64,000 nucleotides of DNA from Desulfobacteraceae bacterium. GTDB taxonomy: Bacteria; Desulfobacterota; Desulfobacteria; Desulfobacterales; Desulfosalsimonadaceae. The DNA is taken from contig JABZFM010000019.1 in NCBI GenBank assembly GCA_014237465.1, forward strand, positions 1-64,000, written 5' to 3'. This document shows positions 1 through 64,000 of the stretch, in pieces. The notes under the pieces were generated by a model. The model did no database searches. It saw nothing but the letters and a program-made list of their open reading frames with translations, and was not told where the DNA came from. The position numbers and the translations under genes are program-made. The stretch's first letter is position 1. Each line of letters starts with the position of its first letter.

Positions 1-129
1 AGCTTCTCTAAGTGTGCCGTCATCAAGTGTTCGGTATTCTGTCTGATCGGACTCCAGTTCACGCGCCAGTGTGGTTTTACCGCTTTGCCTTGGGCCACTC
101 AACAACAGCACGCGTCTTTCAGACATCAT
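1..129 (-). CDS. AAA+ ATPase, DUF4143 type, N-terminal end only
   Basis: The reading frame starts at the ATG read down from position 129 and runs off the window. The visible 43 residues begin MMSERRVLLLSGPRQSGKTT and contain a Walker A motif (GPRQSGKT). This is the typical N-terminus of the ATPase family that carries a C-terminal DUF4143 domain. An in-frame stop shortly upstream rules out a longer start. The gene lies 16 bp after the stop of the 224-residue gene above it, so the two are probably cotranscribed with the nucleotidyltransferase further upstream. Its function is unknown. Two complete relatives lie within the next 6 kb. Confidence 0.7.
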   Translation of the reverse strand, partial: MMSERRVLLLSGPRQSGKTTLARELESDQTEYRTLDDGTLREA

Positions 130-145
130 CTTTTTGATCGTCGTA

Positions 146-820
146 TTAATAATCCATTAATTTCTGTGCGAAACGATGGAGTTCCGGGTTGGCAAGAGCC
201 GATACTTTTTTTTTTACAGAGCGGGAATAATACTCCCTTTCAGTTTTTGTTAAAAGCTCACCATGTAATTTCTTTTTAAACAATTCCTTTTGTTTTGGTG
301 AAAATAATTGAGATAAAGCGTACTCGAGAGACATCTCTTCATGTTTTTCTTTCAGTTGGGTTGTCTTTTTTGCGGCTTGCTCAAAATAATTACTGAACGT
401 TACTTTTAAACGATCAGAGTGAAATCGCATGTTGCCAAGGGAAACAGCATTGTCAAGGGCTAATGAGTTTTTTAATTTTCCCAGGCGAACGATATCGAGA
501 TTCGAGAGTCTTTTTTTTAATTGGTTCGACCATACAAATGACAATCGGTAATAATTGTATAATGCCAGCGACAATAACATCAAATTATGAAAATCTACCT
601 GATCTTTTTTTTGAGTTAAATTTTTTACAACCTGATTATAATCAAAATTATACTGCTCAGCAGCATTTGCCAGCAAAACGGGGAAGCCCTCCCACAACCG
701 CATATCTTTACTTTGAACCACTTCGGCAAGGGTTTTATTAACATCAAAATCATCCCTTGCTTCCATCAGTGCAAAGCCAAGTCGATTTAAACTTTCCAAC
801 AATTCCTTATTTACCACCAA
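146..820 (-). CDS. unrecognised 224-residue partner of the nucleotidyltransferase
   Basis: I do not recognise a named family. The protein is soluble, helical-looking and basic. Its C-terminal third has a conserved-looking stretch, SPKQKELFKKKLHGELLTKT followed by EREYYSRSVKKK and ALANPEL, which I recall from small proteins encoded beside nucleotidyltransferases. The start overlaps the end of the nucleotidyltransferase gene by 14 bp, which implies translational coupling, and a DUF4143 ATPase follows 16 bp downstream. A two-component nucleotidyltransferase unit (toxin-antitoxin-like) is plausible from the layout but not shown by the sequence. Confidence 0.6.
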   Translation of the reverse strand: MVVNKELLESLNRLGFALMEARDDFDVNKTLAEVVQSKDMRLWEGFPVLLANAAEQYNFDYNQVVKNLTQKKDQVDFHNLMLLSLALYNYYRLSFVWSNQLKKRLSNLDIVRLGKLKNSLALDNAVSLGNMRFHSDRLKVTFSNYFEQAAKKTTQLKEKHEEMSLEYALSQLFSPKQKELFKKKLHGELLTKTEREYYSRSVKKKVSALANPELHRFAQKLMDY

Positions 821-1397
821 GACGCTCCTTTTGAATGAGACTAATAAAATGTTCTAAATTCCCGACAATACGTTTTTCTGAAACATCATACTTCGCTAAT
901 TCTTTGAAAGGATGAACGAAATGATTAATATCGATTTTGCCCTTGTACGCATTCACCAGCATCAGACAATCCTCAAAATCAACGCTCGAGCCCCGGAAAA
1001 GTTTGCTGGCGATTAAATCATAATCATTCAAAATACCGATATAGAGATGAGAATACTCTTTCAGTAATATATGATTCCCTTCTTTTAATGGAGATTCCAG
1101 TAATTCCGTTGTATGGATGCGTTTCCCCTGAAATAAGTCAAATATAAACATTTCGCCTTTTCTTTGCCAGCCTGATCCGGTTGTTTGACGATATCCCAAA
1201 TCTTTTAAAATTTTTATTAAATATTTATATTCCTGATCATTGGGGACCATAAAGTCCACATCCTTGGTCGATGGTTTAACATCAAGCAAGGTCAGCGCTG
1301 TTCCTCCGCAGGCAATGAGATGAATCTTACGTTTTAGAAACCCATTCCATTGCTTCAGGACATCCAATAACGCCTGTTTGTTTAGTCGGTATTTCAT
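807..1397 (-). CDS. DUF6036-type nucleotidyltransferase
   Basis: The 196-residue protein carries the polymerase-beta-like nucleotidyltransferase signature: GGTAL at residues 31-35, followed by STKDVDF with the metal-binding pair D46 and D48. The spacing and the following hydrophobic strand match the DUF6036/AbiEii-related group, whose members often act as toxins or defence enzymes. The target is unknown. It is the first gene of an apparent three-gene minus-strand unit and overlaps the second gene by 14 bp. A good sigma70-type promoter and four TTGTAT half-sites lie directly upstream, consistent with autoregulation. The family call is firm; a toxin role is inference. Confidence 0.75.
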   Translation of the reverse strand: MKYRLNKQALLDVLKQWNGFLKRKIHLIACGGTALTLLDVKPSTKDVDFMVPNDQEYKYLIKILKDLGYRQTTGSGWQRKGEMFIFDLFQGKRIHTTELLESPLKEGNHILLKEYSHLYIGILNDYDLIASKLFRGSSVDFEDCLMLVNAYKGKIDINHFVHPFKELAKYDVSEKRIVGNLEHFISLIQKERLGGK

Positions 1398-1458
1398 TGT
1401 ATGAATTTGGTCAACTTATTGTATAAAAATGCTCAAAAAATTGTATTAATATATACAA
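1397..1458. promoter_or_regulatory. array of four TTGTAT half-sites, probable operator
   Basis: TTGTAT occurs at 1397-1402, 1419-1424 and 1441-1446, and its complement ATACAA at 1453-1458. The last two form an inverted repeat with a 6-bp spacer that covers the -10 element of the promoter. Repeated half-sites over a promoter and its leader are typical of autoregulated toxin-antitoxin or regulator genes. No bound protein can be named. Confidence 0.45.
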
Positions 1459-1478
1459 TACTAAATCATACTTGTCAA
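1450..1478 (-). promoter_or_regulatory. sigma70-type promoter of the nucleotidyltransferase unit
   Basis: Read on the minus strand, TTGACA (1478-1473) is followed after exactly 17 bp by TATATA (1455-1450). Transcription would begin near 1443 and leave a leader of about 45 nt before the ATG at 1397. The match to consensus and the spacing are both very good. Confidence 0.6.
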
Positions 1479-1535
1479 GAAACAAAAATAAAAAAGGTTC
1501 AGCAAGATAGGCCTTGCTAAACCCTTTATTTTAGA

Positions 1536-1593
1536 TGGTGCCGGAGGCGAGACTTGAACTCGCACACCATCGCTGGCGGAGGATTTTGAGTCC
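1536..1593 (-). repeat. partial tRNA-Leu copy (3' 58 bp), attachment-site-like
   Basis: This block is identical over 58 bp to the 3' part of the tRNA-Leu gene at 4510-4596 (anticodon arm, variable arm, T arm, acceptor 3' strand and CCA) and then diverges abruptly at 1594. The similarity also continues past the CCA into a diverged copy of the tRNA terminator (1496-1523 against 4471-4498). Such a truncated tRNA end is the usual footprint of site-specific integration into a tRNA gene. It cannot encode a functional tRNA because the 5' third is absent. Confidence 0.85.
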
Positions 1594-1677
1594 CGAAAAT
1601 GAAAATTTCAAATTTTTAACAATTTTAACAACTTGAAATTATTGGAAAAAATTTTTTACTTTTGGTTTTGTTTGGTT

Positions 1678-1740
1678 TTATTTGGAAATGTTTGACCTTG
1701 ACGGGCACAATTTAGGCACAGTTTTGAGTTTGAAAAAATA
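1678..1740 (-). pseudogene. possible integrase C-terminal remnant
   Basis: The minus-strand reading ends in KLKTVPKLCPSRSNISK and a stop, about 85 bp before the truncated tRNA end. Short basic tails of this kind, rich in VP and CP, resemble the ends of tyrosine recombinases. A related sequence reading LCPKLCPSCLKN lies at about 4345-4372. No catalytic residues are present, so this remains a weak interpretation. Confidence 0.2.
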
Positions 1741-1801
1741 GCTACTAAGAAAGTTTACAACCTTGCATATCAGCAAAAAAATGTCATCCTGGATTCTGTT
1801 T

Positions 1802-3001
1802 TTAAAAGTTCCACCAGGAATAGACAGCTGTGTTTTTTTGAAAAAGCGATCGCTTGCCAGCATATATCAAAGCCGCCGGTGCGGACGCTTTTTTGGCCAG
1901 GGTTTTCCAATAATTCAGCCCCTTAAAAAAATCTTTGGCAATGGTCTGAGCGGATTTCACTTCAACCGGTATGAGCTGATTGCCCAAATCAATTATAATA
2001 TCAAGTTCATGCCCTGCTGAATCGCGCCAGAAATAGAGATCCGGATCCATTCCGTCATGAAGCCTTCTTTTTAACAATTCAGCGACAACATAATTTTCAA
2101 ATATGGCACCGCGTGAAGCATGCAATAAAAGATCCTCAGGGCTGCGTATTCTCTGTAAATAGCAAAGAATACCTGTATCGAGGAAATATAGTTTTGGCGA
2201 TTTGACAAGACGTTTGTTAAAATTCTGAAAATGCGGGCGCAGCAAAGTAATGATAAAACCAGTTTCAAGAACAGACAACCATCTTTTAGCTGTTGTATGA
2301 GTTATCCCGCAGTCAGATGCCAGTGAACTTAAATTGAGAAGCTGCCCGGCACGCCCTGCACATAATCCCATGAACCGCCTGAAGGCTTCAAGGTCTCCGA
2401 TGTTTATCAAATCCCGAACATCTCTTTCCAGATATGTTTGGGTATAATTCTTCAGCCATTCCTGAGCGTCGAGCTTCTTATCATGAATGCGAGGATAAAA
2501 CCCTGAAAATAAAAGATCGAATAAATTTGTATTTTTCGGCTCCGGTATTGATAAAATCTCTTGCCCCATATCTTCCAATGGTGGATGGGAAAGTTGCCTC
2601 AGTTCATTAAGGGAAAATGGCAGTAGATGAAAAATTGCACACCTGCCGGCGAGGGTTTGGCTGATATTTTTCATTAAAAGAAAATTTTGGGAACCGGAGA
2701 GGATAAACTGTCCTGGTCGGTCAACCTCATCCACACGGGTCTGGATGTAGGAAAAGAGATCTGGCGTCCGTTGAACTTCATCAAGAATAACACCTTTTTC
2801 CTGGAACTGAGCAAAAAAACCGCGAGGATCTTCCACTGCAAGATGTCTCAGCTCCGGGTCCTCCATTGAAAAGTATTGCATGTCCGGAAACATCGCCCGG
2901 ATAAGGGTAGTTTTACCTGATTGCCTGGGACCAGTGAGAGTAATGACCGGATATTGTTCTGCAGCTTGCCTGATTTTTCTCTCAAGATGCCTTGGTATCA
3001 T
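1802..3001 (-). CDS. AAA+ ATPase with DUF4143 domain
   Basis: The protein has 399 residues, the normal length for the family. Walker A is GPRQSGKT (24-31) and Walker B is VILDE (71-75). The C-terminal DUF4143 part has a PD-(D/E)XK-like pattern, E332-x-D334 followed by E347-V-K349. Members are common in bacteria and archaea and often move horizontally; their biochemical role is not established. The start is supported by TAAGGAT about 8 nt upstream. A 27-bp perfect palindrome lies just before it. The gene sits inside the tRNA-Leu-bracketed segment and is divergent from the gene at 3145. Confidence 0.85.
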   Translation of the reverse strand: MIPRHLERKIRQAAEQYPVITLTGPRQSGKTTLIRAMFPDMQYFSMEDPELRHLAVEDPRGFFAQFQEKGVILDEVQRTPDLFSYIQTRVDEVDRPGQFILSGSQNFLLMKNISQTLAGRCAIFHLLPFSLNELRQLSHPPLEDMGQEILSIPEPKNTNLFDLLFSGFYPRIHDKKLDAQEWLKNYTQTYLERDVRDLINIGDLEAFRRFMGLCAGRAGQLLNLSSLASDCGITHTTAKRWLSVLETGFIITLLRPHFQNFNKRLVKSPKLYFLDTGILCYLQRIRSPEDLLLHASRGAIFENYVVAELLKRRLHDGMDPDLYFWRDSAGHELDIIIDLGNQLIPVEVKSAQTIAKDFFKGLNYWKTLAKKASAPAALIYAGKRSLFQKNTAVYSWWNF

Positions 3002-3013
3002 ATAAAATCCTTA

Positions 3014-3040
3014 CAATTTGAATATTTAATATTCAAATTG
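3014..3040. promoter_or_regulatory. 27-bp perfect palindrome, probable operator
   Basis: CAATTTGAATATT is followed by its exact complement around a single central T (3027). The palindrome lies 13 bp upstream of the ATPase start and in the 143-bp divergent gap to the gene at 3145. A TTGACA-like -35 for the minus strand is at 3063-3058, but no convincing -10 stands at ideal spacing. The site is well placed to control the ATPase, possibly by self-regulation. It is too long and symmetric to be chance. Confidence 0.55.
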
Positions 3041-3144
3041 CATAAAACTAACCCTTTTGTCAATTAAAAAGTTGATACCCATGAATTCATTGCAAATAAT
3101 ACAGACAGACCTCTGGATCTTGGCAAAACAAGAAAACTGACATA

Positions 3145-3552
3145 ATGGCGTATCTGGAAGAACGGGAATCAGAAAATACAAATTATCCCCTGATCAGAAA
3201 ATACTTCAAAAAAGCAGATCCTCACCTTAAAAACCTTTTGTTATTTGGCCTTGATCAATCTCCGACCAGCATGAATCTGTTAAGTGATCTGGCCTATTTC
3301 CATGAATTCAGCAATATCTTAGGCGAGTTGGCTAAACGCTTTATATCCGCTTGCCGACAAGAGTCTGACATCGTGAATTTCAGCGAAATGATTCAGGAGT
3401 TTTATTATTCGACTGAACCTGATGGCTATGATGCCCTTTTTCAATTAAAAGAATTATTCCCTTCAGATACTGAAAAAGGAAAAAATGTTGAGTTTTTTTC
3501 GACGGAATTGATAAAACAAAAAGAAGGGCCGGATGATATTAAATTTTATTAA
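3145..3552 (+). CDS. hypothetical protein, 135 residues
   Basis: I do not recognise this protein. It is predicted soluble and mostly helical, with no cysteine cluster, signal peptide or membrane segment. It begins MAYLEERESENTNYPLIRKY and ends in a charged tail. It is divergent from the DUF4143 ATPase and lies 15 bp before the next gene, so the two are probably cotranscribed. It belongs to the island bracketed by the tRNA-Leu repeats. No Shine-Dalgarno sequence is obvious, so the start is uncertain. Confidence 0.5.
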   Translation: MAYLEERESENTNYPLIRKYFKKADPHLKNLLLFGLDQSPTSMNLLSDLAYFHEFSNILGELAKRFISACRQESDIVNFSEMIQEFYYSTEPDGYDALFQLKELFPSDTEKGKNVEFFSTELIKQKEGPDDIKFY

Positions 3553-3567
3553 GATTTCCTCTCAATT

Positions 3568-4026
3568 TTGATAGAGCAAGCCTTAGCTATGCGGAAAAAG
3601 AAATTCCCGATAATTGATGACCTCGCTGGCAACGCAACAATCAAAATAAACCCCCAGGTCAAAGATCTTCATCCTGTCGTTGAACAGCTTATAATCATGA
3701 TTTCTCATCTTAACTTTATTAATTTTATAAGAATTTCCCCAGAAGATATTCAGGCGTCCAGTGAATTAACCCAAGGCCGGGTTAAAATTCCAATATCTGA
3801 ACAGAATCACCCTACTGCTTCAGGCGTGCATCTAATCATTCATAAAGATTTCAATGATATCCAGTTTTATGAAATTAACTCTGCCGTTAAAGGGCACGGC
3901 GGAAAGATGGTTGACGCAATAATGAAAGCTTTACCAGAAAATTGGAGGGCAACAGTTGTTATGGATTGGAGTCAGGGGTTTTGGGAAAAAATGACAGAAA
4001 AATATAGCAATTTGGAATTGCTGTAA
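3568..4026 (+). CDS. small protein with a GNAT-like C-terminal half
   Basis: The frame opens with TTG at 3568; an ATG at 3589 is an alternative start. The C-terminal half suggests a GNAT acetyltransferase fold: a strand (IQFYEINSAV), then KGHGGKMVDAIMKAL in the place of the acetyl-CoA pyrophosphate loop and helix, then SQGFWEKMTEKY, similar to the common final GNAT helix. The N-terminal half is not recognisable, and the loop departs from the usual RxxGxG/A. A divergent or decayed acetyltransferase is a guess. It follows the 135-residue gene by 15 bp, inside the island. Confidence 0.45.
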   Translation: MIEQALAMRKKKFPIIDDLAGNATIKINPQVKDLHPVVEQLIIMISHLNFINFIRISPEDIQASSELTQGRVKIPISEQNHPTASGVHLIIHKDFNDIQFYEINSAVKGHGGKMVDAIMKALPENWRATVVMDWSQGFWEKMTEKYSNLELL

Positions 4027-4469
4027 TATTCTCAACAGTTCTGTACTTTTGAGAGTCCTGTAACCATGACAATAATTTTTTATTGGCGAAGGAGTTTTAG
4101 CCCCCTGTGTCCAAATTATAAATTTACAACAATTTCAATATGTTAAATAAAGATAAAATTTATATGATTACTTTTAATAATTGCTTAACCTATTGATATT
4201 AAATATTTTTGAATAAAATAAGATTAGAGAGTGCCAGAGGACTTTTTATCCTTTGCTATAAAAGTATTCCTTTACAAAAAATATAACATACTGAAATAGT
4301 GGGGCTAATTTTTTTATATATTTGGCTTTTTCACATTTTTTAAACATGACGGGCACAATTTCGGGCACAGTTTATAAAATTTGGGAAATTTTTTCAAACT
4401 GTCAATCTTGTATAAGCTTAATCAGCAAGCTTTTATAAAGACAGACAGCCTCTAACCTATAAATAAAAA
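4027..4469. other. gene-free stretch inside the island
   Basis: This AT-rich stretch carries no credible coding sequence. The only structure is the pair GGGCACAATTT and GGGCACAGTTT near 4345-4372, shared with the other end of the island (about 1695-1720). It may be the eroded end of a lost integrase gene. Confidence 0.4.
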
Positions 4470-4470
4470 A

Positions 4471-4498
4471 GGTTTAGCAAGAAAATAACCGCTAAACC
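4471..4498 (-). terminator. terminator of tRNA-Leu
   Basis: GGTTTAGC (4471-4478) pairs with GCTAAACC (4491-4498). Read on the minus strand, the hairpin is followed by a run of T. It begins 12 nt after the tRNA 3' end. A diverged copy lies at 1496-1523 beside the truncated tRNA. Confidence 0.6.
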
Positions 4499-4509
4499 CT
4501 TTATATTTA

Positions 4510-4596
4510 TGGTGCCGGAGGCGAGACTTGAACTCGCACACCATCGCTGGCGGAGGATTTTGAGTCCTCTGCGTCTACCAATTCCACCACTCCGGC
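4510..4596 (-). tRNA. tRNA-Leu (anticodon CAA)
   Basis: The 87-nt gene has acceptor strands GCCGGAG/CTCCGGC, a D-loop with GGTAGACGC, anticodon stem AGGA/TCCT around CTCAAAA (anticodon CAA), a long class II variable arm, a T-loop with GTTCAAGTC, and an encoded CCA. It should read UUG codons. The 3' 58 bp are duplicated at 1536-1593, marking it as an integration target. Confidence 0.93.
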
Positions 4597-4990
4597 ACAA
4601 TTTTGTTTTAATTATTGCGTTATTATATCAATTTAAATTGGCTGTCAATAGGCAACCGCTTTAAATGCATGTGAATTATTTCATTCAGTAACTTATTGTT
4701 TTTATACAATTTCTGTGGTCTAACACAGTCCGGCCCGGATGTTCCAGTGAGCAACTTTCATTTTTCCAGCGGCAATTGATTTTCTATTGAAAAATTGTTT
4801 CATGATCCGTCATCCGGCCAAAGGAGGGAATCGACTGCAAGCCGGGATTCAGGAAAAATGATGAAATATTTTTCACTGCGCTGGAAAAGACCGGATAACC
4901 ATAATAAATTCTTTCCTGGGAAGAAGACATCAAGTTTGGAAAGACTCAACTCAAGATAAAGTATTTAAAAGTTTGAAGCATCATTGACCA
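4597..4990. other. intergenic, nothing recognised
   Basis: About 390 bp between the tRNA-Leu 5' end and the regulatory sites of the next ATPase gene. I see no convincing reading frame, tRNA or strong hairpin. It contains the tRNA-Leu promoter by necessity, but I cannot place it with confidence. Confidence 0.4.
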
Positions 4991-4994
4991 AAAT

Positions 4995-5045
4995 GAATCA
5001 AACTTCATAATAGTCTTGACTTTTCTGAAGTTTAATTCATAATAG
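4995..5045 (+). promoter_or_regulatory. promoter with overlapping inverted repeat, probably leaderless
   Basis: TTGACT (5016-5021) and CATAAT (5038-5043) are separated by 16 bp. The -10 ends only 6 bp before the ATG at 5050, and no Shine-Dalgarno sequence is possible, so the mRNA should start at or near the AUG. An inverted repeat, GAATCAAACTTC (4995-5006) and GAAGTTTAATTC (5027-5038), with one mismatch, flanks the -35, and each arm is followed by CATAATAG. This looks like an operator controlling the ATPase gene. Confidence 0.55.
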
Positions 5046-5049
5046 CCAA

Positions 5050-6192
5050 ATGAAAAGATATCTGGAAAAACATATTCAAAAAGACCTGAAAGACAAAATC
5101 ATACTCTTGTCAGGGCCAAGGCAGGTTGGAAAAACAACGCTCTCAAAACAGCTGGAACTCTCGAATGTTTATATGAACTTTGACGCAACGACTGATCGCA
5201 AGCTCATTTATGCTCAAGAATGGGATAGAGAGGTCCAGTTGGTGATTTTTGACGAACTCCATAAGATGAAAAAATGGAAGGCGTGGATTAAAGGCGTATA
5301 CGACACCGAAGGGATTCCCCCTTCATTGCTCGTTGCCGGTTCAGCCAGGCTGGATACTTATAAAAAAGGCGGGGAATCTCTGGCAGGACGCTTTTACGCT
5401 TATCGACTGCACCCGTTATCGGTTAAGGAAATTTGCAGTTTCCAAAAAGAAAATTCAAAAACTGCTTTGGATAATTTAATCAAGTTCGGCGGTTTTCCGG
5501 AACCATATTTCAAAAACAGCGAAAAATTTGCAAAGCGCTGGCGAAGGATACACACAGATACAATTATCAGGGAAGATCTGCTGGATCTGGAACGTGTCCG
5601 GGATATCAAATCCATTGAACTCCTGATCGATCTTTTAAGAACCCGCGTGGGATCGACAACATCGTATACCTTACTGGCAAATGACCTGCAGGTATCAATC
5701 CATACGATAAAACACTGGTTACAGATTCTTGAAAATATGTATATTGTTTTTCCTGTTCGCCCGTATCACAAAAATATTGCGCGCAGTCTTTTAAAAGAAT
5801 CAAAATATTATTTGTATGACACCGGTGCCGTTCAGGGAGATATTGGCGCAAAGCTTGAAAATACAGTTGCCTGTGCGCTTCTGAAAGAACTGCATTTTAT
5901 TGAGGACACCACCGGCAGCAACGTTGCGCTTCACTATTTAAGAGACAAAGAAAAACATGAAGTTGATTTTCTGATTTTAATAGACAAGAAGCCTGTAATG
6001 ATGATTGAAGTCAAGGTTTCTGATGATCGGTTTTCCCCTTCCCTGTTTCGGTTTCAGCGATTTTTAAAAGATGCTGCCCCTGTTCAGATTGTCCATGGCT
6101 TGAAACAAAAAAAATCAAAAGGCCCTGCGATCATGCGGTCTGCTCATGAATTCTTAATGGAATTACGTCTCGATTTTACACAAATGGTATAG
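5050..6192 (+). CDS. AAA+ ATPase with DUF4143 domain
   Basis: The 380-residue protein has Walker A GPRQVGKT (22-29), Walker B VIFDE (65-69) and a C-terminal DUF4143 domain with a nuclease-like E304-V-D306 and E320-V-K322. It belongs to the same family as the 1802-3001 protein but is clearly divergent from it. The role is unknown. It is a single gene on the plus strand with its own promoter and inverted repeat, and it appears to be translated from a leaderless transcript. It lies outside the tRNA-bracketed segment, on the other side of tRNA-Leu. Confidence 0.85.
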   Translation: MKRYLEKHIQKDLKDKIILLSGPRQVGKTTLSKQLELSNVYMNFDATTDRKLIYAQEWDREVQLVIFDELHKMKKWKAWIKGVYDTEGIPPSLLVAGSARLDTYKKGGESLAGRFYAYRLHPLSVKEICSFQKENSKTALDNLIKFGGFPEPYFKNSEKFAKRWRRIHTDTIIREDLLDLERVRDIKSIELLIDLLRTRVGSTTSYTLLANDLQVSIHTIKHWLQILENMYIVFPVRPYHKNIARSLLKESKYYLYDTGAVQGDIGAKLENTVACALLKELHFIEDTTGSNVALHYLRDKEKHEVDFLILIDKKPVMMIEVKVSDDRFSPSLFRFQRFLKDAAPVQIVHGLKQKKSKGPAIMRSAHEFLMELRLDFTQMV

Positions 6193-6406
6193 TGACTCAT
6201 TATTTTTGCAATAAAAAACGACTCTTTACAATCGCCATATCTATTGATAGTATTCAATCAATTGTAGCGGATTAGGTCAACATTGGTTTGTCCATCTTCC
6301 CGATGTATAAATTGGCGATTCAACTTTAAAGACTATCCATCAGTGCGTGTATTGCCATGTCTTATTGACGGGCGGGACGATAAATACGTTAACAGAGGAG
6401 ACCAAC

Positions 6407-6457
6407 ATGCCTGCTGACTATGAAATTGATGCAAGAGGAGAATGGTATGAAGTATGA
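6407..6457 (+). CDS. 16-codon leader peptide, possibly a TusA remnant
   Basis: An ATG with a strong AGAGGAG 9 nt upstream opens a 16-residue frame, MPADYEIDARGEWYEV, whose end overlaps the start of the ferredoxin gene by 11 bp. The overlap could couple translation of the two. The segment DYEIDARG resembles the N-terminus of TusA/SirA sulfur carriers (xYxLDARGxxCP), but the Cys-Pro part is missing. It may be a decayed tusA start or a chance frame. No expression evidence can be drawn from sequence. Confidence 0.35.
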   Translation: MPADYEIDARGEWYEV

Positions 6458-6683
6458 ACTTATCTACGTCCAGGAAGACTGCTCGGGATGTCTTCGCTGT
6501 CAGTTGGCCTGTTCACGGGCATATGCCAAATGTTTCCAGCCATCTGCAGCCCGCATCAAAATTGAGACCCGAGGAGCAGAATACCGGGTAGCTTTCACGG
6601 AAGATTGCGTGGAATGCGGGTTTTGTGCTGATAACTGTTTATTCGGCGCGCTCACCAAGCGCCCCAGGGAGGTGGCGGCATGA
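6447..6683 (+). CDS. small 2[4Fe-4S] ferredoxin of the AOR pair
   Basis: The start chosen is the ATG at 6447, which has AGAGGAG 8 nt upstream, giving 78 residues. Two cluster motifs are present: C12-x2-C15-x2-C18-x3-C22 and C54-x2-C57-x2-C60-x3-C64. Small ferredoxins of this type are encoded directly before tungsten aldehyde oxidoreductases and pass electrons to or from the enzyme. The stop overlaps the ATG of the next gene by 4 bp, supporting one operon and a functional pair. Cytoplasmic. An upstream ATG would add nine residues but lacks a comparable ribosome site. Confidence 0.85.
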   Translation: MKYELIYVQEDCSGCLRCQLACSRAYAKCFQPSAARIKIETRGAEYRVAFTEDCVECGFCADNCLFGALTKRPREVAA

Positions 6684-8467
6684 TCGGAGGAGGATTTGCC
6701 GGACGGATTCTGCATGTGGATCTGAGTGAACAACGGATATGGACCGTGCCTTTAGACGAAACGCTTGCCAGGGATTATGTGGGCGGTTTGGGGGTTTGCA
6801 TCAAGCTGGCTTATGACCTGATTCCCCACGGTGTGGATCCGCTATCTCCGGAAAGCGTGTTCGTTCTGGGCGTTGGCCCTTTGGTGGGAACGGATCTGCC
6901 ATCATCATCGCGCATGTACGCGGTGGCCAGGCTGCCGGCCAGCGGGACCGTGGGTTGGTGCGGCGCAGGCGGGTATTCCTTTGGCGCACAGTTAAAGTAC
7001 GCGGGATATGATCATATTATCGTCTCCGGTATGGCTGACAAGCCCGTATACATAAATATCGAAGATGACCGGGTCGACATCCGGGACGCAGATGCCCTGT
7101 GGGGGCTGGGCATAGACGAAACATGTGAGTCGGTCTACAGGGCTCATGATGCGCAGGCTGGCGTGATAGCCATCGGGCCGGCGGGTGAAAACAAATCCAC
7201 AATTGCCATGGCGTTCGTGGATCGTATTTCCACCCTGGGCCGGGGCGGTTTCGGCGCAGTCATGGGAGTAAAAAATTTAAAAGCCATTGTGGTTCGGGGG
7301 ACCGGGGGGGTGAAGGTGGCTGACCGGAAGCGCTTTAACAAACTCAGCCGTTCGCTGCTCAATTCTGTTCGGGAATACAAATATCTCAAAGAATGGCAGG
7401 ACCTGGGGATGCTTAAAGCTTTTCCCATGGTCCCGGTTGATGTATATAAGCGCATGAAAGAAAGGCGGACGGCCTGTGTGTCCTGCCCCGTAGGGTGCAA
7501 GGAAGTGGTTCGCATTCCGGACGGTCCGTTTGCCGGGCTGGTCAAGCACACCAGCTCAGCTCTTAATCTGTTTACGCCCATGATGTACGGCATGAAAGAC
7601 CCATGGGAAGCCGTAAAACTGATTGCCGATCTTGATACTTACGGTATGGATATGTTCGAGTTTTTTGGCCTGATGGAAATGGCCCGAGAGCTGGCAGCCT
7701 CCGGAGTGATCGCTCTTGCGCCCGAAGAACCGGAGATCGATTTAACGTCTCTTCCTTCCATGGCGGCCTGGGCCGAAAAGATCGCCCGGCGCCAGGGAAC
7801 GGGAGATCTCCTGGCAGACGGATTTACCGCGGTAATGGAAAAACTGGGGCCTGAAGCCAAACAACATGCGCCGGCGCTTATCAAGGGCATACATCCGTAC
7901 GCCGGCCCGGGAGCGGCACTGCCCTGGGATCGATTCGGAACCATGGAACTGGGGCAGGTACTGGACCCGCGGGGCCCTCACGTGGGATCAGGCGGATCAC
8001 CGACCTATTTTGCGGTACGCCCGCTGGAGGTATTTCCAAAGCATTTAAAACGGATGGGCGTTCCGGAAGATGCTGTGGATGGCATCCTTGGGCCTGATCG
8101 GAACAAGCTGCGTGTGGGGCGGCTCCTGCGGTATTCCCATGCCTGGTTTGCCATGCTGGGGTCTTTGGGTATTTGCGCCCGGGGACAGGTGAACCGATTC
8201 TACAATGCCGATCTTTGCGCTGAAGCTTATGAGGCCGCCACAGGAATCCCCACGTCGACAGACGATCTCCGAAAACGGGTCGACCGGGTCTGGACCACGT
8301 TTCGAGAATTAAACATCCGGGAAGGCTTGGATGCTTCAAAGGAAGCCCTGCCCGATCAATGGTTTAAGGAACCCGGATTCAAGGAGTATCTTACCGGCGA
8401 ACCCCTGACCAAAGAACAGGCTGAAGAAATGAAAAGAGAATATTTTGATGAGTGGGGATGGGAGTGA
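6680..8467 (+). CDS. aor: aldehyde:ferredoxin oxidoreductase family tungsten enzyme
   Basis: The 595-residue protein matches the AOR family over its full length. The N-terminal domain begins GGFAGRILHVDLS and contains SSRMYAVARLPASGTVGWCG. The [4Fe-4S] motif is C266-x2-C269-x3-C273, with a further conserved-region cysteine in LGICARGQVNRF near the C-terminus. These enzymes oxidise aldehydes, or in reverse reduce carboxylates, using a tungsten bis-pterin cofactor and ferredoxin. The substrate cannot be read from sequence. The preceding ferredoxin gene overlaps by 4 bp. This block is noticeably richer in GC than its neighbours and sits beside accessory DNA, so it may have been acquired. Confidence 0.85.
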   Translation: MIGGGFAGRILHVDLSEQRIWTVPLDETLARDYVGGLGVCIKLAYDLIPHGVDPLSPESVFVLGVGPLVGTDLPSSSRMYAVARLPASGTVGWCGAGGYSFGAQLKYAGYDHIIVSGMADKPVYINIEDDRVDIRDADALWGLGIDETCESVYRAHDAQAGVIAIGPAGENKSTIAMAFVDRISTLGRGGFGAVMGVKNLKAIVVRGTGGVKVADRKRFNKLSRSLLNSVREYKYLKEWQDLGMLKAFPMVPVDVYKRMKERRTACVSCPVGCKEVVRIPDGPFAGLVKHTSSALNLFTPMMYGMKDPWEAVKLIADLDTYGMDMFEFFGLMEMARELAASGVIALAPEEPEIDLTSLPSMAAWAEKIARRQGTGDLLADGFTAVMEKLGPEAKQHAPALIKGIHPYAGPGAALPWDRFGTMELGQVLDPRGPHVGSGGSPTYFAVRPLEVFPKHLKRMGVPEDAVDGILGPDRNKLRVGRLLRYSHAWFAMLGSLGICARGQVNRFYNADLCAEAYEAATGIPTSTDDLRKRVDRVWTTFRELNIREGLDASKEALPDQWFKEPGFKEYLTGEPLTKEQAEEMKREYFDEWGWE

Positions 8468-8520
8468 TGAAAGAACATAAGGAACTTCTATTTATTACGG
8501 TCTTTTTACAGGATCATCAA

Positions 8521-9180
8521 TCATAATATGCGAAACAATTCCTTTTGAGAAACTTCGCCTTCGCGGATAATTGTCGGAGGATCGGTTGTCACATCCACAA
8601 CCGTTGAACCGATACCGCCTTTTAACGTTCCCGAATCAATCACCAGGTTGACACCTTTAATGATTTCCGGAGACAAATCCTCAATACAATCCGCGCCGGG
8701 ATCACCGGACAAGTTGGCGCTGGTGCCTGTGAGGGGATGATCAAGGGATACGACAAGCTTGACGGCGACCGGATGTTCCGGCACCCGGATTCCGATTTTC
8801 GACGTTCCTGCCGTTAAGTTGGACGGGACATCCGGCCGGGCCTTAAAGACGATTGTCACACGGCCGGGCCAGAATGTTTCCATGAATTTGACAGCCGCGG
8901 ATGGGATTTCCGCAGCCAATGATGTTACGGCATCGACTGATTTGATTAACACGGACAGCGGGTTATGCATTAAGCGCTGTTTGACGCAAAACACCTGATT
9001 CACCGCCTCGGCGTTAAAGGCATCCACGCCCATGCCGTACAGCGTGCGGGTGGGAAAAACGACAACCCCTCCTCTCTTTACAACATCAGCAGCTTCGCAA
9101 ATCAGCGATAACTCCGGATGGTCCGGATCGATATGTCGAATATTGGATTTAGATGCTAAACTTTTTGGCCTTTTGTTCAA
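8521..9180 (-). CDS. YrdC/Sua5 family threonylcarbamoyl-AMP synthase
   Basis: The protein makes threonylcarbamoyl-adenylate for t6A modification of ANN-decoding tRNAs. Visible signatures are FPTRTLYGMGVDA, the KQR triad in VKQRLMHNPLSVL, and TSANLSGDPG. The frame is open far upstream into the purDE gene with no ATG close to the domain. I chose the TTG at 9180, which overlaps purDE by 32 bp; the domain proper begins at NIRHIDPDH. It is the last gene of the ddl-purDE-yrdC minus-strand run. The start is uncertain, the family call is not. Confidence 0.8.
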   Translation of the reverse strand: MNKRPKSLASKSNIRHIDPDHPELSLICEAADVVKRGGVVVFPTRTLYGMGVDAFNAEAVNQVFCVKQRLMHNPLSVLIKSVDAVTSLAAEIPSAAVKFMETFWPGRVTIVFKARPDVPSNLTAGTSKIGIRVPEHPVAVKLVVSLDHPLTGTSANLSGDPGADCIEDLSPEIIKGVNLVIDSGTLKGGIGSTVVDVTTDPPTIIREGEVSQKELFRIL

Positions 9181-10915
9181 CCTGATCCGCCATTTCTTTT
9201 TTAAATTCCTTGAGCAGGCGCTGCAGTTCGGGATCTGATGCGGATAAAATCTGAACCGCGAAAATCCCGGCATTTCGTGCCCCGGATTTTCCAATCGCCA
9301 TGGTGGCAACCGGTACCCCGGGGGGCATCTGTACGGTGGACAGCAGCGCATCCATTCCGTTTAAAGCCGAAGAGTCAATGGGAACGCCGATAATGGGCAG
9401 GATGGTGTGTCCTGCCAGCGCACCGGCCAGATGGGCCGCATGCCCGGCGCCGGCAATAATCACCTTAACGCCTTTTTTCTCCGCATTCACCACAAAATCC
9501 ACCGCCCGTTTGGGGGTCCGGTGGGCGGATGCCACGGTGATTTCAAAAGGAACACCGAATTTCTTCAGGATGTCGGCCGCCTGCTTCATTACCCCGTAAT
9601 CCGAATCGCTCCCCATGACAATTCCCACAAGGGGCGGTGTTTCAAGTCTTTTAATCGCTTTCTGCCCGATATCCGTCCGGTTATAGGCACCGTTCCAGGA
9701 AATTTTGGAGACCGCAAGGTATGCTTTGGCAATCGCCTTTTGCACGGTATCGCCCAGAGCGGTAACCCCCAGGACCCTTCCGCCGTTTGTAACGATTTTA
9801 CCTTTTTTGTCCGCGGTTCCGGCATGAAAGACCACTACATCTTTCATGCGTTTGACTTTTTCCAGTCCGGAAATCGGCATCCCTTTTTTATATGATCCGG
9901 GATATCCTTTGGATGCCATTACCACACAAACCGCCGGCCGCTGATCAATCTCCAAGCTGAACTGATCCAGCTGTTCATCCACCACGGCTTCCATTATTTC
10001 GACAATATCGGATTTTAAACGCATCAGCAACGGCTGGGCTTCCGGGTCACCGAACCGGGCGTTAAACTCCACCACATTGACCTGGTCCCGATCAATCATC
10101 AACCCTGCGTACAGGACCCCCTTGTAGGGATGCCCTTCGGCGGCCATGGCGTTTACCATTGGAATCATGACCTGGTCCATTATTTTGTCATGAATAGACG
10201 CATCCACCACCGGCGCAGGTGAGTAAGCGCCCATCCCCCCGGTGTTAGGCCCTTCATCATTGTCGTATATGGTTTTATGATCCTGGGAAGTCGGCAGGGG
10301 CAGCACGTGCTTTCCGTCCGTAAATGCGATAAAAGAGGCTTCCTCTCCGATCAGACAGTCTTCTATCAGCACTTTTTTACCGGCATCGCCAAACGCCTTA
10401 TCTTTTAATATCATTTTAACGGCATCCGCCGCCTCTTTTTTTGTCTTGCAGACCAGAACGCCTTTTCCGGCGGCCAGGCCGTCTGCTTTCACGACTATCG
10501 GAGTGTTCATGGACTTTATATACCCCTGCGCCTTGTCATGACTACTAAATGTCCGGCCCATGGCTGTGGGGATGCCGTATTTCAGCATTATTTTCTTGGC
10601 AAAAGATTTGCTGGCCTCGATTTGAGCCGCTTTTTTGGACGGGCCAAATACCTTCAGCCCCTTTTTTTCAAACAGGTCGACGATTCCTTCAGAAAGCGGG
10701 GCTTCCGGGCCGACAACCGTCAAATCGACAGATTCTTTTTCCGCAAATGCTGCCAGGCCGACAATGTCTTCCGCTTTAACCGGAACACATTTTGCAATCC
10801 CTTCAATTCCCGCATTACCGGGAGCGCAAAAAATCTTTTTGACTTTCGGACTTTTCGTAATTTCCCATGCCAGTGTATGTTCCCTTCCGCCGCTGCCAAC
10901 AATTAAAATTTTCAT
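9149..10915 (-). CDS. purDE: fused PurD-PurE: GAR synthetase plus AIR/N5-CAIR enzyme
   Basis: A single 588-residue frame joins two purine-synthesis enzymes. Residues 1 to about 425 are phosphoribosylamine-glycine ligase, beginning MKILIVGSGGREHTLAWE and containing the ATP-grasp region (DGLAAGKGV, EFNARFGDPEAQ). Residues from about 429 are a complete PurE domain: GSDSD, SAHRTP, AGAGHAAHLAG and MPPGVPVATMAIG. I see no frameshift or internal stop. The fusion joins step 2 and the later carboxylation or mutase step of IMP synthesis. The start has AAAGGA upstream. It follows ddl by 35 bp and overlaps the YrdC-type gene. Confidence 0.9.
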   Translation of the reverse strand: MKILIVGSGGREHTLAWEITKSPKVKKIFCAPGNAGIEGIAKCVPVKAEDIVGLAAFAEKESVDLTVVGPEAPLSEGIVDLFEKKGLKVFGPSKKAAQIEASKSFAKKIMLKYGIPTAMGRTFSSHDKAQGYIKSMNTPIVVKADGLAAGKGVLVCKTKKEAADAVKMILKDKAFGDAGKKVLIEDCLIGEEASFIAFTDGKHVLPLPTSQDHKTIYDNDEGPNTGGMGAYSPAPVVDASIHDKIMDQVMIPMVNAMAAEGHPYKGVLYAGLMIDRDQVNVVEFNARFGDPEAQPLLMRLKSDIVEIMEAVVDEQLDQFSLEIDQRPAVCVVMASKGYPGSYKKGMPISGLEKVKRMKDVVVFHAGTADKKGKIVTNGGRVLGVTALGDTVQKAIAKAYLAVSKISWNGAYNRTDIGQKAIKRLETPPLVGIVMGSDSDYGVMKQAADILKKFGVPFEITVASAHRTPKRAVDFVVNAEKKGVKVIIAGAGHAAHLAGALAGHTILPIIGVPIDSSALNGMDALLSTVQMPPGVPVATMAIGKSGARNAGIFAVQILSASDPELQRLLKEFKKEMADQVEQKAKKFSI

Positions 10916-10950
10916 CGATTGTTTCCTTTCATTAAAAACTACCGGGCTGC

Positions 10951-11919
10951 CTAACTGCGGTTATTGTAACCCGTGTTTCTCACAGGTTCTTCCAGTCCCA
11001 GCTCAATCAACCGGTCAATGAGCTGACTGAAATTCATTCCGGCTTTTTCCGCCGCCAGAGGCAGCAGGCTGGACGCCGTCATTCCCGGAATCGTATTGGT
11101 TTCAAGAACATAAATGTCTTCACCCTTAATAATCATATCCGTCCGGCTGCACCCTTTGCAAAAAAGCGCACTGTGAGATTTTTTTGCCAGCTCCCAGGCT
11201 CTTTTCGTCAATTTTTCACTGATCCGGGCCGGACAGATTTCTTCAGTTTCGCCGGCCGTGTATTTTGCCTGATAATCAAAAAACTCATATGTGTCGTTTG
11301 GCACGATTTCTACAATAGGCAGCGCTTCCGGGTTTTTATTGCCGATAACAGCGCCGGTAATTTCAGTCCCTTTAATATATTCTTCCAGTAAAACGGTATC
11401 ATCATATTCAAACGCTTTATCCAAAGCCTTTATCAAATCATTTTTCGAATGCGCAATAGTCATCCCGATACTGGAACCGCCGCTGACCGGTTTTACGACA
11501 ATCGGCAGCCCGAGCCTGCTAATACAGGTGTCCGCATCAATGGAATCATTTGTTCTAAACGTCATGTAAGTCGGGGTAGGAATGTTGCATTGCGCATAGA
11601 AGTGTTTTGACGCCAGCTTGTTGATGGCAACCGAACTTCCCAGCGGTCCCGAGCACTGATACGGAATATTCAATAAATCAAGCAGGCCCTGAACCGTACC
11701 GTCTTCACCATGGGCGCCATGAAGAATAATTAGGGCCACATCTATCTTTCGGGCATCGGCAATCAGTTGGGCAATCTCTGTTTTGGGGTCATATCGGAAT
11801 ACATTATATCTGTTTTTATCCAGCGCATGATACACGTGATCACCGCCGGAAAGGGAAACTTCACGCTCTGAGGATGTGCCGCCGGACAGGAGTGCCACTG
11901 TAATAATCTTCTTTTCCAT
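10951..11919 (-). CDS. ddl: D-alanine--D-alanine ligase
   Basis: The 322-residue protein joins two D-alanines for peptidoglycan precursor synthesis in the cytoplasm. The N-terminus ALLSGGTSSEREVSLSGG is the classic Ddl glycine-rich loop; HGAHGEDGTVQG, KPVSGGSSIGM and the metal-binding ETNTIPGMT segment complete the ATP-grasp fold. Length is close to the family norm. It lies 36 bp downstream of the SHOCT-domain gene and 35 bp upstream of purDE on the same strand, so it is probably part of one transcript. Confidence 0.93.
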   Translation of the reverse strand: MEKKIITVALLSGGTSSEREVSLSGGDHVYHALDKNRYNVFRYDPKTEIAQLIADARKIDVALIILHGAHGEDGTVQGLLDLLNIPYQCSGPLGSSVAINKLASKHFYAQCNIPTPTYMTFRTNDSIDADTCISRLGLPIVVKPVSGGSSIGMTIAHSKNDLIKALDKAFEYDDTVLLEEYIKGTEITGAVIGNKNPEALPIVEIVPNDTYEFFDYQAKYTAGETEEICPARISEKLTKRAWELAKKSHSALFCKGCSRTDMIIKGEDIYVLETNTIPGMTASSLLPLAAEKAGMNFSQLIDRLIELGLEEPVRNTGYNNRS

Positions 11920-11955
11920 ATAAATCGTATTCTGTGATCTGGCTTATTGATTAAA

Positions 11956-12465
11956 TTAATTCAGCAGCGATTTTTTCACCTGATTATATTCTTCAAGGGT
12001 TATCAGGTTCTTTTCCAGCATGCGGGCAAGTTCCATCAACTCTCTTAACCGCCTGGAATCCGGATCCTCTAACTGGCGGGATACCGGCATTGCATCACTT
12101 TCGATCACCCGTGGATCTCTCGTATCTCTGGCTATTTTAAAAGAGGCAAGGCCGCCGAGTAAATTGACTTCAACGTTTTTTCCTTTTAATTCGGGCAGCG
12201 ACAGGATTTTTAAAAACGCTGTGCCGCCTTCTTTTTTCATATAGCGATAAAGCAGGTAAACGGATCCTGAGATAAGGCCGCTACCGACTAAAAAAACCCA
12301 GAAAATATAATTGACAATTCCGCTGAAAAATAAAACCAGTATCCCGAGTCCGGCCAGCAGAATTACGTGAAAAATCAGAATTGACGACGCCAGAATCAGG
12401 CTGTTTGTGATATTCGTTATTTCACTGTTTTTTTTAAACATTTTTTCCAATTTGCCTGAATGCAT
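11956..12465 (-). CDS. two-TM membrane protein with SHOCT domain
   Basis: This 169-residue protein has two hydrophobic segments (about 22-47 and 50-73) and a C-terminal SHOCT-type motif, LMELARMLEKNLITLEEYNQ, near residues 140-165. SHOCT is a short helical pair found at the ends of many unrelated proteins and thought to mediate oligomerisation. The middle part is a short beta-rich region. I cannot assign a function. It is the first gene of the run leading into ddl. Confidence 0.6.
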   Translation of the reverse strand: MHSGKLEKMFKKNSEITNITNSLILASSILIFHVILLAGLGILVLFFSGIVNYIFWVFLVGSGLISGSVYLLYRYMKKEGGTAFLKILSLPELKGKNVEVNLLGGLASFKIARDTRDPRVIESDAMPVSRQLEDPDSRRLRELMELARMLEKNLITLEEYNQVKKSLLN

Positions 12466-12542
12466 AAGCAGCCTAACACATCATAACTGCTCTTCAGGAT
12501 TTCATCCGTTAAATATGATAGCCCCGCAAAAAATCAGATTCC

Positions 12543-12667
12543 GACGGCAAAGTATAAAAATTCAAATTCAAGGCGCGCAAATCCTGAGCAATGATTCGTA
12601 CTTTTCGTACTATGAAGCAGCGAAGGATGCAGCGCAACGCCGAAGTTGGATTTTTTACGAAGCCGTC
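12543..12667. repeat. GATGGC-ended intergenic repeat, family II copy 1
   Basis: This 125-bp element matches the 125-bp element at 42161-42285 in inverted orientation along its whole length. The ends read GACGGC and GCCGTC. Shared internal blocks include AAGGCGCGCAAATCCTGAG against AAGGCGCACAAATTCTGAG, and GCGTTGCGCTGCATCC against TGTTGCACTGCATTCC on the opposite strand. It has no coding potential and lies in the gap below the DUF1992 gene. Confidence 0.75.
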
Positions 12668-12683
12668 AAATATGTATTTCATT

Positions 12684-13076
12684 TTATCGACCGGGTTTTG
12701 ATTTATTGGATGACAGGCAGTCAACCACCCGTTCTTCATATTTTTGGGGAATTTCAAATTTAACGGCCCCCTTTCGCAACGTATTGAGCTTTAAAATTAA
12801 ATAATTTAATTTTTTAAGGGTTTTGTATTTTAATTTTTCATCCGTCATGTTCTCCAAAAGTGCTTCCGTATTGCGGATTTCCTTTTTAGTTTCAATTTCA
12901 GGAGGCACACAATCCGCGTTTTTTAATATTTTATACGCCAGACGCAGATCTTCCGGTATACGACTGATATCTTCAATATTTAACGGCTTACCAGCCCCTG
13001 CGAGATTATCAAACTCCCCCTTTTTCTGGGATTGCTTAATCCTCTCTTCAACAATTTTTTCAAACCCGGTGATCAT
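12684..13076 (-). CDS. DUF1992 protein (DnaJ-C28-like conserved domain)
   Basis: The 130-residue protein opens with IVEERIKQSQKKGEFDNLAG followed by GKPLNIED, the hallmark of DUF1992, also found in DNAJC28 homologues. It is predicted soluble and helical. Its biochemical role is not known. It is a single gene, with the intergenic repeat immediately downstream and no close partner. The start is the first ATG; no strong ribosome site helps to confirm it. Confidence 0.75.
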   Translation of the reverse strand: MITGFEKIVEERIKQSQKKGEFDNLAGAGKPLNIEDISRIPEDLRLAYKILKNADCVPPEIETKKEIRNTEALLENMTDEKLKYKTLKKLNYLILKLNTLRKGAVKFEIPQKYEERVVDCLSSNKSKPGR

Positions 13077-13370
13077 AATACAAACATCTTTTTCCTGACG
13101 GACCGCATTTACTTAAACCGAAATTGAGCGATTAGACTTTTTTACCCCTCAATTTAAATTAAACATGATTATCACCATGTTTCAGAAAATTGTCAAACAC
13201 TCTCATCGCTTCTTTAACAGAGTGTTGAAAAACGTCATAATCGCAGACCAAAACTAAAATCAGAAAGGCAAAGGTGACCCGAAAAAGTGGCGTTTATATT
13301 TATAAATGAGCATTTTGAGCGTCACTTTTAACGCCGTATGATCAAGTGCAATCGTTTTTCAAAATAAATA
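13077..13370. other. intergenic with a repeat bounded by 10-bp inverted ends
   Basis: No gene is visible. TTGAAAAACG (13225-13234) and CGTTTTTCAA (13353-13362) are exact inverted ends of a 138-bp segment containing AGTGGCGTTTATATTTATAA. It resembles a small non-coding repeat element, but no second copy is present in the window. Confidence 0.4.
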
Positions 13371-13409
13371 AGCCCCTCTGTTTTAAGCAAAGGGGCTGTT
13401 ATTTTTTTC
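13371..13409. terminator. hairpin beside tRNA-Met
   Basis: AGCCCCT (13371-13377) pairs with AGGGGCT (13391-13397). The longer T run follows on the plus strand, with a weaker one on the minus strand. It lies just downstream of the minus-strand tRNA-Met and probably ends its transcription. Confidence 0.5.
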
Positions 13410-13413
13410 TAAG

Positions 13414-13490
13414 TGGTGGCGATGCAGGGACTTGAACCCCGGACACTGCGGATATGAGCCGCATGCTCTAACCAGCTGAGCTACATCGCC
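13414..13490 (-). tRNA. tRNA-Met (anticodon CAT)
   Basis: The 77-nt gene has acceptor GGCGATG/CATCGCC, a D-arm with AGCTCAGCTGGTTAGAGC, anticodon stem TGCGG/CCGCA around CTCATAT (anticodon CAT), T-loop GTTCAAG and encoded CCA. The body resembles elongator tRNA-Met; a lysidine-modified tRNA-Ile2 with the same anticodon cannot be fully excluded. Confidence 0.88.
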
Positions 13491-13744
13491 TTGTTGAAAA
13501 TTTCGTAAAAGGCCCAATGTTTTTCTATGGATTCCTTTTACATCATCCATTAATTACTTCATCTTTTTGAAAAAAACCTCCGACCCATTGTATACAAATG
13601 TGTGTTCGCATCTGGTATCGGACATTTTACGAAACCTTCAACAGCGACCAGACTTGGAAAAGAGCTGTTTAACAGCTATAACCGTTCAGGTCAATGCCAA
13701 AAACATTTTTTTTGAATTTTGGATATTGTGTGACCAACCCTAAT

Positions 13745-16063
13745 TTATTTGGCGGATTGAACCACCTCAACGGTCAATTCATTTATATCTTCAGGTAAAT
13801 TTGAAAAAACAACCGTAAAGGGAATCCTTTTACCGGGCTCAATGCCGGAATTCATATTTTCATCCCCCATACGATTGTTCAAACGTTCTTTAATGGTTTT
13901 AAGTTCAAGACCGGTTAACTCTGAATCTGTAAACATGTTCCCGCAGTACACGGATGATGTGACAATGACCTTCCCCGCACTATCGTAAAGAATTCCCTTT
14001 ACCAGAACATTACTGCAGGGTTGGTCATATTTATTTGTCACATTTCCGGTAACAACAAGAATTTCTCCGGCAACTTTGTTTTCAACAAATTTATACTCCG
14101 GATTGGCTATCATTTCAATCTGGAGATTACCCAGGTCTTTAACAACCGGCGCTACCGGTGCGACCGGTGCTTCTTCCTTACCGCCGAAAATTTGAATTCC
14201 GGCATAAATAATGGCACCCACAGCAATCAAAAGGATCAATGGAATCAAAATCTTTTTAAGCTTTGGCTTCTCTTCAACCCGCTCTGCAGGAGGCACTGCA
14301 ATTATTTGTTCTTTGTATTTCTCTTCTACTTCATCATGAATTTCTTCGGGTTCTTCCTGTTCCTCGACAACCGTTTTCTTGTATTCCTGTTCTATCTGTT
14401 TTTCTCTTTCTTCAACGGTTTCCAAAGAGACTTCCTTTTCATCACTAGGCGCCTCTCCTTCTTCGTCGAGCATGGTTTCAAGATCAATAGACATCTCATC
14501 ATCGTCGGAAACCGTATCAGGCTCCGATTCCTCTAATTCCATGTCCAGATCTTCCTGACCATCACCCGCCCCAACCTCTTCAGGTTCCGGCATTTCGTCA
14601 AAATCGAGTACATCTTCAATTTGAGTCAGATCAAACTCTTCAGTTTTCGTCACTGAACCTTCATCTTCATCCACGAAAGACTCTGCAACCACTGACGACT
14701 CATCACCCAGACCGTCATCAAAGTCCAGATCCAGATCAAAATCATCTATTTCCGCTTCAGCTTCAACAGGGTCAGGCTCAATATTCAGATCCAGCTCAAA
14801 AGTCTCCTCTTCAGCACCCGCTTCTTTCGCCTCAGCATCTAAATCAAAATCCAGCTCAAAGTCTTCCTCTTCAGCCTCAACCGTCGATAATTTTTCAGAT
14901 TCCTCGCCCAAATCCAGGTCCAGGTCAAAATCATCATCAAGATCCAGGTCATCGAATTCGTCCAGATCCAGATCAAGCCCGAGATCCTCCTCTTCCGCTT
15001 CGGCCTCGAGTTCAATGTCCAGACCCAGATCCTCTTCGACGGATGCTTCAGCCGAAGGCTCTTCAGTCAAATCCAGATCCAGTCCAAGATCATTCTCTTC
15101 AAGGGTTACTTCCTCTGAAACTTCGGCAGCTTCCTCCTCAAGGTCAAAGTCCAGTTCAAAGTCTTCCTCATCAGCCTCAACTTTTGACGCCTCTTCTGCC
15201 GGCTTTTCCGCTTCTTCTTCTATTTTTCCGGCATCTTCTGCAGTACCTTTAGAGGTGTCTTCATCTTCCGATTTTTTTTCTAAATCAAATTCATCCAAAT
15301 CAGTATCAACACCTCCTTCCATTTCTAACTCTATTTCTTCCGGTTCAGCTATCTCTTCCAGTGCTTCCTCAATTTCCATCTCAATTTCATCATCCTGCTG
15401 AACCTCCTCATCTTCAAAGTCTAAAAAATCGACATCCTCATCATCTTCTATTGTTTCTCCGGAAATTATTTCCTCTTCTGCCAATGCATCTGATTCCAGA
15501 TCGTCAAGCCCGATCACGTCTTCATCCAGTTCCGATGTTGACTCCAGGTCATCCAACAAAATTTCTTCATCCTCCTGTTCAATATCGCCAAAGGGCAAAA
15601 CCTCGGAATCATCTTCATCTTCCAACAAGGAACCCAAATCAAGCTCTTCCTCAACCGTCGCTCCTGATGACAGGGCATCCAGGGAAATGATGTCGTCATC
15701 CTGCTCCAATTCCGACATCATAATTTCAGGCTCTTCAGAACCGTCTTCCATATCATCAAACGCAGAATCCGAGGTAACAAACAGCTCTTCTGAAGTTGCC
15801 AATGATACTTCGGTAGTTTCCAGAGAAATCTCTGATTCCAGGTCGTTAAATTCATCTTCAAGCTCATCGCCCAGGACATCATCAATTTTTGCTTCAAGGC
15901 TTTCCTCTAATGCAAAATCAGTTGGCTTCTCATTCTCTGAGGACTTCGGATAAGCGATAAATACTTGCTGGCATTTAGAACACCTGACTGTTGAACCTGT
16001 TTCTTTGATTAGGCTGGTTTTAATTTTAAAACTTGTACCGCAAGCCTCACAGGTAATAATCAT
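13745..16063 (-). CDS. zinc-ribbon membrane protein with a huge acidic linker and DUF3426-like end
   Basis: Residues 1-40 form an MJ0042-type zinc ribbon (CEACGTSFKI and CSKCQQVFIAYP). Residues about 48-590 are extremely rich in Asp and Glu, with imperfect repeats such as EEDFELDFDL, EDLGLDLDLDEFD and DDFDLDLDF. A single membrane helix follows (about 603-626, LIPLILLIAVGAIIYAG), then a beta-rich C-terminal domain resembling DUF3426. The zinc ribbon would be cytoplasmic and the C-terminal domain on the other side. The function is unknown; proteins with this head and tail are widespread in Deltaproteobacteria, but the acidic linker here is unusually long. It is 17 bp downstream of hpt. Confidence 0.75.
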   Translation of the reverse strand: MIITCEACGTSFKIKTSLIKETGSTVRCSKCQQVFIAYPKSSENEKPTDFALEESLEAKIDDVLGDELEDEFNDLESEISLETTEVSLATSEELFVTSDSAFDDMEDGSEEPEIMMSELEQDDDIISLDALSSGATVEEELDLGSLLEDEDDSEVLPFGDIEQEDEEILLDDLESTSELDEDVIGLDDLESDALAEEEIISGETIEDDEDVDFLDFEDEEVQQDDEIEMEIEEALEEIAEPEEIELEMEGGVDTDLDEFDLEKKSEDEDTSKGTAEDAGKIEEEAEKPAEEASKVEADEEDFELDFDLEEEAAEVSEEVTLEENDLGLDLDLTEEPSAEASVEEDLGLDIELEAEAEEEDLGLDLDLDEFDDLDLDDDFDLDLDLGEESEKLSTVEAEEEDFELDFDLDAEAKEAGAEEETFELDLNIEPDPVEAEAEIDDFDLDLDFDDGLGDESSVVAESFVDEDEGSVTKTEEFDLTQIEDVLDFDEMPEPEEVGAGDGQEDLDMELEESEPDTVSDDDEMSIDLETMLDEEGEAPSDEKEVSLETVEEREKQIEQEYKKTVVEEQEEPEEIHDEVEEKYKEQIIAVPPAERVEEKPKLKKILIPLILLIAVGAIIYAGIQIFGGKEEAPVAPVAPVVKDLGNLQIEMIANPEYKFVENKVAGEILVVTGNVTNKYDQPCSNVLVKGILYDSAGKVIVTSSVYCGNMFTDSELTGLELKTIKERLNNRMGDENMNSGIEPGKRIPFTVVFSNLPEDINELTVEVVQSAK

Positions 16064-16079
16064 TTTATTTCCTCGCTGG

Positions 16080-16598
16080 TTATAAATTTAGGTGATAAAG
16101 TGCCGGCAAATTCCTGTATTCTTCCGCATAATCAAGGCCATATCCCACAAGAAATCCGCCCTCAACTGAATAACACGCGTAATCTGCTTTATAATCAACC
16201 TCACGGCGTTCATGCTTATCAATAAAAACACAAACCCGAATGCTTTTAGGATTAAACGATTCCAAATGCTTAATAAGTTTTGTCATGGTCAAGCCGGTAT
16301 CAATGATATCTTCTACGACCAGAACATCTTTCCCGGTTATTTCAGAAGAAATATCACTTCGCAGCTGAATGTCACCGGATGACGAATCTTTATTTCCGTA
16401 ACTTGAAAATTGAATAAAGTCAATCTCAACCGGAATCGTTATACGTCTTGCAAGATCTCCTAAAAATATAAATGCGCCTTTTAGTACACCGATTAATACA
16501 AGTCTTTTGTCTTTGTAATCTTCAGAAATTTTTTGAGCTATTGAACCGACTAATTGGTCAATTTCTTCTTCTGTAAGAATTGTAATTAATTCCGGCAT
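16080..16598 (-). CDS. hpt: hypoxanthine phosphoribosyltransferase
   Basis: The 172-residue enzyme salvages hypoxanthine or guanine with PRPP. The PRPP-binding signature VLVVEDIIDTGLTM is intact, as are the N-terminal LIGVLKGAFIFLGDLAR and the later KADYACYSVEGGFLVGYGLDY. Length fits the bacterial Hpt family. It is cotranscribed with the zinc-ribbon protein gene 17 bp downstream. Cytoplasmic. Confidence 0.92.
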   Translation of the reverse strand: MPELITILTEEEIDQLVGSIAQKISEDYKDKRLVLIGVLKGAFIFLGDLARRITIPVEIDFIQFSSYGNKDSSSGDIQLRSDISSEITGKDVLVVEDIIDTGLTMTKLIKHLESFNPKSIRVCVFIDKHERREVDYKADYACYSVEGGFLVGYGLDYAEEYRNLPALYHLNL

Positions 16599-16960
16599 AT
16601 ATTTTTGAATTCGCTGCGTACTATTTTTATGAATTCGAGAATATTAATTATTTTATCGGGGCAATATCAGGGAAAGTATTTCAAGCATATCTAAAAAGGC
16701 GATAACAGGTATAATAAATCAATACGTAAATAAAGCATAAACATCTTTTAAATCCGTCACTTCAGCCGCAATTTTACGAACTGAATTTACAGAAAAGTTA
16801 AATAAATTAGCCAATTACCGCTGTAGCACCTCCTCGTTCCCCGGAAAAATGGACCTAAAACGAATTCATCAGCAAAGTTGTTATATATTGAACCTATACT
16901 TTTGTCAATAAATTTACTGTATTCCTGAGATTGATTAATTATAACTCCGACTAAATATAT
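16599..16960. other. intergenic, nothing recognised
   Basis: About 360 bp with no convincing gene, RNA or repeat. A 63-codon frame on the minus strand lacks family resemblance and a good start. The stretch separates hpt from the terminator of the J-protein gene and should contain the hpt promoter. Confidence 0.4.
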
Positions 16961-17000
16961 AAAAAAGCCGACAACCAATGCATGATCTGATTGTCGGCCT
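16961..17000 (-). terminator. terminator of the CbpA-like gene
   Basis: GCCGACAA (16967-16974) pairs with TTGTCGGC (16991-16998). Read on the minus strand, the hairpin ends in six T residues. It stands just after the stop of the J-protein gene. Confidence 0.75.
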
Positions 17001-17012
17001 TATTATTAAGTC

Positions 17013-17951
17013 CTATAATCCTTCTTTGGCGAGGCTTTCAATTAATTGTTTTTGTTTTTTATTTAATCTCTTTGGCATGATCACATGAAGCTCGACATAC
17101 AAATCACCGGAGCCACCGCCTTTCATGTGGGGAATGCCGTTTCCGGCAAGCCGCATCTTGCTTTTATGTTTTGTTCCCCCCGGAATTTTTAAGCTGAGCT
17201 GCTTTCCGGAAAGCGTCGGAACCGAAATCTGCGTGCCGAGCAACGCATCGGTTAGTTTTATTTCCCTGTTTAAATACAAATCAAACTCTTTGGGTGTAAA
17301 GTTCGGATCATCCAAAATTCTTGATTTTATATAAAGGTCACCGGCGGGCCCGCCGTATGGACTTGGCTGACCGTGCCCGGCAAGACGCAGTTTTTTACCG
17401 GATATCATTCCTTTGGGGATTTTAACCGTTATTGTTTCCGTGCCACCGGAAGGGTTTTGAAAAGACAGGTTTTTTGATGTCCCGGTGGCGATGTCGGAAA
17501 GTGTCAGAGAAATTTCATATTCCATATCCGAACCTTTTACCGGGGCCGCCTGCTGCTGCCTTCCGCCGCCAAAGTTAAATATGGATTCCGGGTTAAACGA
17601 AAAGCGTTTTCCGCCGCCGCCCATCTTTCGGCCGCCGGAAGAAAATGATGATCCACCAAAACCAAATTCTCTTAAAATATCCTCTATGTTGGATCCCCTG
17701 AAAATATCTTCCTGAGAAAAATGCTGCTGAAATCCTTCGGAACCGTAAGTATCATACTTTTTCCGCTTTTCCGCGTCACTTAAAACAGCATAGGCTTCGC
17801 TGATCTTTTTAAATCTTTCTTCTTTTGCCTTGTCTCCGGAGGCGTGATCCGGGTGATATTTCAATGCAAGCTTGCGGTACGCCTTTTTGATATCGCCTGC
17901 ACTGGCATCTTTACTGACGCCAAGGCTTTTATAATAATCCTTCTGGGCCAT
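17013..17951 (-). CDS. CbpA-like DnaJ co-chaperone
   Basis: The 312-residue protein has an N-terminal J domain with the HPD triad at 33-35, a Gly/Phe-rich linker (about 75-130), and two DnaJ C-terminal substrate-binding domains. It lacks the CxxCxGxG zinc-finger repeats of DnaJ itself, which makes it a class B or CbpA-type partner of DnaK. The start [12 protein letters not shown] is standard for the family. It is a single gene with its own terminator. Confidence 0.9.
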
Positions 17952-18078
17952 TTTATCGAGTACCTACCTTTTTTTCTTAATTAAAATTTTTTCCTAAACC
18001 ACCTGATTAATACATTAAAACAATAAGACAGATGTCGGAAATGTCAAGAACCAGGCTCAATTAAGCGCTTATTATACC

Positions 18079-19962
18079 TTAACATTTAGAATTACCGGGT
18101 TGCGCTTTTAACGCGATCATCAGAATCGACAGGGCGACCGGGGTCATGCCATCAATCCGGGATGCCTGTCCCAGCGACAGCGGACAGACCGCCGACAATT
18201 TTTCCTTCAATTCATTGGACAATCCGTGCAATGATATAAAATCGAAACCTTCCGGAATCTTCTTATCCTCAAGATCGTTGAATTTTTCGATTTCCTTTAA
18301 CTGCTTTTGAATATATCCTTCATACTTTACTTCAATTTCCACCTGCTGAACCACCCGTTTATCCAAAGGCGTTTTCAAAGGCGCAAAAGTATTCACCAGT
18401 TCATAATCCAACTCGCTCCGCTTGAGTAACTGATCAAGATGTATCCCATTGTCAATGGGCCTTGAATGGTGTTCCGTCAGATAACGATTCACATCCGGAA
18501 CAGGCTTCATCACCACCTTCCGGACCCGGTTTATCTCATCATGAATTTGCTTCCGGCGTTCTTTAACGTCTTTGACAGTATCCGCATCGACCAGACCCAG
18601 GTCATGGCCGATCTCCGTTAACCGTAGGTCCGCATTGTCTTCCCGAAGCATCAGCCGGTACTCCGCCCGTGACGTAAACATCCGGTAAGGTTCTTTTGTC
18701 CCCCGGGTAACCAGGTCATCCACCATCACCCCCATATACGCCTGGGAACGATCCAGCAAAAACGCCGGCCGCCCCTGCACACGGCACGCCGCATTAATTC
18801 CCGCCCACAACCCTTGGGCTGCCGCTTCCTCGTAGCCGGACGTACCGTTGATCTGTCCGGCCATGTATAGCCCGGTTATTTTTTTTGTTTCCAGTTTTGG
18901 CGAAAGGTGCACCGGATTCACATAATCATATTCAATGGCGTACGCCGGTCGCATGATTTCCGCAAACTCAAGCCCTTCCACTGAACGAACCATTTTCAGC
19001 TGGATTTCCATGGGCAGACTGTTGCCAAGGCCGCTGGCATAAATTTCATCCGTATCAATCCCTTCCGGTTCAAGAATCAACTGATGACTGCCCCGGTGCG
19101 GAAACTTCATCACTTTGTCTTCAAACGACGGACAGTATCGAGCGGATGTTCCGGTTATCTGTCCACTGTAAAGCGCTGAAGACCGGATATTATCCTGCAC
19201 AATCTGAATGGTATTCTTTTCTATACGGCCGATATAGCTAGGCATGTGGGACATTTCAAACCCTTGAGAAAAAAAGGAAAACGGTTCCGCCGGATAGTCA
19301 CTGTCCTGTTGGGTCAGTTTTGAAAAATCAATACTTTCGCGATGCAGTCTCGGCGGCGTACCGGTTTTCAGGCGGCCCAGGGTAAATCCTTGATTTCTCA
19401 AACTTTCAGCAAGGGCATAAGATGCAAATTCTCCGGCGCGGCCGGCTTTAAAAGACTTCTCGCCGATATGCACCAACCCGCTTAAAAATGTTCCGGTTGC
19501 CAGAATCACTGTTTTTGTCTCAAAGCCATACCCTGTGTGATCCATGACCCCGACAACGCTGCCGTTCTCCACCACCAGCTCATCCACCCGCGCCTGCTTC
19601 ACATCCAAACTGGACGTTTGTTCAATCACGGATTTCATGACCATGTGGTAACGATTTTTATCATTCTGGGTTCGGGAAGAATGGACTGCCGGTCCTTTTT
19701 TGGTGTTCAGTTTACGGTAATGAATAGCGGTTTTATCTGTTACTTTTGCCATTTCTCCGCCAAGCGCATCAATCTCTTTAACTAGTTGTCCTTTTGCCAT
19801 TCCCCCGATCGACGGACTGCACGGCATTGCCGCGATTTTATCAAGATCAATTGCCATCAGCAGCACACGACAACCCATTCTGGCAGCGGCCAAGGCCGCT
19901 TCACAGCCGGCGTGTCCTGCCCCGACAACAACAACATCATATTTTGTTGGATAAACAGACAT
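18079..19962 (-). CDS. mnmG: tRNA uridine-34 5-carboxymethylaminomethyl enzyme MnmG
   Basis: The 627-residue FAD protein works with MnmE to modify the wobble uridine of several tRNAs. The N-terminal dinucleotide-binding loop VVVGAGHAGCEAALAAARMG, the following MPCSPSIGGMAKGQL segment and the C-terminal helical domain ending in DGMTPVALSILM are all present, and length is standard. A full-length gene is seen without interruption. A repeat element begins 20 bp upstream of its start. Confidence 0.95.
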   Translation of the reverse strand: MSVYPTKYDVVVVGAGHAGCEAALAAARMGCRVLLMAIDLDKIAAMPCSPSIGGMAKGQLVKEIDALGGEMAKVTDKTAIHYRKLNTKKGPAVHSSRTQNDKNRYHMVMKSVIEQTSSLDVKQARVDELVVENGSVVGVMDHTGYGFETKTVILATGTFLSGLVHIGEKSFKAGRAGEFASYALAESLRNQGFTLGRLKTGTPPRLHRESIDFSKLTQQDSDYPAEPFSFFSQGFEMSHMPSYIGRIEKNTIQIVQDNIRSSALYSGQITGTSARYCPSFEDKVMKFPHRGSHQLILEPEGIDTDEIYASGLGNSLPMEIQLKMVRSVEGLEFAEIMRPAYAIEYDYVNPVHLSPKLETKKITGLYMAGQINGTSGYEEAAAQGLWAGINAACRVQGRPAFLLDRSQAYMGVMVDDLVTRGTKEPYRMFTSRAEYRLMLREDNADLRLTEIGHDLGLVDADTVKDVKERRKQIHDEINRVRKVVMKPVPDVNRYLTEHHSRPIDNGIHLDQLLKRSELDYELVNTFAPLKTPLDKRVVQQVEIEVKYEGYIQKQLKEIEKFNDLEDKKIPEGFDFISLHGLSNELKEKLSAVCPLSLGQASRIDGMTPVALSILMIALKAQPGNSKC

Positions 19963-19982
19963 ATATCTATACTTTCAAACTT

Positions 19983-20123
19983 GATGGCGTCGCAAAAAGT
20001 CCCATTTACTGCGTTGTAGCGGTTTTTCAGGCACTCAAGATACTACATGTATAATTTCGAGCCTGAAAAACCACTACGCCTTGCCAATTTTATGTGAATG
20101 GTGAAACTTTTAACTTAGCCATC
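19983..20123. repeat. GATGGC-ended intergenic repeat, family I copy 1
   Basis: A 141-bp element begins GATGGCGTCGCAAAAAGTCC and ends with ACTTTTAACTTAGCCATC. Inside is an inverted repeat, TTTTTCAGGC against GCCTGAAAAA, around a core reading TCAAGATACTACATGTAT. The core and ends recur, inverted, at 36466-36592. A fragment of another end (TTTTTACGAAGCCATC) abuts it at about 20130-20145. It lies between two divergently transcribed genes. Confidence 0.7.
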
Positions 20124-20249
20124 CTGTTACTTTTTACGAAGCCATCTTGTAATCATTGCGATAAACGCCATATCTATGGTATTGCATACCAAAAACGCAA
20201 GCGATTTAAAAACAAAATACATATCTTTTTAATGTGAATTAATCAATAC

Positions 20250-21179
20250 GTGTCAGCGATTATGAAAAACAGATTTTACGATTTAAATACATATTTTAAA
20301 AACATTTTCGGACATCGGGTGCATAAAATTACCGTTGATGCGGGAATGTCCTGCCCCAACCGGGACGGAACGCTTTCCACCGACGGCTGCATTTACTGCA
20401 ATCAAAGCGGATCCGGAACCGGTTTTTTCCAAAAAGGCATATCCGTTTCCGATCAGATTCTAAATGCCAGAAAATATGTCATTAAACGATATAAAGCCAA
20501 AAAATTCATTGCCTATTTTCAATCCTATACAAACACCTATGCGCCGATTGACAAGCTCAAACAAATCTATGATGAAGCTTTGGCCGTTGAAGATGTGGCC
20601 GGCCTTTCCATCGGCACCCGGCCGGACTGCGTCAATGAGGAAATTCTGACACTTTTACAGGAATATGCGCAAACCTATCTGATATGGATAGAATACGGCC
20701 TTCAATCCGTCCATGACAAAACTCTTTGCCTAATCAACCGGGGCCATGACTTTAACGCCTTTCAAAAAGCAGTTGCGGCCACGCAGAACCGGGGCATCAA
20801 CATATGCGCCCATGTGATCCTCGGCCTTCCCGGTGAATCAAAAAAGCAGATGCTGGAAACCGCAAAGAGCCTCTCTCAAATGGGGATTGACGGGTTAAAG
20901 TTTCATATGCTGTATGTGATCAAAGGGACAAAAATGGAAGCATTGCTTGCTCAGGGAACATACACATGCATAACCCAGGAAGCGTATGTTGATATCCTGT
21001 GCGAATTCCTGACATATCTTCCTGAAAACATGGTGATTCAGCGACTGACCAGCGACCCCCACCCCCGGGAACTGGTCGCCCCTCTGTGGTCTTTAAAAAA
21101 AAAAGAAACCATTGAACTCATTAAGAAAACACTGGAAGAAAAAGACCTGTTCCAGGGCAAAAACTTTAAAAAACAATAA
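20250..21179 (+). CDS. radical SAM protein, TIGR01212/YhcC family
   Basis: The 309-residue protein has the family cysteine pattern C35-x11-C47-x2-C50 (in CPNRDGTLSTDGCIYC), an unusual spacing diagnostic for this group, followed by SIGTRPDC, YGLQSVHDKTL and HVILGLPGE. These proteins bind a [4Fe-4S] cluster and SAM; the substrate is not established. The start may be GTG at 20250 or ATG at 20262. It is a single gene on the plus strand. Confidence 0.88.
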   Translation: MSAIMKNRFYDLNTYFKNIFGHRVHKITVDAGMSCPNRDGTLSTDGCIYCNQSGSGTGFFQKGISVSDQILNARKYVIKRYKAKKFIAYFQSYTNTYAPIDKLKQIYDEALAVEDVAGLSIGTRPDCVNEEILTLLQEYAQTYLIWIEYGLQSVHDKTLCLINRGHDFNAFQKAVAATQNRGINICAHVILGLPGESKKQMLETAKSLSQMGIDGLKFHMLYVIKGTKMEALLAQGTYTCITQEAYVDILCEFLTYLPENMVIQRLTSDPHPRELVAPLWSLKKKETIELIKKTLEEKDLFQGKNFKKQ

Positions 21180-21220
21180 GTTCTTATGTCTTTATTCAAA
21201 TATCCTCCGGGTCCGGCTTT

Positions 21221-24200
21221 TTACTTACCGTGTTTTGCCGGTGAAAGATGCGCATCCTCCCACCGCTTATCCATAAAATAGAGAATCGGCACCGTCATCC
21301 GGGAAAAAAGCAGGGACGCCACTTCGCCTGCCATCAATGAAATGGCCAGCCCCTGAAAAATCGGATCAAAAAGGATCACCGACGCGCCGACCACCACGGC
21401 CGCGGCCGTCAGCATCATGGGACGAAATCTCACCGCGCCGGCGTCAATCACCGCTTTATCCAGCGGCATTCCTTCAGACAGCCGCAATTCGATAAAATCA
21501 ACCAGAATGATGGAATTGCGGACGACAATACCGGCGCCGGCGATAAAACCGATCATGGAGGTGGCCGTGAAGAAGGCGTTCAGTCCCCAGTGTGCCGGAA
21601 GGATTCCGATCAGGGAAAAAGGAATGGCCGCCATAATGACAATCGGTGTTGTGAACGATTGAAACCACCCCACCACTAAAATAAAAATGAGCACCATCAC
21701 AATGGCAAAAGCAATACCCAGATCCCGAAATACTTCATAGGTGATATGCCACTCCCCGTCCCACTTCATGGCCAGCTTGCGGTCCGTATCCGGAAGGGAT
21801 GCCGTATACTGGTCAATTCGGTACCCTTCCGGAATCGCAATGGCGTCAATCTTTTTCCACATTTCCAGGATTGCATAAACCGGGCTTTCCTTTTGGCCGG
21901 CCACATCGCCGGTCACATAGATCACCGGCATTAAGTTTTTATGATAAATGCTCCGGTCAATGTCTACTTCACGCACATCAACCAGCTCTGATATCGGCAC
22001 CAGGCGGCCATCGGCTGCCGGAATTTTTAAAGAAAGAAGGCGCTGCAAATCCGATCTTTCTGCAATCGACTGCCGAAGAACAATGTTTAGATCCTCTTTT
22101 TCAAGGGGCCGGTGAAGAAGCCCGGTTTTTTTACCGCTTAACTGCATGTTCAGGGCCTGCACGACCCCGGCGACCGGTATGCCGTTAAGCGCGGCTTTTT
22201 CCTGATCCACTTCAACAAAATACCGGGGCTGGGGGGATTCCATGTACCAGTCCACATCCACAACCCCCTCGGTTTCTGAAAAAATGTCCATAATCTGACC
22301 GGCAACCGCCTGCTGCCGGTCATAATCCGGCCCGTAAATTTCGGCGACAAGTGTTGAAAGCACCGGTGGTCCCGGAGGGACTTCCGCCACTTTGATCCGG
22401 GCGCCGTACTGATCACCGATTCTTTTCAGCCTCTCCCGAACCCTTTTTGCAATATCATGACTCTGCTGCTCGCGATGGTGCTTTCCGGCCAGATTGACCT
22501 GAATATCGGCCATGAAAGCCCCTTGGCGGAGGCAATAATGGCGAACCAGCCCGTTGAAATTAAAGGGAGAAGCAGTGCCAATGTAGATCTGGTAATCCAC
22601 CACTTCATTGACCGTTTTAATGTAATCGCCCATGCTCTGGGCCACTGCCGCGGTTTCTTCCAATGTGGCCGACTCCGGCATATCAATGATCACCTGAAAC
22701 TCGCTCTTGTTGTCAAACGGCAGCATTTTGACGCGCACCATGCCGACCGCAACCATTGCGCAGGCCGACAGCAGCAGCACAACCACCGTAATCAAAAAAG
22801 ACCATCGGACTGCCGGCCGATGCAGGAGCGGATCCATGACCTTTCGGTACAGACGGGTGGACCAGTCTTCACTGTCTTCCGGTATATGACCGCCTTTTTC
22901 CGAATGCCCGTGGCCCAGCAGACGAACCGACGCCCACGGCGTAACGATAAACGCAACAATTAAGGAAAAGATCATCGCGGCTGACGCCCCCACGGGAATG
23001 GGACGCATATACGGACCCATGAGCCCGCCGACAAAGGCCATGGGCAGAATTGCCGCGATCACCGTCATAGTGGCTAAAATGGTAGGATTGCCGACTTCGC
23101 TGACCGCTTCAACAGCCACAGCGGTTTTTGAACGCTCCCTGTTTTCAGGCATCCGGAAATGCCGAACAATATTTTCCACAACCACGATGGCGTCATCCAC
23201 CAGAATACCTATGGAAAATATCAGGGCAAACAGGGTAATTCGATTTAATGTATATCCCAGCAGATAGAAAACCGTCAGCGTAAAGGCCAGTGTGACCGGA
23301 ATGGCCAGCGCCACAATCCATGATTCACGGCGGCCGAGGGTTATCCAGATAAGCAGGGTCACTGAAAACACCGCAATTGCCATGTGAAACAGCAGTTCGT
23401 TGGATTTCTCCTCCGCGGTTTCGCCGTAATGGCGGGTCACCGTCATCTGAATATTATCCGGAATCAAAGTTCCCCGGGTTTCTTTAACTCTCTCCAGAAC
23501 CCGTTCGGCAATCGTCACCGCATTGGTGCCTTTGCGCTTTGCCACCGTCAATGTGACCGCCGGATAAACCCCCATTTGAGATTCACCCGCACGGTTCCCG
23601 ATCTCGCCGGCAGCCGGTCCGGTGCCGAAAAACACATAATTATCCGGTTCCGCCGGCCCGTCTACCACATTGGCCACATCTTCAAGATATACCGGGTGCC
23701 CGTTAAACGCCCCAACCACCAGACGCCGGACATCGTCAACGGTTTTTAAAAATCCGCCAACCTGGATCAGCACCTGACCCTCCGGCGACGGATAACTGCC
23801 GGCCTGAAGCTCAGAATTGGCGCCCCCGATCATTTGCTCGATGGTTGCTCCATCCAGATGGTACGCAGCCAGACGGACCGGATCCAGCCGAACTTCCAGC
23901 TGGCGGCGCGGTCCGCCGATAATCTCGGTGATGGAAACATCCGGTTCCCGCTTGATCACCTCCTCTATTTCCCCGGCCACCCGGCGGAGCAAGTAATGAT
24001 CCGCCGAATCACTCCAGAACGTCAGTGCCAGAATCGGTACATCATCAATGTATCGCGGCTTGATCAGCGGGGGGCTGACCGTAAAGGGAATTCGGTCATA
24101 GTTTGCCAGCAGCTTGGACTGCAGACGAATAATGGCATGTTCTTCGTTTTCCCCCACATAAAAACGCACAATGACCATGGACATTCCCGGGCTGGATGTG

Positions 24201-24466
24201 GAGTAGATATATTCCACACCGGGAACTTCCCACAGCAATTTTTCCATGGGGCCGGTCGCCCGCTGCTCCACCTCCTTGGCGCTGGCGCCGGGCATTTGAA
24301 CAAAAATATCTACCATGGGGACGATAATCTGCGGCTCTTCCTCGCGAGGCAACGCAATGACGGATGCGATTCCGAGAAGAATCCCCGCAATGATAACTAA
24401 AGGGGTCAGTTTTGAATTGATAAACATCCGGGCCATTCTGCCCGCCGGATCGGTTGTATGGGTCAT
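21221..24466 (-). CDS. RND efflux pump inner-membrane transporter
   Basis: The 1081-residue protein is a full-length RND permease: an N-terminal membrane helix ([20 protein letters not shown]), a large periplasmic porter domain, then a block of helices with the proton-relay motif [14 protein letters not shown] near residue 417, and the same arrangement repeated in the second half. It would export hydrophobic or toxic compounds, or possibly metals, across the envelope with the adaptor and TolC-like protein encoded upstream. The start overlaps the adaptor stop by 4 bp. Substrates cannot be inferred. Confidence 0.9.
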
Positions 24467-25638
24467 GGTTTCTCCACTTTTACTCCGTCAACAACGTTTT
24501 GTCCCGGGTGTGAGACAAAACGGTCACCGCTTTTCAAACCGGAAAGTACTTCCAAAAAATTGCCAAATGGACGCCCCGGCCGAATGAGCCTGAAATGCGC
24601 AATAGAATCGGCGTCAACCAGAAATATCCCGCTGAGCTGACCATGATGGATCACGGCTGTTTCAGGAACCAGAATCATGCCGGTTTCACCGATCGGAATC
24701 AATACCCGCGCATACATGCCGGCACGGATTGCCGGAAGATCCGGCAAGCTCACGTTGACCTGAAAAGACCGGATGGATGGATCTGCCGCCGGATTAATCG
24801 TTTTAATTTCTCCGGCCAGGGCCTCGTTTTGAAACGAAGGAATACGGACGGATAATCGATCGCCGATATTTACCTGATGGATATGTGATTCCGGCAAAAC
24901 CATTTGAATTTCAAAGGAACCGATCGCTTCCAGCCTGATCAGGGGGGTGCCCGGAGCCGCCAGATCTCCTTTATCCTTAAGTTTGCCGGTCACGGTGGCA
25001 TCAAAGGGAGCCGTGACGGTGGTATCATTAAATGCTGTTTTCGCAGCCAAAAGCGCGGCTTTTGCCTGTTCAACTCTATTATAAGACGCCTCGCGCATTG
25101 ATTTTGCCTGTGCCAATGCACCTGCGGCCTGATCGTATCGGGCCTTCATCTCATCAAACTCCTGCAGGCTCACGGATTCATTTTCAAGAAGCATTTCATA
25201 ACGGCGAAATGTTTTTCCGGAAAGCGTTGACGATGCCTGAGCTGATTCAAGGCCCGCCTGGGCCGCCCGGACCCCTTGTTTTGCTTCCGCCAGGGCAGCT
25301 TTCGCCTGGCGCAGCTGGGCGGATAATCGACTGTCGTCAAGGACAATCAGGATATCACCGGCCGCAACCTTGTCCCCTTCCTGGACCATAACCTGTCGGA
25401 TTTCCCCCATAACCTTTGCGGAAACCGTTGCAGCCGTCCGGGGCTGGATAGTTCCCGACGCTTCATAGATTTTCGGCTGTTGAACAATTTCAATAATGGA
25501 TGTGGCGGTTTTCACCACTGCCGATGGGTTTAACGGTGTTGTCCCCGGAGGGATTTCCTCTCCGCAGCCGGAGATCAGGATGATAACTCCTGCTGCGGCA
25601 ACCATTTTTAATTGTTGAAGATATTTTTTAGTTTTCAC
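24463..25638 (-). CDS. RND efflux periplasmic adaptor lipoprotein
   Basis: The 391-residue membrane-fusion protein has a lipoprotein signal ending LISGC (C25), a biotinyl-lipoyl-like half-motif ([20 protein letters not shown]), a long coiled-coil hairpin rich in Ala, Gln and Lys (about 105-195), then a beta-barrel and a membrane-proximal domain. It links the RND permease to the outer-membrane channel. It sits between the TolC-like gene (45 bp upstream) and the permease gene (4-bp overlap). Confidence 0.9.
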
Positions 25639-25683
25639 AGCGTTTCACCTTTTTCCCTGATGGCTGTTAATATTTATCCGACT

Positions 25684-27075
25684 TTATTGAAACGAAGATC
25701 CCAGTGTTCCGACAGCCAGTGCAAGCTGCACACGGTACTGAATATGATCTTTTAGCGCCATATTCAAATTATTTCTTGCCCGGGTAAGCGTCAGTTCAGC
25801 ATCAAGCAAAGAAACTATCGAGAGTTGCCCATTTTTATAACGGCTGCTCACAATTCTCAGTGCTTCTATGGCCGCATCTACTGACAATTCCGCCACCTGA
25901 ATCCGCTTTTCAGCACTTTGGAGCTTATAATAGGCTTCCCTGGTTTCAAGCCGGATCTTTTGATTCATTGCCCGCAAATTCGCATTGATTTCGTTTTGAC
26001 GGTACAGCGCTTCCCTCTCCCGTGCGGAGATTCCAAATCCTGAAAAAAGATTCATGGTCACATTTGCGCCCACCGTATAGCTATTTGCCGTGTCATCAAA
26101 GTCCGCAGTATTCATTTCATAGCTGCCATTGATATTGACTGACGGCCAGTGGGCCGACCTGGATTTTTTTATTTCCGTCCGGGCGGTTTGTTCGTGAAGG
26201 TTTATCTGCTTTAAATCCGGGCGGTTGGACAGCGCCTCATTAATCCAATCTTTCAATTCCTTTGCCGGAACATTACTTTTAAACAAAGGGGTTGTCGGTA
26301 ACACATCATCGCTCATTTCCTTTCCCATAACCGCATTCAAAGCAGCCTGCGCAATCAGATACCGACTGTTCGCATCAACCCGTTGCTGCTCCAGTTCCGA
26401 AATATGAACCCGGACCCGAAGAAGATCACTCTTAACCGTCAGCCCGCTTTTGTAACGGTCTTCAATCAAACGCAGTTGCGCCTCAGCTGTCTGCAAAGCC
26501 TGGTTCACCACGGAAACACTCTCTTTTGCAAACACCAGGTCCGTATATGCGGCTACTGTTTGTGAAATAATTTCCTGGCAGGACCGGTCCAGACCGGCGG
26601 CGGATGCCTGATGCGAAAATTCCGCCTGCTGCTGGCCATACCAGGTCTGCCCGCTGTCAAACAGCGGCCATGTCATCCACAGCATGGTGTTGAAATTGTC
26701 TATAGACGAGGGATCATTGAGACTGTCCGGATCAAAATCTTGTTGCGTAATAATCCCCTGGTTCAGTTTCATACCAAACGCCCACATGGGATTGGTGGTT
26801 AACTGATAGGCTTCTGAAATATAAACCTTGGGATAAAAACCGGATTTCGCCTGTGTAATTCGTTCGGCCGAGGCCGCCACTCGGTGCTGGGCCGCCTCCA
26901 GCAGGGGGTTCTTTTCCAAAGCGCTTTCAATTGCAGACTGAAGGGAAAGATTGTAATTCCGGCAGGCTGTCTGATCGGAAAGAGCTGTTTCGGTTAAAAT
27001 AACAGGTAAAAAAAATGCCATTATTACAAACAGAATGATGATTCTTATCCGTTTTATACTTTTCATGTCGTTCAT
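25684..27075 (-). CDS. TolC-family outer-membrane efflux protein
   Basis: The 463-residue protein has an N-terminal signal sequence (IIILFVIMAFFLPVILTETA) and two tandem outer-membrane efflux repeats with the typical SAIESALEKNPLL and LSNRPDL helices. It would form the trimeric channel of the efflux system. It is first in the operon TolC-adaptor-RND, an arrangement common in Deltaproteobacteria. ATG 27075 is preferred over ATG 27066, but the ribosome site is weak. A tandem 21-bp repeat lies about 40-80 bp upstream. Confidence 0.88.
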   Translation of the reverse strand: MNDMKSIKRIRIIILFVIMAFFLPVILTETALSDQTACRNYNLSLQSAIESALEKNPLLEAAQHRVAASAERITQAKSGFYPKVYISEAYQLTTNPMWAFGMKLNQGIITQQDFDPDSLNDPSSIDNFNTMLWMTWPLFDSGQTWYGQQQAEFSHQASAAGLDRSCQEIISQTVAAYTDLVFAKESVSVVNQALQTAEAQLRLIEDRYKSGLTVKSDLLRVRVHISELEQQRVDANSRYLIAQAALNAVMGKEMSDDVLPTTPLFKSNVPAKELKDWINEALSNRPDLKQINLHEQTARTEIKKSRSAHWPSVNINGSYEMNTADFDDTANSYTVGANVTMNLFSGFGISAREREALYRQNEINANLRAMNQKIRLETREAYYKLQSAEKRIQVAELSVDAAIEALRIVSSRYKNGQLSIVSLLDAELTLTRARNNLNMALKDHIQYRVQLALAVGTLGSSFQ

Positions 27076-27113
27076 ATCTTGGAAACCTTTATAGCAGATA
27101 GGAAATTTATATT

Positions 27114-27155
27114 TTCTTAACTATTGAACAGACATTCTTAACTATTGAACAGACA
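27114..27155. promoter_or_regulatory. tandem 21-bp direct repeat upstream of the efflux operon
   Basis: Two perfect adjacent copies, each starting TTCTTAACTATTG and ending AACAGACA (27114-27134 and 27135-27155), lie 39 bp before the TolC-like start. One copy per two helical turns suggests cooperative binding of a regulator to one face. No regulator gene adjoins the operon. A recent tandem duplication without function is the alternative. Confidence 0.5.
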
Positions 27156-27270
27156 AATGCGTTCCAACGAACATGTCTTTCTTTCATGATTGAAGAAACT
27201 GTTATGATTGATATTTTAACTTAATAGAATATATCTTATATGAAAAAAAATGGAAATCAAGAAAAGGAAA

Positions 27271-27299
27271 AGCCGGTCTCCTGGATCAGAAAACCGGCT
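27271..27299 (-). terminator. terminator of tRNA-Ser(GCT)
   Basis: AGCCGGT (27271-27277) pairs with ACCGGCT (27293-27299); on the minus strand the hairpin is followed by a T-rich stretch. It lies 13 bp past the tRNA 3' end. Confidence 0.65.
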
Positions 27300-27312
27300 C
27301 TTTGCATAAAAA

Positions 27313-27405
27313 TGGCGGAGAGACAGGGATTCGAACCCTGGATGCAAGTTTCCCCACATACTCGCTTAGCAGGCGAGCGCCTTCAGCCGACTCGGCCATC
27401 TCTCC
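27313..27405 (-). tRNA. tRNA-Ser (anticodon GCT)
   Basis: The 93-nt class II tRNA has acceptor GGAGAGA/TCTCTCC, D-arm GCCGAGTCGGC, anticodon stem CTCGC/GCGAG around CTGCTAA (anticodon GCT), a long variable arm, T-loop GTTCGAATC and encoded CCA. It reads AGC and AGU. Confidence 0.93.
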
Positions 27406-27457
27406 GGGAATCTGATTTTAATTCGGTATACCACATTTAAAGCCATTCGCCATCAGT

Positions 27458-27479
27458 AAAAATCAGCTTGCTGATTTTT
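27458..27479 (-). terminator. terminator of tRNA-Ser(TGA)
   Basis: AAAAATCAG (27458-27466) and CTGATTTTT (27471-27479) form a perfect 9-bp stem with a 4-nt loop, directly after the tRNA 3' end on the minus strand. The U-rich 3' arm serves as the tract. Confidence 0.65.
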
Positions 27480-27480
27480 C

Positions 27481-27566
27481 TGGCGGAGGGAGTAGGATTC
27501 GAACCCACGGAGCTTTCGCTCAACGGTTTTCAAGACCGCCGCCTTCAACCACTCGGCCATCCCTCC
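27481..27566 (-). tRNA. tRNA-Ser (anticodon TGA)
   Basis: The 86-nt class II tRNA has acceptor GGAGGGA/TCCCTCC, D-arm GCCGAGTGGTTGAAGGC, anticodon loop CTTGAAA (anticodon TGA), a long variable arm, T-loop GTTCGAATC and encoded CCA. It reads UCA and related codons and lies 75 bp upstream of the second tRNA-Ser. Confidence 0.93.
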
Positions 27567-27793
27567 ATCAACTAAAGAAAACTTAATACAAAATTTACAA
27601 TTACAGGTCAATATTATTTTTATCAAATATTTTATATGTAAAAATATTTTCAACCGTTATTTTTGTCCGGTTCAATTGATTCCTTTTCATTTATCAGATA
27701 TGACTTGACCAATATTTAACCCTGATTGATCGGGCATAAAATCAAATCAGGCCAATGTCCCGGGAGAATGATCAAAATGCCCTGCATTGGATA

Positions 27794-27821
27794 TTGACAT
27801 GTAAGTTTTTTAACTTATTAT
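27794..27821 (+). promoter_or_regulatory. sigma70-type promoter with palindromic spacer
   Basis: TTGACA (27794-27799) and TATTAT (27816-27821) stand 16 bp apart. The spacer contains TAAGTT and AACTTA separated by four T residues, an inverted repeat well placed for a repressor. The first gene starts 86 bp downstream after a GGGAGA ribosome site. The rest of the 27567-27906 gap holds nothing I recognise. Confidence 0.55.
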
Positions 27822-27906
27822 ATAGATTTTAAATTAATAACCGATTAAGGGTGTTGACCAGCCGTATTTACCTTAATGCGGCCTTATTTTTTAAGGGAGA
27901 ACCTAA

Positions 27907-28329
27907 ATGAAGCAGAAATACTCAATTTTTAAAGATAATGAAGCTGGCATCGTGACAATCAAAGAATTTGCAGAATTAGAGAAGGGTATGTTTTCATTAA
28001 TTTTTGAAGAAACATACAATAACGCGATGATCCAGACGGCGATCGAGGAAGGAAAGGATGCGCTGATATCTGTTATACGAACTCCGAATCTTTACCCCAT
28101 CGCAGAGTATGCTGAAAAAATAGCAGTCACAATCATCGATCAATTTAAAAACACAGCGCCTGCAGAGGAGCCGATAGAACTTGTTTTTAATGATATCAAA
28201 TTAATGCAGAAAGAGAAAAAAGAGATCCCGGAACCAGACCCAGAAGCAGAAACAGAGAAATCAGTGAAAATTGACGACCTGCTGGATGATGACAGTGACG
28301 CTTCCGAAAAAGACAAGGATAACGACTGA
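27907..28329 (+). CDS. hypothetical protein with acidic C-terminal tail
   Basis: I do not recognise this 140-residue protein. Residues 1-85 look compact and helical; the last 45 residues are highly charged, ending DDLLDDDSDASEKDKDND. The start is supported by AAGGGAGA 8 nt upstream. It is followed after 42 bp by a zinc-ribbon gene and probably shares its promoter. Confidence 0.6.
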   Translation: MKQKYSIFKDNEAGIVTIKEFAELEKGMFSLIFEETYNNAMIQTAIEEGKDALISVIRTPNLYPIAEYAEKIAVTIIDQFKNTAPAEEPIELVFNDIKLMQKEKKEIPEPDPEAETEKSVKIDDLLDDDSDASEKDKDND

Positions 28330-28371
28330 TGCGCGAACAGTGCAGCAGGAACAAACTTAAGGATAATTAAA

Positions 28372-29049
28372 ATGGCATTTGAAACAAAAGAGCAGGTTCT
28401 GGAAAAAATACTCGGCCAGGAAAAGCCTGTATGCCCGAATTGCAACAAAGAGATGGATTTATGGGAAGTCCCGCCGGTCACTTTTAGTGACGGCCTGGGC
28501 TGGGATTCCCCGTATTTATATGTGTGTTTTAATGACGAGTGTCCCATGTATGTCAGTGGATGGGATAATTTAATGGAAAATTATGCGCATCGGGCATCAT
28601 ACCGATGCATCAAAAGTCCGTTTGGAAAAAACTTTGAAGCCATGCCGGTGTTCAGCCCCATGGGCGGCCAGGGACAGATAATTAATGAACAGGTGGTAGC
28701 TGAAAAAGAAGCCCTCAAGGAAGCCATAAAAAAAGGATTTTCCATCCTGGCCGACTGCTACACATCTAAAGATGACCTGACTGTTGTCCGGCTTCTGCTT
28801 GACCCCCACGAACCCGTGCGGGTTCGTGTGAAAGCCGCAGAAATGACGGGCGATCTGGCAGGCCTTGAAGCCATTGACCTGATTAATAACTTTAAATTCG
28901 GAAATGATATTCTGGCAAAAAGCGCAAAAGAAGCGGTAGATAAAATTCATGCCCGGCATTTTACACGGGAATGTCCGTTTTGTGCGGAAATCATCAAAAA
29001 ACGGGCCAAGATATGCAAACACTGTAACCGGGACGTTGCCGGGCAATAA
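28372..29049 (+). CDS. protein with zinc ribbons at both ends and HEAT-like middle
   Basis: The 225-residue protein has an N-terminal cysteine pair CPNCNKEMDLW, another in VCFNDECPMY, and a C-terminal zinc ribbon, CPFCAEIIKKRAKICKHC. Between them, about residues 135-195 look like one or two HEAT-type helical repeats (VRLLLDPHEPVRVRVKAAEM). This suggests a metal-binding scaffold protein; no function is known. It is probably cotranscribed with the acidic-tail protein upstream. Confidence 0.65.
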   Translation: MAFETKEQVLEKILGQEKPVCPNCNKEMDLWEVPPVTFSDGLGWDSPYLYVCFNDECPMYVSGWDNLMENYAHRASYRCIKSPFGKNFEAMPVFSPMGGQGQIINEQVVAEKEALKEAIKKGFSILADCYTSKDDLTVVRLLLDPHEPVRVRVKAAEMTGDLAGLEAIDLINNFKFGNDILAKSAKEAVDKIHARHFTRECPFCAEIIKKRAKICKHCNRDVAGQ

Positions 29050-29112
29050 CAAAAAACCTGATATTCTTTATAAAAAGCACTTTCTACCGGGTCTGGTTCG
29101 CCCTATTTTTTT

Positions 29113-29221
29113 CCCGAGCCTGAGCGGTTCAGGGACAAGGCATTTCAGCTAAGAAGAAACCCCGCTGCAAGCGGGGTTTCAATGGCTGAATAACGCAGTT
29201 CCTGATCCGCTCAGGCTCGGG
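29113..29221. repeat. nested inverted repeat between convergent genes
   Basis: CCCGAGCCTGAGCGG (29113-29127) and CCGCTCAGGCTCGGG (29207-29221) are perfect 15-bp outer arms; the right arm touches the stop codon of the next gene. Inside is a second 10-bp hairpin, GAAACCCCGC and GCGGGGTTTC (29156-29180), probably a bidirectional terminator. The piece from 29178 to 29205 (GGCTGAATAACGCAG core) recurs at 52216-52243 with one mismatch. Confidence 0.7.
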
Positions 29222-30259
29222 TTATTCCTGGTCCGGCTTGACCGCCAGCCTGGAAGGATCCACATCTTCAATCATTCTCTGGGCCCACTTGGTGTCAAAC
29301 TTCAAGTGAATTGAGTAATCATCAAAAACCTGGGGCTGGGCGGCAATGACTGTCATCAACTGCTCCACCTTGTGGTAGGTGTTATGCTTCATTGGCAGAT
29401 TAAAGCTAATCTTCAGCCGGCGACCGAGCAGCATGCGAACCGATTCTTTTTTTGAACTCTTAATAATAAATGAAATCCCCCCGGCAGAAAGGTCCGAAAG
29501 CTCTCCTTTGTAGCCTTTTCCTGTTGGCTTTCCTGCTTTGTCCAAAAGCTGAAACACAACGGTTCCGGAAAGGTTCACCCGTTTATCCGACCGTCGCTCA
29601 ATGCTTTTGCCCGCCAGCTCTTTTTTCACAGAGTCATTTTTCAAACAGTAATCATAGAGCTTTGACTCTAATGCCGGCACCTCTTCTTTCCACTTTTTCA
29701 ATACATCAGTTTCCAGATATGTCGCTTTCACACTGTTTAAAGGGACCATCGAAACCGTGCAAACAGTTGCGGAAAAAAAGGGTTCCTGGCCGACAATATC
29801 GCCGACCCCAAGAATTTTAATCAGATTTTCCTTGCCCCCCTGATTAAAAAGTGCTTTCACCTCGCCCCTGTTGATAAAATATAAGCGGCTGTTTAATTTG
29901 CCCTGCTCCATGATGGGTTCGCCGGATTGAAACTTTTTTGATTTCATTAAATAATACAGCGCATTTCCTTCTGCTGTTGACAGGGGCTCATACAATTTGG
30001 ACCAAATTTCAATATGTTCCCGGTCCAGGCTTTCACTTTTTTCTTCTTCTATGATTTCACTGGACCGTACGATTTCCGTCAGGGCCATCGGGTCTGTTTC
30101 ATACAGTTTTTCATGCAACGCTTCCGCTTTTACAAAATTCTTTTCCCTGGCATATTCCACGATTAAATCAAAGAGCAGCTTGCAGGCGCCTTCCGTATCC
30201 TTTTGATTGATACGCTGATCAGCCAGTGCTTCCCTTTTGGGTTTATCATTGTCGCTCAT
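29222..30259 (-). CDS. cyclic-nucleotide-binding plus PilZ domain protein
   Basis: The 345-residue protein has a helical N-terminus (about 1-90), a cyclic-nucleotide-binding-type domain (about 95-210, FQSGEPIMEQGKLNSRLYF and GVGDIVGQEPFF) and a C-terminal PilZ domain (about 220-330) with the c-di-GMP signature RRSDKR and DLSAGGISF. It could integrate a ligand or cAMP-type signal with c-di-GMP to control motility or surface behaviour. There is no DNA-binding domain. It is a single gene, convergent with the zinc-ribbon gene. Confidence 0.8.
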   Translation of the reverse strand: MSDNDKPKREALADQRINQKDTEGACKLLFDLIVEYAREKNFVKAEALHEKLYETDPMALTEIVRSSEIIEEEKSESLDREHIEIWSKLYEPLSTAEGNALYYLMKSKKFQSGEPIMEQGKLNSRLYFINRGEVKALFNQGGKENLIKILGVGDIVGQEPFFSATVCTVSMVPLNSVKATYLETDVLKKWKEEVPALESKLYDYCLKNDSVKKELAGKSIERRSDKRVNLSGTVVFQLLDKAGKPTGKGYKGELSDLSAGGISFIIKSSKKESVRMLLGRRLKISFNLPMKHNTYHKVEQLMTVIAAQPQVFDDYSIHLKFDTKWAQRMIEDVDPSRLAVKPDQE

Positions 30260-30525
30260 GACCCCCTCCTTATACCGTTAAGACTGGTGCCGCTATTCGT
30301 TTTAAGTATATCGTCAGAAGCGGTTCTTGCTGCTGGATCATATTTTTTCGCTCAATGGTGTTCGTTTTGTTTTTCCCTGTGTGAGCGTTTTTCGTTTAAA
30401 TTCAAGGCTCTGTGTGTTTTTGAAAACTTTGTTATACGTTTTTACCCCTAAACGTATCAGATATTTTTATATCATTTTTTTACCGGTTTGTCCCGTTTGT
30501 TTTCATATTAAATAAAAAAACGGAC
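30260..30525. other. intergenic, nothing recognised
   Basis: AT-rich gap of about 265 bp between the CNB-PilZ gene start and the terminator of the next gene. It must contain the CNB-PilZ promoter, but no element stands out. Confidence 0.4.
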
Positions 30526-30553
30526 AAAAAGACCTTTCTGTCACGGTCTTTTT
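30526..30553 (-). terminator. terminator of the gpmI-side operon
   Basis: AAAAAGACC (30526-30534) pairs with GGTCTTTTT (30545-30553). On the minus strand it lies about 70 bp after the HsdR_N-like gene, the last gene of the run that begins at rplU. Confidence 0.65.
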
Positions 30554-30623
30554 TTAATGACAACATTATCCATAAATGTCGCACTCAAATATTTTTAAAG
30601 TCATTTCCGCCAGTTGACTCTTT

Positions 30624-31163
30624 TTAAAAATTACGTTGAACATTCACATTCATACTGTCATAGGATCGAAAGATAATTTTTTCCTTTTCCTTCCGCTTTT
30701 CAGAAATTAAAGCCGGTTCTATTGTGCTTAAAATTTCTTCAGCTGCTGCCCGGGACGGTATCGCATGTAACCCGTGGTCTATTTTTTTACCGGAAACCGT
30801 ATCAAAAACAACCGCTGTTTTGCTGTCTGAAACCACGGCATAAGGGATCGGTTTGGATTCAAAAATTCGGGATGCGGAAACCACTTCCCTCTCCCGGGAC
30901 TCCAGGGACCCGGCGGCACACTTAATCACCATAACGCTTCTGTTTTCAACGGATACCACCAGGTCCAGCTGGGACGCATATCGACTGCCTTTAATATCGA
31001 TCTCGATGTCCGCGTCAACACGAATATCTTTTTTTTGATAGCCTTTTATTTCCACAAGATACTGTTCAAGGCGCTGCCGGATCTCCTCGACCCCCACATT
31101 GGGAACTGTTTTGCCGGTAATATAATCCACCAGCATATCATAGGCTTTTTCAATATCGGGCAT
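30624..31163 (-). CDS. stand-alone HsdR_N-like protein, degenerate nuclease fold
   Basis: The 179-residue protein matches the N-terminal nuclease domain of type I restriction subunit R, as a single domain. The first acidic residue of the PD-(D/E)XK core is present (ASQLDLVVSV), but the ExK strand reads VMVIKCAAG, so the catalytic Glu and Lys are replaced. SREREVVSASRIFE follows. Similar small proteins occur beside gpmI in related bacteria, as I recall, so it is probably a conserved non-nuclease and not a broken restriction gene. It is the last gene of the run. Confidence 0.7.
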   Translation of the reverse strand: MPDIEKAYDMLVDYITGKTVPNVGVEEIRQRLEQYLVEIKGYQKKDIRVDADIEIDIKGSRYASQLDLVVSVENRSVMVIKCAAGSLESREREVVSASRIFESKPIPYAVVSDSKTAVVFDTVSGKKIDHGLHAIPSRAAAEEILSTIEPALISEKRKEKEKIIFRSYDSMNVNVQRNF

Positions 31164-31212
31164 GTTGCTCTATTCCTGATTTAATTTTTTAACTTAGCCT
31201 TCCCGGTACTTT

Positions 31213-32769
31213 TTATCTGTTCTTCAAAAGAAGAGTTTTTCCGGTCATTTCCGCCGGTTTTTCAACGCCCATAATATCTAAGATGGTTGGCGCGATATCA
31301 CCCAGCACCCCTTCGCTCAAACCAATATCCGGGAGACTATCGCTCACCAGTACCAGGGGAACCGGATTTAATGTGTGGGCGGTAAAGGGCAGGCCTTTTT
31401 CATCTTTCATTTTTTCCGCATTGCCGTGATCCGCAGTCACAAGAACCGCCCCCCTTTTTTCAAGGGCTGCCATGACCACTTTTTCAGCACACCGGTCCAC
31501 GGTTTCACAGGCTTTGACAGCGGCTTCAAGAATACCCGTATGACCCACCATGTCCAGGTTGGCAAAATTCAGCACGATCATCCGGTATTTTTCAGACCGG
31601 ATAAACGATACGGTTTTATCCGCCACCGCATAGGCACTCATTTCCGGTTTTAAATCATATGTTGCCACATCCCGGGGAGACGGCACCAGGTGACGGTCTT
31701 CGTTGGGAAACGGTTCTTCCTCACCGCCGTTAAAAAAATACGTCACATGGGCATATTTTTCCGTTTCCGCGATGCGCAGTTGATTTAAGCCCTGCGTGCT
31801 TATCACCTCGCCGAGAACCTTTTCCAGATGGATTGGCGCAAATGCCACCGGCAGGGTAAATGATTCATCATAGAGGGCCATGCACACAAACTCACATAAT
31901 TTAACATCTTTTTCTTTATTAAAATGTTTAAATCCGGGTTCCGTGAACGCCCGGGTTATCTGTCGGGCGCGGTCCGGTCGGAAATTAAAAAAGATGATCC
32001 CGTCATCATCCGACACGGTTTTTACCGGATTCCCGTTGTTTTCCACCATGACCACGGGTTTGACGAATTCATCGGTTTCTCCCCGGTCATATGCATTTTT
32101 AACGGCTGTTGCCGGATCTTTTTCTTTGGCGCCCACCCCAAGGGAATACAGCCGGTAGGCTTTTTCCGTGCGGTTCCAGCGGGTGTCCCGGTCCATAGCG
32201 TAATAACGGCCACAAATACTTGCGATCCGCCCTGATTTTTTTTCGTCCAGATACGCCTGAAGCGCTTTTATGTATTCAACGCCACTGTCCGGCGGGGTAT
32301 CCCGTCCGTCTAAAATCACATGAACATAAATTTCCGTGAGCCCCTTTTGTATCGCCATATCGATAAGCGCAAAAAGGTGGGTCAATTGACTGTGTACCCC
32401 GCCGTCGGAAACCAGCCCCATTAAATGCAAGGAGGACGCTTTTTCCTTTACTTTTGACATCACCGTGTCCAATGCCGCATTATCAAAAAAGGACCGGTCC
32501 TGTATTGCCATATCAATCCGCAACAGCCCCTGATAAACGATCCGGCCGGCACCGATATTCATATGCCCGACCTCGGAGTTCCCCATGATGCCTTCGGGAA
32601 GCCCAACCGCCGAGCCGGAACACTGCAGCCGGGTATTGGGGTAATATTTTATAATACTGTCTAAAAAAGGGGTTTTCGCCATGGCAACGGCATTGCCGTT
32701 TTCGTTTAACGCAGAAATCCCCCAACCGTCCAAAATCATCAATACACAAGGCCCGTTTACTTTCATCAC
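31213..32769 (-). CDS. gpmI: cofactor-independent phosphoglycerate mutase
   Basis: The 518-residue enzyme interconverts 2- and 3-phosphoglycerate in glycolysis and gluconeogenesis. Metal-binding D14 lies in MILDGWG, the phosphorylated serine is S65 in MGNSEVGHMNIGAGR, and the second metal site is seen in VTADHGNAEKM. Full length for the family. It overlaps rsfS by 4 bp. Cytoplasmic, two Mn ions expected. Confidence 0.95.
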   Translation of the reverse strand: MMKVNGPCVLMILDGWGISALNENGNAVAMAKTPFLDSIIKYYPNTRLQCSGSAVGLPEGIMGNSEVGHMNIGAGRIVYQGLLRIDMAIQDRSFFDNAALDTVMSKVKEKASSLHLMGLVSDGGVHSQLTHLFALIDMAIQKGLTEIYVHVILDGRDTPPDSGVEYIKALQAYLDEKKSGRIASICGRYYAMDRDTRWNRTEKAYRLYSLGVGAKEKDPATAVKNAYDRGETDEFVKPVVMVENNGNPVKTVSDDDGIIFFNFRPDRARQITRAFTEPGFKHFNKEKDVKLCEFVCMALYDESFTLPVAFAPIHLEKVLGEVISTQGLNQLRIAETEKYAHVTYFFNGGEEEPFPNEDRHLVPSPRDVATYDLKPEMSAYAVADKTVSFIRSEKYRMIVLNFANLDMVGHTGILEAAVKACETVDRCAEKVVMAALEKRGAVLVTADHGNAEKMKDEKGLPFTAHTLNPVPLVLVSDSLPDIGLSEGVLGDIAPTILDIMGVEKPAEMTGKTLLLKNR

Positions 32770-33185
32770 GATTCAGCCGCTCCGCTGTTTTCATTAATTC
32801 CAGTTATATCGACATAATCTTCGACAGATATCCGCTCAGCACTCGCCCAGAAGCCCTCCAGATCATAAAATTCCCGCACCGACTCCAGAAACACATGAAC
32901 CAGTATGTGGCCATAGTCCAGCAGGACCCAATGACCGTCTTTAAGGCCTTCAACACTGATGGGTGCGATGCCGTTTTTTTTCAAATCCATTTTTATATGT
33001 TCGGCAATAGCGGTGACCTGCCGGTTTGATTTACCGGAACATATCAGAAATACATCCGTAAACGATGTCTGCGCCCTGACATCCAGAATTAAAAGATCCC
33101 TCGCTTTTCTGCCCAACGCGGCTTTAATAAAATATTGTATCGATGGATCTAATACGTCCGATGGATTTAATACGTCGGGGGTCAT
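32766..33185 (-). CDS. rsfS: ribosomal silencing factor RsfS
   Basis: The 139-residue protein binds L14 on the large subunit and blocks subunit joining in starvation. The family core is clear: DVRAQTSFTDVFLICSGKSN, then VEGLKDGHWVLLDYGHILVHVF and the FYDLEGFW end. The N-terminus has a short extension containing two imperfect copies of LNPSDVLDPS-like sequence. It overlaps nadD and gpmI by 4 bp on each side, indicating tight coupling. Confidence 0.92.
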   Translation of the reverse strand: MTPDVLNPSDVLDPSIQYFIKAALGRKARDLLILDVRAQTSFTDVFLICSGKSNRQVTAIAEHIKMDLKKNGIAPISVEGLKDGHWVLLDYGHILVHVFLESVREFYDLEGFWASAERISVEDYVDITGINENSGAAES

Positions 33186-33850
33186 AAATAAAGTCCTTTT
33201 TTGTGAATATATTTTTCAACTGAGCCCGGAACCATGCGTTTAATTGAAACGCCCTGCCGGACAAAATTTCGTATTTTGGTAGATGAAATATCAAGCGGGG
33301 TCACGTGAAACAAATACACCGACTGCTTTGTCGGGTGAACAAAACAGGTTTCCTGCTGTAAAAATTCATATCCCGGATCCACTTGACCATGAATATATTT
33401 TCCCAGTTCAGCGGATGGCTTTGCGGTCCGTTTTGTTTCTTCCGCCGGTCGTGTCATGACAATAAACGGGATCAGGCCAAAGAGTTTTTGAAAGGATTTC
33501 CAGGTATCAATTTCGAGAAACGCATCTATTCCCACAATTAAATAGCAGGGCGTTGATTCGGGAAGCTTGTTTTTGAAATACCTGACAGTATCAATGGTGT
33601 ATGAAGGTCCCTGGCGATGGATTTCCACATCTGACGCCATAAAGCCCCTTCCGGGTGGTATCGCCGCCTTTATCATCTGAAAACGGTCTTTCTCATCTGC
33701 CAGATCATCTGCCCCCTTATGCGGCGGAACAGCTGAAGGAATAAAGTATATTTTTTCCAGTTTAAATCCAGCCTTTACGTCTTCCGCCACCTTCAGGTGG
33801 CCGTTGTGTAACGGGTTGAATGTCCCGCCAAAAAGACCGATGCCGTTCAA
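33182..33850 (-). CDS. nadD: nicotinate-nucleotide adenylyltransferase
   Basis: The 222-residue enzyme adenylates nicotinate mononucleotide in NAD synthesis. GLFGGTFNPLHNGHL gives the nucleotidyltransferase HxGH-type motif, and ISSTKIRNFVRQG is the closing SxTxxR motif. It sits in the conserved order proB-nadD-rsfS. Length is standard. Confidence 0.94.
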   Translation of the reverse strand: MNGIGLFGGTFNPLHNGHLKVAEDVKAGFKLEKIYFIPSAVPPHKGADDLADEKDRFQMIKAAIPPGRGFMASDVEIHRQGPSYTIDTVRYFKNKLPESTPCYLIVGIDAFLEIDTWKSFQKLFGLIPFIVMTRPAEETKRTAKPSAELGKYIHGQVDPGYEFLQQETCFVHPTKQSVYLFHVTPLDISSTKIRNFVRQGVSIKRMVPGSVEKYIHKKGLYL

Positions 33851-33929
33851 AAAAATAGTCCCTGTTTTTTTATTTTATTTTTTTGAAAAAAATAACGATG
33901 TATTGGAGCCAAAGGCGCCGTTTTTCCCT

Positions 33930-35072
33930 TTAAAGAAGGCATTCGTTGAGAATTGTCAGATTATCCCGATGAATGACCTCATCATAGAGCTTTTGGCCCA
34001 GACATTCCTGAATCTGATCGGTTTTACACCCCATGATTTTCCGGATATCGGAAGCGCTGTAGTTGACCAACCCGACTGCGATTCGCGAATTATTTTCGCC
34101 GCTTAATTCAACCGCATCCCCAACCCCGAAATCACCTTCAACATCAATTATCCCCCCGGGAAGAAGGCTTTTACCCCGTTGTAATATCGCCATGACCGCG
34201 CCTTCATCAATCCGGAGGGTTCCTTTGGGCTTGATATTATAGCCGATCCAGCATTTCCGACTGGAGAGTTTTTCCTTTGCCGGAATAAAAAACGTACCTA
34301 AGTTCTCTCCGGAAAACAGTTTTTTCAAACTATCTGCTTCCCGGCCATTGGCAATGATCATGGGAATTCCGGCATTGGTGACTTTTGCCGCCGCCCGGAC
34401 CTTGCTTAACATCCCGCCGGAACCCAAGGCTCCCGGTATATCGCCGGCAATGGTTTCAATGCTGCCGTCAATGGTTTCAACTTCTGAAATCAGTTCCACG
34501 TTTTTCTGTCTTCTGGGATCGCCGGTATATAATCCGTCGATATCCGTCAAATTGATAAGAAAATCCGCATTCATCAAAAGCGCGATCATGGCGGACAGGT
34601 TATCGTTATCACCAAACTGAATCTCTTCTACCACCACCGTATCGTTTTCATTAATGACTGGAATTATTTTCCACGACAAGAGTGTGTTTAACGTATTTCG
34701 GGCATTTAAATAGCGATCCCGGCTGGCGGTCAAGTCGTCTCCGGTCAGCAGTATCTGGGCGACCTTGATACCATAAACACCAAAGGCTTTTTCATATTCC
34801 AGCATCAGCCCGGGTTGGCCGACTGCCGCAATGGCCTGCCGTTTGGGAGTTTCATCCGGACGCTTTGACAGTCCGATCTTTTTCTGTCCCGAAGCCATGG
34901 CACCCGATGAGACCAGAATCACCTCAATCCCGCTTGCCATCAGATGGCTGATCTGTGTGGACAGGGAATAAATTACCGGAAGGTTCAACCCCTGATCAGC
35001 GGTCAGCACATTGCTGCCGACCTTTACCACAAGACGCTTTGCTGCTTTGAAATAGGATTGGCGGTTAATCAT
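33930..35072 (-). CDS. proB: glutamate 5-kinase with PUA domain
   Basis: The enzyme phosphorylates glutamate in the first step of proline synthesis. The kinase domain starts KRLVVKVGSNVLTAD and contains VSSGAMASGQKKIGL and INENDTV; a C-terminal PUA domain follows (about residues 270-370). The start chosen is MINRQ, which overlaps the end of obg by 8 bp; an ATG two codons upstream (35078) is equally possible. It is part of the rplU-gpmI run. Confidence 0.92.
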   Translation of the reverse strand: MINRQSYFKAAKRLVVKVGSNVLTADQGLNLPVIYSLSTQISHLMASGIEVILVSSGAMASGQKKIGLSKRPDETPKRQAIAAVGQPGLMLEYEKAFGVYGIKVAQILLTGDDLTASRDRYLNARNTLNTLLSWKIIPVINENDTVVVEEIQFGDNDNLSAMIALLMNADFLINLTDIDGLYTGDPRRQKNVELISEVETIDGSIETIAGDIPGALGSGGMLSKVRAAAKVTNAGIPMIIANGREADSLKKLFSGENLGTFFIPAKEKLSSRKCWIGYNIKPKGTLRIDEGAVMAILQRGKSLLPGGIIDVEGDFGVGDAVELSGENNSRIAVGLVNYSASDIRKIMGCKTDQIQECLGQKLYDEVIHRDNLTILNECLL

Positions 35073-36102
35073 TGTCATCGGTATCCGTATCAATACCCGT
35101 ATCAATATCCGGGGTATTGATTATTTTATTTAACTCACAGACCAACTCATCCACGCCGCTGCCGGTAATGGCGGAAATTTCATATACCGGTTTGTTCTCT
35201 ACAGCAGCCCGAAAGGCTGCCGCTGACTTCTCCGTTTCCGGCATATCCATTTTATTTAACACAATAATCTGCTGCTTTTCAACAAGCTTGCTGCTGAATC
35301 CCGCAAGCTCCTGATTGATGGCATTATACGACTGTAATGGATCCTCCGGATCTATGGTTGTACAATCGATCAAATGAAGCAGAGTACGGTTCCGTTCGAT
35401 ATGCCGTAAAAATTTGATGCCCAGTCCGGTGCCTTCATGGGCGCCTTCAATCAATCCGGGGGTATCAGCCACAACAAAAGGCTCTCCCCAGTCCGTTGAA
35501 ACAACACCGAGATTGGGAGTAAGGGTGGTAAAAGGATAATCTGCGACTTTGGGACGCGCGGATGAGATCCGGCTAATCAGCGTGGATTTACCGGCATTCG
35601 GAAATCCGACAATTCCGACATCGGCAAGAAGTTTTAAGTCCAGTTTTAAATTAAAGAATTCGCCGGGCAACCCGGGCTGTGCATACCGGGGGGCACGATT
35701 GGTGGATGTGCTAAACCGTCGGTTTCCTTTACCCCCAAGTCCGCTCTTTGCAATAATAAAGGATTCACCGTCGGAAATACAGTCTTTGATGGTTTCACCG
35801 GTATCCGCATTGACGATCAACGTACCTGGTGGCACTTCTATGATCAGGTCTTCGCCGTTTTTTCCGGACTTTTGCCCGCCCTGACCATATTGGCCGTTTT
35901 TTGCTTTGAAAATCTTTTTATAACGAAATTGATACAGCGTTCTTCGTCGGGAGGTTGTGAGGATGATGACATCCCCGCCCTTACCGCCGTCACCGCCGTC
36001 CGGACCGCCTTTCGGGATAAATTTTTCCCGTCGAAAGCTTACACAGCCCCGGCCGCCATCACCGGCTTTGACAAAAATCGACGCTTCGTCAATAAATTTC
36101 AC
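35065..36102 (-). CDS. obg: Obg GTPase
   Basis: The 345-residue protein has the glycine-rich Obg fold (residues 1-158, with [14 protein letters not shown]) and a G domain with P-loop GFPNAGKS (166-173), followed by DTPG and NKMD. It acts in large-subunit assembly and stress control. The C-terminus is short and acidic (a run of Asp and Thr) instead of the longer domain of some homologues. It overlaps rpmA by 4 bp and proB by 8. Confidence 0.95.
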
Positions 36103-36353
36103 ACGGAATAAACACTGACCTTTTTCCGGGAACGACCCAGCCGTTCATAGGTAACGACACCGTCAACCTTTGAAAACAATGTATAGTCTTTACCCATTCC
36201 GACATTCTGTCCCGGATGAATTCTGGTTCCAACCTGACGGACCAGAATATTTCCCGCTTTGACCGGCTGTCCGCCATATATTTTAATGCCGCGTCGTTGG
36301 GCATTGCTGTCACGGCCATTTCTTGAACTACCCGCAGCTTTTTTATGTGACAT
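36099..36353 (-). CDS. rpmA: 50S ribosomal protein L27
   Basis: The 84-residue protein begins [20 protein letters not shown] and contains [13 protein letters not shown], diagnostic for L27. It lacks an N-terminal cleaved extension. In most bacteria it follows rplU directly; here 238 bp containing tandem and GATGGC-type repeats separates the two. It overlaps obg by 4 bp. Confidence 0.96.
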
Positions 36354-36419
36354 GGTTTTCTCTCCTTATATATTTGATAAACTGCTAAAAATCAGATTTT
36401 ATGCTCTAATAAAAAGTTG

Positions 36420-36475
36420 CCCGAAAAGCTAAACCCGAAAAGCTAAACCCGGATGGCTAAACCCGGATGGCTAAG
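36420..36475. repeat. four tandem 14-bp units between rplU and rpmA
   Basis: Units CCCGAAAAGCTAAA (twice) and CCCGGATGGCTAA plus one base (twice) follow each other without gaps. The last unit merges into the GATGGC end of the neighbouring repeat element, as if the element's end had been copied in tandem and then drifted. Confidence 0.75.
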
Positions 36476-36592
36476 TTAAAAGTTCTATATACAAGGCGTA
36501 ATGATTTTTCAGACAAGAAATCATACATATAGTATCTTGATTGGCTGAAAAATCACAACAACGCAGTAGATGGGACTTTTAACGACGCCATC
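36466..36592. repeat. GATGGC-ended intergenic repeat, family I copy 2
   Basis: The element begins GATGGCTAAGTTAAAAGTTC and ends GACTTTTAACGACGCCATC. Its interior holds an inverted repeat (TTTTTCAG and CTGAAAAA) around a core which, on the opposite strand, reads TCAAGATACTATATGTATG, matching the 19983-20123 copy. Its last base is the first base of the rplU stop codon, so rplU ends exactly at the element's edge. Confidence 0.75.
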
Positions 36593-36903
36593 TATGCGCT
36601 GATACTGTCGATCTTAACAGCCGTGTAAGACTGACGATGGCCCTGGGTCCGGCGATACCGTTTGCGACGTTTGTATTTGAACACGATAATTTTCTTGCTT
36701 TTGCCCTGCTCAACAATTTGAGCATTTACGGATGCATTTTCAACCACCGGCTGTCCAATGGTTAACGCTTCACCGTCCGCGACCAGCAACACCTTGTCAA
36801 AGGTAAGGGCCTCGCCGACATTGCCGTCAACCTTTTCAATCCGTAATACATCACCTTCTTCTACTTTATACTGTTTTCCGCCAGCTGCAACTACGGCATA
36901 CAT
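36592..36903 (-). CDS. rplU: 50S ribosomal protein L21
   Basis: The 103-residue protein begins MYAVVAAGGKQYKVEEGDVL and ends in the basic KYKRRKRYRRTQGHRQ segment, diagnostic of L21. It opens the ribosomal and GTPase run read leftward. Its stop codon abuts the intergenic repeat. Confidence 0.96.
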   Translation of the reverse strand: MYAVVAAGGKQYKVEEGDVLRIEKVDGNVGEALTFDKVLLVADGEALTIGQPVVENASVNAQIVEQGKSKKIIVFKYKRRKRYRRTQGHRQSYTAVKIDSISA

Positions 36904-37096
36904 TTTTACTTCCTCCGTTTACGACTTTATATAACTTTCAAGAAACTCAAAAATTATATTTTTATTTCCTGTTTTGTCAATAAAAATATAATAAATATCC
37001 TAAAATAACGATTACAGGAAAACAGTTTCAAAAACAAGATCCACGAAAAAACATTTCCGTGAATTTCCGATATCATCAAAAACCGAAGCCATTAAA

Positions 37097-37129
37097 AAAA
37101 GGGGGCATTCTCCAAGAATGTCCCCTTTT
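37097..37129 (-). terminator. terminator of dsrMKJOP
   Basis: A 15-bp stem (AAAAGGGGGCATTCT with its complement, one G-U pair) and a 3-nt loop, followed on the minus strand by seven T residues, 18 bp after the dsrP stop. It is a very strong intrinsic terminator. Confidence 0.85.
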
Positions 37130-37146
37130 GATATATTTAAAAAAGC

Positions 37147-38304
37147 TTACACAGCCACTTCTTCCTTGACCCCAACAAATACCTTGTAAAGGATTGTCAG
37201 AACCAAAAACCCTGTCGCATAGACACCGATGGTAATCATTACCTCCGGAAATGTCGGAAAATATTCATTCACCTCATGGAGTGGATTGGGGACAAATCCG
37301 CCGGAGACCATGCCCAGCCCCTTATCGATCCAGATTCCGATAAAAGTAAAGACACAGGCCACTCCGAGAACCGCCTCGTTCTGTCGGGCAGCCGGTATCA
37401 CCAGCAGAATAATGCCGCCAACCATCAGCACCATGGCCGTCCACATGAACGGAACCAGAATACCGTGACCATGAAGACCGAAAAACAGGTATTGCAGATG
37501 GTCCATATGCTCCGGTATCTGGCTATATAACGCCACGAAAACCTCGCAGGCAAAAAAGAAAATATTGGCAATGGCACCGTAAACCACGACTTTTGCCAGG
37601 GTCTGAATCTGCTCTTTGCCTGGATCAAATTTTGTTACTTTCCGGACAATAAAGCATAACAAGACCAAAAACGCGGGACCAGCGGCAAACGCGGATGCCA
37701 AAAACCGGGGGGCAAGGATGGCCGTGAGCCAGAATCCCCTGCCGGGCAGACCGCAGTAAAGATATGCTGTTACCGTATGAATACTGATAGCCCAGGGAAC
37801 CGAAAGATAAATCAGCGGTTTGAGCCATTGGGCCGGCGGAACGGAGTTGCGTTCCGCATCCAGCACATTCCACCCGATGACAAGGTTCAAAAACAGGTAT
37901 CCGCTGAGGACGATCATATCCCAGAAGAGCATGGAATTCGGGGATGGATATAACAGCACGTTTAAGAGCCGCATGGGTTGCCCAAGATCGACCACAATAA
38001 ACAGAATACACATGATTACGGAGGAGATGGCCAGAAATTCACCCAGAATGGTGATTCTGCCAAATGCTTTGTAATTATGAAGATAATACGGAATTACCAG
38101 CATTACGGCAGACGCCGCAACCCCAACCAGAAAGGTGAACTGGGCAATATAAAACCCCCAGGTCACATCCCGGCTCATACCGGTTATTCCAAGACCGAAA
38201 TCAAGCTGCTTTAAATAAAAACCAAAGCCGACAGCGATTATTCCCAGCAGCGCAAACACCCAAAGCCAATACGCCTTACTTCCTTTTAACGCCTTTTCCA
38301 GCAT
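37147..38304 (-). CDS. dsrP: DsrP, NrfD-like membrane subunit
   Basis: The 385-residue protein has about ten transmembrane helices and belongs to the NrfD/PsrC family. It is the quinone-interacting subunit of the DsrMKJOP complex, which links the menaquinone pool and cytoplasmic sulfite reduction through DsrC. Features include WGFYIAQFTFLVGVAASAVM and the FGLHGHGILVPF segment. It follows dsrO by 11 bp and ends the operon. Confidence 0.93.
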   Translation of the reverse strand: MLEKALKGSKAYWLWVFALLGIIAVGFGFYLKQLDFGLGITGMSRDVTWGFYIAQFTFLVGVAASAVMLVIPYYLHNYKAFGRITILGEFLAISSVIMCILFIVVDLGQPMRLLNVLLYPSPNSMLFWDMIVLSGYLFLNLVIGWNVLDAERNSVPPAQWLKPLIYLSVPWAISIHTVTAYLYCGLPGRGFWLTAILAPRFLASAFAAGPAFLVLLCFIVRKVTKFDPGKEQIQTLAKVVVYGAIANIFFFACEVFVALYSQIPEHMDHLQYLFFGLHGHGILVPFMWTAMVLMVGGIILLVIPAARQNEAVLGVACVFTFIGIWIDKGLGMVSGGFVPNPLHEVNEYFPTFPEVMITIGVYATGFLVLTILYKVFVGVKEEVAV

Positions 38305-38315
38305 AATTACCTACC

Positions 38316-39119
38316 TTATACTAAATAATATACCGATGGGTTTGTTCCCAGGTTTTGTTTACGCCGAATGGCATAATTTTCTTTTAACAGCTTTCTAACC
38401 CCTGAGTTGGGGTCCGAAAGATCACCAAAAACCAGAGCGCCTTTAGAAACTTCCACGCATGCCGGCTGTTTTCCCACAGCCAGGCGTTCCGCACAGAAGT
38501 TACATTTTTCAACCACGCCTTTCATGCGGGTGGGAAATTCCTTATTTTCATTTTTAATGGCGTTGTCCGCACGGGGGTCTCTGAAGTTAAAACTTCTCGA
38601 ACCATACGGACAGGCGGCCATGCAGAAACGGCATCCAATGCACCGGTGGAAATCCATTAAAACAATCCCGTCTGCCCGTTGAAAGGTTGCCTGGGTGGGA
38701 CATACCTGAACACACGGAGGATTCTCACAATGATTGCACAACACCGGAATCGGCAATTCTTTTAACCGATCGACAAGAAATTCATCCTGCTTTTCCGGAA
38801 AGACATGTTTATAATGGGTTTCCCAGATCCATTTGATCTCGTGTTTTTTTTCTTCATGATGCGGGACATTATGCGTCTGGTGACACACTTTTTCAATTTT
38901 TCTACAAATCCTGCCGTTCAGTTTCCGGGTATCAATAACCATTCCCCACCGTTTTGCAGTCAGGGCGTTTGCTGTTTTTTTATACGTTGCGTCAGCCGAA
39001 GCCTGTCCGGAGGACGCAATCGCGTCTTCTGATGCCAGCCCATCCAGCAAAGACAGAGAGCCCAAGCCCAGAACGGATACACCGGCGAATTTTAAGAAGC
39101 TCCTTCTGTTCTTCTCCAT
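38316..39119 (-). CDS. dsrO: DsrO, periplasmic iron-sulfur subunit
   Basis: The ATG at 39119, with AGGAG 9 nt upstream, gives 267 residues and a twin-arginine signal (RRSFLKFAGVSVLGLG at the N-terminus). The mature part has four-cysteine clusters CNHCENPPCVQVCP, CIGCRFCMAACPYG and CNFCAERL with nearby cysteines, typical of DmsB/NrfC-like electron carriers. It is exported folded by Tat and passes electrons between DsrJ and DsrP. The start overlaps the dsrJ stop by one base. Confidence 0.93.
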   Translation of the reverse strand: MEKNRRSFLKFAGVSVLGLGSLSLLDGLASEDAIASSGQASADATYKKTANALTAKRWGMVIDTRKLNGRICRKIEKVCHQTHNVPHHEEKKHEIKWIWETHYKHVFPEKQDEFLVDRLKELPIPVLCNHCENPPCVQVCPTQATFQRADGIVLMDFHRCIGCRFCMAACPYGSRSFNFRDPRADNAIKNENKEFPTRMKGVVEKCNFCAERLAVGKQPACVEVSKGALVFGDLSDPNSGVRKLLKENYAIRRKQNLGTNPSVYYLV

Positions 39120-39502
39120 CACTTCTTCTCCTTCGGGTATGTATGACAATCCCAGCAGTATGGATCAACCGATGTATATTCATGACATTTGTCACAAAAA
39201 TCGGCTTTATTTGAATGACATTCCATGCATGTGCTGGAAAGACTTGCCATATATTCCTTACCATCTATTTCATAAACACGTTGGGCATCACGAACCGTTC
39301 GATCCCGCCAGCCGTCTAACAGCTGCATATGCTCTTTTCGCATGAAGTCCGCATCTCTGACACAGTGCTTGGCTTCCTTTGCCTTGTCCGTCAACAACGG
39401 TTCCGGCGCTGATGAAGCGGCCCCGTGATTGTACCAGAACGGAAACGTAAACACGGCAAAAAAGATGATCAACCCGATGATGATTTTCTGTTTATCATTC
39501 AT
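39119..39502 (-). CDS. dsrJ: DsrJ, triheme cytochrome c
   Basis: The ATG at 39502, preceded by GAGGAGG, gives 127 residues. An uncleaved N-terminal helix (IIIGLIIFFAVFTFPFW) anchors it. Three heme c motifs are present: CMECH (92-96), CDKCH (103-107) and CWDCH (116-120). The upstream conserved C47 (HCVRDADFMRKEHM) is the likely unusual heme ligand known from DsrJ of other species. It is a periplasmic part of DsrMKJOP. Confidence 0.93.
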   Translation of the reverse strand: MNDKQKIIIGLIIFFAVFTFPFWYNHGAASSAPEPLLTDKAKEAKHCVRDADFMRKEHMQLLDGWRDRTVRDAQRVYEIDGKEYMASLSSTCMECHSNKADFCDKCHEYTSVDPYCWDCHTYPKEKK

Positions 39503-39506
39503 CCGT

Positions 39507-41114
39507 TTACTCCTCCTCTTCACTCAAGGGTTCAAACCGAAGATCTGTGGTGCGCTCTATTTCACCTTCCATCACCAGCGCGTTCCCTACAAGCTCATGA
39601 ATCCCGGTGACATCGACTTCAGGCACCCAGTAATCCATCAACGGCGGTAATGCGGCCCTGTCAATGGCGCAGATGCAAGCCAGCATATTCACCCCGTGCT
39701 TATCATGAACATGCTTGACGGCATTCGCCCTGGGCAAACCGCCCCGCATTCTCAAGTCCATGATTTCTTCCGTATTTAAGCCTGCCCCGCTTCCGCAACA
39801 GAATGTCTGTTCCCGGATGGTGTTTTCCGGCATGTCATAAAAATGATTACACACATTATTCAAAACATACCGGGGCTCATCAAGAAGCCCCATGGCCCGT
39901 GACGGGTTGCAGGAATCGTGGAATGTCACCTTAAACTTGTCATTTCGACTCGGATCCAGCTTTAACTTGTTGTGCTTGATCAAATCAGCCGTAAATTCCG
40001 CGATATGCACCATCTTCGTGGACGCGGCATTGTCAAACCGGGTTCCGGTTAAGGGGCTTACCGGGGCCTCCATGAAGTCCGTCGGACCGTTCATGGTTTC
40101 CATGTACTGGTTGATGACCCGCCACATATGACCGCATTCGCCTCCCAGTATCCATTTAACGCCCAGGCGTTTGGCTTCCGCATACATTTTACCGTTTAAC
40201 CGTTTCATCACATCAGATGAAGTAAACAGGCCAAAGTTCCCGCCTTCAGACGCATACGTACTGAGGGTATAATCAAGACCGATATGCTCAAACAGCATTA
40301 AGTAACCCATCATCGTATAGGTACCCGGATCCGCAAACACATCTCCGGACGGCGTAATAAAAAGGACCTCAGCCCCTTTTCGGTTAAACGACGGGTTGAT
40401 TTTTATTCCGGTAATTTCTTCAATATCATCACAGAAGAAGTCGATCATGTCCTTGAATGCATGGGGCTGAATGCCAAGATGATTTCCGGTCCTGAAACAG
40501 TTAGCCACCGGCTCCAGTATCCAGTTAATATTCAACCCCAGCAGGGACAGCAACTCCCGCCCCATCATGGTAATTTCCGCCGTATCAATCCCGTAAGGAC
40601 AATATACCGAACACCGCCGGCATTCCGAACACTGATAAAAATAGGAAAACCACTCTTTGATGACTGCCGGCGTCATTTTTCTCGCCCCGGCAATGGATCC
40701 CAGAATTTTTCCAGCGGTTGTGAAATCCTTGCGATAAACGGATCTGAGAAGCTCGGCACGCAGTACCGGCATGTTTTTGGGATCACCGGTTCCAATAAAG
40801 AAGTGGCATTTGTCCGCACAGGCCCCACACCGGACACAGATATCCATAAAGACCTTTAAGGAACGATACTTTTCCAGGCGCTCCTTAAACCCTTCATAAA
40901 TAATCTCTTCCCAGTTGTCCGGGAGTTTCCAGTCTTCGTCTGCCGGGGACCATTCATCTCTGGCCGGGAGGCTAAGATACTCCAAATTCTTTTTCTTGGT
41001 GGGGTAGCAAAAATTTCCTGCGGTTAAATCCGTTGGCACCGCTTCCCACCGATCCGAAGGAATCGTGTAATCGATGCTATTGAACATTTCTTCAGGTTTC
41101 AGGATATCTACCAT
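39507..41114 (-). CDS. dsrK: DsrK, HdrD-like iron-sulfur catalytic subunit
   Basis: The 535-residue protein has two [4Fe-4S] motifs, CVRCGACADKCHFF and CSECRRCSVYCPYG, and CCG-type cysteine regions (FHDSCNPSRAMG, TFCCGSGAGLN) that bind the catalytic cluster as in heterodisulfide reductase subunit D. It is thought to reduce the DsrC trisulfide made by sulfite reductase. It starts 2 bp after dsrM ends and is followed 4 bp later by dsrJ. Confidence 0.95.
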   Translation of the reverse strand: MVDILKPEEMFNSIDYTIPSDRWEAVPTDLTAGNFCYPTKKKNLEYLSLPARDEWSPADEDWKLPDNWEEIIYEGFKERLEKYRSLKVFMDICVRCGACADKCHFFIGTGDPKNMPVLRAELLRSVYRKDFTTAGKILGSIAGARKMTPAVIKEWFSYFYQCSECRRCSVYCPYGIDTAEITMMGRELLSLLGLNINWILEPVANCFRTGNHLGIQPHAFKDMIDFFCDDIEEITGIKINPSFNRKGAEVLFITPSGDVFADPGTYTMMGYLMLFEHIGLDYTLSTYASEGGNFGLFTSSDVMKRLNGKMYAEAKRLGVKWILGGECGHMWRVINQYMETMNGPTDFMEAPVSPLTGTRFDNAASTKMVHIAEFTADLIKHNKLKLDPSRNDKFKVTFHDSCNPSRAMGLLDEPRYVLNNVCNHFYDMPENTIREQTFCCGSGAGLNTEEIMDLRMRGGLPRANAVKHVHDKHGVNMLACICAIDRAALPPLMDYWVPEVDVTGIHELVGNALVMEGEIERTTDLRFEPLSEEEE

Positions 41115-41116
41115 AA

Positions 41117-42115
41117 TTACTCCTTTTCCACAGGCAGACCTGCCTCGATCATTTTTTCCCTGAAATCATCTTCATACTCGTCATACGTATGAAATTTGAC
41201 CTTGGGGTTCCATGGATTAATATGTCTTTTCATCCGGCTGTTGTTTGCGAGATTTCGGGTGGGGCTTAAAAACACACCGCCCATATGCATCAACTTGCTG
41301 AATGGAATGTAAGAGACCAAAATACAGACAAAAAACAGGTGAACATAAAAAAGCCCGCCCAAACTGCCTTCCGGAATACCCACATGAAATGTTGCCAGGC
41401 CCATGGTTAACTCCTTGATTTTAACCACGTCCACCTTGGTAAAATACCGCATCATGATTCCGGTCAATGCGATCCCGATGATCAGCAGCAGGGGAAAATA
41501 ATCGGCCGCACGGGATATGTAATTGACTTTTGAGATGAAAATTCGCCGAAAAAGCAGCAGAACCGCCCCGGCCAGCAGGGTAACACCGGAAAGAAAAACA
41601 CCGGGAAGACCGACTTGCAGAATTCCGTCCGCCTGTTCAAGCGCCTTGACGAAAAAGGGAACCGGTTCCAGAAAAAATCTCAGATGGCGGACAACCACTG
41701 CAAGGAAGGAATAATGAAACAAAATGGCAAACAGCCACAGCCAGACGACCCATTTATAAGAGACTCGGTCGCCAACCAGTTCAACCCTTGAGTTTTTAAA
41801 TAAAGACCGAAACAGCACTATTTCCAAAAACATTCTGGTCATTACGCCAAACATACTGCTGGGGTTGTCAATCTTGTTTTGCTTAATCCATTCCAGGGAT
41901 TGCTGTTGACCGCATGTGGTGGGAATTCGAAACGGAACCGGGGAACTGGCCCAGCCCATGACCCGATTAACAAACCCGGCGATAAAAATCACCACCGCCA
42001 GATACGGAATAAAAATTCCGAACACGCCCTGAAGTCCTGCCACTCCACCACCCACATAGGCAACCAACCCAAGAACAACCACTGCCAGGAAGGAATATAA
42101 ATAATTTACATTCAT
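41117..42115 (-). CDS. dsrM: DsrM, cytochrome b membrane subunit
   Basis: The 332-residue protein has about six transmembrane helices and resembles the gamma subunit of nitrate reductase and HdrE. Histidines in the helices (for example LFHYSFLAVVVRHLRFFLE) are likely heme b ligands. It moves electrons between menaquinol and DsrK. First gene of dsrMKJOP; a GATGGC-type repeat occupies most of the gap upstream. Confidence 0.93.
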   Translation of the reverse strand: MNVNYLYSFLAVVVLGLVAYVGGGVAGLQGVFGIFIPYLAVVIFIAGFVNRVMGWASSPVPFRIPTTCGQQQSLEWIKQNKIDNPSSMFGVMTRMFLEIVLFRSLFKNSRVELVGDRVSYKWVVWLWLFAILFHYSFLAVVVRHLRFFLEPVPFFVKALEQADGILQVGLPGVFLSGVTLLAGAVLLLFRRIFISKVNYISRAADYFPLLLIIGIALTGIMMRYFTKVDVVKIKELTMGLATFHVGIPEGSLGGLFYVHLFFVCILVSYIPFSKLMHMGGVFLSPTRNLANNSRMKRHINPWNPKVKFHTYDEYEDDFREKMIEAGLPVEKE

Positions 42116-42160
42116 TGAAAATCACCTCATCCTACATGTTCACAATATATTTACAGATTT

Positions 42161-42285
42161 GATGGCTTCATAAAAAGTCCAAATTCTGTGTTGCACTGCA
42201 TTCCTCGTCACTGCGGAGTAGGCTAACGACACCTCATTCCTCAGAATTTGTGCGCCTTAAATTTGGAGCTTTTTTCTTTGCCATC
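42161..42285. repeat. GATGGC-ended intergenic repeat, family II copy 2
   Basis: A 125-bp element starts GATGGCTTCATAAAAAGTCC and ends TTTGCCATC. It aligns over its full length, inverted, with 12543-12667. It lies between dsrM and the RsbRD-like gene and would be part of any transcript that joins them. Confidence 0.75.
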
Positions 42286-42349
42286 CGAAACTGACTTTTT
42301 ACCATTTCATCAAGGTTAACACTAAGCGAATGCGTATAACCGTTATCCG

Positions 42350-42889
42350 TTATAAAGCCTGCGGTCCCGGATCAAAATCCGGTATTTCACAGATTAGATC
42401 CTTTTTTATCAGCAGCTTTTTTAAACTCTCTTTTGCCTGGTTGATCCTTAACAAATAAATTTTTTCTCTGCACTTACCATAAATATCCAAGGCAATCAAA
42501 ATCATTTCATCAACATTTGACTCCACATCTTCCAGAAACCGTGCAATGCTTTTGTCCGGGAGTTGTTTGCCGAGCTCTTTTCGAAAAAGATGTTTGATGG
42601 TAAAAATAAATGAAATTGCCCGGGAGGGGGTAAATTCCTGAACCGCCCTTAAGCGGACAATCGGATCCATGGCTTCGTTTACTGCCGCCGGATCCATTTT
42701 TTCCTTGATCACTTGCGCAAACAAAAGACCCATGCTTCGCTTAATCGTACTACCCACCGGATTGGCAAATGGATCTTTCGTGTTTTTAAAAAACTTCACA
42801 GAATCCGCCGGATAGGTTGCGACCACCGATGCAATCCACTTTTCAACCAGTTTCTGTCTGTTGTCAGTTAAATATTTTTGAATGTCCAT
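42350..42889 (-). CDS. RsbRD N-terminal-domain protein upstream of dsrMKJOP
   Basis: The ATG at 42889 gives 179 residues. The helical body (YLTDNRQKLVEKWIASVVATY, then DPIVRLRAVQEFTPSRAISF) matches the RsbRD N-terminal domain, a globin-like sensor fold found in stress-signalling co-antagonists. No STAS or output domain follows. It is on the same strand as dsrMKJOP and 235 bp upstream. Such proteins recur next to dsr genes in sulfate reducers, as I recall, which suggests a regulatory or redox-sensing role, not proven. Confidence 0.7.
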   Translation of the reverse strand: MDIQKYLTDNRQKLVEKWIASVVATYPADSVKFFKNTKDPFANPVGSTIKRSMGLLFAQVIKEKMDPAAVNEAMDPIVRLRAVQEFTPSRAISFIFTIKHLFRKELGKQLPDKSIARFLEDVESNVDEMILIALDIYGKCREKIYLLRINQAKESLKKLLIKKDLICEIPDFDPGPQAL

Positions 42890-43094
42890 TACCAAAAAGC
42901 TTTGTTGCTATTGTCGAATACGCACAAAATAAAAAAACTTTTTGTACAACTAAATTAAACTTATACATTATAAAAGAGAGTGGTTATATCAAAACGAAAA
43001 ACAATGTCAAGTTTAATTCGAGATTATACAATTACCGGGTTGCCTGTCCCTGCATCCAATGGTATAATCTGATCTGATCTTTATTTTTTTTGCC

Positions 43095-43580
43095 CCGGGC
43101 AAAGGACAAAAAGGGGAACTTCATGCCAATGAGATTGAAATTATCAATATCGCGCCGGACGACTACCCGCTGCAAAAAAAAGACATACAGATGAGTTTTT
43201 GCGGACCATCAGCCATTTAAGGCCCCGCACCAACAAATATGGCGCCGCCTTTCGCATCCGCTCCCGGTTGAGTTACGCTATTCATAAATATTTTCAAGAC
43301 CTTGGATTTACATACGCCCATACGCCAATCATCACCGGATCGGACTGCGAAGGGGCGGGTGATTATTTACGATTACCCCAAAACAATAAAACCGTTTTAC
43401 ATGCGGGTAAATGATGATGAAAAAACAGTGGCCGCCATGGATGTGATTGTTCCCCGGATCGGAGAAATCATCGGCGGCAGCCAGCGGGAGGAACGGCTGG
43501 ATCTTTTGAAGACACGAATGGATGAAACCGGGGCGTCCAAAAAAGATTACTGGTGGTACCTGGATTCGAGACGTTATTAA
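43095..43580 (+). pseudogene. asnS: asparaginyl-tRNA synthetase fragment, frameshifted and internally deleted
   Basis: From 43095 the reading [19 protein letters not shown] continues in a second frame after a one-base loss in an A tract near 43173-43181 ([19 protein letters not shown], then [14 protein letters not shown]). At about 43360 the sequence jumps to the C-terminal region ([16 protein letters not shown], then [18 protein letters not shown]) and stops after [10 protein letters not shown]. The N-terminal anticodon-binding part, roughly 180 central residues and the last motif are missing. It cannot encode a working enzyme; another asnS must exist if the cell uses direct Asn charging. 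Confidence 0.85.
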
Positions 43581-43622
43581 ATAAAATATTTTGCATATCC
43601 GGTTCGGTTAAGTTGGTTAGAA

Positions 43623-43718
43623 AAATTGCACATCGCTGAAAGGTAGGGTGCATTCTATGCACCATATTCAGTGAAGTTTAAGCTTTCCCTTGAGCGAAGT
43701 GGATAACCAGATAAAATA
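43623..43718. repeat. GTAGGGTGCATTC repeat, copy 1
   Basis: The block contains AAATTGCA, then GTAGGGTGCATTCTATGCAC, and ends with GAGCGAAGTGGATAACC. The same order of motifs is found at 61792-61910. The block lies just upstream of the sulfite reductase gene and its ribosome site. Confidence 0.65.
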
Positions 43719-43736
43719 TATTAAAGGAGTATTGTA

Positions 43737-44390
43737 ATGTCAGAAGATTTAAAAGGCGCTATTTTACAAAGAGACAAGAAAACCTATGCCATTGTTCCCA
43801 GAACACCGGCCGGGGTTTTAAGCATCGAAAACCTGGAAGCCATTACCCTTGTGGTAAAAAAATATAATATTCCTATTACCAAAATAACCTCCGGCCACCG
43901 GCTGGCCCTGGTGGGCATTGCCAAAGAAGATATTGACGCCGTATGGTCGGATTTAAACATCGGTATTGGGCGGGCAACGGAATTGTGTCTCCACTATGTT
44001 CAGGCCTGTCCGGGAACAGCTGTCTGTTCGTTCGGCGTACAGGATTCATTGGGGCTTGGAATGGAATTGGAACAGATTTTTGCTGAAAAAACCCTGCCGG
44101 CCAAATTTAAAATCGGGGTTTCCGGATGCCAGTTCTGCTGTGGCGAAAGCTTTGTCCGGGATATCGGGCTGGTGGGCAAAAAAAACGGCTGGAAGATGAT
44201 CTTTGGTGGCAATTCCGGTAAAAAACCCCGAATCGGTGATGTGGTTGCCGAAGATCTTTCAAAAGACGAAGTGATCCGGATTATTGACTCCTGCCTGGCC
44301 TATTACCTTGAAAACGCAAAGAAAAAAGAACGGGCGTCAAGATTTTTGGACAGGATTGGGGTTGAGGAATTCAAAAAAGCGATCCTGTAA
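43737..44390 (+). CDS. small low-spin siroheme sulfite reductase (alSir type)
   Basis: The 217-residue protein matches the small assimilatory-type sulfite reductase known from Desulfovibrio. The siroheme-[4Fe-4S] ligands are C91-x5-C97 (CPGTAVC) and C131-x3-C135 (CQFCC). It contains only one half of the usual pseudo-twofold sulfite reductase fold. It reduces sulfite or nitrite in vitro in characterised homologues; the physiological role is unsettled. The start has AAAGGAG 8 nt upstream. It is a single gene, near but not in the dsr operon. Confidence 0.85.
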   Translation: MSEDLKGAILQRDKKTYAIVPRTPAGVLSIENLEAITLVVKKYNIPITKITSGHRLALVGIAKEDIDAVWSDLNIGIGRATELCLHYVQACPGTAVCSFGVQDSLGLGMELEQIFAEKTLPAKFKIGVSGCQFCCGESFVRDIGLVGKKNGWKMIFGGNSGKKPRIGDVVAEDLSKDEVIRIIDSCLAYYLENAKKKERASRFLDRIGVEEFKKAIL

Positions 44391-44415
44391 AATGACCGGC
44401 TTCGTAAAAATTTAA

Positions 44416-44450
44416 ATTCGAGGTTGAAGCCTAAACGCTCAACCTCGAAT
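44416..44450. terminator. 12-bp perfect hairpin after the sulfite reductase gene
   Basis: ATTCGAGGTTGA (44416-44427) and TCAACCTCGAAT (44439-44450) form a perfect stem with an 11-nt loop, 26 bp after the stop. No T run follows, so it may act as an RNA stabiliser or a weak terminator. Confidence 0.45.
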
Positions 44451-44516
44451 ATCGTATCCTTAACAACAAACGAGTCAGTTCGTGAGTTTGGAATACGAAC
44501 CAAAACCCATTTGGAA

Positions 44517-44551
44517 GTTGAACGTTGGATGTTCGACGTTGAATGTTCAAT
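44517..44551. repeat. five tandem 7-bp units (GTTNNAN type)
   Basis: The units GTTGAAC, GTTGGAT, GTTCGAC, GTTGAAT and GTTCAAT follow in register. Degenerate heptanucleotide tracts of this type are scattered in many bacterial genomes. The tract overlaps the last codon and stop of the exonuclease-like gene on the other strand. Confidence 0.6.
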
Positions 44552-45050
44552 CAGCACCCTGATTGAGTGTTCTCGCATAAGTTTCCTGAATGATAAATGC
44601 ATCTGAACTGGCTCGATGCCGTTTAAGCCTGACACCGGTCAATACCTGATTTTTGGTTTCATGCCAGATGTTCATCTGGGCTTCCGATAATATATTTTCC
44701 AGAGCGCTGACCTTAAACTGCTGATAGATGCCGGCCGTGTAAAACAGCCGCGTTATCCAGCGCAAATCAACCGCCCAGGCATCTGTGTAAACAGTCTGGT
44801 CTGCCAGAAGACTATTCAGCGCCTTGGCAACTTCCGTCACCGGCCGGCCATATTTTTTCAGAAAAGCCTTTGTAATACCATGGACTTTTGCCGCTTCCGC
44901 ATCCCAGTGGGTCCATTCGGACGCCGGAAAAATCAAACTGCAGTAGCGTTTTCCAGAGGTCAAAACAACGCCGACTTCAATGGGATAGCTGTCGGATCCG
45001 AAGCCGGATGCCTCGACATCTATGATTACTGGTCGTGTAATTCGGGACAC
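44547..45050 (-). CDS. DEDDh-type 3'-5' exonuclease-like protein
   Basis: The 167-residue protein has the first exonuclease motif with D11 and E13 (IIDVEASGFGSDSYPIEVG) and the last motif H145-x-A-x-x-D150 (HRASSD), with a middle acidic residue plausible in the YTDAWAVDLRW strand. These are the DnaQ/RNase T-like catalytic positions. It is shorter than most such enzymes and appears single-domain. Target, DNA or RNA, is unknown. Single gene. Confidence 0.7.
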   Translation of the reverse strand: MSRITRPVIIDVEASGFGSDSYPIEVGVVLTSGKRYCSLIFPASEWTHWDAEAAKVHGITKAFLKKYGRPVTEVAKALNSLLADQTVYTDAWAVDLRWITRLFYTAGIYQQFKVSALENILSEAQMNIWHETKNQVLTGVRLKRHRASSDAFIIQETYARTLNQGAD

Positions 45051-45172
45051 GTTTGGAATCCCCGGTTTTGTCGGTTAAAAACTCATTTGTTATTTTAATA
45101 CATATTCCGCCCGGAATAACCGTTTCGATCGGTTCGTACATTAAATGCATATTACGCATACAAATTATGTGC

Positions 45173-45739
45173 TCAGCGCTTTTGGGGTTCCGGAATGATC
45201 ACCGTTTCCTTTGTTAAGTCAATGACTATTTTATGGCTGTTTTGACCCGTTTTGGCTTCCGGGATGATAATTTCAAGCGGGCTTCCGTCACTGTTGACAA
45301 GGGAAACCATTCCGGGATACGGATGATCCAGCATCATGACGCATATTTTGTAACATTTGCCCGGCTCAAGCTTGCGGACCATAAAAAAATTAAACATGCC
45401 AAAGTCAGGCAATCCGATCCTTGGATAACTTGATGGGGGCACCAGCCGGTTCAATCCATCCAAGTAGAATGTCTGTTCCGGTTGTCCGGGAACCGGAACC
45501 AGAGTTCCTTTTTTTTCCATTTGAACGTTCAGCTTGCCCATGGTTTCACATGGGTAAAGCTGCAGGTGGGTTTGAGAAGTAATATAGGCTCCGACATCGG
45601 CAATGTTTGAAAGCGTGCCCTTGATCGTCACCCTGATTTCCGGTTCCTGGCCGAATACCGAAACCGTGTGGAAAAAAAGTACCTGACAAACGATGAATAC
45701 CGTAAAGATAAGTTTTGTTTTTAAAGTCTTTTTTTTCAT
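45173..45739 (-). CDS. hypothetical exported protein
   Basis: The ATG at 45739, with AAAAGGG upstream, gives 188 residues with a clear signal peptide (LKTKLIFTVFIVCQVLFFHT, then VSVFG-Q). The mature part is beta-rich with several prolines and three cysteines; it mentions no known motif. I do not recognise a family. Probably periplasmic. It follows the YgiQ gene by about 100 bp on the same strand, but no functional link is evident. Confidence 0.55.
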   Translation of the reverse strand: MKKKTLKTKLIFTVFIVCQVLFFHTVSVFGQEPEIRVTIKGTLSNIADVGAYITSQTHLQLYPCETMGKLNVQMEKKGTLVPVPGQPEQTFYLDGLNRLVPPSSYPRIGLPDFGMFNFFMVRKLEPGKCYKICVMMLDHPYPGMVSLVNSDGSPLEIIIPEAKTGQNSHKIVIDLTKETVIIPEPQKR

Positions 45740-45842
45740 TTTTTTCCCTTTTCTAATTAAAAATTGATCTGTCTTATTGAAAAGCATCCATAATAATTAA
45801 ATTTTTTTACTATATCCAAAAATAGAAATTAAAGATGAGAAA

Positions 45843-47582
45843 CTATTTGTTTTTTGGGCGTCGGTTTTGATTCCTTTTTTGGTTTCTCTTTTTTGTCCCC
45901 CGACCGGTGATGATGTTTTTCTGCCGCTCTTTTCCGCGAATCGTTTTTTCCACAAAGCAGGGCTCACCGGTAAACGGGTCTTTGCCGGTCCAGTACATGA
46001 GCGAAGAATAGGTGGATGGTGTTGGCGTAAACACCTGCACCTGTTCCGGCAATAGCCCGAGTTTTTTAGAAGCAAACGATTTGAGTACTGCCATGTCTTT
46101 TTCAGTGCATCCGGGATGGGCGGCAATTAAATAATAAGTTAAAAACTGGTTTAAGCCTTCTTTTTTCGTCAGTTGATAAAACATTTCCTTGAATTTTAAG
46201 ACGGTTTCACTACCCGGCTTTCCCATTTTCTGCAGTACGTGCGGTTGACAATGTTCCGGGGCAATCTTCAATTGTCCGGACACATGATGCCGGACGACTT
46301 CTTCCAGATACCGGGTTCCGCTTACCTGATCCGCCAGGATCATGTCATGCCGGATGCCGGATGCGATGACGACTTTTCGAATACCGCTGATTCCTCTAAG
46401 GTCTTTTAAAAGGGACCGCTGCCGGGCGTGATTGATGTTCAGCTTTACGCAGGGTTTTGGAAACAAACACCTTTTTTCCGTGCAGCTGCCTTTAGTGTTT
46501 TTCCGGGTGCACTCGATACCGTACATATTGGCAGTGGGCCCGCCCACATCGGCGATGATCCCCTTAAACTCCGAATGGGCCGTAATCTGCCGTGCCTCCG
46601 CCAAGATCGACTGTTTGCTGCGCCATGTCACCTGCCGGCCCTGGTGCACGGCAATGGCGCAGTAATTACATTCCCCGTAACACCCCCGGTGGGTGGCAAT
46701 GGAAAAGCGGATGGTTTCCAACGCCCGAACATCGCCCTGCTTCCGATAAAACGGGTGGAGTTCCCGTTCATATTCCAGATCATGCACGGCATCGAGGTCC
46801 TTGCCGGACAGACAAAAAGCCGGCGGGTTCTGTACCAGGAACCGCGTGTCCTGTCTCTGGGCAAGGGGCCTGGCGATTATGGGATCATTGTTGCGATAAA
46901 AGAGGTGAAACATGTTGGCAAACGCGTCTTTGTCTTTTGCGCAAGTTTCATAAGTCGGTAGTTCAATGCATTCTTCCGGGATTTGCTTTGAAATATAACA
47001 TAACCCCCGGACATCATGGGGAGTCTTTCCCTGTTTGAGACAGCCGGCCAGTTCAACAACCGACTTTTCCGCCATTCCATAGGCAAGAAAATCAGCCTTG
47101 GCGTCAAACAAAACAGAGCGCCGGATCCTGTTTGACCAGAAATCATAGTGGGCCACCCGCCGAAGGCTGGCCTCGATACCCCCCAGCACAATGGGGGCGG
47201 TGTTTTTAAAATATTTGCGGATCAGGTTGGCATACACAATCGTTGCCCGATCCGGCCGCCGGTTGTTGATCCCCCCCGGCGTATAATCATCCTTTTGACG
47301 CTTTTTTCCGGTGGCGGTGAGATTGGCCACCATGGAATCCACACATCCGCCGGTCACTCCCCAGAACAACTTTGGTTCACCCAGACGCCGGATGTCCTGA
47401 TCTGATTCCGTGTCCGGCTGGGCAATGATGCCGACTCGAAAACCCGCATGGCGCAAAACCTTGCCGATGACCGCCACCCCTATAAAAGGGGAGTCGATAT
47501 AGCTGTCGCCGGTGACCAGGATTACATCCAGCGCATCCCAGCCAAGCTGTTTAATTTCTTTTTTTGTTGTGGGGAGAAACAA
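45843..47582 (-). CDS. YgiQ-family radical SAM protein
   Basis: The 579-residue protein matches YgiQ: an N-terminal B12-binding-like region (DVILVTGDSYIDSPFIGVAV), YDFWSN, then the radical SAM cluster motif CYGECNYC near residues 300-307 and a second cysteine group (GIECTRKNTKGSCTEKRC). The C-terminus is very basic and probably disordered. The reaction is not known. Full length for the family; single gene. Confidence 0.88.
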   Translation of the reverse strand: MFLPTTKKEIKQLGWDALDVILVTGDSYIDSPFIGVAVIGKVLRHAGFRVGIIAQPDTESDQDIRRLGEPKLFWGVTGGCVDSMVANLTATGKKRQKDDYTPGGINNRRPDRATIVYANLIRKYFKNTAPIVLGGIEASLRRVAHYDFWSNRIRRSVLFDAKADFLAYGMAEKSVVELAGCLKQGKTPHDVRGLCYISKQIPEECIELPTYETCAKDKDAFANMFHLFYRNNDPIIARPLAQRQDTRFLVQNPPAFCLSGKDLDAVHDLEYERELHPFYRKQGDVRALETIRFSIATHRGCYGECNYCAIAVHQGRQVTWRSKQSILAEARQITAHSEFKGIIADVGGPTANMYGIECTRKNTKGSCTEKRCLFPKPCVKLNINHARQRSLLKDLRGISGIRKVVIASGIRHDMILADQVSGTRYLEEVVRHHVSGQLKIAPEHCQPHVLQKMGKPGSETVLKFKEMFYQLTKKEGLNQFLTYYLIAAHPGCTEKDMAVLKSFASKKLGLLPEQVQVFTPTPSTYSSLMYWTGKDPFTGEPCFVEKTIRGKERQKNIITGRGTKKRNQKRNQNRRPKNK

Positions 47583-47839
47583 TGTTATTACTTTCGCCTT
47601 GTATTTGTCTGAACGGACTCGCTCAAAATTTTATTCTTATTTTCTCTCACACCCGATCACAAATAACATTTCAAATAGAGGCTTCCTGCTATATCAAAAG
47701 ACCAATAACAGGTAAATTTAAACGCCAAGCTCTAATACACTATTGCATTCCCCGTTTAAAAACCTTAGACTGCTTTACAAGTTTTTAAGCAAATGTTACC
47801 GGTTTAAAAATTTCAACAAATTATAAAGGAACGTTATAA

Positions 47840-48211
47840 ATGGGCGAAACCTATTATTATGTTTGGGAATTTGTAACAAGTATCACGATAATTGTTCTGG
47901 TTGTCGCATATATTGTCCATGACCGCCTGACTCTGAAGTATGAGAAGCTTGAAGAAAACGAAAAAAATCTTAAACTGGACCGGTTGAGCATGATGACCAA
48001 GATATCCCTTGGCCTGATGGCTTTCCTGGGAAGCCTGGGATGGATTTATTATATGCAGACCCACACGCTTTTTATCAGCCCGGAACTTGAAGGCTTTCAT
48101 AACCTGGTTCCCGCTATTGTGATGGGAGTCATCGGTCTAATCGTGTTTGGCGGGGGTATTAAAAAATATTTCCAGGCCGGTAAACAACCCTCTTTGAACC
48201 GGAAGGCTTAA
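47840..48211 (+). CDS. small three-TM membrane protein
   Basis: The 123-residue protein has three hydrophobic helices (about 10-24, 52-70, 88-106) with a charged segment (YEKLEENEKNLKLDRL) between the first and second. I do not recognise it. The start has AAAGGA upstream. It is divergent from the YgiQ gene and stands alone. Confidence 0.6.
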   Translation: MGETYYYVWEFVTSITIIVLVVAYIVHDRLTLKYEKLEENEKNLKLDRLSMMTKISLGLMAFLGSLGWIYYMQTHTLFISPELEGFHNLVPAIVMGVIGLIVFGGGIKKYFQAGKQPSLNRKA

Positions 48212-48460
48212 TCCTTTCTTTTATTTTTTACTCTTGCTTTAAAATTCTGGTAATTCTCTTCTGTCTTTTTCATTTCTTCGCCTCTGTTCGAAAATTTATT
48301 ATTAACAAACATGCTTGATTTTGTCATTGATCGGACTAAAATCAATAAATACATCTCTTTTACCCTAAGAACAACCAATTCCTCATATCTTCTTTAAGTT
48401 TACACAGTTATAGAATAATAGTGCTCGCGCTGAAAGCAGGTAAAAAATTTGGATTGGCAT

Positions 48461-49618
48461 TTAGCCTATTGTTTTTCCCTTCTTTTCAAGCTGCCCGGAT
48501 ATCTGCTGAACCATCATCAAAGAAAAAAAACTGAATACCGCGCCGCCTATAAACGGAATCCGGTAATCCACCATCCACAACAGACCGCCCACAGCCGGCA
48601 GAAAAACTGCAGCAATATGATTGATCGTAAACCCCACGGCCATGCTGGGGGCAATATCCCTGGGATCGGCAATTTTCTGGAAAAATGTCCGGATGGCGAT
48701 GGCAAAATTAAAAAATATATGATCCGCCACATACAAAAACGCTACCACTGTTTTTGATTCCACCATTGCATAGGAAATAAAAATGATAATCAGGGAAAAA
48801 TACTCCAGTGACAGCACGCTTCGTTCGCCGAACCGGACAATACATCTTCCGATAAACGGGCTTAAAAAGTAATTAATAATATTGTTTACCAGAAAAAGAA
48901 CCGCTATTTCCTGAACTGAAAATTCAAATTTTTTAACCAGCAGAAACACGGCAAACGCGACAAAAATCTGGCGCCTGGCACCGGCCATGAATGTCAAAAA
49001 ATAAAACAGCCAGTACCTTTTTTTTAATATCATCCTTTTGCGCTGGGGAATAATATTTTTATCCGTGGGGTTCCGGGACAGGGCCCATGCAGCAGCTCCA
49101 ATAATCAGAATTCCAAACAGAAGATACAGCTGGGTGTAATTCATGACAGACGCCAGAAAAAAAATCATGGTGCCTGTACACACATTACTGGCAGACGCCA
49201 GACTCCTGAGTTTACCGAAAACCACCGGAGACGTTTTTTCATCAAAATACTGTAACGTCAGCGACTGGTTGGTGGTCTCAAAATAATGAAATCCAAAACT
49301 CATAATCAGGGTGGTGAACAGCAGTCCGTAAAATGTCGGGAAAAGCCCGGTTGCCGCCACCCCGATTCCCAGGACCAGGACCGAAAGGGCGGAAAGTCGA
49401 TGCTCTTTTATGATAAACAACGCATAAACCACCAGCAGCGCAAGGAACCCGGGTATTTCACGAACCGATTGGAGTATCCCGATATGGCTTCCGTTTAAAT
49501 CAATAACATGGACGGCAAAATTGTCAAACAAGGTCCGCCAGACATGCAGCCCGGCGGTTGCGCAAATGGTTAATACCATTAAAAACCGGTACATTCTTTT
49601 ATTCTGTATTTCTTTCAT
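48461..49618 (-). CDS. MFS transporter
   Basis: The 385-residue protein has about twelve membrane helices in two halves, with MFS-type loop residues (GKLRSLASAS in the first half and FIGRCIVRFGERS in the second). The substrate is unknown. It is a single gene without a nearby regulator or enzyme partner. Length and helix count fit the superfamily. Confidence 0.8.
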   Translation of the reverse strand: MKEIQNKRMYRFLMVLTICATAGLHVWRTLFDNFAVHVIDLNGSHIGILQSVREIPGFLALLVVYALFIIKEHRLSALSVLVLGIGVAATGLFPTFYGLLFTTLIMSFGFHYFETTNQSLTLQYFDEKTSPVVFGKLRSLASASNVCTGTMIFFLASVMNYTQLYLLFGILIIGAAAWALSRNPTDKNIIPQRKRMILKKRYWLFYFLTFMAGARRQIFVAFAVFLLVKKFEFSVQEIAVLFLVNNIINYFLSPFIGRCIVRFGERSVLSLEYFSLIIIFISYAMVESKTVVAFLYVADHIFFNFAIAIRTFFQKIADPRDIAPSMAVGFTINHIAAVFLPAVGGLLWMVDYRIPFIGGAVFSFFSLMMVQQISGQLEKKGKTIG

Positions 49619-49850
49619 AATATTTCTTCATTTCCAATCGTTACCGCCAAAAGAGCCTGCCTGTTTTTTATCAGATGAATCCGTAATGTCAAAAATTTAC
49701 CGATATTATAATTAGTTGCCGGAAATTTGAAATCTGTCTGACTCTGTTTTAATCCTTGTATTTTAAACTGTTTTCGGTTAGTTTTTTACTAAACCTCTCA
49801 TCTTAAAATGATCCTTTTCACCCAACCACAAAACGTAAAAGGAGGGAAGC

Positions 49851-50048
49851 ATGAAAGCTATCATTACCAAACAATGCATGGGAGACCGAAACTGTAACAA
49901 CCTTTGTCCCGAAGTTTTTGAATATGATGAAGATCAACTCAAGTCCATCGTCAAGTTTGATGAAATTCCCAATGAATATAAGGATCTTGTCCGACAGGCC
50001 GCAGCAGAGTGCGGGGCGGATGCCATTGATCTTGAGGATGATAAATAA
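49851..50048 (+). CDS. ferredoxin with an Asp in place of one cluster cysteine
   Basis: The 65-residue protein has C9-x2-D12-x2-C15-x3-C19-P and a remote C54, so the second ligand position is Asp, as in the Pyrococcus furiosus ferredoxin. Such a cluster can be [4Fe-4S] with an exchangeable iron or [3Fe-4S]. The start has AGGAGGG 7 nt upstream. It precedes rubrerythrin by 16 bp and is probably its electron donor. Confidence 0.85.
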   Translation: MKAIITKQCMGDRNCNNLCPEVFEYDEDQLKSIVKFDEIPNEYKDLVRQAAAECGADAIDLEDDK

Positions 50049-50064
50049 TTAAGGATTTAATATC

Positions 50065-50640
50065 ATGAAAAAATTCAGGGAAAGCCAGACAGCAAAAAAC
50101 CTGCTTCTTTCATTTGCCGGTGAATCCCAGGCCAGAAACCGGTATACATATTTTGCCCGGCAGGCAATTGAAGAAGGATATGTCCAGATTTCCGATATTT
50201 TTGAAGAAACTGCGAATCAGGAATGTGAACATGCCCTGCGGTTCTTTAAATTTTTCAACGGGGGAGAGCTTGAAATTACCGGCAGCTTTCCCTCCGGTGT
50301 CATCAAAACCACCTATGACAACCTGATTGCCGCAGCTGACGGAGAAAAATTCGAACACTCGGAACTATACCCTTTGTTTGCAAAAATCGCCAGGGAGGAG
50401 GGCTTTGAACGAGCCGCTGAAACCTGGGATGCCATCTCAGTTTCGGAAAAACAGCATGAAAAACGCTACCGGGAACTTGCCGGCAACCTGACAGCCGACC
50501 GGGTTTTCAAACGAGAGGAGGAGAGAACCTGGCGATGCCTGAACTGCGGGTACATCCATGTGGGCGAAGAAGCCCCGGACAAGTGCCCGGCATGTGTTCA
50601 TCCCAGGGAATTTTTTGAACTTTTGTGTGAAAACTGGTGA
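50065..50640 (+). CDS. rbr: rubrerythrin
   Basis: The 191-residue protein has the diiron four-helix domain (AGESQARNRYTYFA, QECEHALRFF, SEKQHEKRYREL) and a C-terminal rubredoxin-like domain (C158-x2-C161 and C174-x2-C177). It reduces hydrogen peroxide to water in anaerobes. It lies between the ferredoxin gene and the pterin-binding gene, which it overlaps by 4 bp. Confidence 0.93.
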   Translation: MKKFRESQTAKNLLLSFAGESQARNRYTYFARQAIEEGYVQISDIFEETANQECEHALRFFKFFNGGELEITGSFPSGVIKTTYDNLIAAADGEKFEHSELYPLFAKIAREEGFERAAETWDAISVSEKQHEKRYRELAGNLTADRVFKREEERTWRCLNCGYIHVGEEAPDKCPACVHPREFFELLCENW

Positions 50641-51440
50641 TACTTGTTGCCGATAACCTGCAGATTACCAATCAAACCATTGAATCCGCCATTAACCAGC
50701 TGAATCCCGTACCGATTCAGGAACTTGTCAGACAGTGCGAATCCGCGGGCGCCCAGGCCATAGACATCAACCCGGGTCCGTTAACACGGAATCCGGAAAA
50801 GAAAATGACCTTTCTGGTGGAAACCGTCCAATCGGTGACCCAACTGCCCCTGCTGCTGGACACTGCTAACCATAAAGCGCTGAAAGCAGGACTGATGACC
50901 GGCAAAAACCACCCTTCAACGCCGATTATCAACGGATTTTCCTTAGAACCCAAAAAACTGGAACACATTCTGCCCCTGGCAAAAAAATTTCGTTCCAAAA
51001 TTATCGGCTATCTTTTGTATCCCAACAGTCATGTGCCCATTGATGAGGCGGATTGTATTCATGTTGCGCTGGCGCTTTACCAGGAATTTTCCAAAGCCGG
51101 GCTGGAAAATGAACAGTTGATCATTGACCCGGTGGTTGCACCGGTCGTCTGGGAAAATGGTATTCGACACAATATGAGCATGCTGTCGGTGATGCGCAAT
51201 CTTCCGGATTTGCTGGACTTTTCCGTTCAAACCATTGCCGGTATCTCAAACCTGACCACCGGAAAAATCCCAAAGGAAAAAAAACAGATCCTGGAACAAT
51301 CGTTTTTTCCCATTCTGGCAGCTTCCGGCCTTTCCATGGCCCTTCTTAATGTCTTTCATTCCCAGACCATGCAGACCGCCCGGGCATGTGATGCGCTGTT
51401 ATCCCCCGAAATTTTTTCATGGACAGAAATATCCACTTGA
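50637..51440 (+). CDS. pterin-binding (DHPS/methyltransferase-like) enzyme
   Basis: The 267-residue protein starts with GTG, overlapping the rubrerythrin stop by 4 bp. It has the TIM-barrel signature of the dihydropteroate synthase and methyl-H4folate:corrinoid methyltransferase superfamily: DINPGP after GAQAID, LLLDTANHKALKAGL and IIDPVVAP. It lacks the specific DHPS sulfonamide-site motif, so a methyltransferase-type activity is more likely. The link to rubrerythrin is unexplained. Confidence 0.75.
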   Translation: MILVADNLQITNQTIESAINQLNPVPIQELVRQCESAGAQAIDINPGPLTRNPEKKMTFLVETVQSVTQLPLLLDTANHKALKAGLMTGKNHPSTPIINGFSLEPKKLEHILPLAKKFRSKIIGYLLYPNSHVPIDEADCIHVALALYQEFSKAGLENEQLIIDPVVAPVVWENGIRHNMSMLSVMRNLPDLLDFSVQTIAGISNLTTGKIPKEKKQILEQSFFPILAASGLSMALLNVFHSQTMQTARACDALLSPEIFSWTEIST

Positions 51441-51554
51441 TTTTGTTGTTTTTTTTTATTAAAATACTTTAAAGGCTGATCCGCATGGTAATAAAAGCGG
51501 AAAACTTTAGATTATAGTAGTCTGTAATCTTTTCAGAAAGTCCTGTTTAGACTG

Positions 51555-52196
51555 ATGGCGCTGATCAATACAAAAAAAAATGAAATTCAGCTGAAAATCG
51601 TTTATTACGGACCCGGGAGAGGCGGCAAGACCAGCAGCCTGGAATACATCCAGCAGAAACTTGCCAGTCGCAACAAAGCCAAAATAATTAAGCTGAAGGG
51701 CAATCAAGAGCGAACCCTCTTTTTCGATTTCTATCCACTCAACCTCGGCAGGGTAAAGGGGTTTAATATCAGGATTCAGCTCTATTCGGTGCCCGGTCAG
51801 GATCGGCTGGAACCGCTCCGCAAGCTGATATTAAGAGGGGTGGACGGCATTGTGTTTGTGGCGGATTCGATGATCCTGCGGCGAAGACACAATATTCAAT
51901 CCTTCGAAAATCTGATTCAGACCCTTGGTTTGTACAATAAAAAAATTTCAACCATCCCCTTGGCAATTCAATTCAACAAGGTCGATCTTGCCCTGGAAGG
52001 CATCCCGATTCTTTCCCCTCTCACCCTTAAGGCCGATCTCAGGAAATGCCTGTATGGGAACGGGCATTTCATCGAAAAGACGCCATGTAATGAGAGCAGT
52101 ACTGTCTCCGGTAAAAATGTATTAAAATCTCTTCAGGACATCATCGGGTTGACCATAAGGCACCTGAACTTCGATGCCATTGCCAGGAAACCCTGA
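51555..52196 (+). CDS. MglA-like small GTPase
   Basis: The 213-residue protein has the G1 loop GPGRGGKTS (19-27), a G3-like VPGQDR and an IQFNKVDL segment standing for the NKxD motif. This is the pattern of the bacterial Ras-like MglA group, which controls polarity and gliding. The neighbour at 52343 ends in a Roadblock-like domain, the fold of MglB-type GTPase-activating partners. The start is ATG 51555; no strong ribosome site. Confidence 0.75.
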   Translation: MALINTKKNEIQLKIVYYGPGRGGKTSSLEYIQQKLASRNKAKIIKLKGNQERTLFFDFYPLNLGRVKGFNIRIQLYSVPGQDRLEPLRKLILRGVDGIVFVADSMILRRRHNIQSFENLIQTLGLYNKKISTIPLAIQFNKVDLALEGIPILSPLTLKADLRKCLYGNGHFIEKTPCNESSTVSGKNVLKSLQDIIGLTIRHLNFDAIARKP

Positions 52197-52215
52197 AGAC
52201 TTAATTTTTTTTTAC

Positions 52216-52243
52216 TTCAATGGCTGAATAACGCAGCTCCTGA
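52216..52243. repeat. GGCTGAATAACGCAG repeat, copy 2
   Basis: This 28-bp block matches 29178-29205 with a single mismatch. It lies between the MglA-like gene and the receiver gene. Only one half of the structure seen at 29113-29221 is present. Confidence 0.6.
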
Positions 52244-52342
52244 ATTGCTCCGGCCCGCCTTTGGTAAAGAGAATTAATTTGATAAGTATTTAGCTATATT
52301 TAAAAATAATATTTTTTTATATGACGAAACAATAGGTTTACC

Positions 52343-53419
52343 ATGGACAAAGTTCTTATCCTAGACGGAGATGCCGATTATGTTCATTCCCTTAAATCGG
52401 GGCTGGATAAAATACGTCAGTTTGAGGTGGAAACCGCTACACGTGGAGAAAAAGCCATTGCGCTTCTTGAAAAGAAATCTTTTTCGGTATTTGTAACCGA
52501 AATTTTTCCCCCGGACCTGGACGCCCTGGACCTGTTATCATTTATGACTCGAAAGCGTCCGAATACTCCCTGCATTATCATGACGGATCAGGGAAAACCC
52601 TGGTTTAAAAAACAAATGGCGCAACAATCATTTCTTTATCACCTGGAAAAACCCTTTAAAAGCAGTACGCTGGCATCCGCTATCCTCGTCGGTTTGAATC
52701 TCAGGGATGAAGGAAAAAATTTTAGAGGGATGACCATGACAGCCCTTCTGCCGCTGATCGAAAGCTTACAAAAAACCTGTCGTCTGGAAGTAGCGTCAAA
52801 AAACAAAGGAAAAGGATACCTTTATTTTAATGACGGTCGTCTCATTGATGCCCATTTTAAAGAATTAAGCAGCGAGGGTGCTGCACAGGAAATAGTGAAA
52901 TGGGACCGTATTTTTATTAAGGTAACCGAATTACCGCGAAGTCGAACCCGAACGCGCGTTAAGACGCACCTAATGGAAATGGCCGGTGCAAGTTGGCACG
53001 AAAACAGAAGAAAAGGTCTTAATTCCGTTCAGCTGACCCCGGAATACCTCTCGACGACTTTTAATCAATTTCTGGAAGAGTTTAACCGAATAAAAGGCTA
53101 TCAGGCCCTGGCGGTGATCGGAGAAAAAGGTGAAATCCTGGCATCTGATCAAAAGGATGAAATAATCAATATCGTTCACCTGGTTGGTGATTTAAAAAAT
53201 TTTTTTCCCTCCGCTGATAAGGAAGCCTCTAATTATATAAACCTTGGTAAAGGAGAGGCCTTTACACTGCATAAAGAGCAGTGTATTCTTATTATTTTAA
53301 AACCCCCAAAAAAAACAAATCCCCGCATCCGACTAATAGGCGTTACTTCACCTATGGGAAACTGGTTTTACATGAAAAAGACCCTTGAAAAGATGCTTGC
53401 CGAAATTGTAAACTTTTAA
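52343..53419 (+). CDS. receiver / PATAN (DUF4388) / Roadblock-like protein
   Basis: Residues 1-120 look like a receiver domain, but the phosphoacceptor position holds E53 (VTEIFPP) instead of Asp, with the conserved Lys in LEKPF. Residues about 127-215 match the PATAN/DUF4388 domain (FRGMTMTALLPLIESLQKTC, FNDGRLIDAHF). Residues about 240-355 resemble a Roadblock/LC7 domain (FNRIKGYQALAVIGEKGEIL). Glu can mimic a permanently phosphorylated state. Together with the MglA-like GTPase upstream, it probably forms a GTPase-regulator pair. Confidence 0.7.
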   Translation: MDKVLILDGDADYVHSLKSGLDKIRQFEVETATRGEKAIALLEKKSFSVFVTEIFPPDLDALDLLSFMTRKRPNTPCIIMTDQGKPWFKKQMAQQSFLYHLEKPFKSSTLASAILVGLNLRDEGKNFRGMTMTALLPLIESLQKTCRLEVASKNKGKGYLYFNDGRLIDAHFKELSSEGAAQEIVKWDRIFIKVTELPRSRTRTRVKTHLMEMAGASWHENRRKGLNSVQLTPEYLSTTFNQFLEEFNRIKGYQALAVIGEKGEILASDQKDEIINIVHLVGDLKNFFPSADKEASNYINLGKGEAFTLHKEQCILIILKPPKKTNPRIRLIGVTSPMGNWFYMKKTLEKMLAEIVNF

Positions 53420-53492
53420 GTTTCTCTTTTTTTGCCTGAAATAGATGTATTTTCAGTCTGTTTTTTTTCCCCTTTCTTCAACCATCTGTTAT

Positions 53493-54158
53493 CTATAACA
53501 CCTTCACTTCTTCATACAGCCATTGAACCCATTTATCAATTCCCTCGCCGGTCCGGCAGGAGACTTCAAAAATCCGGATGTCCGGGTTAATTTTTAACAC
53601 CCGCTCACGGCATTTTTCTACGTCAAAATCCGATAACTCCAGAAAATCCGTCTTGTTGATAACCAGGACGTGACAGACGGAAAACATCAGGGGATATTTT
53701 AAGGGTTTGTCATCACCTTCGGGAACGCTCAAAATCATGGCATTTTTGATGGCACCGGTTTCAAACTCCGCCGGGCATACCAGATTTCCCACATTTTCCA
53801 GGATCACGAGATCAAGAGTATCCGTATCCATGGCATTTAACCCGGACTTCACCATGGTGGCATCCATGTGGCAAAAACCGCCGGTGCGTATCTGGATAGC
53901 AGCCACCCCTTCTTTTGCCACTTTTTCCGCATCCACCATGGAATCAATGTCTGCCTCCATGACGCCGATGCGCAGTTTTTCTTTAAGGTTCCGGATGGTC
54001 TGAATCACCAGGCTGGTTTTTCCAGCGCCCGGCGATGCCATCAGGTTCAGTAGAAATGTTTTTTCTTTTCGAAGATTCTCCTGAAGCTGTTTTGCTATCT
54101 GCGTGTTATCTGCCAGAATGTCTTCCTTGACCTCAATCAGTCTTATTTCATCACTCAT
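53493..54158 (-). CDS. hypB: hydrogenase nickel incorporation GTPase HypB
   Basis: The 221-residue protein has a P-loop ASPGAGKTS (42-49) and the HypB-specific C-terminal segments IVINKTDFLEL and SCRTGEG. The His-rich nickel-storage N-terminus of some homologues is absent. It delivers nickel to [NiFe] hydrogenase with HypA, whose gene overlaps by 4 bp. Confidence 0.92.
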   Translation of the reverse strand: MSDEIRLIEVKEDILADNTQIAKQLQENLRKEKTFLLNLMASPGAGKTSLVIQTIRNLKEKLRIGVMEADIDSMVDAEKVAKEGVAAIQIRTGGFCHMDATMVKSGLNAMDTDTLDLVILENVGNLVCPAEFETGAIKNAMILSVPEGDDKPLKYPLMFSVCHVLVINKTDFLELSDFDVEKCRERVLKINPDIRIFEVSCRTGEGIDKWVQWLYEEVKVL

Positions 54159-54505
54159 ATTGCCTCCAGGTTTTTAACAAAATATTCCCGCCCGGAAATC
54201 AGGGAATTCTTTTTACTTCCGCATTCCGGGCAGACCAATGCTTTGTCCTGTTTAATATCTGCGATATAGGCGTCCCCGCAGTCAGAGCACTTCATCACCA
54301 CTGGGGTTCTTTCGATCTTCAGCCGGGCGCCCTCGGCAATGCCGCCTTTGGCTAGATGATCAAAATACTGCTGCATCCACTTATCCTCCAGGTCACTCAA
54401 CTCCCCGACCTGGAGATGGACCGCAATCACCTTGTTCACATTATTATCCACCGCATGCTTTAAAACAACCTTAAGAATGCTGTTTATTACCGGTAATTCA
54501 TGCAT
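54155..54505 (-). CDS. hypA: hydrogenase maturation nickel chaperone HypA
   Basis: The 116-residue protein begins MHELPVINSILK; the N-terminal Met-His-Glu binds nickel. A zinc site is formed by CSDCGDAY and CPECGSKK. It is paired with hypB; hypCDEF are not in the window, so they are encoded elsewhere. Confidence 0.92.
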   Translation of the reverse strand: MHELPVINSILKVVLKHAVDNNVNKVIAVHLQVGELSDLEDKWMQQYFDHLAKGGIAEGARLKIERTPVVMKCSDCGDAYIADIKQDKALVCPECGSKKNSLISGREYFVKNLEAI

Positions 54506-54567
54506 GGCAAATTCCTTTTGCAGGTAATTAGGTAATGGGTATCAATTCTGTTGGTAAAAATCCGGGC

Positions 54568-55017
54568 TTATTTGGATAACGCAATACCCTCTTTTTCAAG
54601 AACAATTCGATGGGCTTTGTATAGTGCACCAATGGCTTTTTTGAAATTTTTTTTACTGATTCCAAACATTTTATAAATATGTTCGGCTGAACTTTTATCC
54701 GTTATTTCGATATATCCACCCTGTGCCGCAATTTTTTGAATAATTTGTTCTGATATGTCCGCCACTTTTTCATAACCGGGTTTTTGCAGGCAAAGATCTA
54801 TTTTCCCGTCATCTCTTACTTTTTTCACAAACCCTTTTATCTTCTGCCCTTCATACAATTTCTGAAAAATCTCCGTATGATAAAGAATACCCCAGGCACG
54901 GTTATCAATAACGGCTTTATAGCCCAGGTTGGTTGAATCTGCTATGGTTAAATCAACGGGTTGTCCTTCTTTGAGATCTCCCGGCTGTGAAGTCAGAACT
55001 TTTTCACATTTGTTCAT
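54568..55017 (-). CDS. CvfB-like protein lacking its N-terminal half
   Basis: The 149-residue protein corresponds to the C-terminal half of CvfB/YitL: one S1-type domain (WGILYHTEIFQKLYEGQKI, then GFVKKVRDDGKIDLCLQKPG) and the winged-helix end (DKSSAEHIYKMFGISKKNFK). A normal member has further S1 domains and is almost twice as long. It is preceded after 6 bp by a PIN-like gene. It may be a naturally short form or a truncated gene. Confidence 0.65.
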   Translation of the reverse strand: MNKCEKVLTSQPGDLKEGQPVDLTIADSTNLGYKAVIDNRAWGILYHTEIFQKLYEGQKIKGFVKKVRDDGKIDLCLQKPGYEKVADISEQIIQKIAAQGGYIEITDKSSAEHIYKMFGISKKNFKKAIGALYKAHRIVLEKEGIALSK

Positions 55018-55023
55018 ATTAAA

Positions 55024-55395
55024 TCAATCTTTCCTGTTCTTTTCAGTTATTCTTTCATAAACCATTTTTCCGTATTCAAAAATAAATGCATTATAGTAGG
55101 CTTCATCCTGCAGCAAATCAAGGGCTGCTATATAGTCCGCCTGATTAATTACTTTTTTATATATCAGAAAATTCATTATCATCAGGGTATTAAAAAAAGG
55201 AAGGCTGCTGCGCTTTGCCTGCTTCAACATTTTTTTGTCTTCTGAAATGATCGGCTGTTGGAAATGTTTTGCGGTCTCTATCAAAGACTGGTCCGTGTCT
55301 TTTTTTTTAGTGATAATTTCTTTTATTTCAATTAATTCAACACGTTCAAGTTCTGCCGAAGTTCCGAATTCCTTGACCACGCCCGGAATCGTCAT
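55024..55395 (-). CDS. PIN-domain-like protein with unclear start
   Basis: The ATG gives 123 residues, but the reading continues upstream without interruption as DRALIDTSSLIYLNKIELLD, which is the first strand of a PIN nuclease including its first catalytic Asp. With it, the four acidic residues of the fold are complete: D in LIDTSS, E in VVKEF, D in DQSLIE and D in SEDKKM. No ATG, GTG or TTG exists in that extension, so the start is an unusual codon (for example CTG or ATT) or the gene is decayed. PIN proteins are typically RNases of toxin-antitoxin modules; no antitoxin is visible. Confidence 0.55.
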   Translation of the reverse strand: MTIPGVVKEFGTSAELERVELIEIKEIITKKKDTDQSLIETAKHFQQPIISEDKKMLKQAKRSSLPFFNTLMIMNFLIYKKVINQADYIAALDLLQDEAYYNAFIFEYGKMVYERITEKNRKD

Positions 55396-55593
55396 TAAGT
55401 GAAGTGTCTTTGATGAAATATCTAACAGCTCTATTTTATTTAAATAAATCAGAGAAGAAGTGTCAATTAATGCCCGGTCAAGTGCATCAAATTGTTTTAA
55501 AACATTTGAAATTGAATTAAATTTGGGTAGCTTTTTGATTTGATCATCCTGTGGTATGGATCGTTGTTTCTTTTATAAATAATACCCACCCGT

Positions 55594-55965
55594 TTATACC
55601 TTTTCCCAGTTTTTTACTGTCTGAACAAGCTCTCTCACATAACTGCATTCACATTTTGCCGGGCAAGGTTCCAGATTGTTTTTGTGAAGGCATAATTCAT
55701 GACATTCTTCAGTGCCCAACAAACATTGAAAATAAACGGGTCCATCATAGAGATCTTTAAACTGATGGACTCTGACTGCAATGGTGGACCCGCAGTTTTC
55801 ATTATGATGATTAAATAAAAACAAACCATATTCCAGGTTTTCTATATCTGCCTGGTAACCAATCATTTCGATTTTCGGATCACCTAAGAATTTATTTCTT
55901 TCCTTCCATATAAATTTACACATGGTACACTTTTTAAAAACACGGTTGACTTCTGTTTCGCTCAT
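55594..55965 (-). CDS. cysteine-rich hypothetical protein
   Basis: I do not recognise this 123-residue protein. It has ten cysteines: KKCTMCKF near the N-terminus, NENCG, and CLLGTEECHELCLHK then PCPAKCECSYV near the end. That pattern suggests metal or cluster binding. It is predicted soluble. It is separated from the PIN-like gene by about 120-200 bp on the same strand. Confidence 0.6.
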   Translation of the reverse strand: MSETEVNRVFKKCTMCKFIWKERNKFLGDPKIEMIGYQADIENLEYGLFLFNHHNENCGSTIAVRVHQFKDLYDGPVYFQCLLGTEECHELCLHKNNLEPCPAKCECSYVRELVQTVKNWEKV

Positions 55966-56111
55966 TTTTTTCCCATTTTTACAACTGATGATTTGAATTT
56001 AGGTTTTATATATACTTTAAAAAACTAATATTTTTAATAAAATATCAGGTGCTATTGCAATTTAACAGGTTTTTTTTACAACTGGTATATAAGTTCATGT
56101 TTCTACAATAA

Positions 56112-56140
56112 CAAAAAATCCCGCCATCGGCGGGATTTAA
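56112..56140 (-). terminator. terminator of gyrB
   Basis: AATCCCGCC (56117-56125) pairs with GGCGGGATT (56129-56137) around a 3-nt loop, with a run of T on the minus strand. It stands 60 bp past the gyrB stop. Confidence 0.8.
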
Positions 56141-56197
56141 TTTTTAATGATAAAATTTCTATATAATGTTCCGTGCATATGGGTCTTTACAAAATCA

Positions 56198-58642
<2,445 letters not shown>

Positions 58643-58744
58643 TTACAATCTCTTCTCTATATTCTTGTTAATTTGTTGTTTGCTTTATAATCAAGTTTAA
58701 ATATTAAAAACCGGCGGGTTTATTTTATATATGTTTATATTTCA

Positions 58745-59863
58745 CTATATTTTCATAGGCATGATAATATTTAAATAAACAGCATTTTTTCCGCCGCGAA
58801 CAATACAGGGACTTTCACCATCTTTAATATTTAGTAATACTTTTTCAGTTTCAATATAATTTAAGGCTTCAATAAAATATTTCGGATTAAACGCCGCTTC
58901 CACCATCTCCCTTTTAAAAGAAATTGTTATTTTTTCTTTTGATTCCCCTATATTGGGATTGGTCGCCCGGATCATCAACTCATTATTTTCCAGGTGAAAA
59001 ACAACCCCGCGATATTCATCGGACGTAATAATCGCCATTCGTTTCAGCATCATCAGAAGCAAATTTCTATCAAATTCCACGTCAAAACTGTCATCGATAT
59101 TCAATAAATCATGATACTGGGGGAATTCTCCCTCCAGTAAGTTGATGATAATGGTTTCATTGTCTTTTTTAACAATAAAATGATTGGCTTTAACCCCCAG
59201 ATCAACATCTCCTTCCGTTTCCAGGAATTTATTAACCTCGGCCAGTCCTTTTTTAGGGACAATAATATTATCACCTTTATTAAATTTTGATTTATTTTCA
59301 CATAAATAATCCACCATGGATAATCTTTTGATGTCTGTTGAAACCATGCGGATGATCTGTTTTTTGTCTTCCGATAATCTTTCTAAATTTACACCAATCA
59401 TGTGTTCCCGTTTTTCATCACCAGCCACGCTGATAACGATTGATTTTTCAATCATTTTTTTAAATGATTCTGAATTAATCGTAAAAAAATTAACATCTTC
59501 AACTTTTGGAATATCCGGAAAATCCTCCGGGTTCATACCCACCAGATGGTATTCAACATTTTCGGAAGATATTTCGATCCATCGGTTATCCAGTTCCTCT
59601 ATATTAATATAATCGGTTGGAAACATTTTAACGATATCATGAAATTTACTGGCATTGACGGCGACCACGCCCGAGGCTTCCACAACTGCCGTATAACTTC
59701 CTTCAAACCCGGTCTCAAGATCTGTTGCAGATAAAATAATTTCATCTCCGCTTGCCTTGATTAATACATTTTCAGTAATTGCCAGACTGGTTTTCCGACC
59801 AACGATTCCCTGAATGCGGGACAGCACATCCGTAATTTCATTTTTCTGAATTGTAAACTTCAT
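58745..59863 (-). CDS. dnaN: DNA polymerase III sliding clamp
   Basis: The 372-residue protein shows the three-domain clamp fold, starting MKFTIQKNEITDVLSRIQGI and ending NIIMPMKI. It encircles DNA for the replicative polymerase. dnaA, usually its neighbour, is not next to it here; the upstream side is an AT-rich gap and a small membrane protein gene. Confidence 0.96.
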   Translation of the reverse strand: MKFTIQKNEITDVLSRIQGIVGRKTSLAITENVLIKASGDEIILSATDLETGFEGSYTAVVEASGVVAVNASKFHDIVKMFPTDYINIEELDNRWIEISSENVEYHLVGMNPEDFPDIPKVEDVNFFTINSESFKKMIEKSIVISVAGDEKREHMIGVNLERLSEDKKQIIRMVSTDIKRLSMVDYLCENKSKFNKGDNIIVPKKGLAEVNKFLETEGDVDLGVKANHFIVKKDNETIIINLLEGEFPQYHDLLNIDDSFDVEFDRNLLLMMLKRMAIITSDEYRGVVFHLENNELMIRATNPNIGESKEKITISFKREMVEAAFNPKYFIEALNYIETEKVLLNIKDGESPCIVRGGKNAVYLNIIMPMKI

Positions 59864-60122
59864 TTGGATTCCTTTAATACTTTATTTAAAGATATTATAT
59901 TAATATTAAGGAATGTTCATAACTCTAATAACTTTTTAACTGATTAATTATAAAAAATATTTTATATTAAAAAGGTGATGAAAATGTATTGCATTGTGAT
60001 TCTAAAACTGTTGACTTATGAACGGTGTTTTAAAAATTGTCTAAAACTATTCGGTTATCAACAAAATATCAATACAAAAATGTTTATAAAAAAGCGTGTA
60101 AATAAACCCACGGCTTATTAAA
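59864..60122. other. AT-rich gap by dnaN, weak origin candidate
   Basis: The stretch is very AT-rich and contains one near-consensus DnaA box (TTATCAACA, 60055-60063, one mismatch) and two poorer ones (TGTTCATAA at 59914-59922, TGTTTATAA at 60081-60089). It lies between the divergently read dnaN and a membrane protein gene. That fits an origin, but the boxes are too few and weak to be sure. Confidence 0.3.
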
Positions 60123-60377
60123 ATGAAAGCGACGTTAAAGGAAATTTATTTTAATTATTTTTGGTGGATTTGGCAAATTATTCTTGTGTTTTTTTGCGGG
60201 TTTTTTTTAGTCTTCGGAATCCAGATTTTAATTAAATCCTATCAATTAAATAACCCCTTTTATTTTATAATGATATTTTTTGCATCCAATTTGATCATTT
60301 TAATCAGCGTGGTACTGATGGCCGGATTCATATATCGGATGTATGGCGTTTATCGTTTAATAAACAATAAAAAATGA
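60123..60377 (+). CDS. small two-TM membrane protein
   Basis: The 84-residue protein has two long hydrophobic helices (about 13-36 and 43-70), aromatic-rich at the start (YFNYFWWIWQIIL). I do not recognise a family. It lies 28 bp upstream of a lipoprotein gene and is probably cotranscribed. Confidence 0.55.
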   Translation: MKATLKEIYFNYFWWIWQIILVFFCGFFLVFGIQILIKSYQLNNPFYFIMIFFASNLIILISVVLMAGFIYRMYGVYRLINNKK

Positions 60378-60405
60378 AATCACTTACATGGTTTGGAGGA
60401 GTTGA

Positions 60406-61017
60406 ATGAAAAAAAATCCTATTAAATGGTATTTTTTTATTTTTGTTTTTTTTATTATCTCATGTTCAGGCACCAAACTGACCCAAAAACAGGTTAATGA
60501 AGAATTTAAAGGAAAACCCGTATCTGATATTCTTGTAATTGCAATAGCAGACAAAGAAAAGTCCCGGTTGTCCTTTGAAAAAAAATTTGTTGCACATCTG
60601 AAAGCAGTTGGGGTTGAGGCCGTATCAAGCGCGGACGTTATACCGATGCCGGCAGATTTAGAACTGCAAAAAGAAGATATATTAAACGCGGTTAAAAAAT
60701 TTAAAAATGACGCAGTTATTATTACACATGTAAAAAGCATAGAAGACAAAGATATATATACTCGTAATTACCGCGGAGGGAGAGGGTATTACGGATATTA
60801 CGGATATGCTCACAGCTATGTGCATAATCCAGGCTATTCCAGTATAGATACCATTGTCCGGCTGGAAACAAATCTTTATGATGTAAAAACCGAACAACTC
60901 ATTTGGTCCGGACAATCAAAAACCTGGAACAAAGACTCAAAAAATGAAATCATTAATGATGTGATTAAGGTGGTGATTAATGATTTGCAGAAAAATAAAT
61001 TAATTAAAAAAAAATAA
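60406..61017 (+). CDS. lipoprotein of unknown function
   Basis: The 203-residue protein has a lipoprotein signal (IFVFFIISCSG, lipidated Cys about residue 20) with a GGAGG ribosome site. The mature part has an alpha/beta body with strands such as SDILVIAIAD and DAVIITHVKS, a Gly/Tyr-rich loop (GGRGYYGYYGYAHSY) and a segment EQLIWSGQSKTW typical of DUF4136-like envelope lipoproteins. Likely membrane-anchored in the periplasm. Confidence 0.65.
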   Translation: MKKNPIKWYFFIFVFFIISCSGTKLTQKQVNEEFKGKPVSDILVIAIADKEKSRLSFEKKFVAHLKAVGVEAVSSADVIPMPADLELQKEDILNAVKKFKNDAVIITHVKSIEDKDIYTRNYRGGRGYYGYYGYAHSYVHNPGYSSIDTIVRLETNLYDVKTEQLIWSGQSKTWNKDSKNEIINDVIKVVINDLQKNKLIKKK

Positions 61018-61044
61018 ATATTTAAGAAGTCATCTCTTGGAGGA

Positions 61045-61620
61045 TTACACTCTTTTCAACCAAGATTTAAATCCAACAATTAGAAAAGCAACGATAAAGA
61101 CCCAATAGCCTAATAGAAAGCTTGTATTATTTCTTAATCCATTCAGATATTCCAGAAGGCCAGGGGCAAGCAGTAACGTAATCAAAACGTTAACGCTACC
61201 TAAGGCCAGCGCAACAAGAACATCACTTGGGTAATGAACGCCTAAGTAAATCCGCAAATACACCATTGTAGGAATCATCCACCCAAACAGAATCAAGGAT
61301 ATATAACCGAATTGAGAATAGATAAGGCTAACACACAAGGTCGTCCATAAAACATGACCTGATGGAAAACTTTCTAACTCCTTTGATCCGTGACCCGGAT
61401 CGCGATTTTTAATTTCAATCTGTAGATGCTGCTGCAATTCACCGTTGGCATATGGACGCTTCCGCTTCACCTTGGTCTTACAAAGAACAAATGCTATGTT
61501 GCTGATCATTAATCCAAACATAAGCAAGATAGAAAGCTGGTAAAAGGAGTCAATGTTTATAAATTGTCTTATAAGTGCTGCGACGAATACAACGAGCAGC
61601 CAAAATGGGCCATCACCCAT
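61045..61620 (-). CDS. PAP2-family membrane phosphatase
   Basis: The 191-residue protein has about six membrane helices and the three phosphatase motifs: KVKRKRPY (KxxxxxxRP-like), FPSGH, and RIYLGVHYPSD. It probably dephosphorylates lipid phosphates such as undecaprenyl diphosphate or phosphatidic acid. Substrate unknown. Convergent with the lipoprotein gene. Confidence 0.85.
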   Translation of the reverse strand: MGDGPFWLLVVFVAALIRQFINIDSFYQLSILLMFGLMISNIAFVLCKTKVKRKRPYANGELQQHLQIEIKNRDPGHGSKELESFPSGHVLWTTLCVSLIYSQFGYISLILFGWMIPTMVYLRIYLGVHYPSDVLVALALGSVNVLITLLLAPGLLEYLNGLRNNTSFLLGYWVFIVAFLIVGFKSWLKRV

Positions 61621-61791
61621 AAAAATCAGTGCTTTTATAGAAATTGAGTGCTTAAAGGGCTTTTAATAAACCCACTTAAGAATTTGTCTATCAATTCTTA
61701 TTAAATATTCCATAAGTAATCTTAAGGCAGTATAGAAAGAGTTGCAGTTAACTTTTTAAAAGAAACAGTTATCTGCAAGAGTGAATCATAG

Positions 61792-61910
61792 AAATTGCAT
61801 CTTGCGACAACGTAGGGTGCATTCCATGCACCATTTCAGAGCCGGTCAGCTTTCAAGTGGTGCGTGAAACGCACCCTACTTAAGCGAAACGGATAACCCT
61901 GTAATAAAAT
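61792..61910. repeat. GTAGGGTGCATTC repeat, copy 2
   Basis: The block contains AAATTGCA, then GTAGGGTGCATTCCATGCAC, and ends GCGAAACGGATAACC, in the order seen at 43623-43718. Here it also holds a return copy, GGTGCGTGAAACGCACC, so GTAGGGTGC and GCACCCTAC make inverted ends of an inner 68-bp segment (61812-61879). The remainder of the gap 61621-62000 holds nothing recognised. Confidence 0.65.
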
Positions 61911-62000
61911 TCATTATGTTACAAACCAAAACAGGCACTCGTCAAGTGTATTGCAGATATTTAGAACCGCTGTCAAAGGAACACGAGACAGGTTTTTATT

Positions 62001-62261
62001 CTAACTCCTATCTTCCTTGATTAACGGCTTGAATAGATATTCAAGACCGTTGACCTTTATTTCGTACACATTTTTAAGCATCTCCCCCAACTCCCCATTT
62101 GGAAACCCTTTTTGTGAAAACCAGACCACATAGGGTTCCGGAAGATCCACCAGGCGGACACCGGCATATTTTCCATACGGCATTTTAGCATGTGCCAGTT
62201 TCAGTAGATATTGGGCGTCCGGAATCTCTATTCCGGAAGGATGATCATCAAACGTCATCAA
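62001..62261 (-). CDS. DUF3820 protein
   Basis: The 86-residue protein has the core MPYGKYAGVRLVDLPEPYVV and WFSQKGFPNGELGEML, matching DUF3820. It is soluble; its role is not established. It overlaps the upstream M15 peptidase gene by 14 bp. Confidence 0.8.
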   Translation of the reverse strand: MMTFDDHPSGIEIPDAQYLLKLAHAKMPYGKYAGVRLVDLPEPYVVWFSQKGFPNGELGEMLKNVYEIKVNGLEYLFKPLIKEDRS

Positions 62262-62901
62262 ATATTCCTTTCAAAATTCGTTTCACCCGGCTCAGCCACT
62301 TGGGCTCCGCGTTCATATAATCGGTAACGCATTGACCATAATGCTGTTCCCATTTTTTTATATCCTTAATGTTCAGTCCGTCATCTAAATGAACAGGATC
62401 TTCAGTTTCAAAATCACCCCCCCACCGGATGTCGGTATCCGAGCGAACATCATTGATAAATCCTTTAATAAAAACCGGGAGCTTACTAAAATTTCCGCTT
62501 GTTAGGTCTCTGGATTCAAAGACCTTGCCGCCGTAAACCATATTAAAATCCAGCGCATGGCCGGCCAGGTGATTTGATTTAACAGCCGGGGCGACAATGG
62601 CGTCATGGACTTTTTTATTCGGCGGACGGTAGCTTTGGGTAATCAGGAGATGCAGGTTGTTTTTTACGGCATATCTGTTGATTTGATCCGCAATCTTATA
62701 AAAATCCCGGTGAACGAGCACCTGCCTGCCCCGGTGTCCCCGGATCCGGCTGCCGATATATTCAGCCAGAAAATTAAATGTTTTGGAATCCAAATGGGTC
62801 CAGAACTGGTTATAGAAATAAAAATACCCGGAAATCAGACAAAAAATTAAAACAATGCCGATGGGGAGCCTGTATTTTGGTATAATTCCAGCAAAATTCA
62901 T
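62248..62901 (-). CDS. membrane-anchored M15-type peptidase
   Basis: The ATG at 62901, overlapping the Nudix stop by 4 bp, gives 217 residues. An N-terminal helix (LPIGIVLIFCLISGYFYFY) anchors the protein. The catalytic domain has SNHLAGHALDF (SxHxxGxAxD zinc motif) and RWGGDFETEDPVHL, as in VanY-like and endolysin L-alanyl-D-glutamate peptidases. It probably cleaves peptidoglycan stem peptides in the periplasm. Confidence 0.8.
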   Translation of the reverse strand: MNFAGIIPKYRLPIGIVLIFCLISGYFYFYNQFWTHLDSKTFNFLAEYIGSRIRGHRGRQVLVHRDFYKIADQINRYAVKNNLHLLITQSYRPPNKKVHDAIVAPAVKSNHLAGHALDFNMVYGGKVFESRDLTSGNFSKLPVFIKGFINDVRSDTDIRWGGDFETEDPVHLDDGLNIKDIKKWEQHYGQCVTDYMNAEPKWLSRVKRILKGIFDDV

Positions 62902-63380
62902 TTTAGTGGGTGTTTTTTTACCCAGTCCGTCACCGCCAGTCCGGTCCCGAACGACCACCCCTTTAGCCGGTTTTTTTCCACTTTTTTGATTTCCACCAGC
63001 TCTTCTCCCAATACAATATTGCCTTCCGTTTTCACATGATATGCGATAATGATCTGATTCATCTGTTCAAACGCATATACACCGATCAGGTCGACCGATA
63101 ATCCCGTTAACCCCAATTCTTCTGCCACTTCCCGGATCACCCCGCTTTCCGGCGTTTCCCCTTTTTCCAGAAAGCCCGTGATAACGGAATATATTCCCGC
63201 CGGCCAGGCTCTATTTCTGGCCATTATGATTCTGTTTTCATGCTCCACCAGCGCTGCCACCACCGGCGTAGGATTGTCCCAGAACACAAAATCACATTCC
63301 GTGTTTGTGCAGCACAACCGCTTGCGGCTGTCAACCTTTCCCTCTGCCAGGTCGGATTTGCACATGGGGCAGAATTTCAT
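62898..63380 (-). CDS. NudC-like Nudix hydrolase with zinc ribbon
   Basis: The 160-residue protein has an N-terminal zinc ribbon (C4, C7, C23/C24, C29) and a perfect Nudix box G69-x5-E75-x7-R83-E84-x2-E87-E88-x-G90. It likely hydrolyses a nucleoside diphosphate derivative such as NADH. It is shorter than full NudC, which carries an additional N-terminal domain. Overlaps the peptidase gene by 4 bp. Confidence 0.87.
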   Translation of the reverse strand: MKFCPMCKSDLAEGKVDSRKRLCCTNTECDFVFWDNPTPVVAALVEHENRIIMARNRAWPAGIYSVITGFLEKGETPESGVIREVAEELGLTGLSVDLIGVYAFEQMNQIIIAYHVKTEGNIVLGEELVEIKKVEKNRLKGWSFGTGLAVTDWVKKHPLK

Positions 63381-63453
63381 TTTTTCTCCTGATCAACGTT
63401 TTCGGACTGATTTTAAGATAGGTTTTAATTATGCAAGATTTAAAAAAGCGCAA

Positions 63454-63705
63454 TCAGAGCACCATTTTAACACATGACAGACTTTTCAAATCAAAATAGA
63501 TTCTGTTTCGGATCTCTTCGTTTAAAACCACGGTTTCAAGATTTAAGGAAACATATTTTCCTGAACAGCTCGAATTGGATGCCGTGAGTTGATACGTTGC
63601 CTCTTTCATGCATTCTGTAACAGCGCTTCGTATCAATTCCTCGTTTTGGCCGATGATCCGATAGGACCATTGGCAGGGATATTCAACGACTTGTTTTTCC
63701 ACCAA
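63454..63705 (-). CDS. DUF493 (YbeD-like) protein
   Basis: The 83-residue protein begins with YPCQWSYRIIGQNEELIRSA and contains GKYVSLNLETVVLNEE, matching DUF493, an ACT-like small domain of unknown role. It lies 12 bp downstream of the cyclophilin gene on the same strand. Confidence 0.78.
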   Translation of the reverse strand: MVEKQVVEYPCQWSYRIIGQNEELIRSAVTECMKEATYQLTASNSSCSGKYVSLNLETVVLNEEIRNRIYFDLKSLSCVKMVL

Positions 63706-63717
63706 TCTTTTCTCAGC

Positions 63718-64000
63718 CTATTGATTTTCAGGTTTGTTTTCTTTCTTTTTAACTTCAGCCGCAGTCGTTGTTTCCGGATTATTCAAAACAATCGCGGTTT
63801 TAATGATCACCGGTGTGACCGGCACATCCCGGAAGGGGTTTTTAGCGGTGGTGGGCTGTTTTTCAATGGCACCCACCACGTCCATGCCGTCAATCACTTT
63901 GCCGAACACGCAGTATCCCCATCCCCGGCCGGTCTTGGCTGTAAAATTCAGGGAAGTGTTGTTCACGGTGTTGATAAAAAACTGGGAACTGGCGGAATGG
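63718..64000 (-). CDS. cyclophilin-type peptidyl-prolyl isomerase, C-terminal part
   Basis: The reading continues out of the window; 93 C-terminal residues are visible. HSASSQFFINT, FGKVIDGMDVV and DVPVTPVIIKTA are diagnostic of the cyclophilin fold (PpiA/PpiB). A short Lys/Glu-rich tail follows. Whether it carries a signal peptide cannot be seen. Confidence 0.88.
   Translation of the reverse strand, partial: HSASSQFFINTVNNTSLNFTAKTGRGWGYCVFGKVIDGMDVVGAIEKQPTTAKNPFRDVPVTPVIIKTAIVLNNPETTTAAEVKKKENKPENQ

Follow-up and report, generated by a model that had tools for sequence, protein, structure and literature searches.

Integrons include toxin-antitoxin genes in their cargo. Their short cassettes, each with a recombination site, can form arrays that lack an integrase (CALIN), and as far as the available part of the source goes they resemble the small units considered here (PMC11389934). 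A second likeness is to the CIMEs, described in the available part of another source as decayed ICEs or IMEs that have kept attL and attR at the end of the target gene, have lost the genes of integration and transfer, and become stacked with other elements (PMC5704250). In Dehalococcoides, islands lie in tandem downstream of one RNA gene, ssrA, with a copy of the gene's 3' end between neighbours, and 15 of them are without an integration module, according to the portion of the source at hand (PMC3146451). Tycheposons and the "additive" islands bounded by tRNA repeats also integrate in tRNA genes and carry recurring tRNA-end repeats (PMC10872708, in the part available). Within the accessible portions of the open-licence literature, no description was found of toxin-antitoxin cassettes forming arrays at the tRNA genes of Desulfobacterales.

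Here, we analyze a locus near the start of contig JABZFM010000019.1 of a Desulfobacteraceae bacterium, whose positions 1 to 64,000 are referred to as the window; window position 1 is also the contig end. Like a CIME, the block at 1535-4567 keeps both attachment ends and contains no integration or transfer genes, the latter being judged from its three cargo ORFs only. The difference from CIMEs as partly documented in PMC5704250 is that related genomes contain many units of about 1 kb with a single module, and that one unit occurs at varying positions behind tRNA-Phe. The Dehalococcoides islands share the tandem arrangement, the splitting by RNA-gene 3' ends and the existence of members without an integration module, but in the part of PMC3146451 available they depend on a serine recombinase, a T-loop site and 20-bp repeats and carry rdhA cargo, whereas here we find the arms of a tyrosine integrase, a break in the anticodon stem and cargo of toxin-antitoxin or defence-like type. 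Unlike an integron site, the site here combines the 3' part of a tRNA with integrase arms and lies next to a tRNA gene. Tycheposons carry a tyrosine recombinase and measure 4-200 kb in the available text of PMC10872708, in contrast to the small units without a recombinase described here; the window unit has no recombinase beside its tRNA.

The only tRNA-Leu(CAA) detected by ARAGORN in the window (4510..4596, minus strand; 87 positions long) is intact and is the attachment gene, its 3' part being element-derived under our model. The right attachment repeat (4509..4567, minus strand; core GGATTTTGAGTCC at 4555-4567) and the left one, which places a 3' part of tRNA-Leu at the far end (1535..1593, minus strand), are identical at 59 of 59 positions; each is made up of 58 bases of the tRNA-Leu 3' part and one base past the CCA, and the pair encloses 2,974 bp. 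Their identity breaks off at position 30 of the 87 in the tRNA, within the anticodon stem on its 5' strand, so that the duplicated target and anticodon-arm break typical of the element family discussed below are both present. The sequence-only reading had proposed precisely such a 58-bp repeat, diverging within the anticodon arm and accompanied by a diverged terminator at each copy, and our analysis agrees on all of these points. The two terminators, each a stem-loop with a T tail on the minus strand, are 81% identical: one stands behind the truncated copy (1492..1527, z -4.7) and would belong to the chromosomal side, the other behind the intact tRNA (4467..4502, z -5.6) and would be element-borne.

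The cargo, as had been suggested, is a DUF4143 ATPase with two unrecognised genes. The ATPase (AAA_14/DUF4143; 1802..3001, minus strand; Pfam E 5e-50) falls in the PADLOC candidate family PDC-S01 (E 2e-110). The ORFs of 135 aa (3145..3552, plus strand) and 152 aa (3568..4026, plus strand, TTG start) matched nothing in Pfam, NCBIfam or PADLOC at E<=0.01. A homologue of the 152-aa product, 54% identical, occurs in genome G217, and the structure predicted for the 152-aa product from two sequences (mean pLDDT 45) was of too low confidence for use. Accessory DNA does continue below the left repeat, as far as the contig end: the next block contains a DUF6036 nucleotidyltransferase gene with a weak AbiEii match (807..1397, minus strand), an overlapping 224-aa ORF of no recognised family (146..820, minus strand) and, cut by the contig break, the start of what by eye is a P-loop ATPase-like gene (1..147, minus strand). 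Contig C42 ends in a copy of these 147 bp with 99% identity, but the orientation of the two copies indicates a shared repeat, and a join between C42 and the window was rejected.

A motif suspected from the letters alone to recur near both ends is indeed there: GGGCACA sites sit inside each end of the element. The left (P) twin, GGGCACAATTTAGGCACAG (1703..1721, plus strand, period 11), belongs to the conserved far end of the element, or P arm, which we call end A (1594..1722, minus strand; model match 92 bits). The right (P') twin is GGGCACAATTTCGGGCACAG (4351..4370, plus strand, period 12). When the genome was scanned for the double motif with <=2 mismatches, six matches were obtained, exact only at 4351, and a reversed-pattern control gave 0. 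Under strict filters, end A (about 130 bp) is present in 60/291 genomes of the order, in most cases attached to a 3' half from tRNA-Leu, -Arg or -Phe whose break falls at the anticodon stem; a tRNA 3' part was recognised at 37 of 54 sites examined, and 32 of these 37 begin at tRNA position 29-33. Exact matches to a 23-base end A pattern were absent from viral contigs, and no viral carrier was seen. In all eight elements with both arms in hand (the window, G119, G062, G052, G045 and three in G150) the P and P' twins agree, even as the motif varies (GTGCC, GTAAC, GTGGC, ATGCC). A segmental duplication or homologous recombination, with no integrase involved in copying the 3' end of the tRNA, would account for the repeat itself, its sole support; such an origin is extremely improbable given the position of the break in the anticodon stem, the joining of end A, across many genomes, to broken halves from more than one kind of tRNA, and the arm motifs that agree between ends, whose conservation contradicts it.

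The right twin equals the final codons in the genes of one tyrosine integrase family, which abut such tRNAs in other genomes. The integrase C-terminus was found in 26/146 genomes, with a tRNA gene at 25 of the 30 loci retrieved; one locus (L126) is a complete autonomous element of 10.4 kb, and the integrase profile reaches E<1e-197 in G119, G150, G045 and G062. Could the right twin instead be a second, decayed end A, so that the window would hold two units of ~2.6 and 0.3 kb? The end A model does give 31 bits (E 1e-8) at 4260-4370, and G150 has end A copies only 268 bp apart. However, the right twin has period 12, as do 12/16 integrase ends, against period 11 in 13/13 end A rows (a feature that is not decisive, since the other 4/16 integrase ends have period 11), its 20 bases recur unchanged in the integrase end at L074 and translate in frame as TGTISGTV, and no tRNA part comes after it. 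We regard this two-unit arrangement as very unlikely. Because the twins match end A and the integrase end, and agree in every two-arm element, the block at 1535-4567 is an integrase-less derivative of this anticodon-targeting family. The idea of an integration footprint without an integrase is thereby supported, and the arm sites allow the family of the missing enzyme to be named.

Beyond these C-terminal codons, no part of the integrase is evident: its profile finds no match in window positions 1-6000 at E<=1e-4, and the gene that abuts the tRNA 3' end elsewhere in the family is absent, at the thresholds used, from both the unit and the genome, where no mobiliser was found, a result that counts against mobilisation in trans. 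Across 36 genomes of the host's family, of which only 18 reach >=90% completeness with <=5% contamination, there is no match at E<=1e-25. The 11 genomes of the host genus contain many end A copies and zero such integrases, and in eight genomes of genus g17 there are 21 copies with 0 integrases at E<=1e-25. Weaker tyrosine recombinases do occur in the host genus (best 8e-24 in G000 and 9e-23 in G004), which again tells against movement as a cassette, as does the distance from P' twin to CCA, 141 bp in the window when 16 integrase loci show 59-92 bp. Contig C28 of the same genome has two relics of an integrase C-terminus, a sign that the gene was probably once present in this lineage.

Stacking of elements at tRNA-Leu, also proposed from the sequence, is supported by the further accessory gene pair to the left and by more end A copies in the genome. 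On contigs C67, C42 and C39, end A is again attached to a 3' half of tRNA-Leu, three additional copies in all; the stretches examined there contain no intact tRNA, and C42 has another end A without a recognised tRNA half. Half copies away from an intact tRNA-Leu occur both in this genome and on contig C495 of G002; stray halves in relatives lacking an island might have spoken against an element, but they adjoin end A and therefore look like element ends rather than chance copies. Nor was an identical gene order seen in distant genera; downstream content varies among the genus genomes compared. A clean empty tRNA-Leu site was not found: the region downstream of tRNA-Leu in G009 has no match in the genome studied, those of the host genus are too different to align, and the locus lies at a contig edge. 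The lack of such a site counts against movement in trans.

In related bacteria, similar small blocks that lack an integrase are aligned at tRNA genes, and a single toxin-antitoxin module is often present in them. Seventeen such units of 0.7-5 kb have no integrase apart from one relic, and toxin-antitoxin-type genes are clear in 9/17. Tandem small units with 100% tRNA halves occur at L198 and L199; a Phd/ParE unit behind tRNA-Phe takes the first position at L217 and the second at L198. Four of the five genomes carrying this unit belong to one genus (g17), and at L050 it has no end A of its own, both of which weigh against a cassette. Only three of the 17 (the window, L273 and L275) show a clear P' twin less than or equal to 260 bp away from their tRNA part, and so most may not be full substrates.

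We tentatively favor, as the best reading, a non-autonomous integrative element, or "tRNA cassette," that has lost its integrase, has kept both attachment arms, moves in trans and stacks. It would retain the last codons of the integrase, which double as the P' arm site; a larger element would supply the enzyme, which would bind the twins on both arms and recombine the anticodon-stem cores, inserting the circle into tRNA-Leu. Because the circle would carry its own tRNA 3' part and terminator, the tRNA would stay functional while the old 3' part with its terminator was displaced to the far end, and repeated insertions would stack blocks at the tRNA. Cargo that is defence-like here (the PDC-S01 candidate) and often toxin-antitoxin-type elsewhere may aid the persistence of such small blocks. 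Almost as likely is decay in place, the origin given for CIMEs in the available part of PMC5704250: a complete element would have inserted with its own integrase, and deletions would then have removed this and other genes, sparing the attachment ends, the final integrase codons and some of the cargo. Toxin-antitoxin genes would survive as their loss harms the cell. Integrase remnants of several sizes (a 164-aa frame at L045, 108 aa at L201, 92 aa at L275, only the end codons in the window and L273) point this way, as do the C28 relics; and the scarcity of P' twins, together with the one-genus bias of the Phd/ParE unit, strengthens decay and weakens movement in trans. Against decay, the perfect repeat makes the insertion look recent, yet the unit is without a full integrase gene; the enzyme was not found in the 36 host-family genomes or in g17 at the threshold given above; and the two L198 units, with different cargo, are 99.4% identical over the 176 bp that span end A and the tRNA half. 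An ancestor combining this cargo with an integrase was not found.

The trans-acting cassette could extend to an integron-like system on tRNA genes throughout the Desulfobacterales, in which one integrase family would serve many integrase-free cassettes of ~1 kb. These would often be no more than one toxin-antitoxin or defence module, bounded by a tRNA 3' part and a conserved 130-bp arm, and would insert serially at tRNA-Leu, -Phe and -Arg and pass from lineage to lineage in trans; this we consider rather unlikely, and it is weakened by the same two observations. If cassettes do move in trans, tRNA genes would serve as platforms on which individual toxin-antitoxin and defence genes are captured, much as in integrons but with a tyrosine integrase of this family. 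The conserved, covarying arm sites provide a DNA signature for integrase-less elements that are invisible to integrase-based searches.

The block lies in a 99.96% complete genome whose 70 contigs total 5.09 Mb (the window being bases 1-64000 of contig 31), beside the window's one tRNA-Leu(CAA) gene, at 4510-4596 on the minus strand. The sequence-only reading had described 58 identical tRNA bases that diverge inside the anticodon arm, and this is borne out: the perfect repeat (1535-1593 = 4509-4567) in fact measures 59 bp, that is, 58 tRNA bases and one base past the CCA, and its boundary falls within the anticodon stem, on the 5' strand. A stem-loop terminator stands at both copies. Family searches likewise uphold the cargo proposed between them, a DUF4143 ATPase and two ORFs without known family, and an integrase profile built from nine integrases has no match between the copies, in agreement with the earlier view of an island without an integrase. 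Since the repeat shows no difference over its 59 bp, the insertion looks recent, as judged from its sequence.

To the left, a DUF6036 nucleotidyltransferase gene overlapping a 224-aa ORF is followed by the contig end, an arrangement consistent with an older stacked unit. The window ATPase is in PADLOC as a candidate defence family, and at L296:794-1381 (G217) a homologue of the window's 152-aa ORF stands beside a candidate AbiGi-like ORF (by eye). Beyond the tRNA, positions 4600-8500 hold a second DUF4143 gene, a ferredoxin-like ORF and, by eye, an aldehyde ferredoxin oxidoreductase-like ORF, after which come Sua5/PurD-type genes; in genome G009 these genes adjoin tRNA-Leu. A dispersed repeat at 12509-12676 is common to the genome's own contig C67 and contigs of G002.

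Both ends of the block carry a double motif, or twin: the P twin (1703-1721) within the conserved far end, which we call end A (1594-1722), and the P' twin near the tRNA (4351-4370). If one integrase binds both, the twins are expected to change together, and they agree in all eight elements for which both could be compared (the window, G119, G062, G052, G045 and three in G150): four have the variant GTGCC, two have GTAAC, and GTGGC and ATGCC occur once each. G062 makes a less secure element, as neither a tRNA nor a piece of one is recognised there; G104 was excluded because its P' side has a single readable half. From this covariation of the two ends, we call the twins putative arm sites of one integrase.

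The right twin (4351-4370) matches base for base the end of a G119 integrase gene (L074), the window reading frame MTGTISGTVYK comparing with QAQTGTISGTVTK in L074, and upstream of this frame no integrase match remains. G052, a genome of a different family, has the C-terminal part of such an integrase directly beside tRNA-Leu(TAA), where GGGCACAATTTTGGGCACA encodes the terminal residues TGTILGTIV. The integrase C-terminus was found in 26 of 146 genomes of the order, with a tRNA gene in 25 of the 30 loci returned. The window P' twin lies 141 bp from the CCA; at 16 integrase loci this distance is 59-92 bp. On these comparisons the window integrase gene is gone, and its putative arm-site codons are left. 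A complete element in G119 (L126, 10.4 kb) comprises tRNA-Leu(CAA) at 2047-2134, an integrase frame (375 aa, 2160-3284), an end A twin at 12344, recognised by motif and missed by the profile at the threshold used, and then a tRNA-Leu part. The succession of tRNA, integrase, end A and tRNA part is also seen in G045, over 48.5 kb, and in G150, over about 47 kb. The window block is very probably an integrase-less derivative of this family.

A sequence model built from 13 aligned end A sequences detects this end in at least 60 of 291 genomes of the order, a lower bound because of stricter tool filters. A 3' part of tRNA-Leu, -Arg or -Phe is recognised behind 37 of 54 sites, beginning at tRNA position 29-33 in 32 of them; the remaining 17, some at contig ends, have no recognised part. 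In the window's own genome, end A is joined to a tRNA-Leu 3' part on C67 (100% over 59 bases), C42 (93%, 55) and C39 (88%, 57, its best match in the tRNA set), with a further end A on C42 that has no recognised part. Near end A on C67 there is also a degraded DUF4143 gene, and at the same tRNA in G007 a DUF4143 gene 86% identical lies at most 0.7 kb from end A. An exact 29-base pattern occurs in 38 stretches among 84,980 species genomes, 36 of them titled Desulfobacterota/delta or Proteobacteria (including two Desulfobulbaceae), one an archaeon and one Parcubacteria; these last two (L259, L279) may be misbinned or widely transferred. In G150 (C1:5517468-5517856, L123), a pair of end A copies spaced by 268 bp lies between two large stacked elements and may represent a unit nearly devoid of cargo.

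End A searches with 89 and 41 matches, in overlapping sets, delimited 17 distinct units of 0.7-5 kb between a tRNA gene or tRNA part and end A (the window, L047, L050, L051, two in L198, two in L199/L265, L201, L221, L228, L231, L237, L217/L264, L260, L273, L275), a set biased to small sizes because the stretches analysed reach about 7-12 kb towards the element and many contigs stop sooner, which left most large units out of view. Behind end A, the tRNA part is absent or short in L217 and in the longer L199/L265 unit. Integrase homology (E<=1e-4) is confined to one of the 17, a 92-aa relic in L275; units with integrase are L126, L045 (8.0 kb) and L201 (12.2 kb), the last two with truncated genes. 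Such remnants of several sizes favour loss of the integrase in place after arrival, as does the scarcity of intact P' twins: a clear one no more than 260 bp from the tRNA part occurs in 3 of the 17, namely the window, L273 and L275. By eye, the first L198 unit has an inverted P'-like twin behind tRNA-Phe (4298-4320), to which similar stretches of L237 and L199 can be aligned.

Toxin-antitoxin-type Pfam families are clear in nine of the 17 units, with both partners in L047, both L198 units, L201 (AbiEi/AbiEii), L217 and L228, and the toxin-type partner alone in L050, L260 and L265 (DUF5615/PIN_10). Matches are weak or relic-like in L237, L273 and L221; the window, L051, the shorter L199 unit, L231 and L275 fall outside these groups. 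On the tRNA 5' side of nine loci (31 ORFs within 2.5 kb), none of the 18 ORFs scanned belongs to such families, the named ones being mostly housekeeping (PurD/E, Sua5, RsmE-type methyltransferase, Maf, QueH), with one DUF4143 (window) and one phage integrase (L047) as exceptions. The latter, a different integrase gene at L047:5777-6739 (G005), stops 67 bp short of the same tRNA-Leu at its 5' end; that tRNA thus has mobile DNA on either side. Beyond the units, toxin-antitoxin-type genes recur in L050, L201, L273 and, weakly, L047. Because short units favour short genes, the difference from the 5' side is suggestive only.

Several small units are stacked, which counts for arrival already without integrase, moved in trans. 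In L198 (G213), the order after tRNA-Phe is a Phd/PIN unit, end A joined to a perfect copy of the tRNA-Phe part, a Phd/ParE unit, end A with such a copy once more, and HigB/HigA-like ORFs (by eye). Across 176 bp the two copies of end A plus tRNA part agree at 99.4%, and the cargo differs. In L217, from another family, Phd/ParE with end A lies directly behind tRNA-Phe (80% to L198 over 864 aligned bases); the pair recurs with end A in L200 (80%) and L211 (76%), and in L050 behind another unit's end A, without its own. As four of these five genomes belong to one genus, g17, inheritance with loss may also account for the distribution. In L201 a 1.8-kb AbiE unit is stacked past the 12.2-kb unit with its integrase relic.

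At E<=1e-25 the integrase profile matched none of 36 family genomes, the window's own among them (18 of the 36 are >=90% complete and <=5% contaminated); G119, G150, G045 and G062 gave E<1e-197. Weaker recombinases occur in the window's genus (8e-24 on C32 of its own genome, 9e-23 in G004), that on C32 being a 435-aa ORF in a 3.7-kb locus without a tRNA. Own contig C28 carries two integrase C-terminus relics (GTITNFGLSKK) with a similar twin, GGACACAATTTTAGGCACAA, at 358-377 and 32816-32835 (L012, L013), relics that count for loss in place. Close to the first relic, sequences resembling the 3' part of tRNA-Asp and the 3' end of tmRNA are recognisable by eye. The integrase accompanies end A in 24 of the 60 genomes that have this end and is missing from the other 36; g17 holds 21 end A copies in eight genomes, all fragmented MAGs, and none of the eight matched the profile. 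Two genera with many end A copies and no integrase, together with the recent repeats, speak for movement in trans. We give slightly less than an even chance both to the window block having arrived already integrase-less and to decay in place, with a marginal preference for the former.

Known parallels are CIMEs (PMC5704250), the Dehalococcoides ssrA islands (PMC3146451), CALIN arrays (PMC11389934) and tRNA-repeat islands (PMC10872708). What seems to be new is the covarying pair of arms, the location of one arm within the last codons of the integrase, and the stacking of single-module toxin-antitoxin units at tRNA genes.
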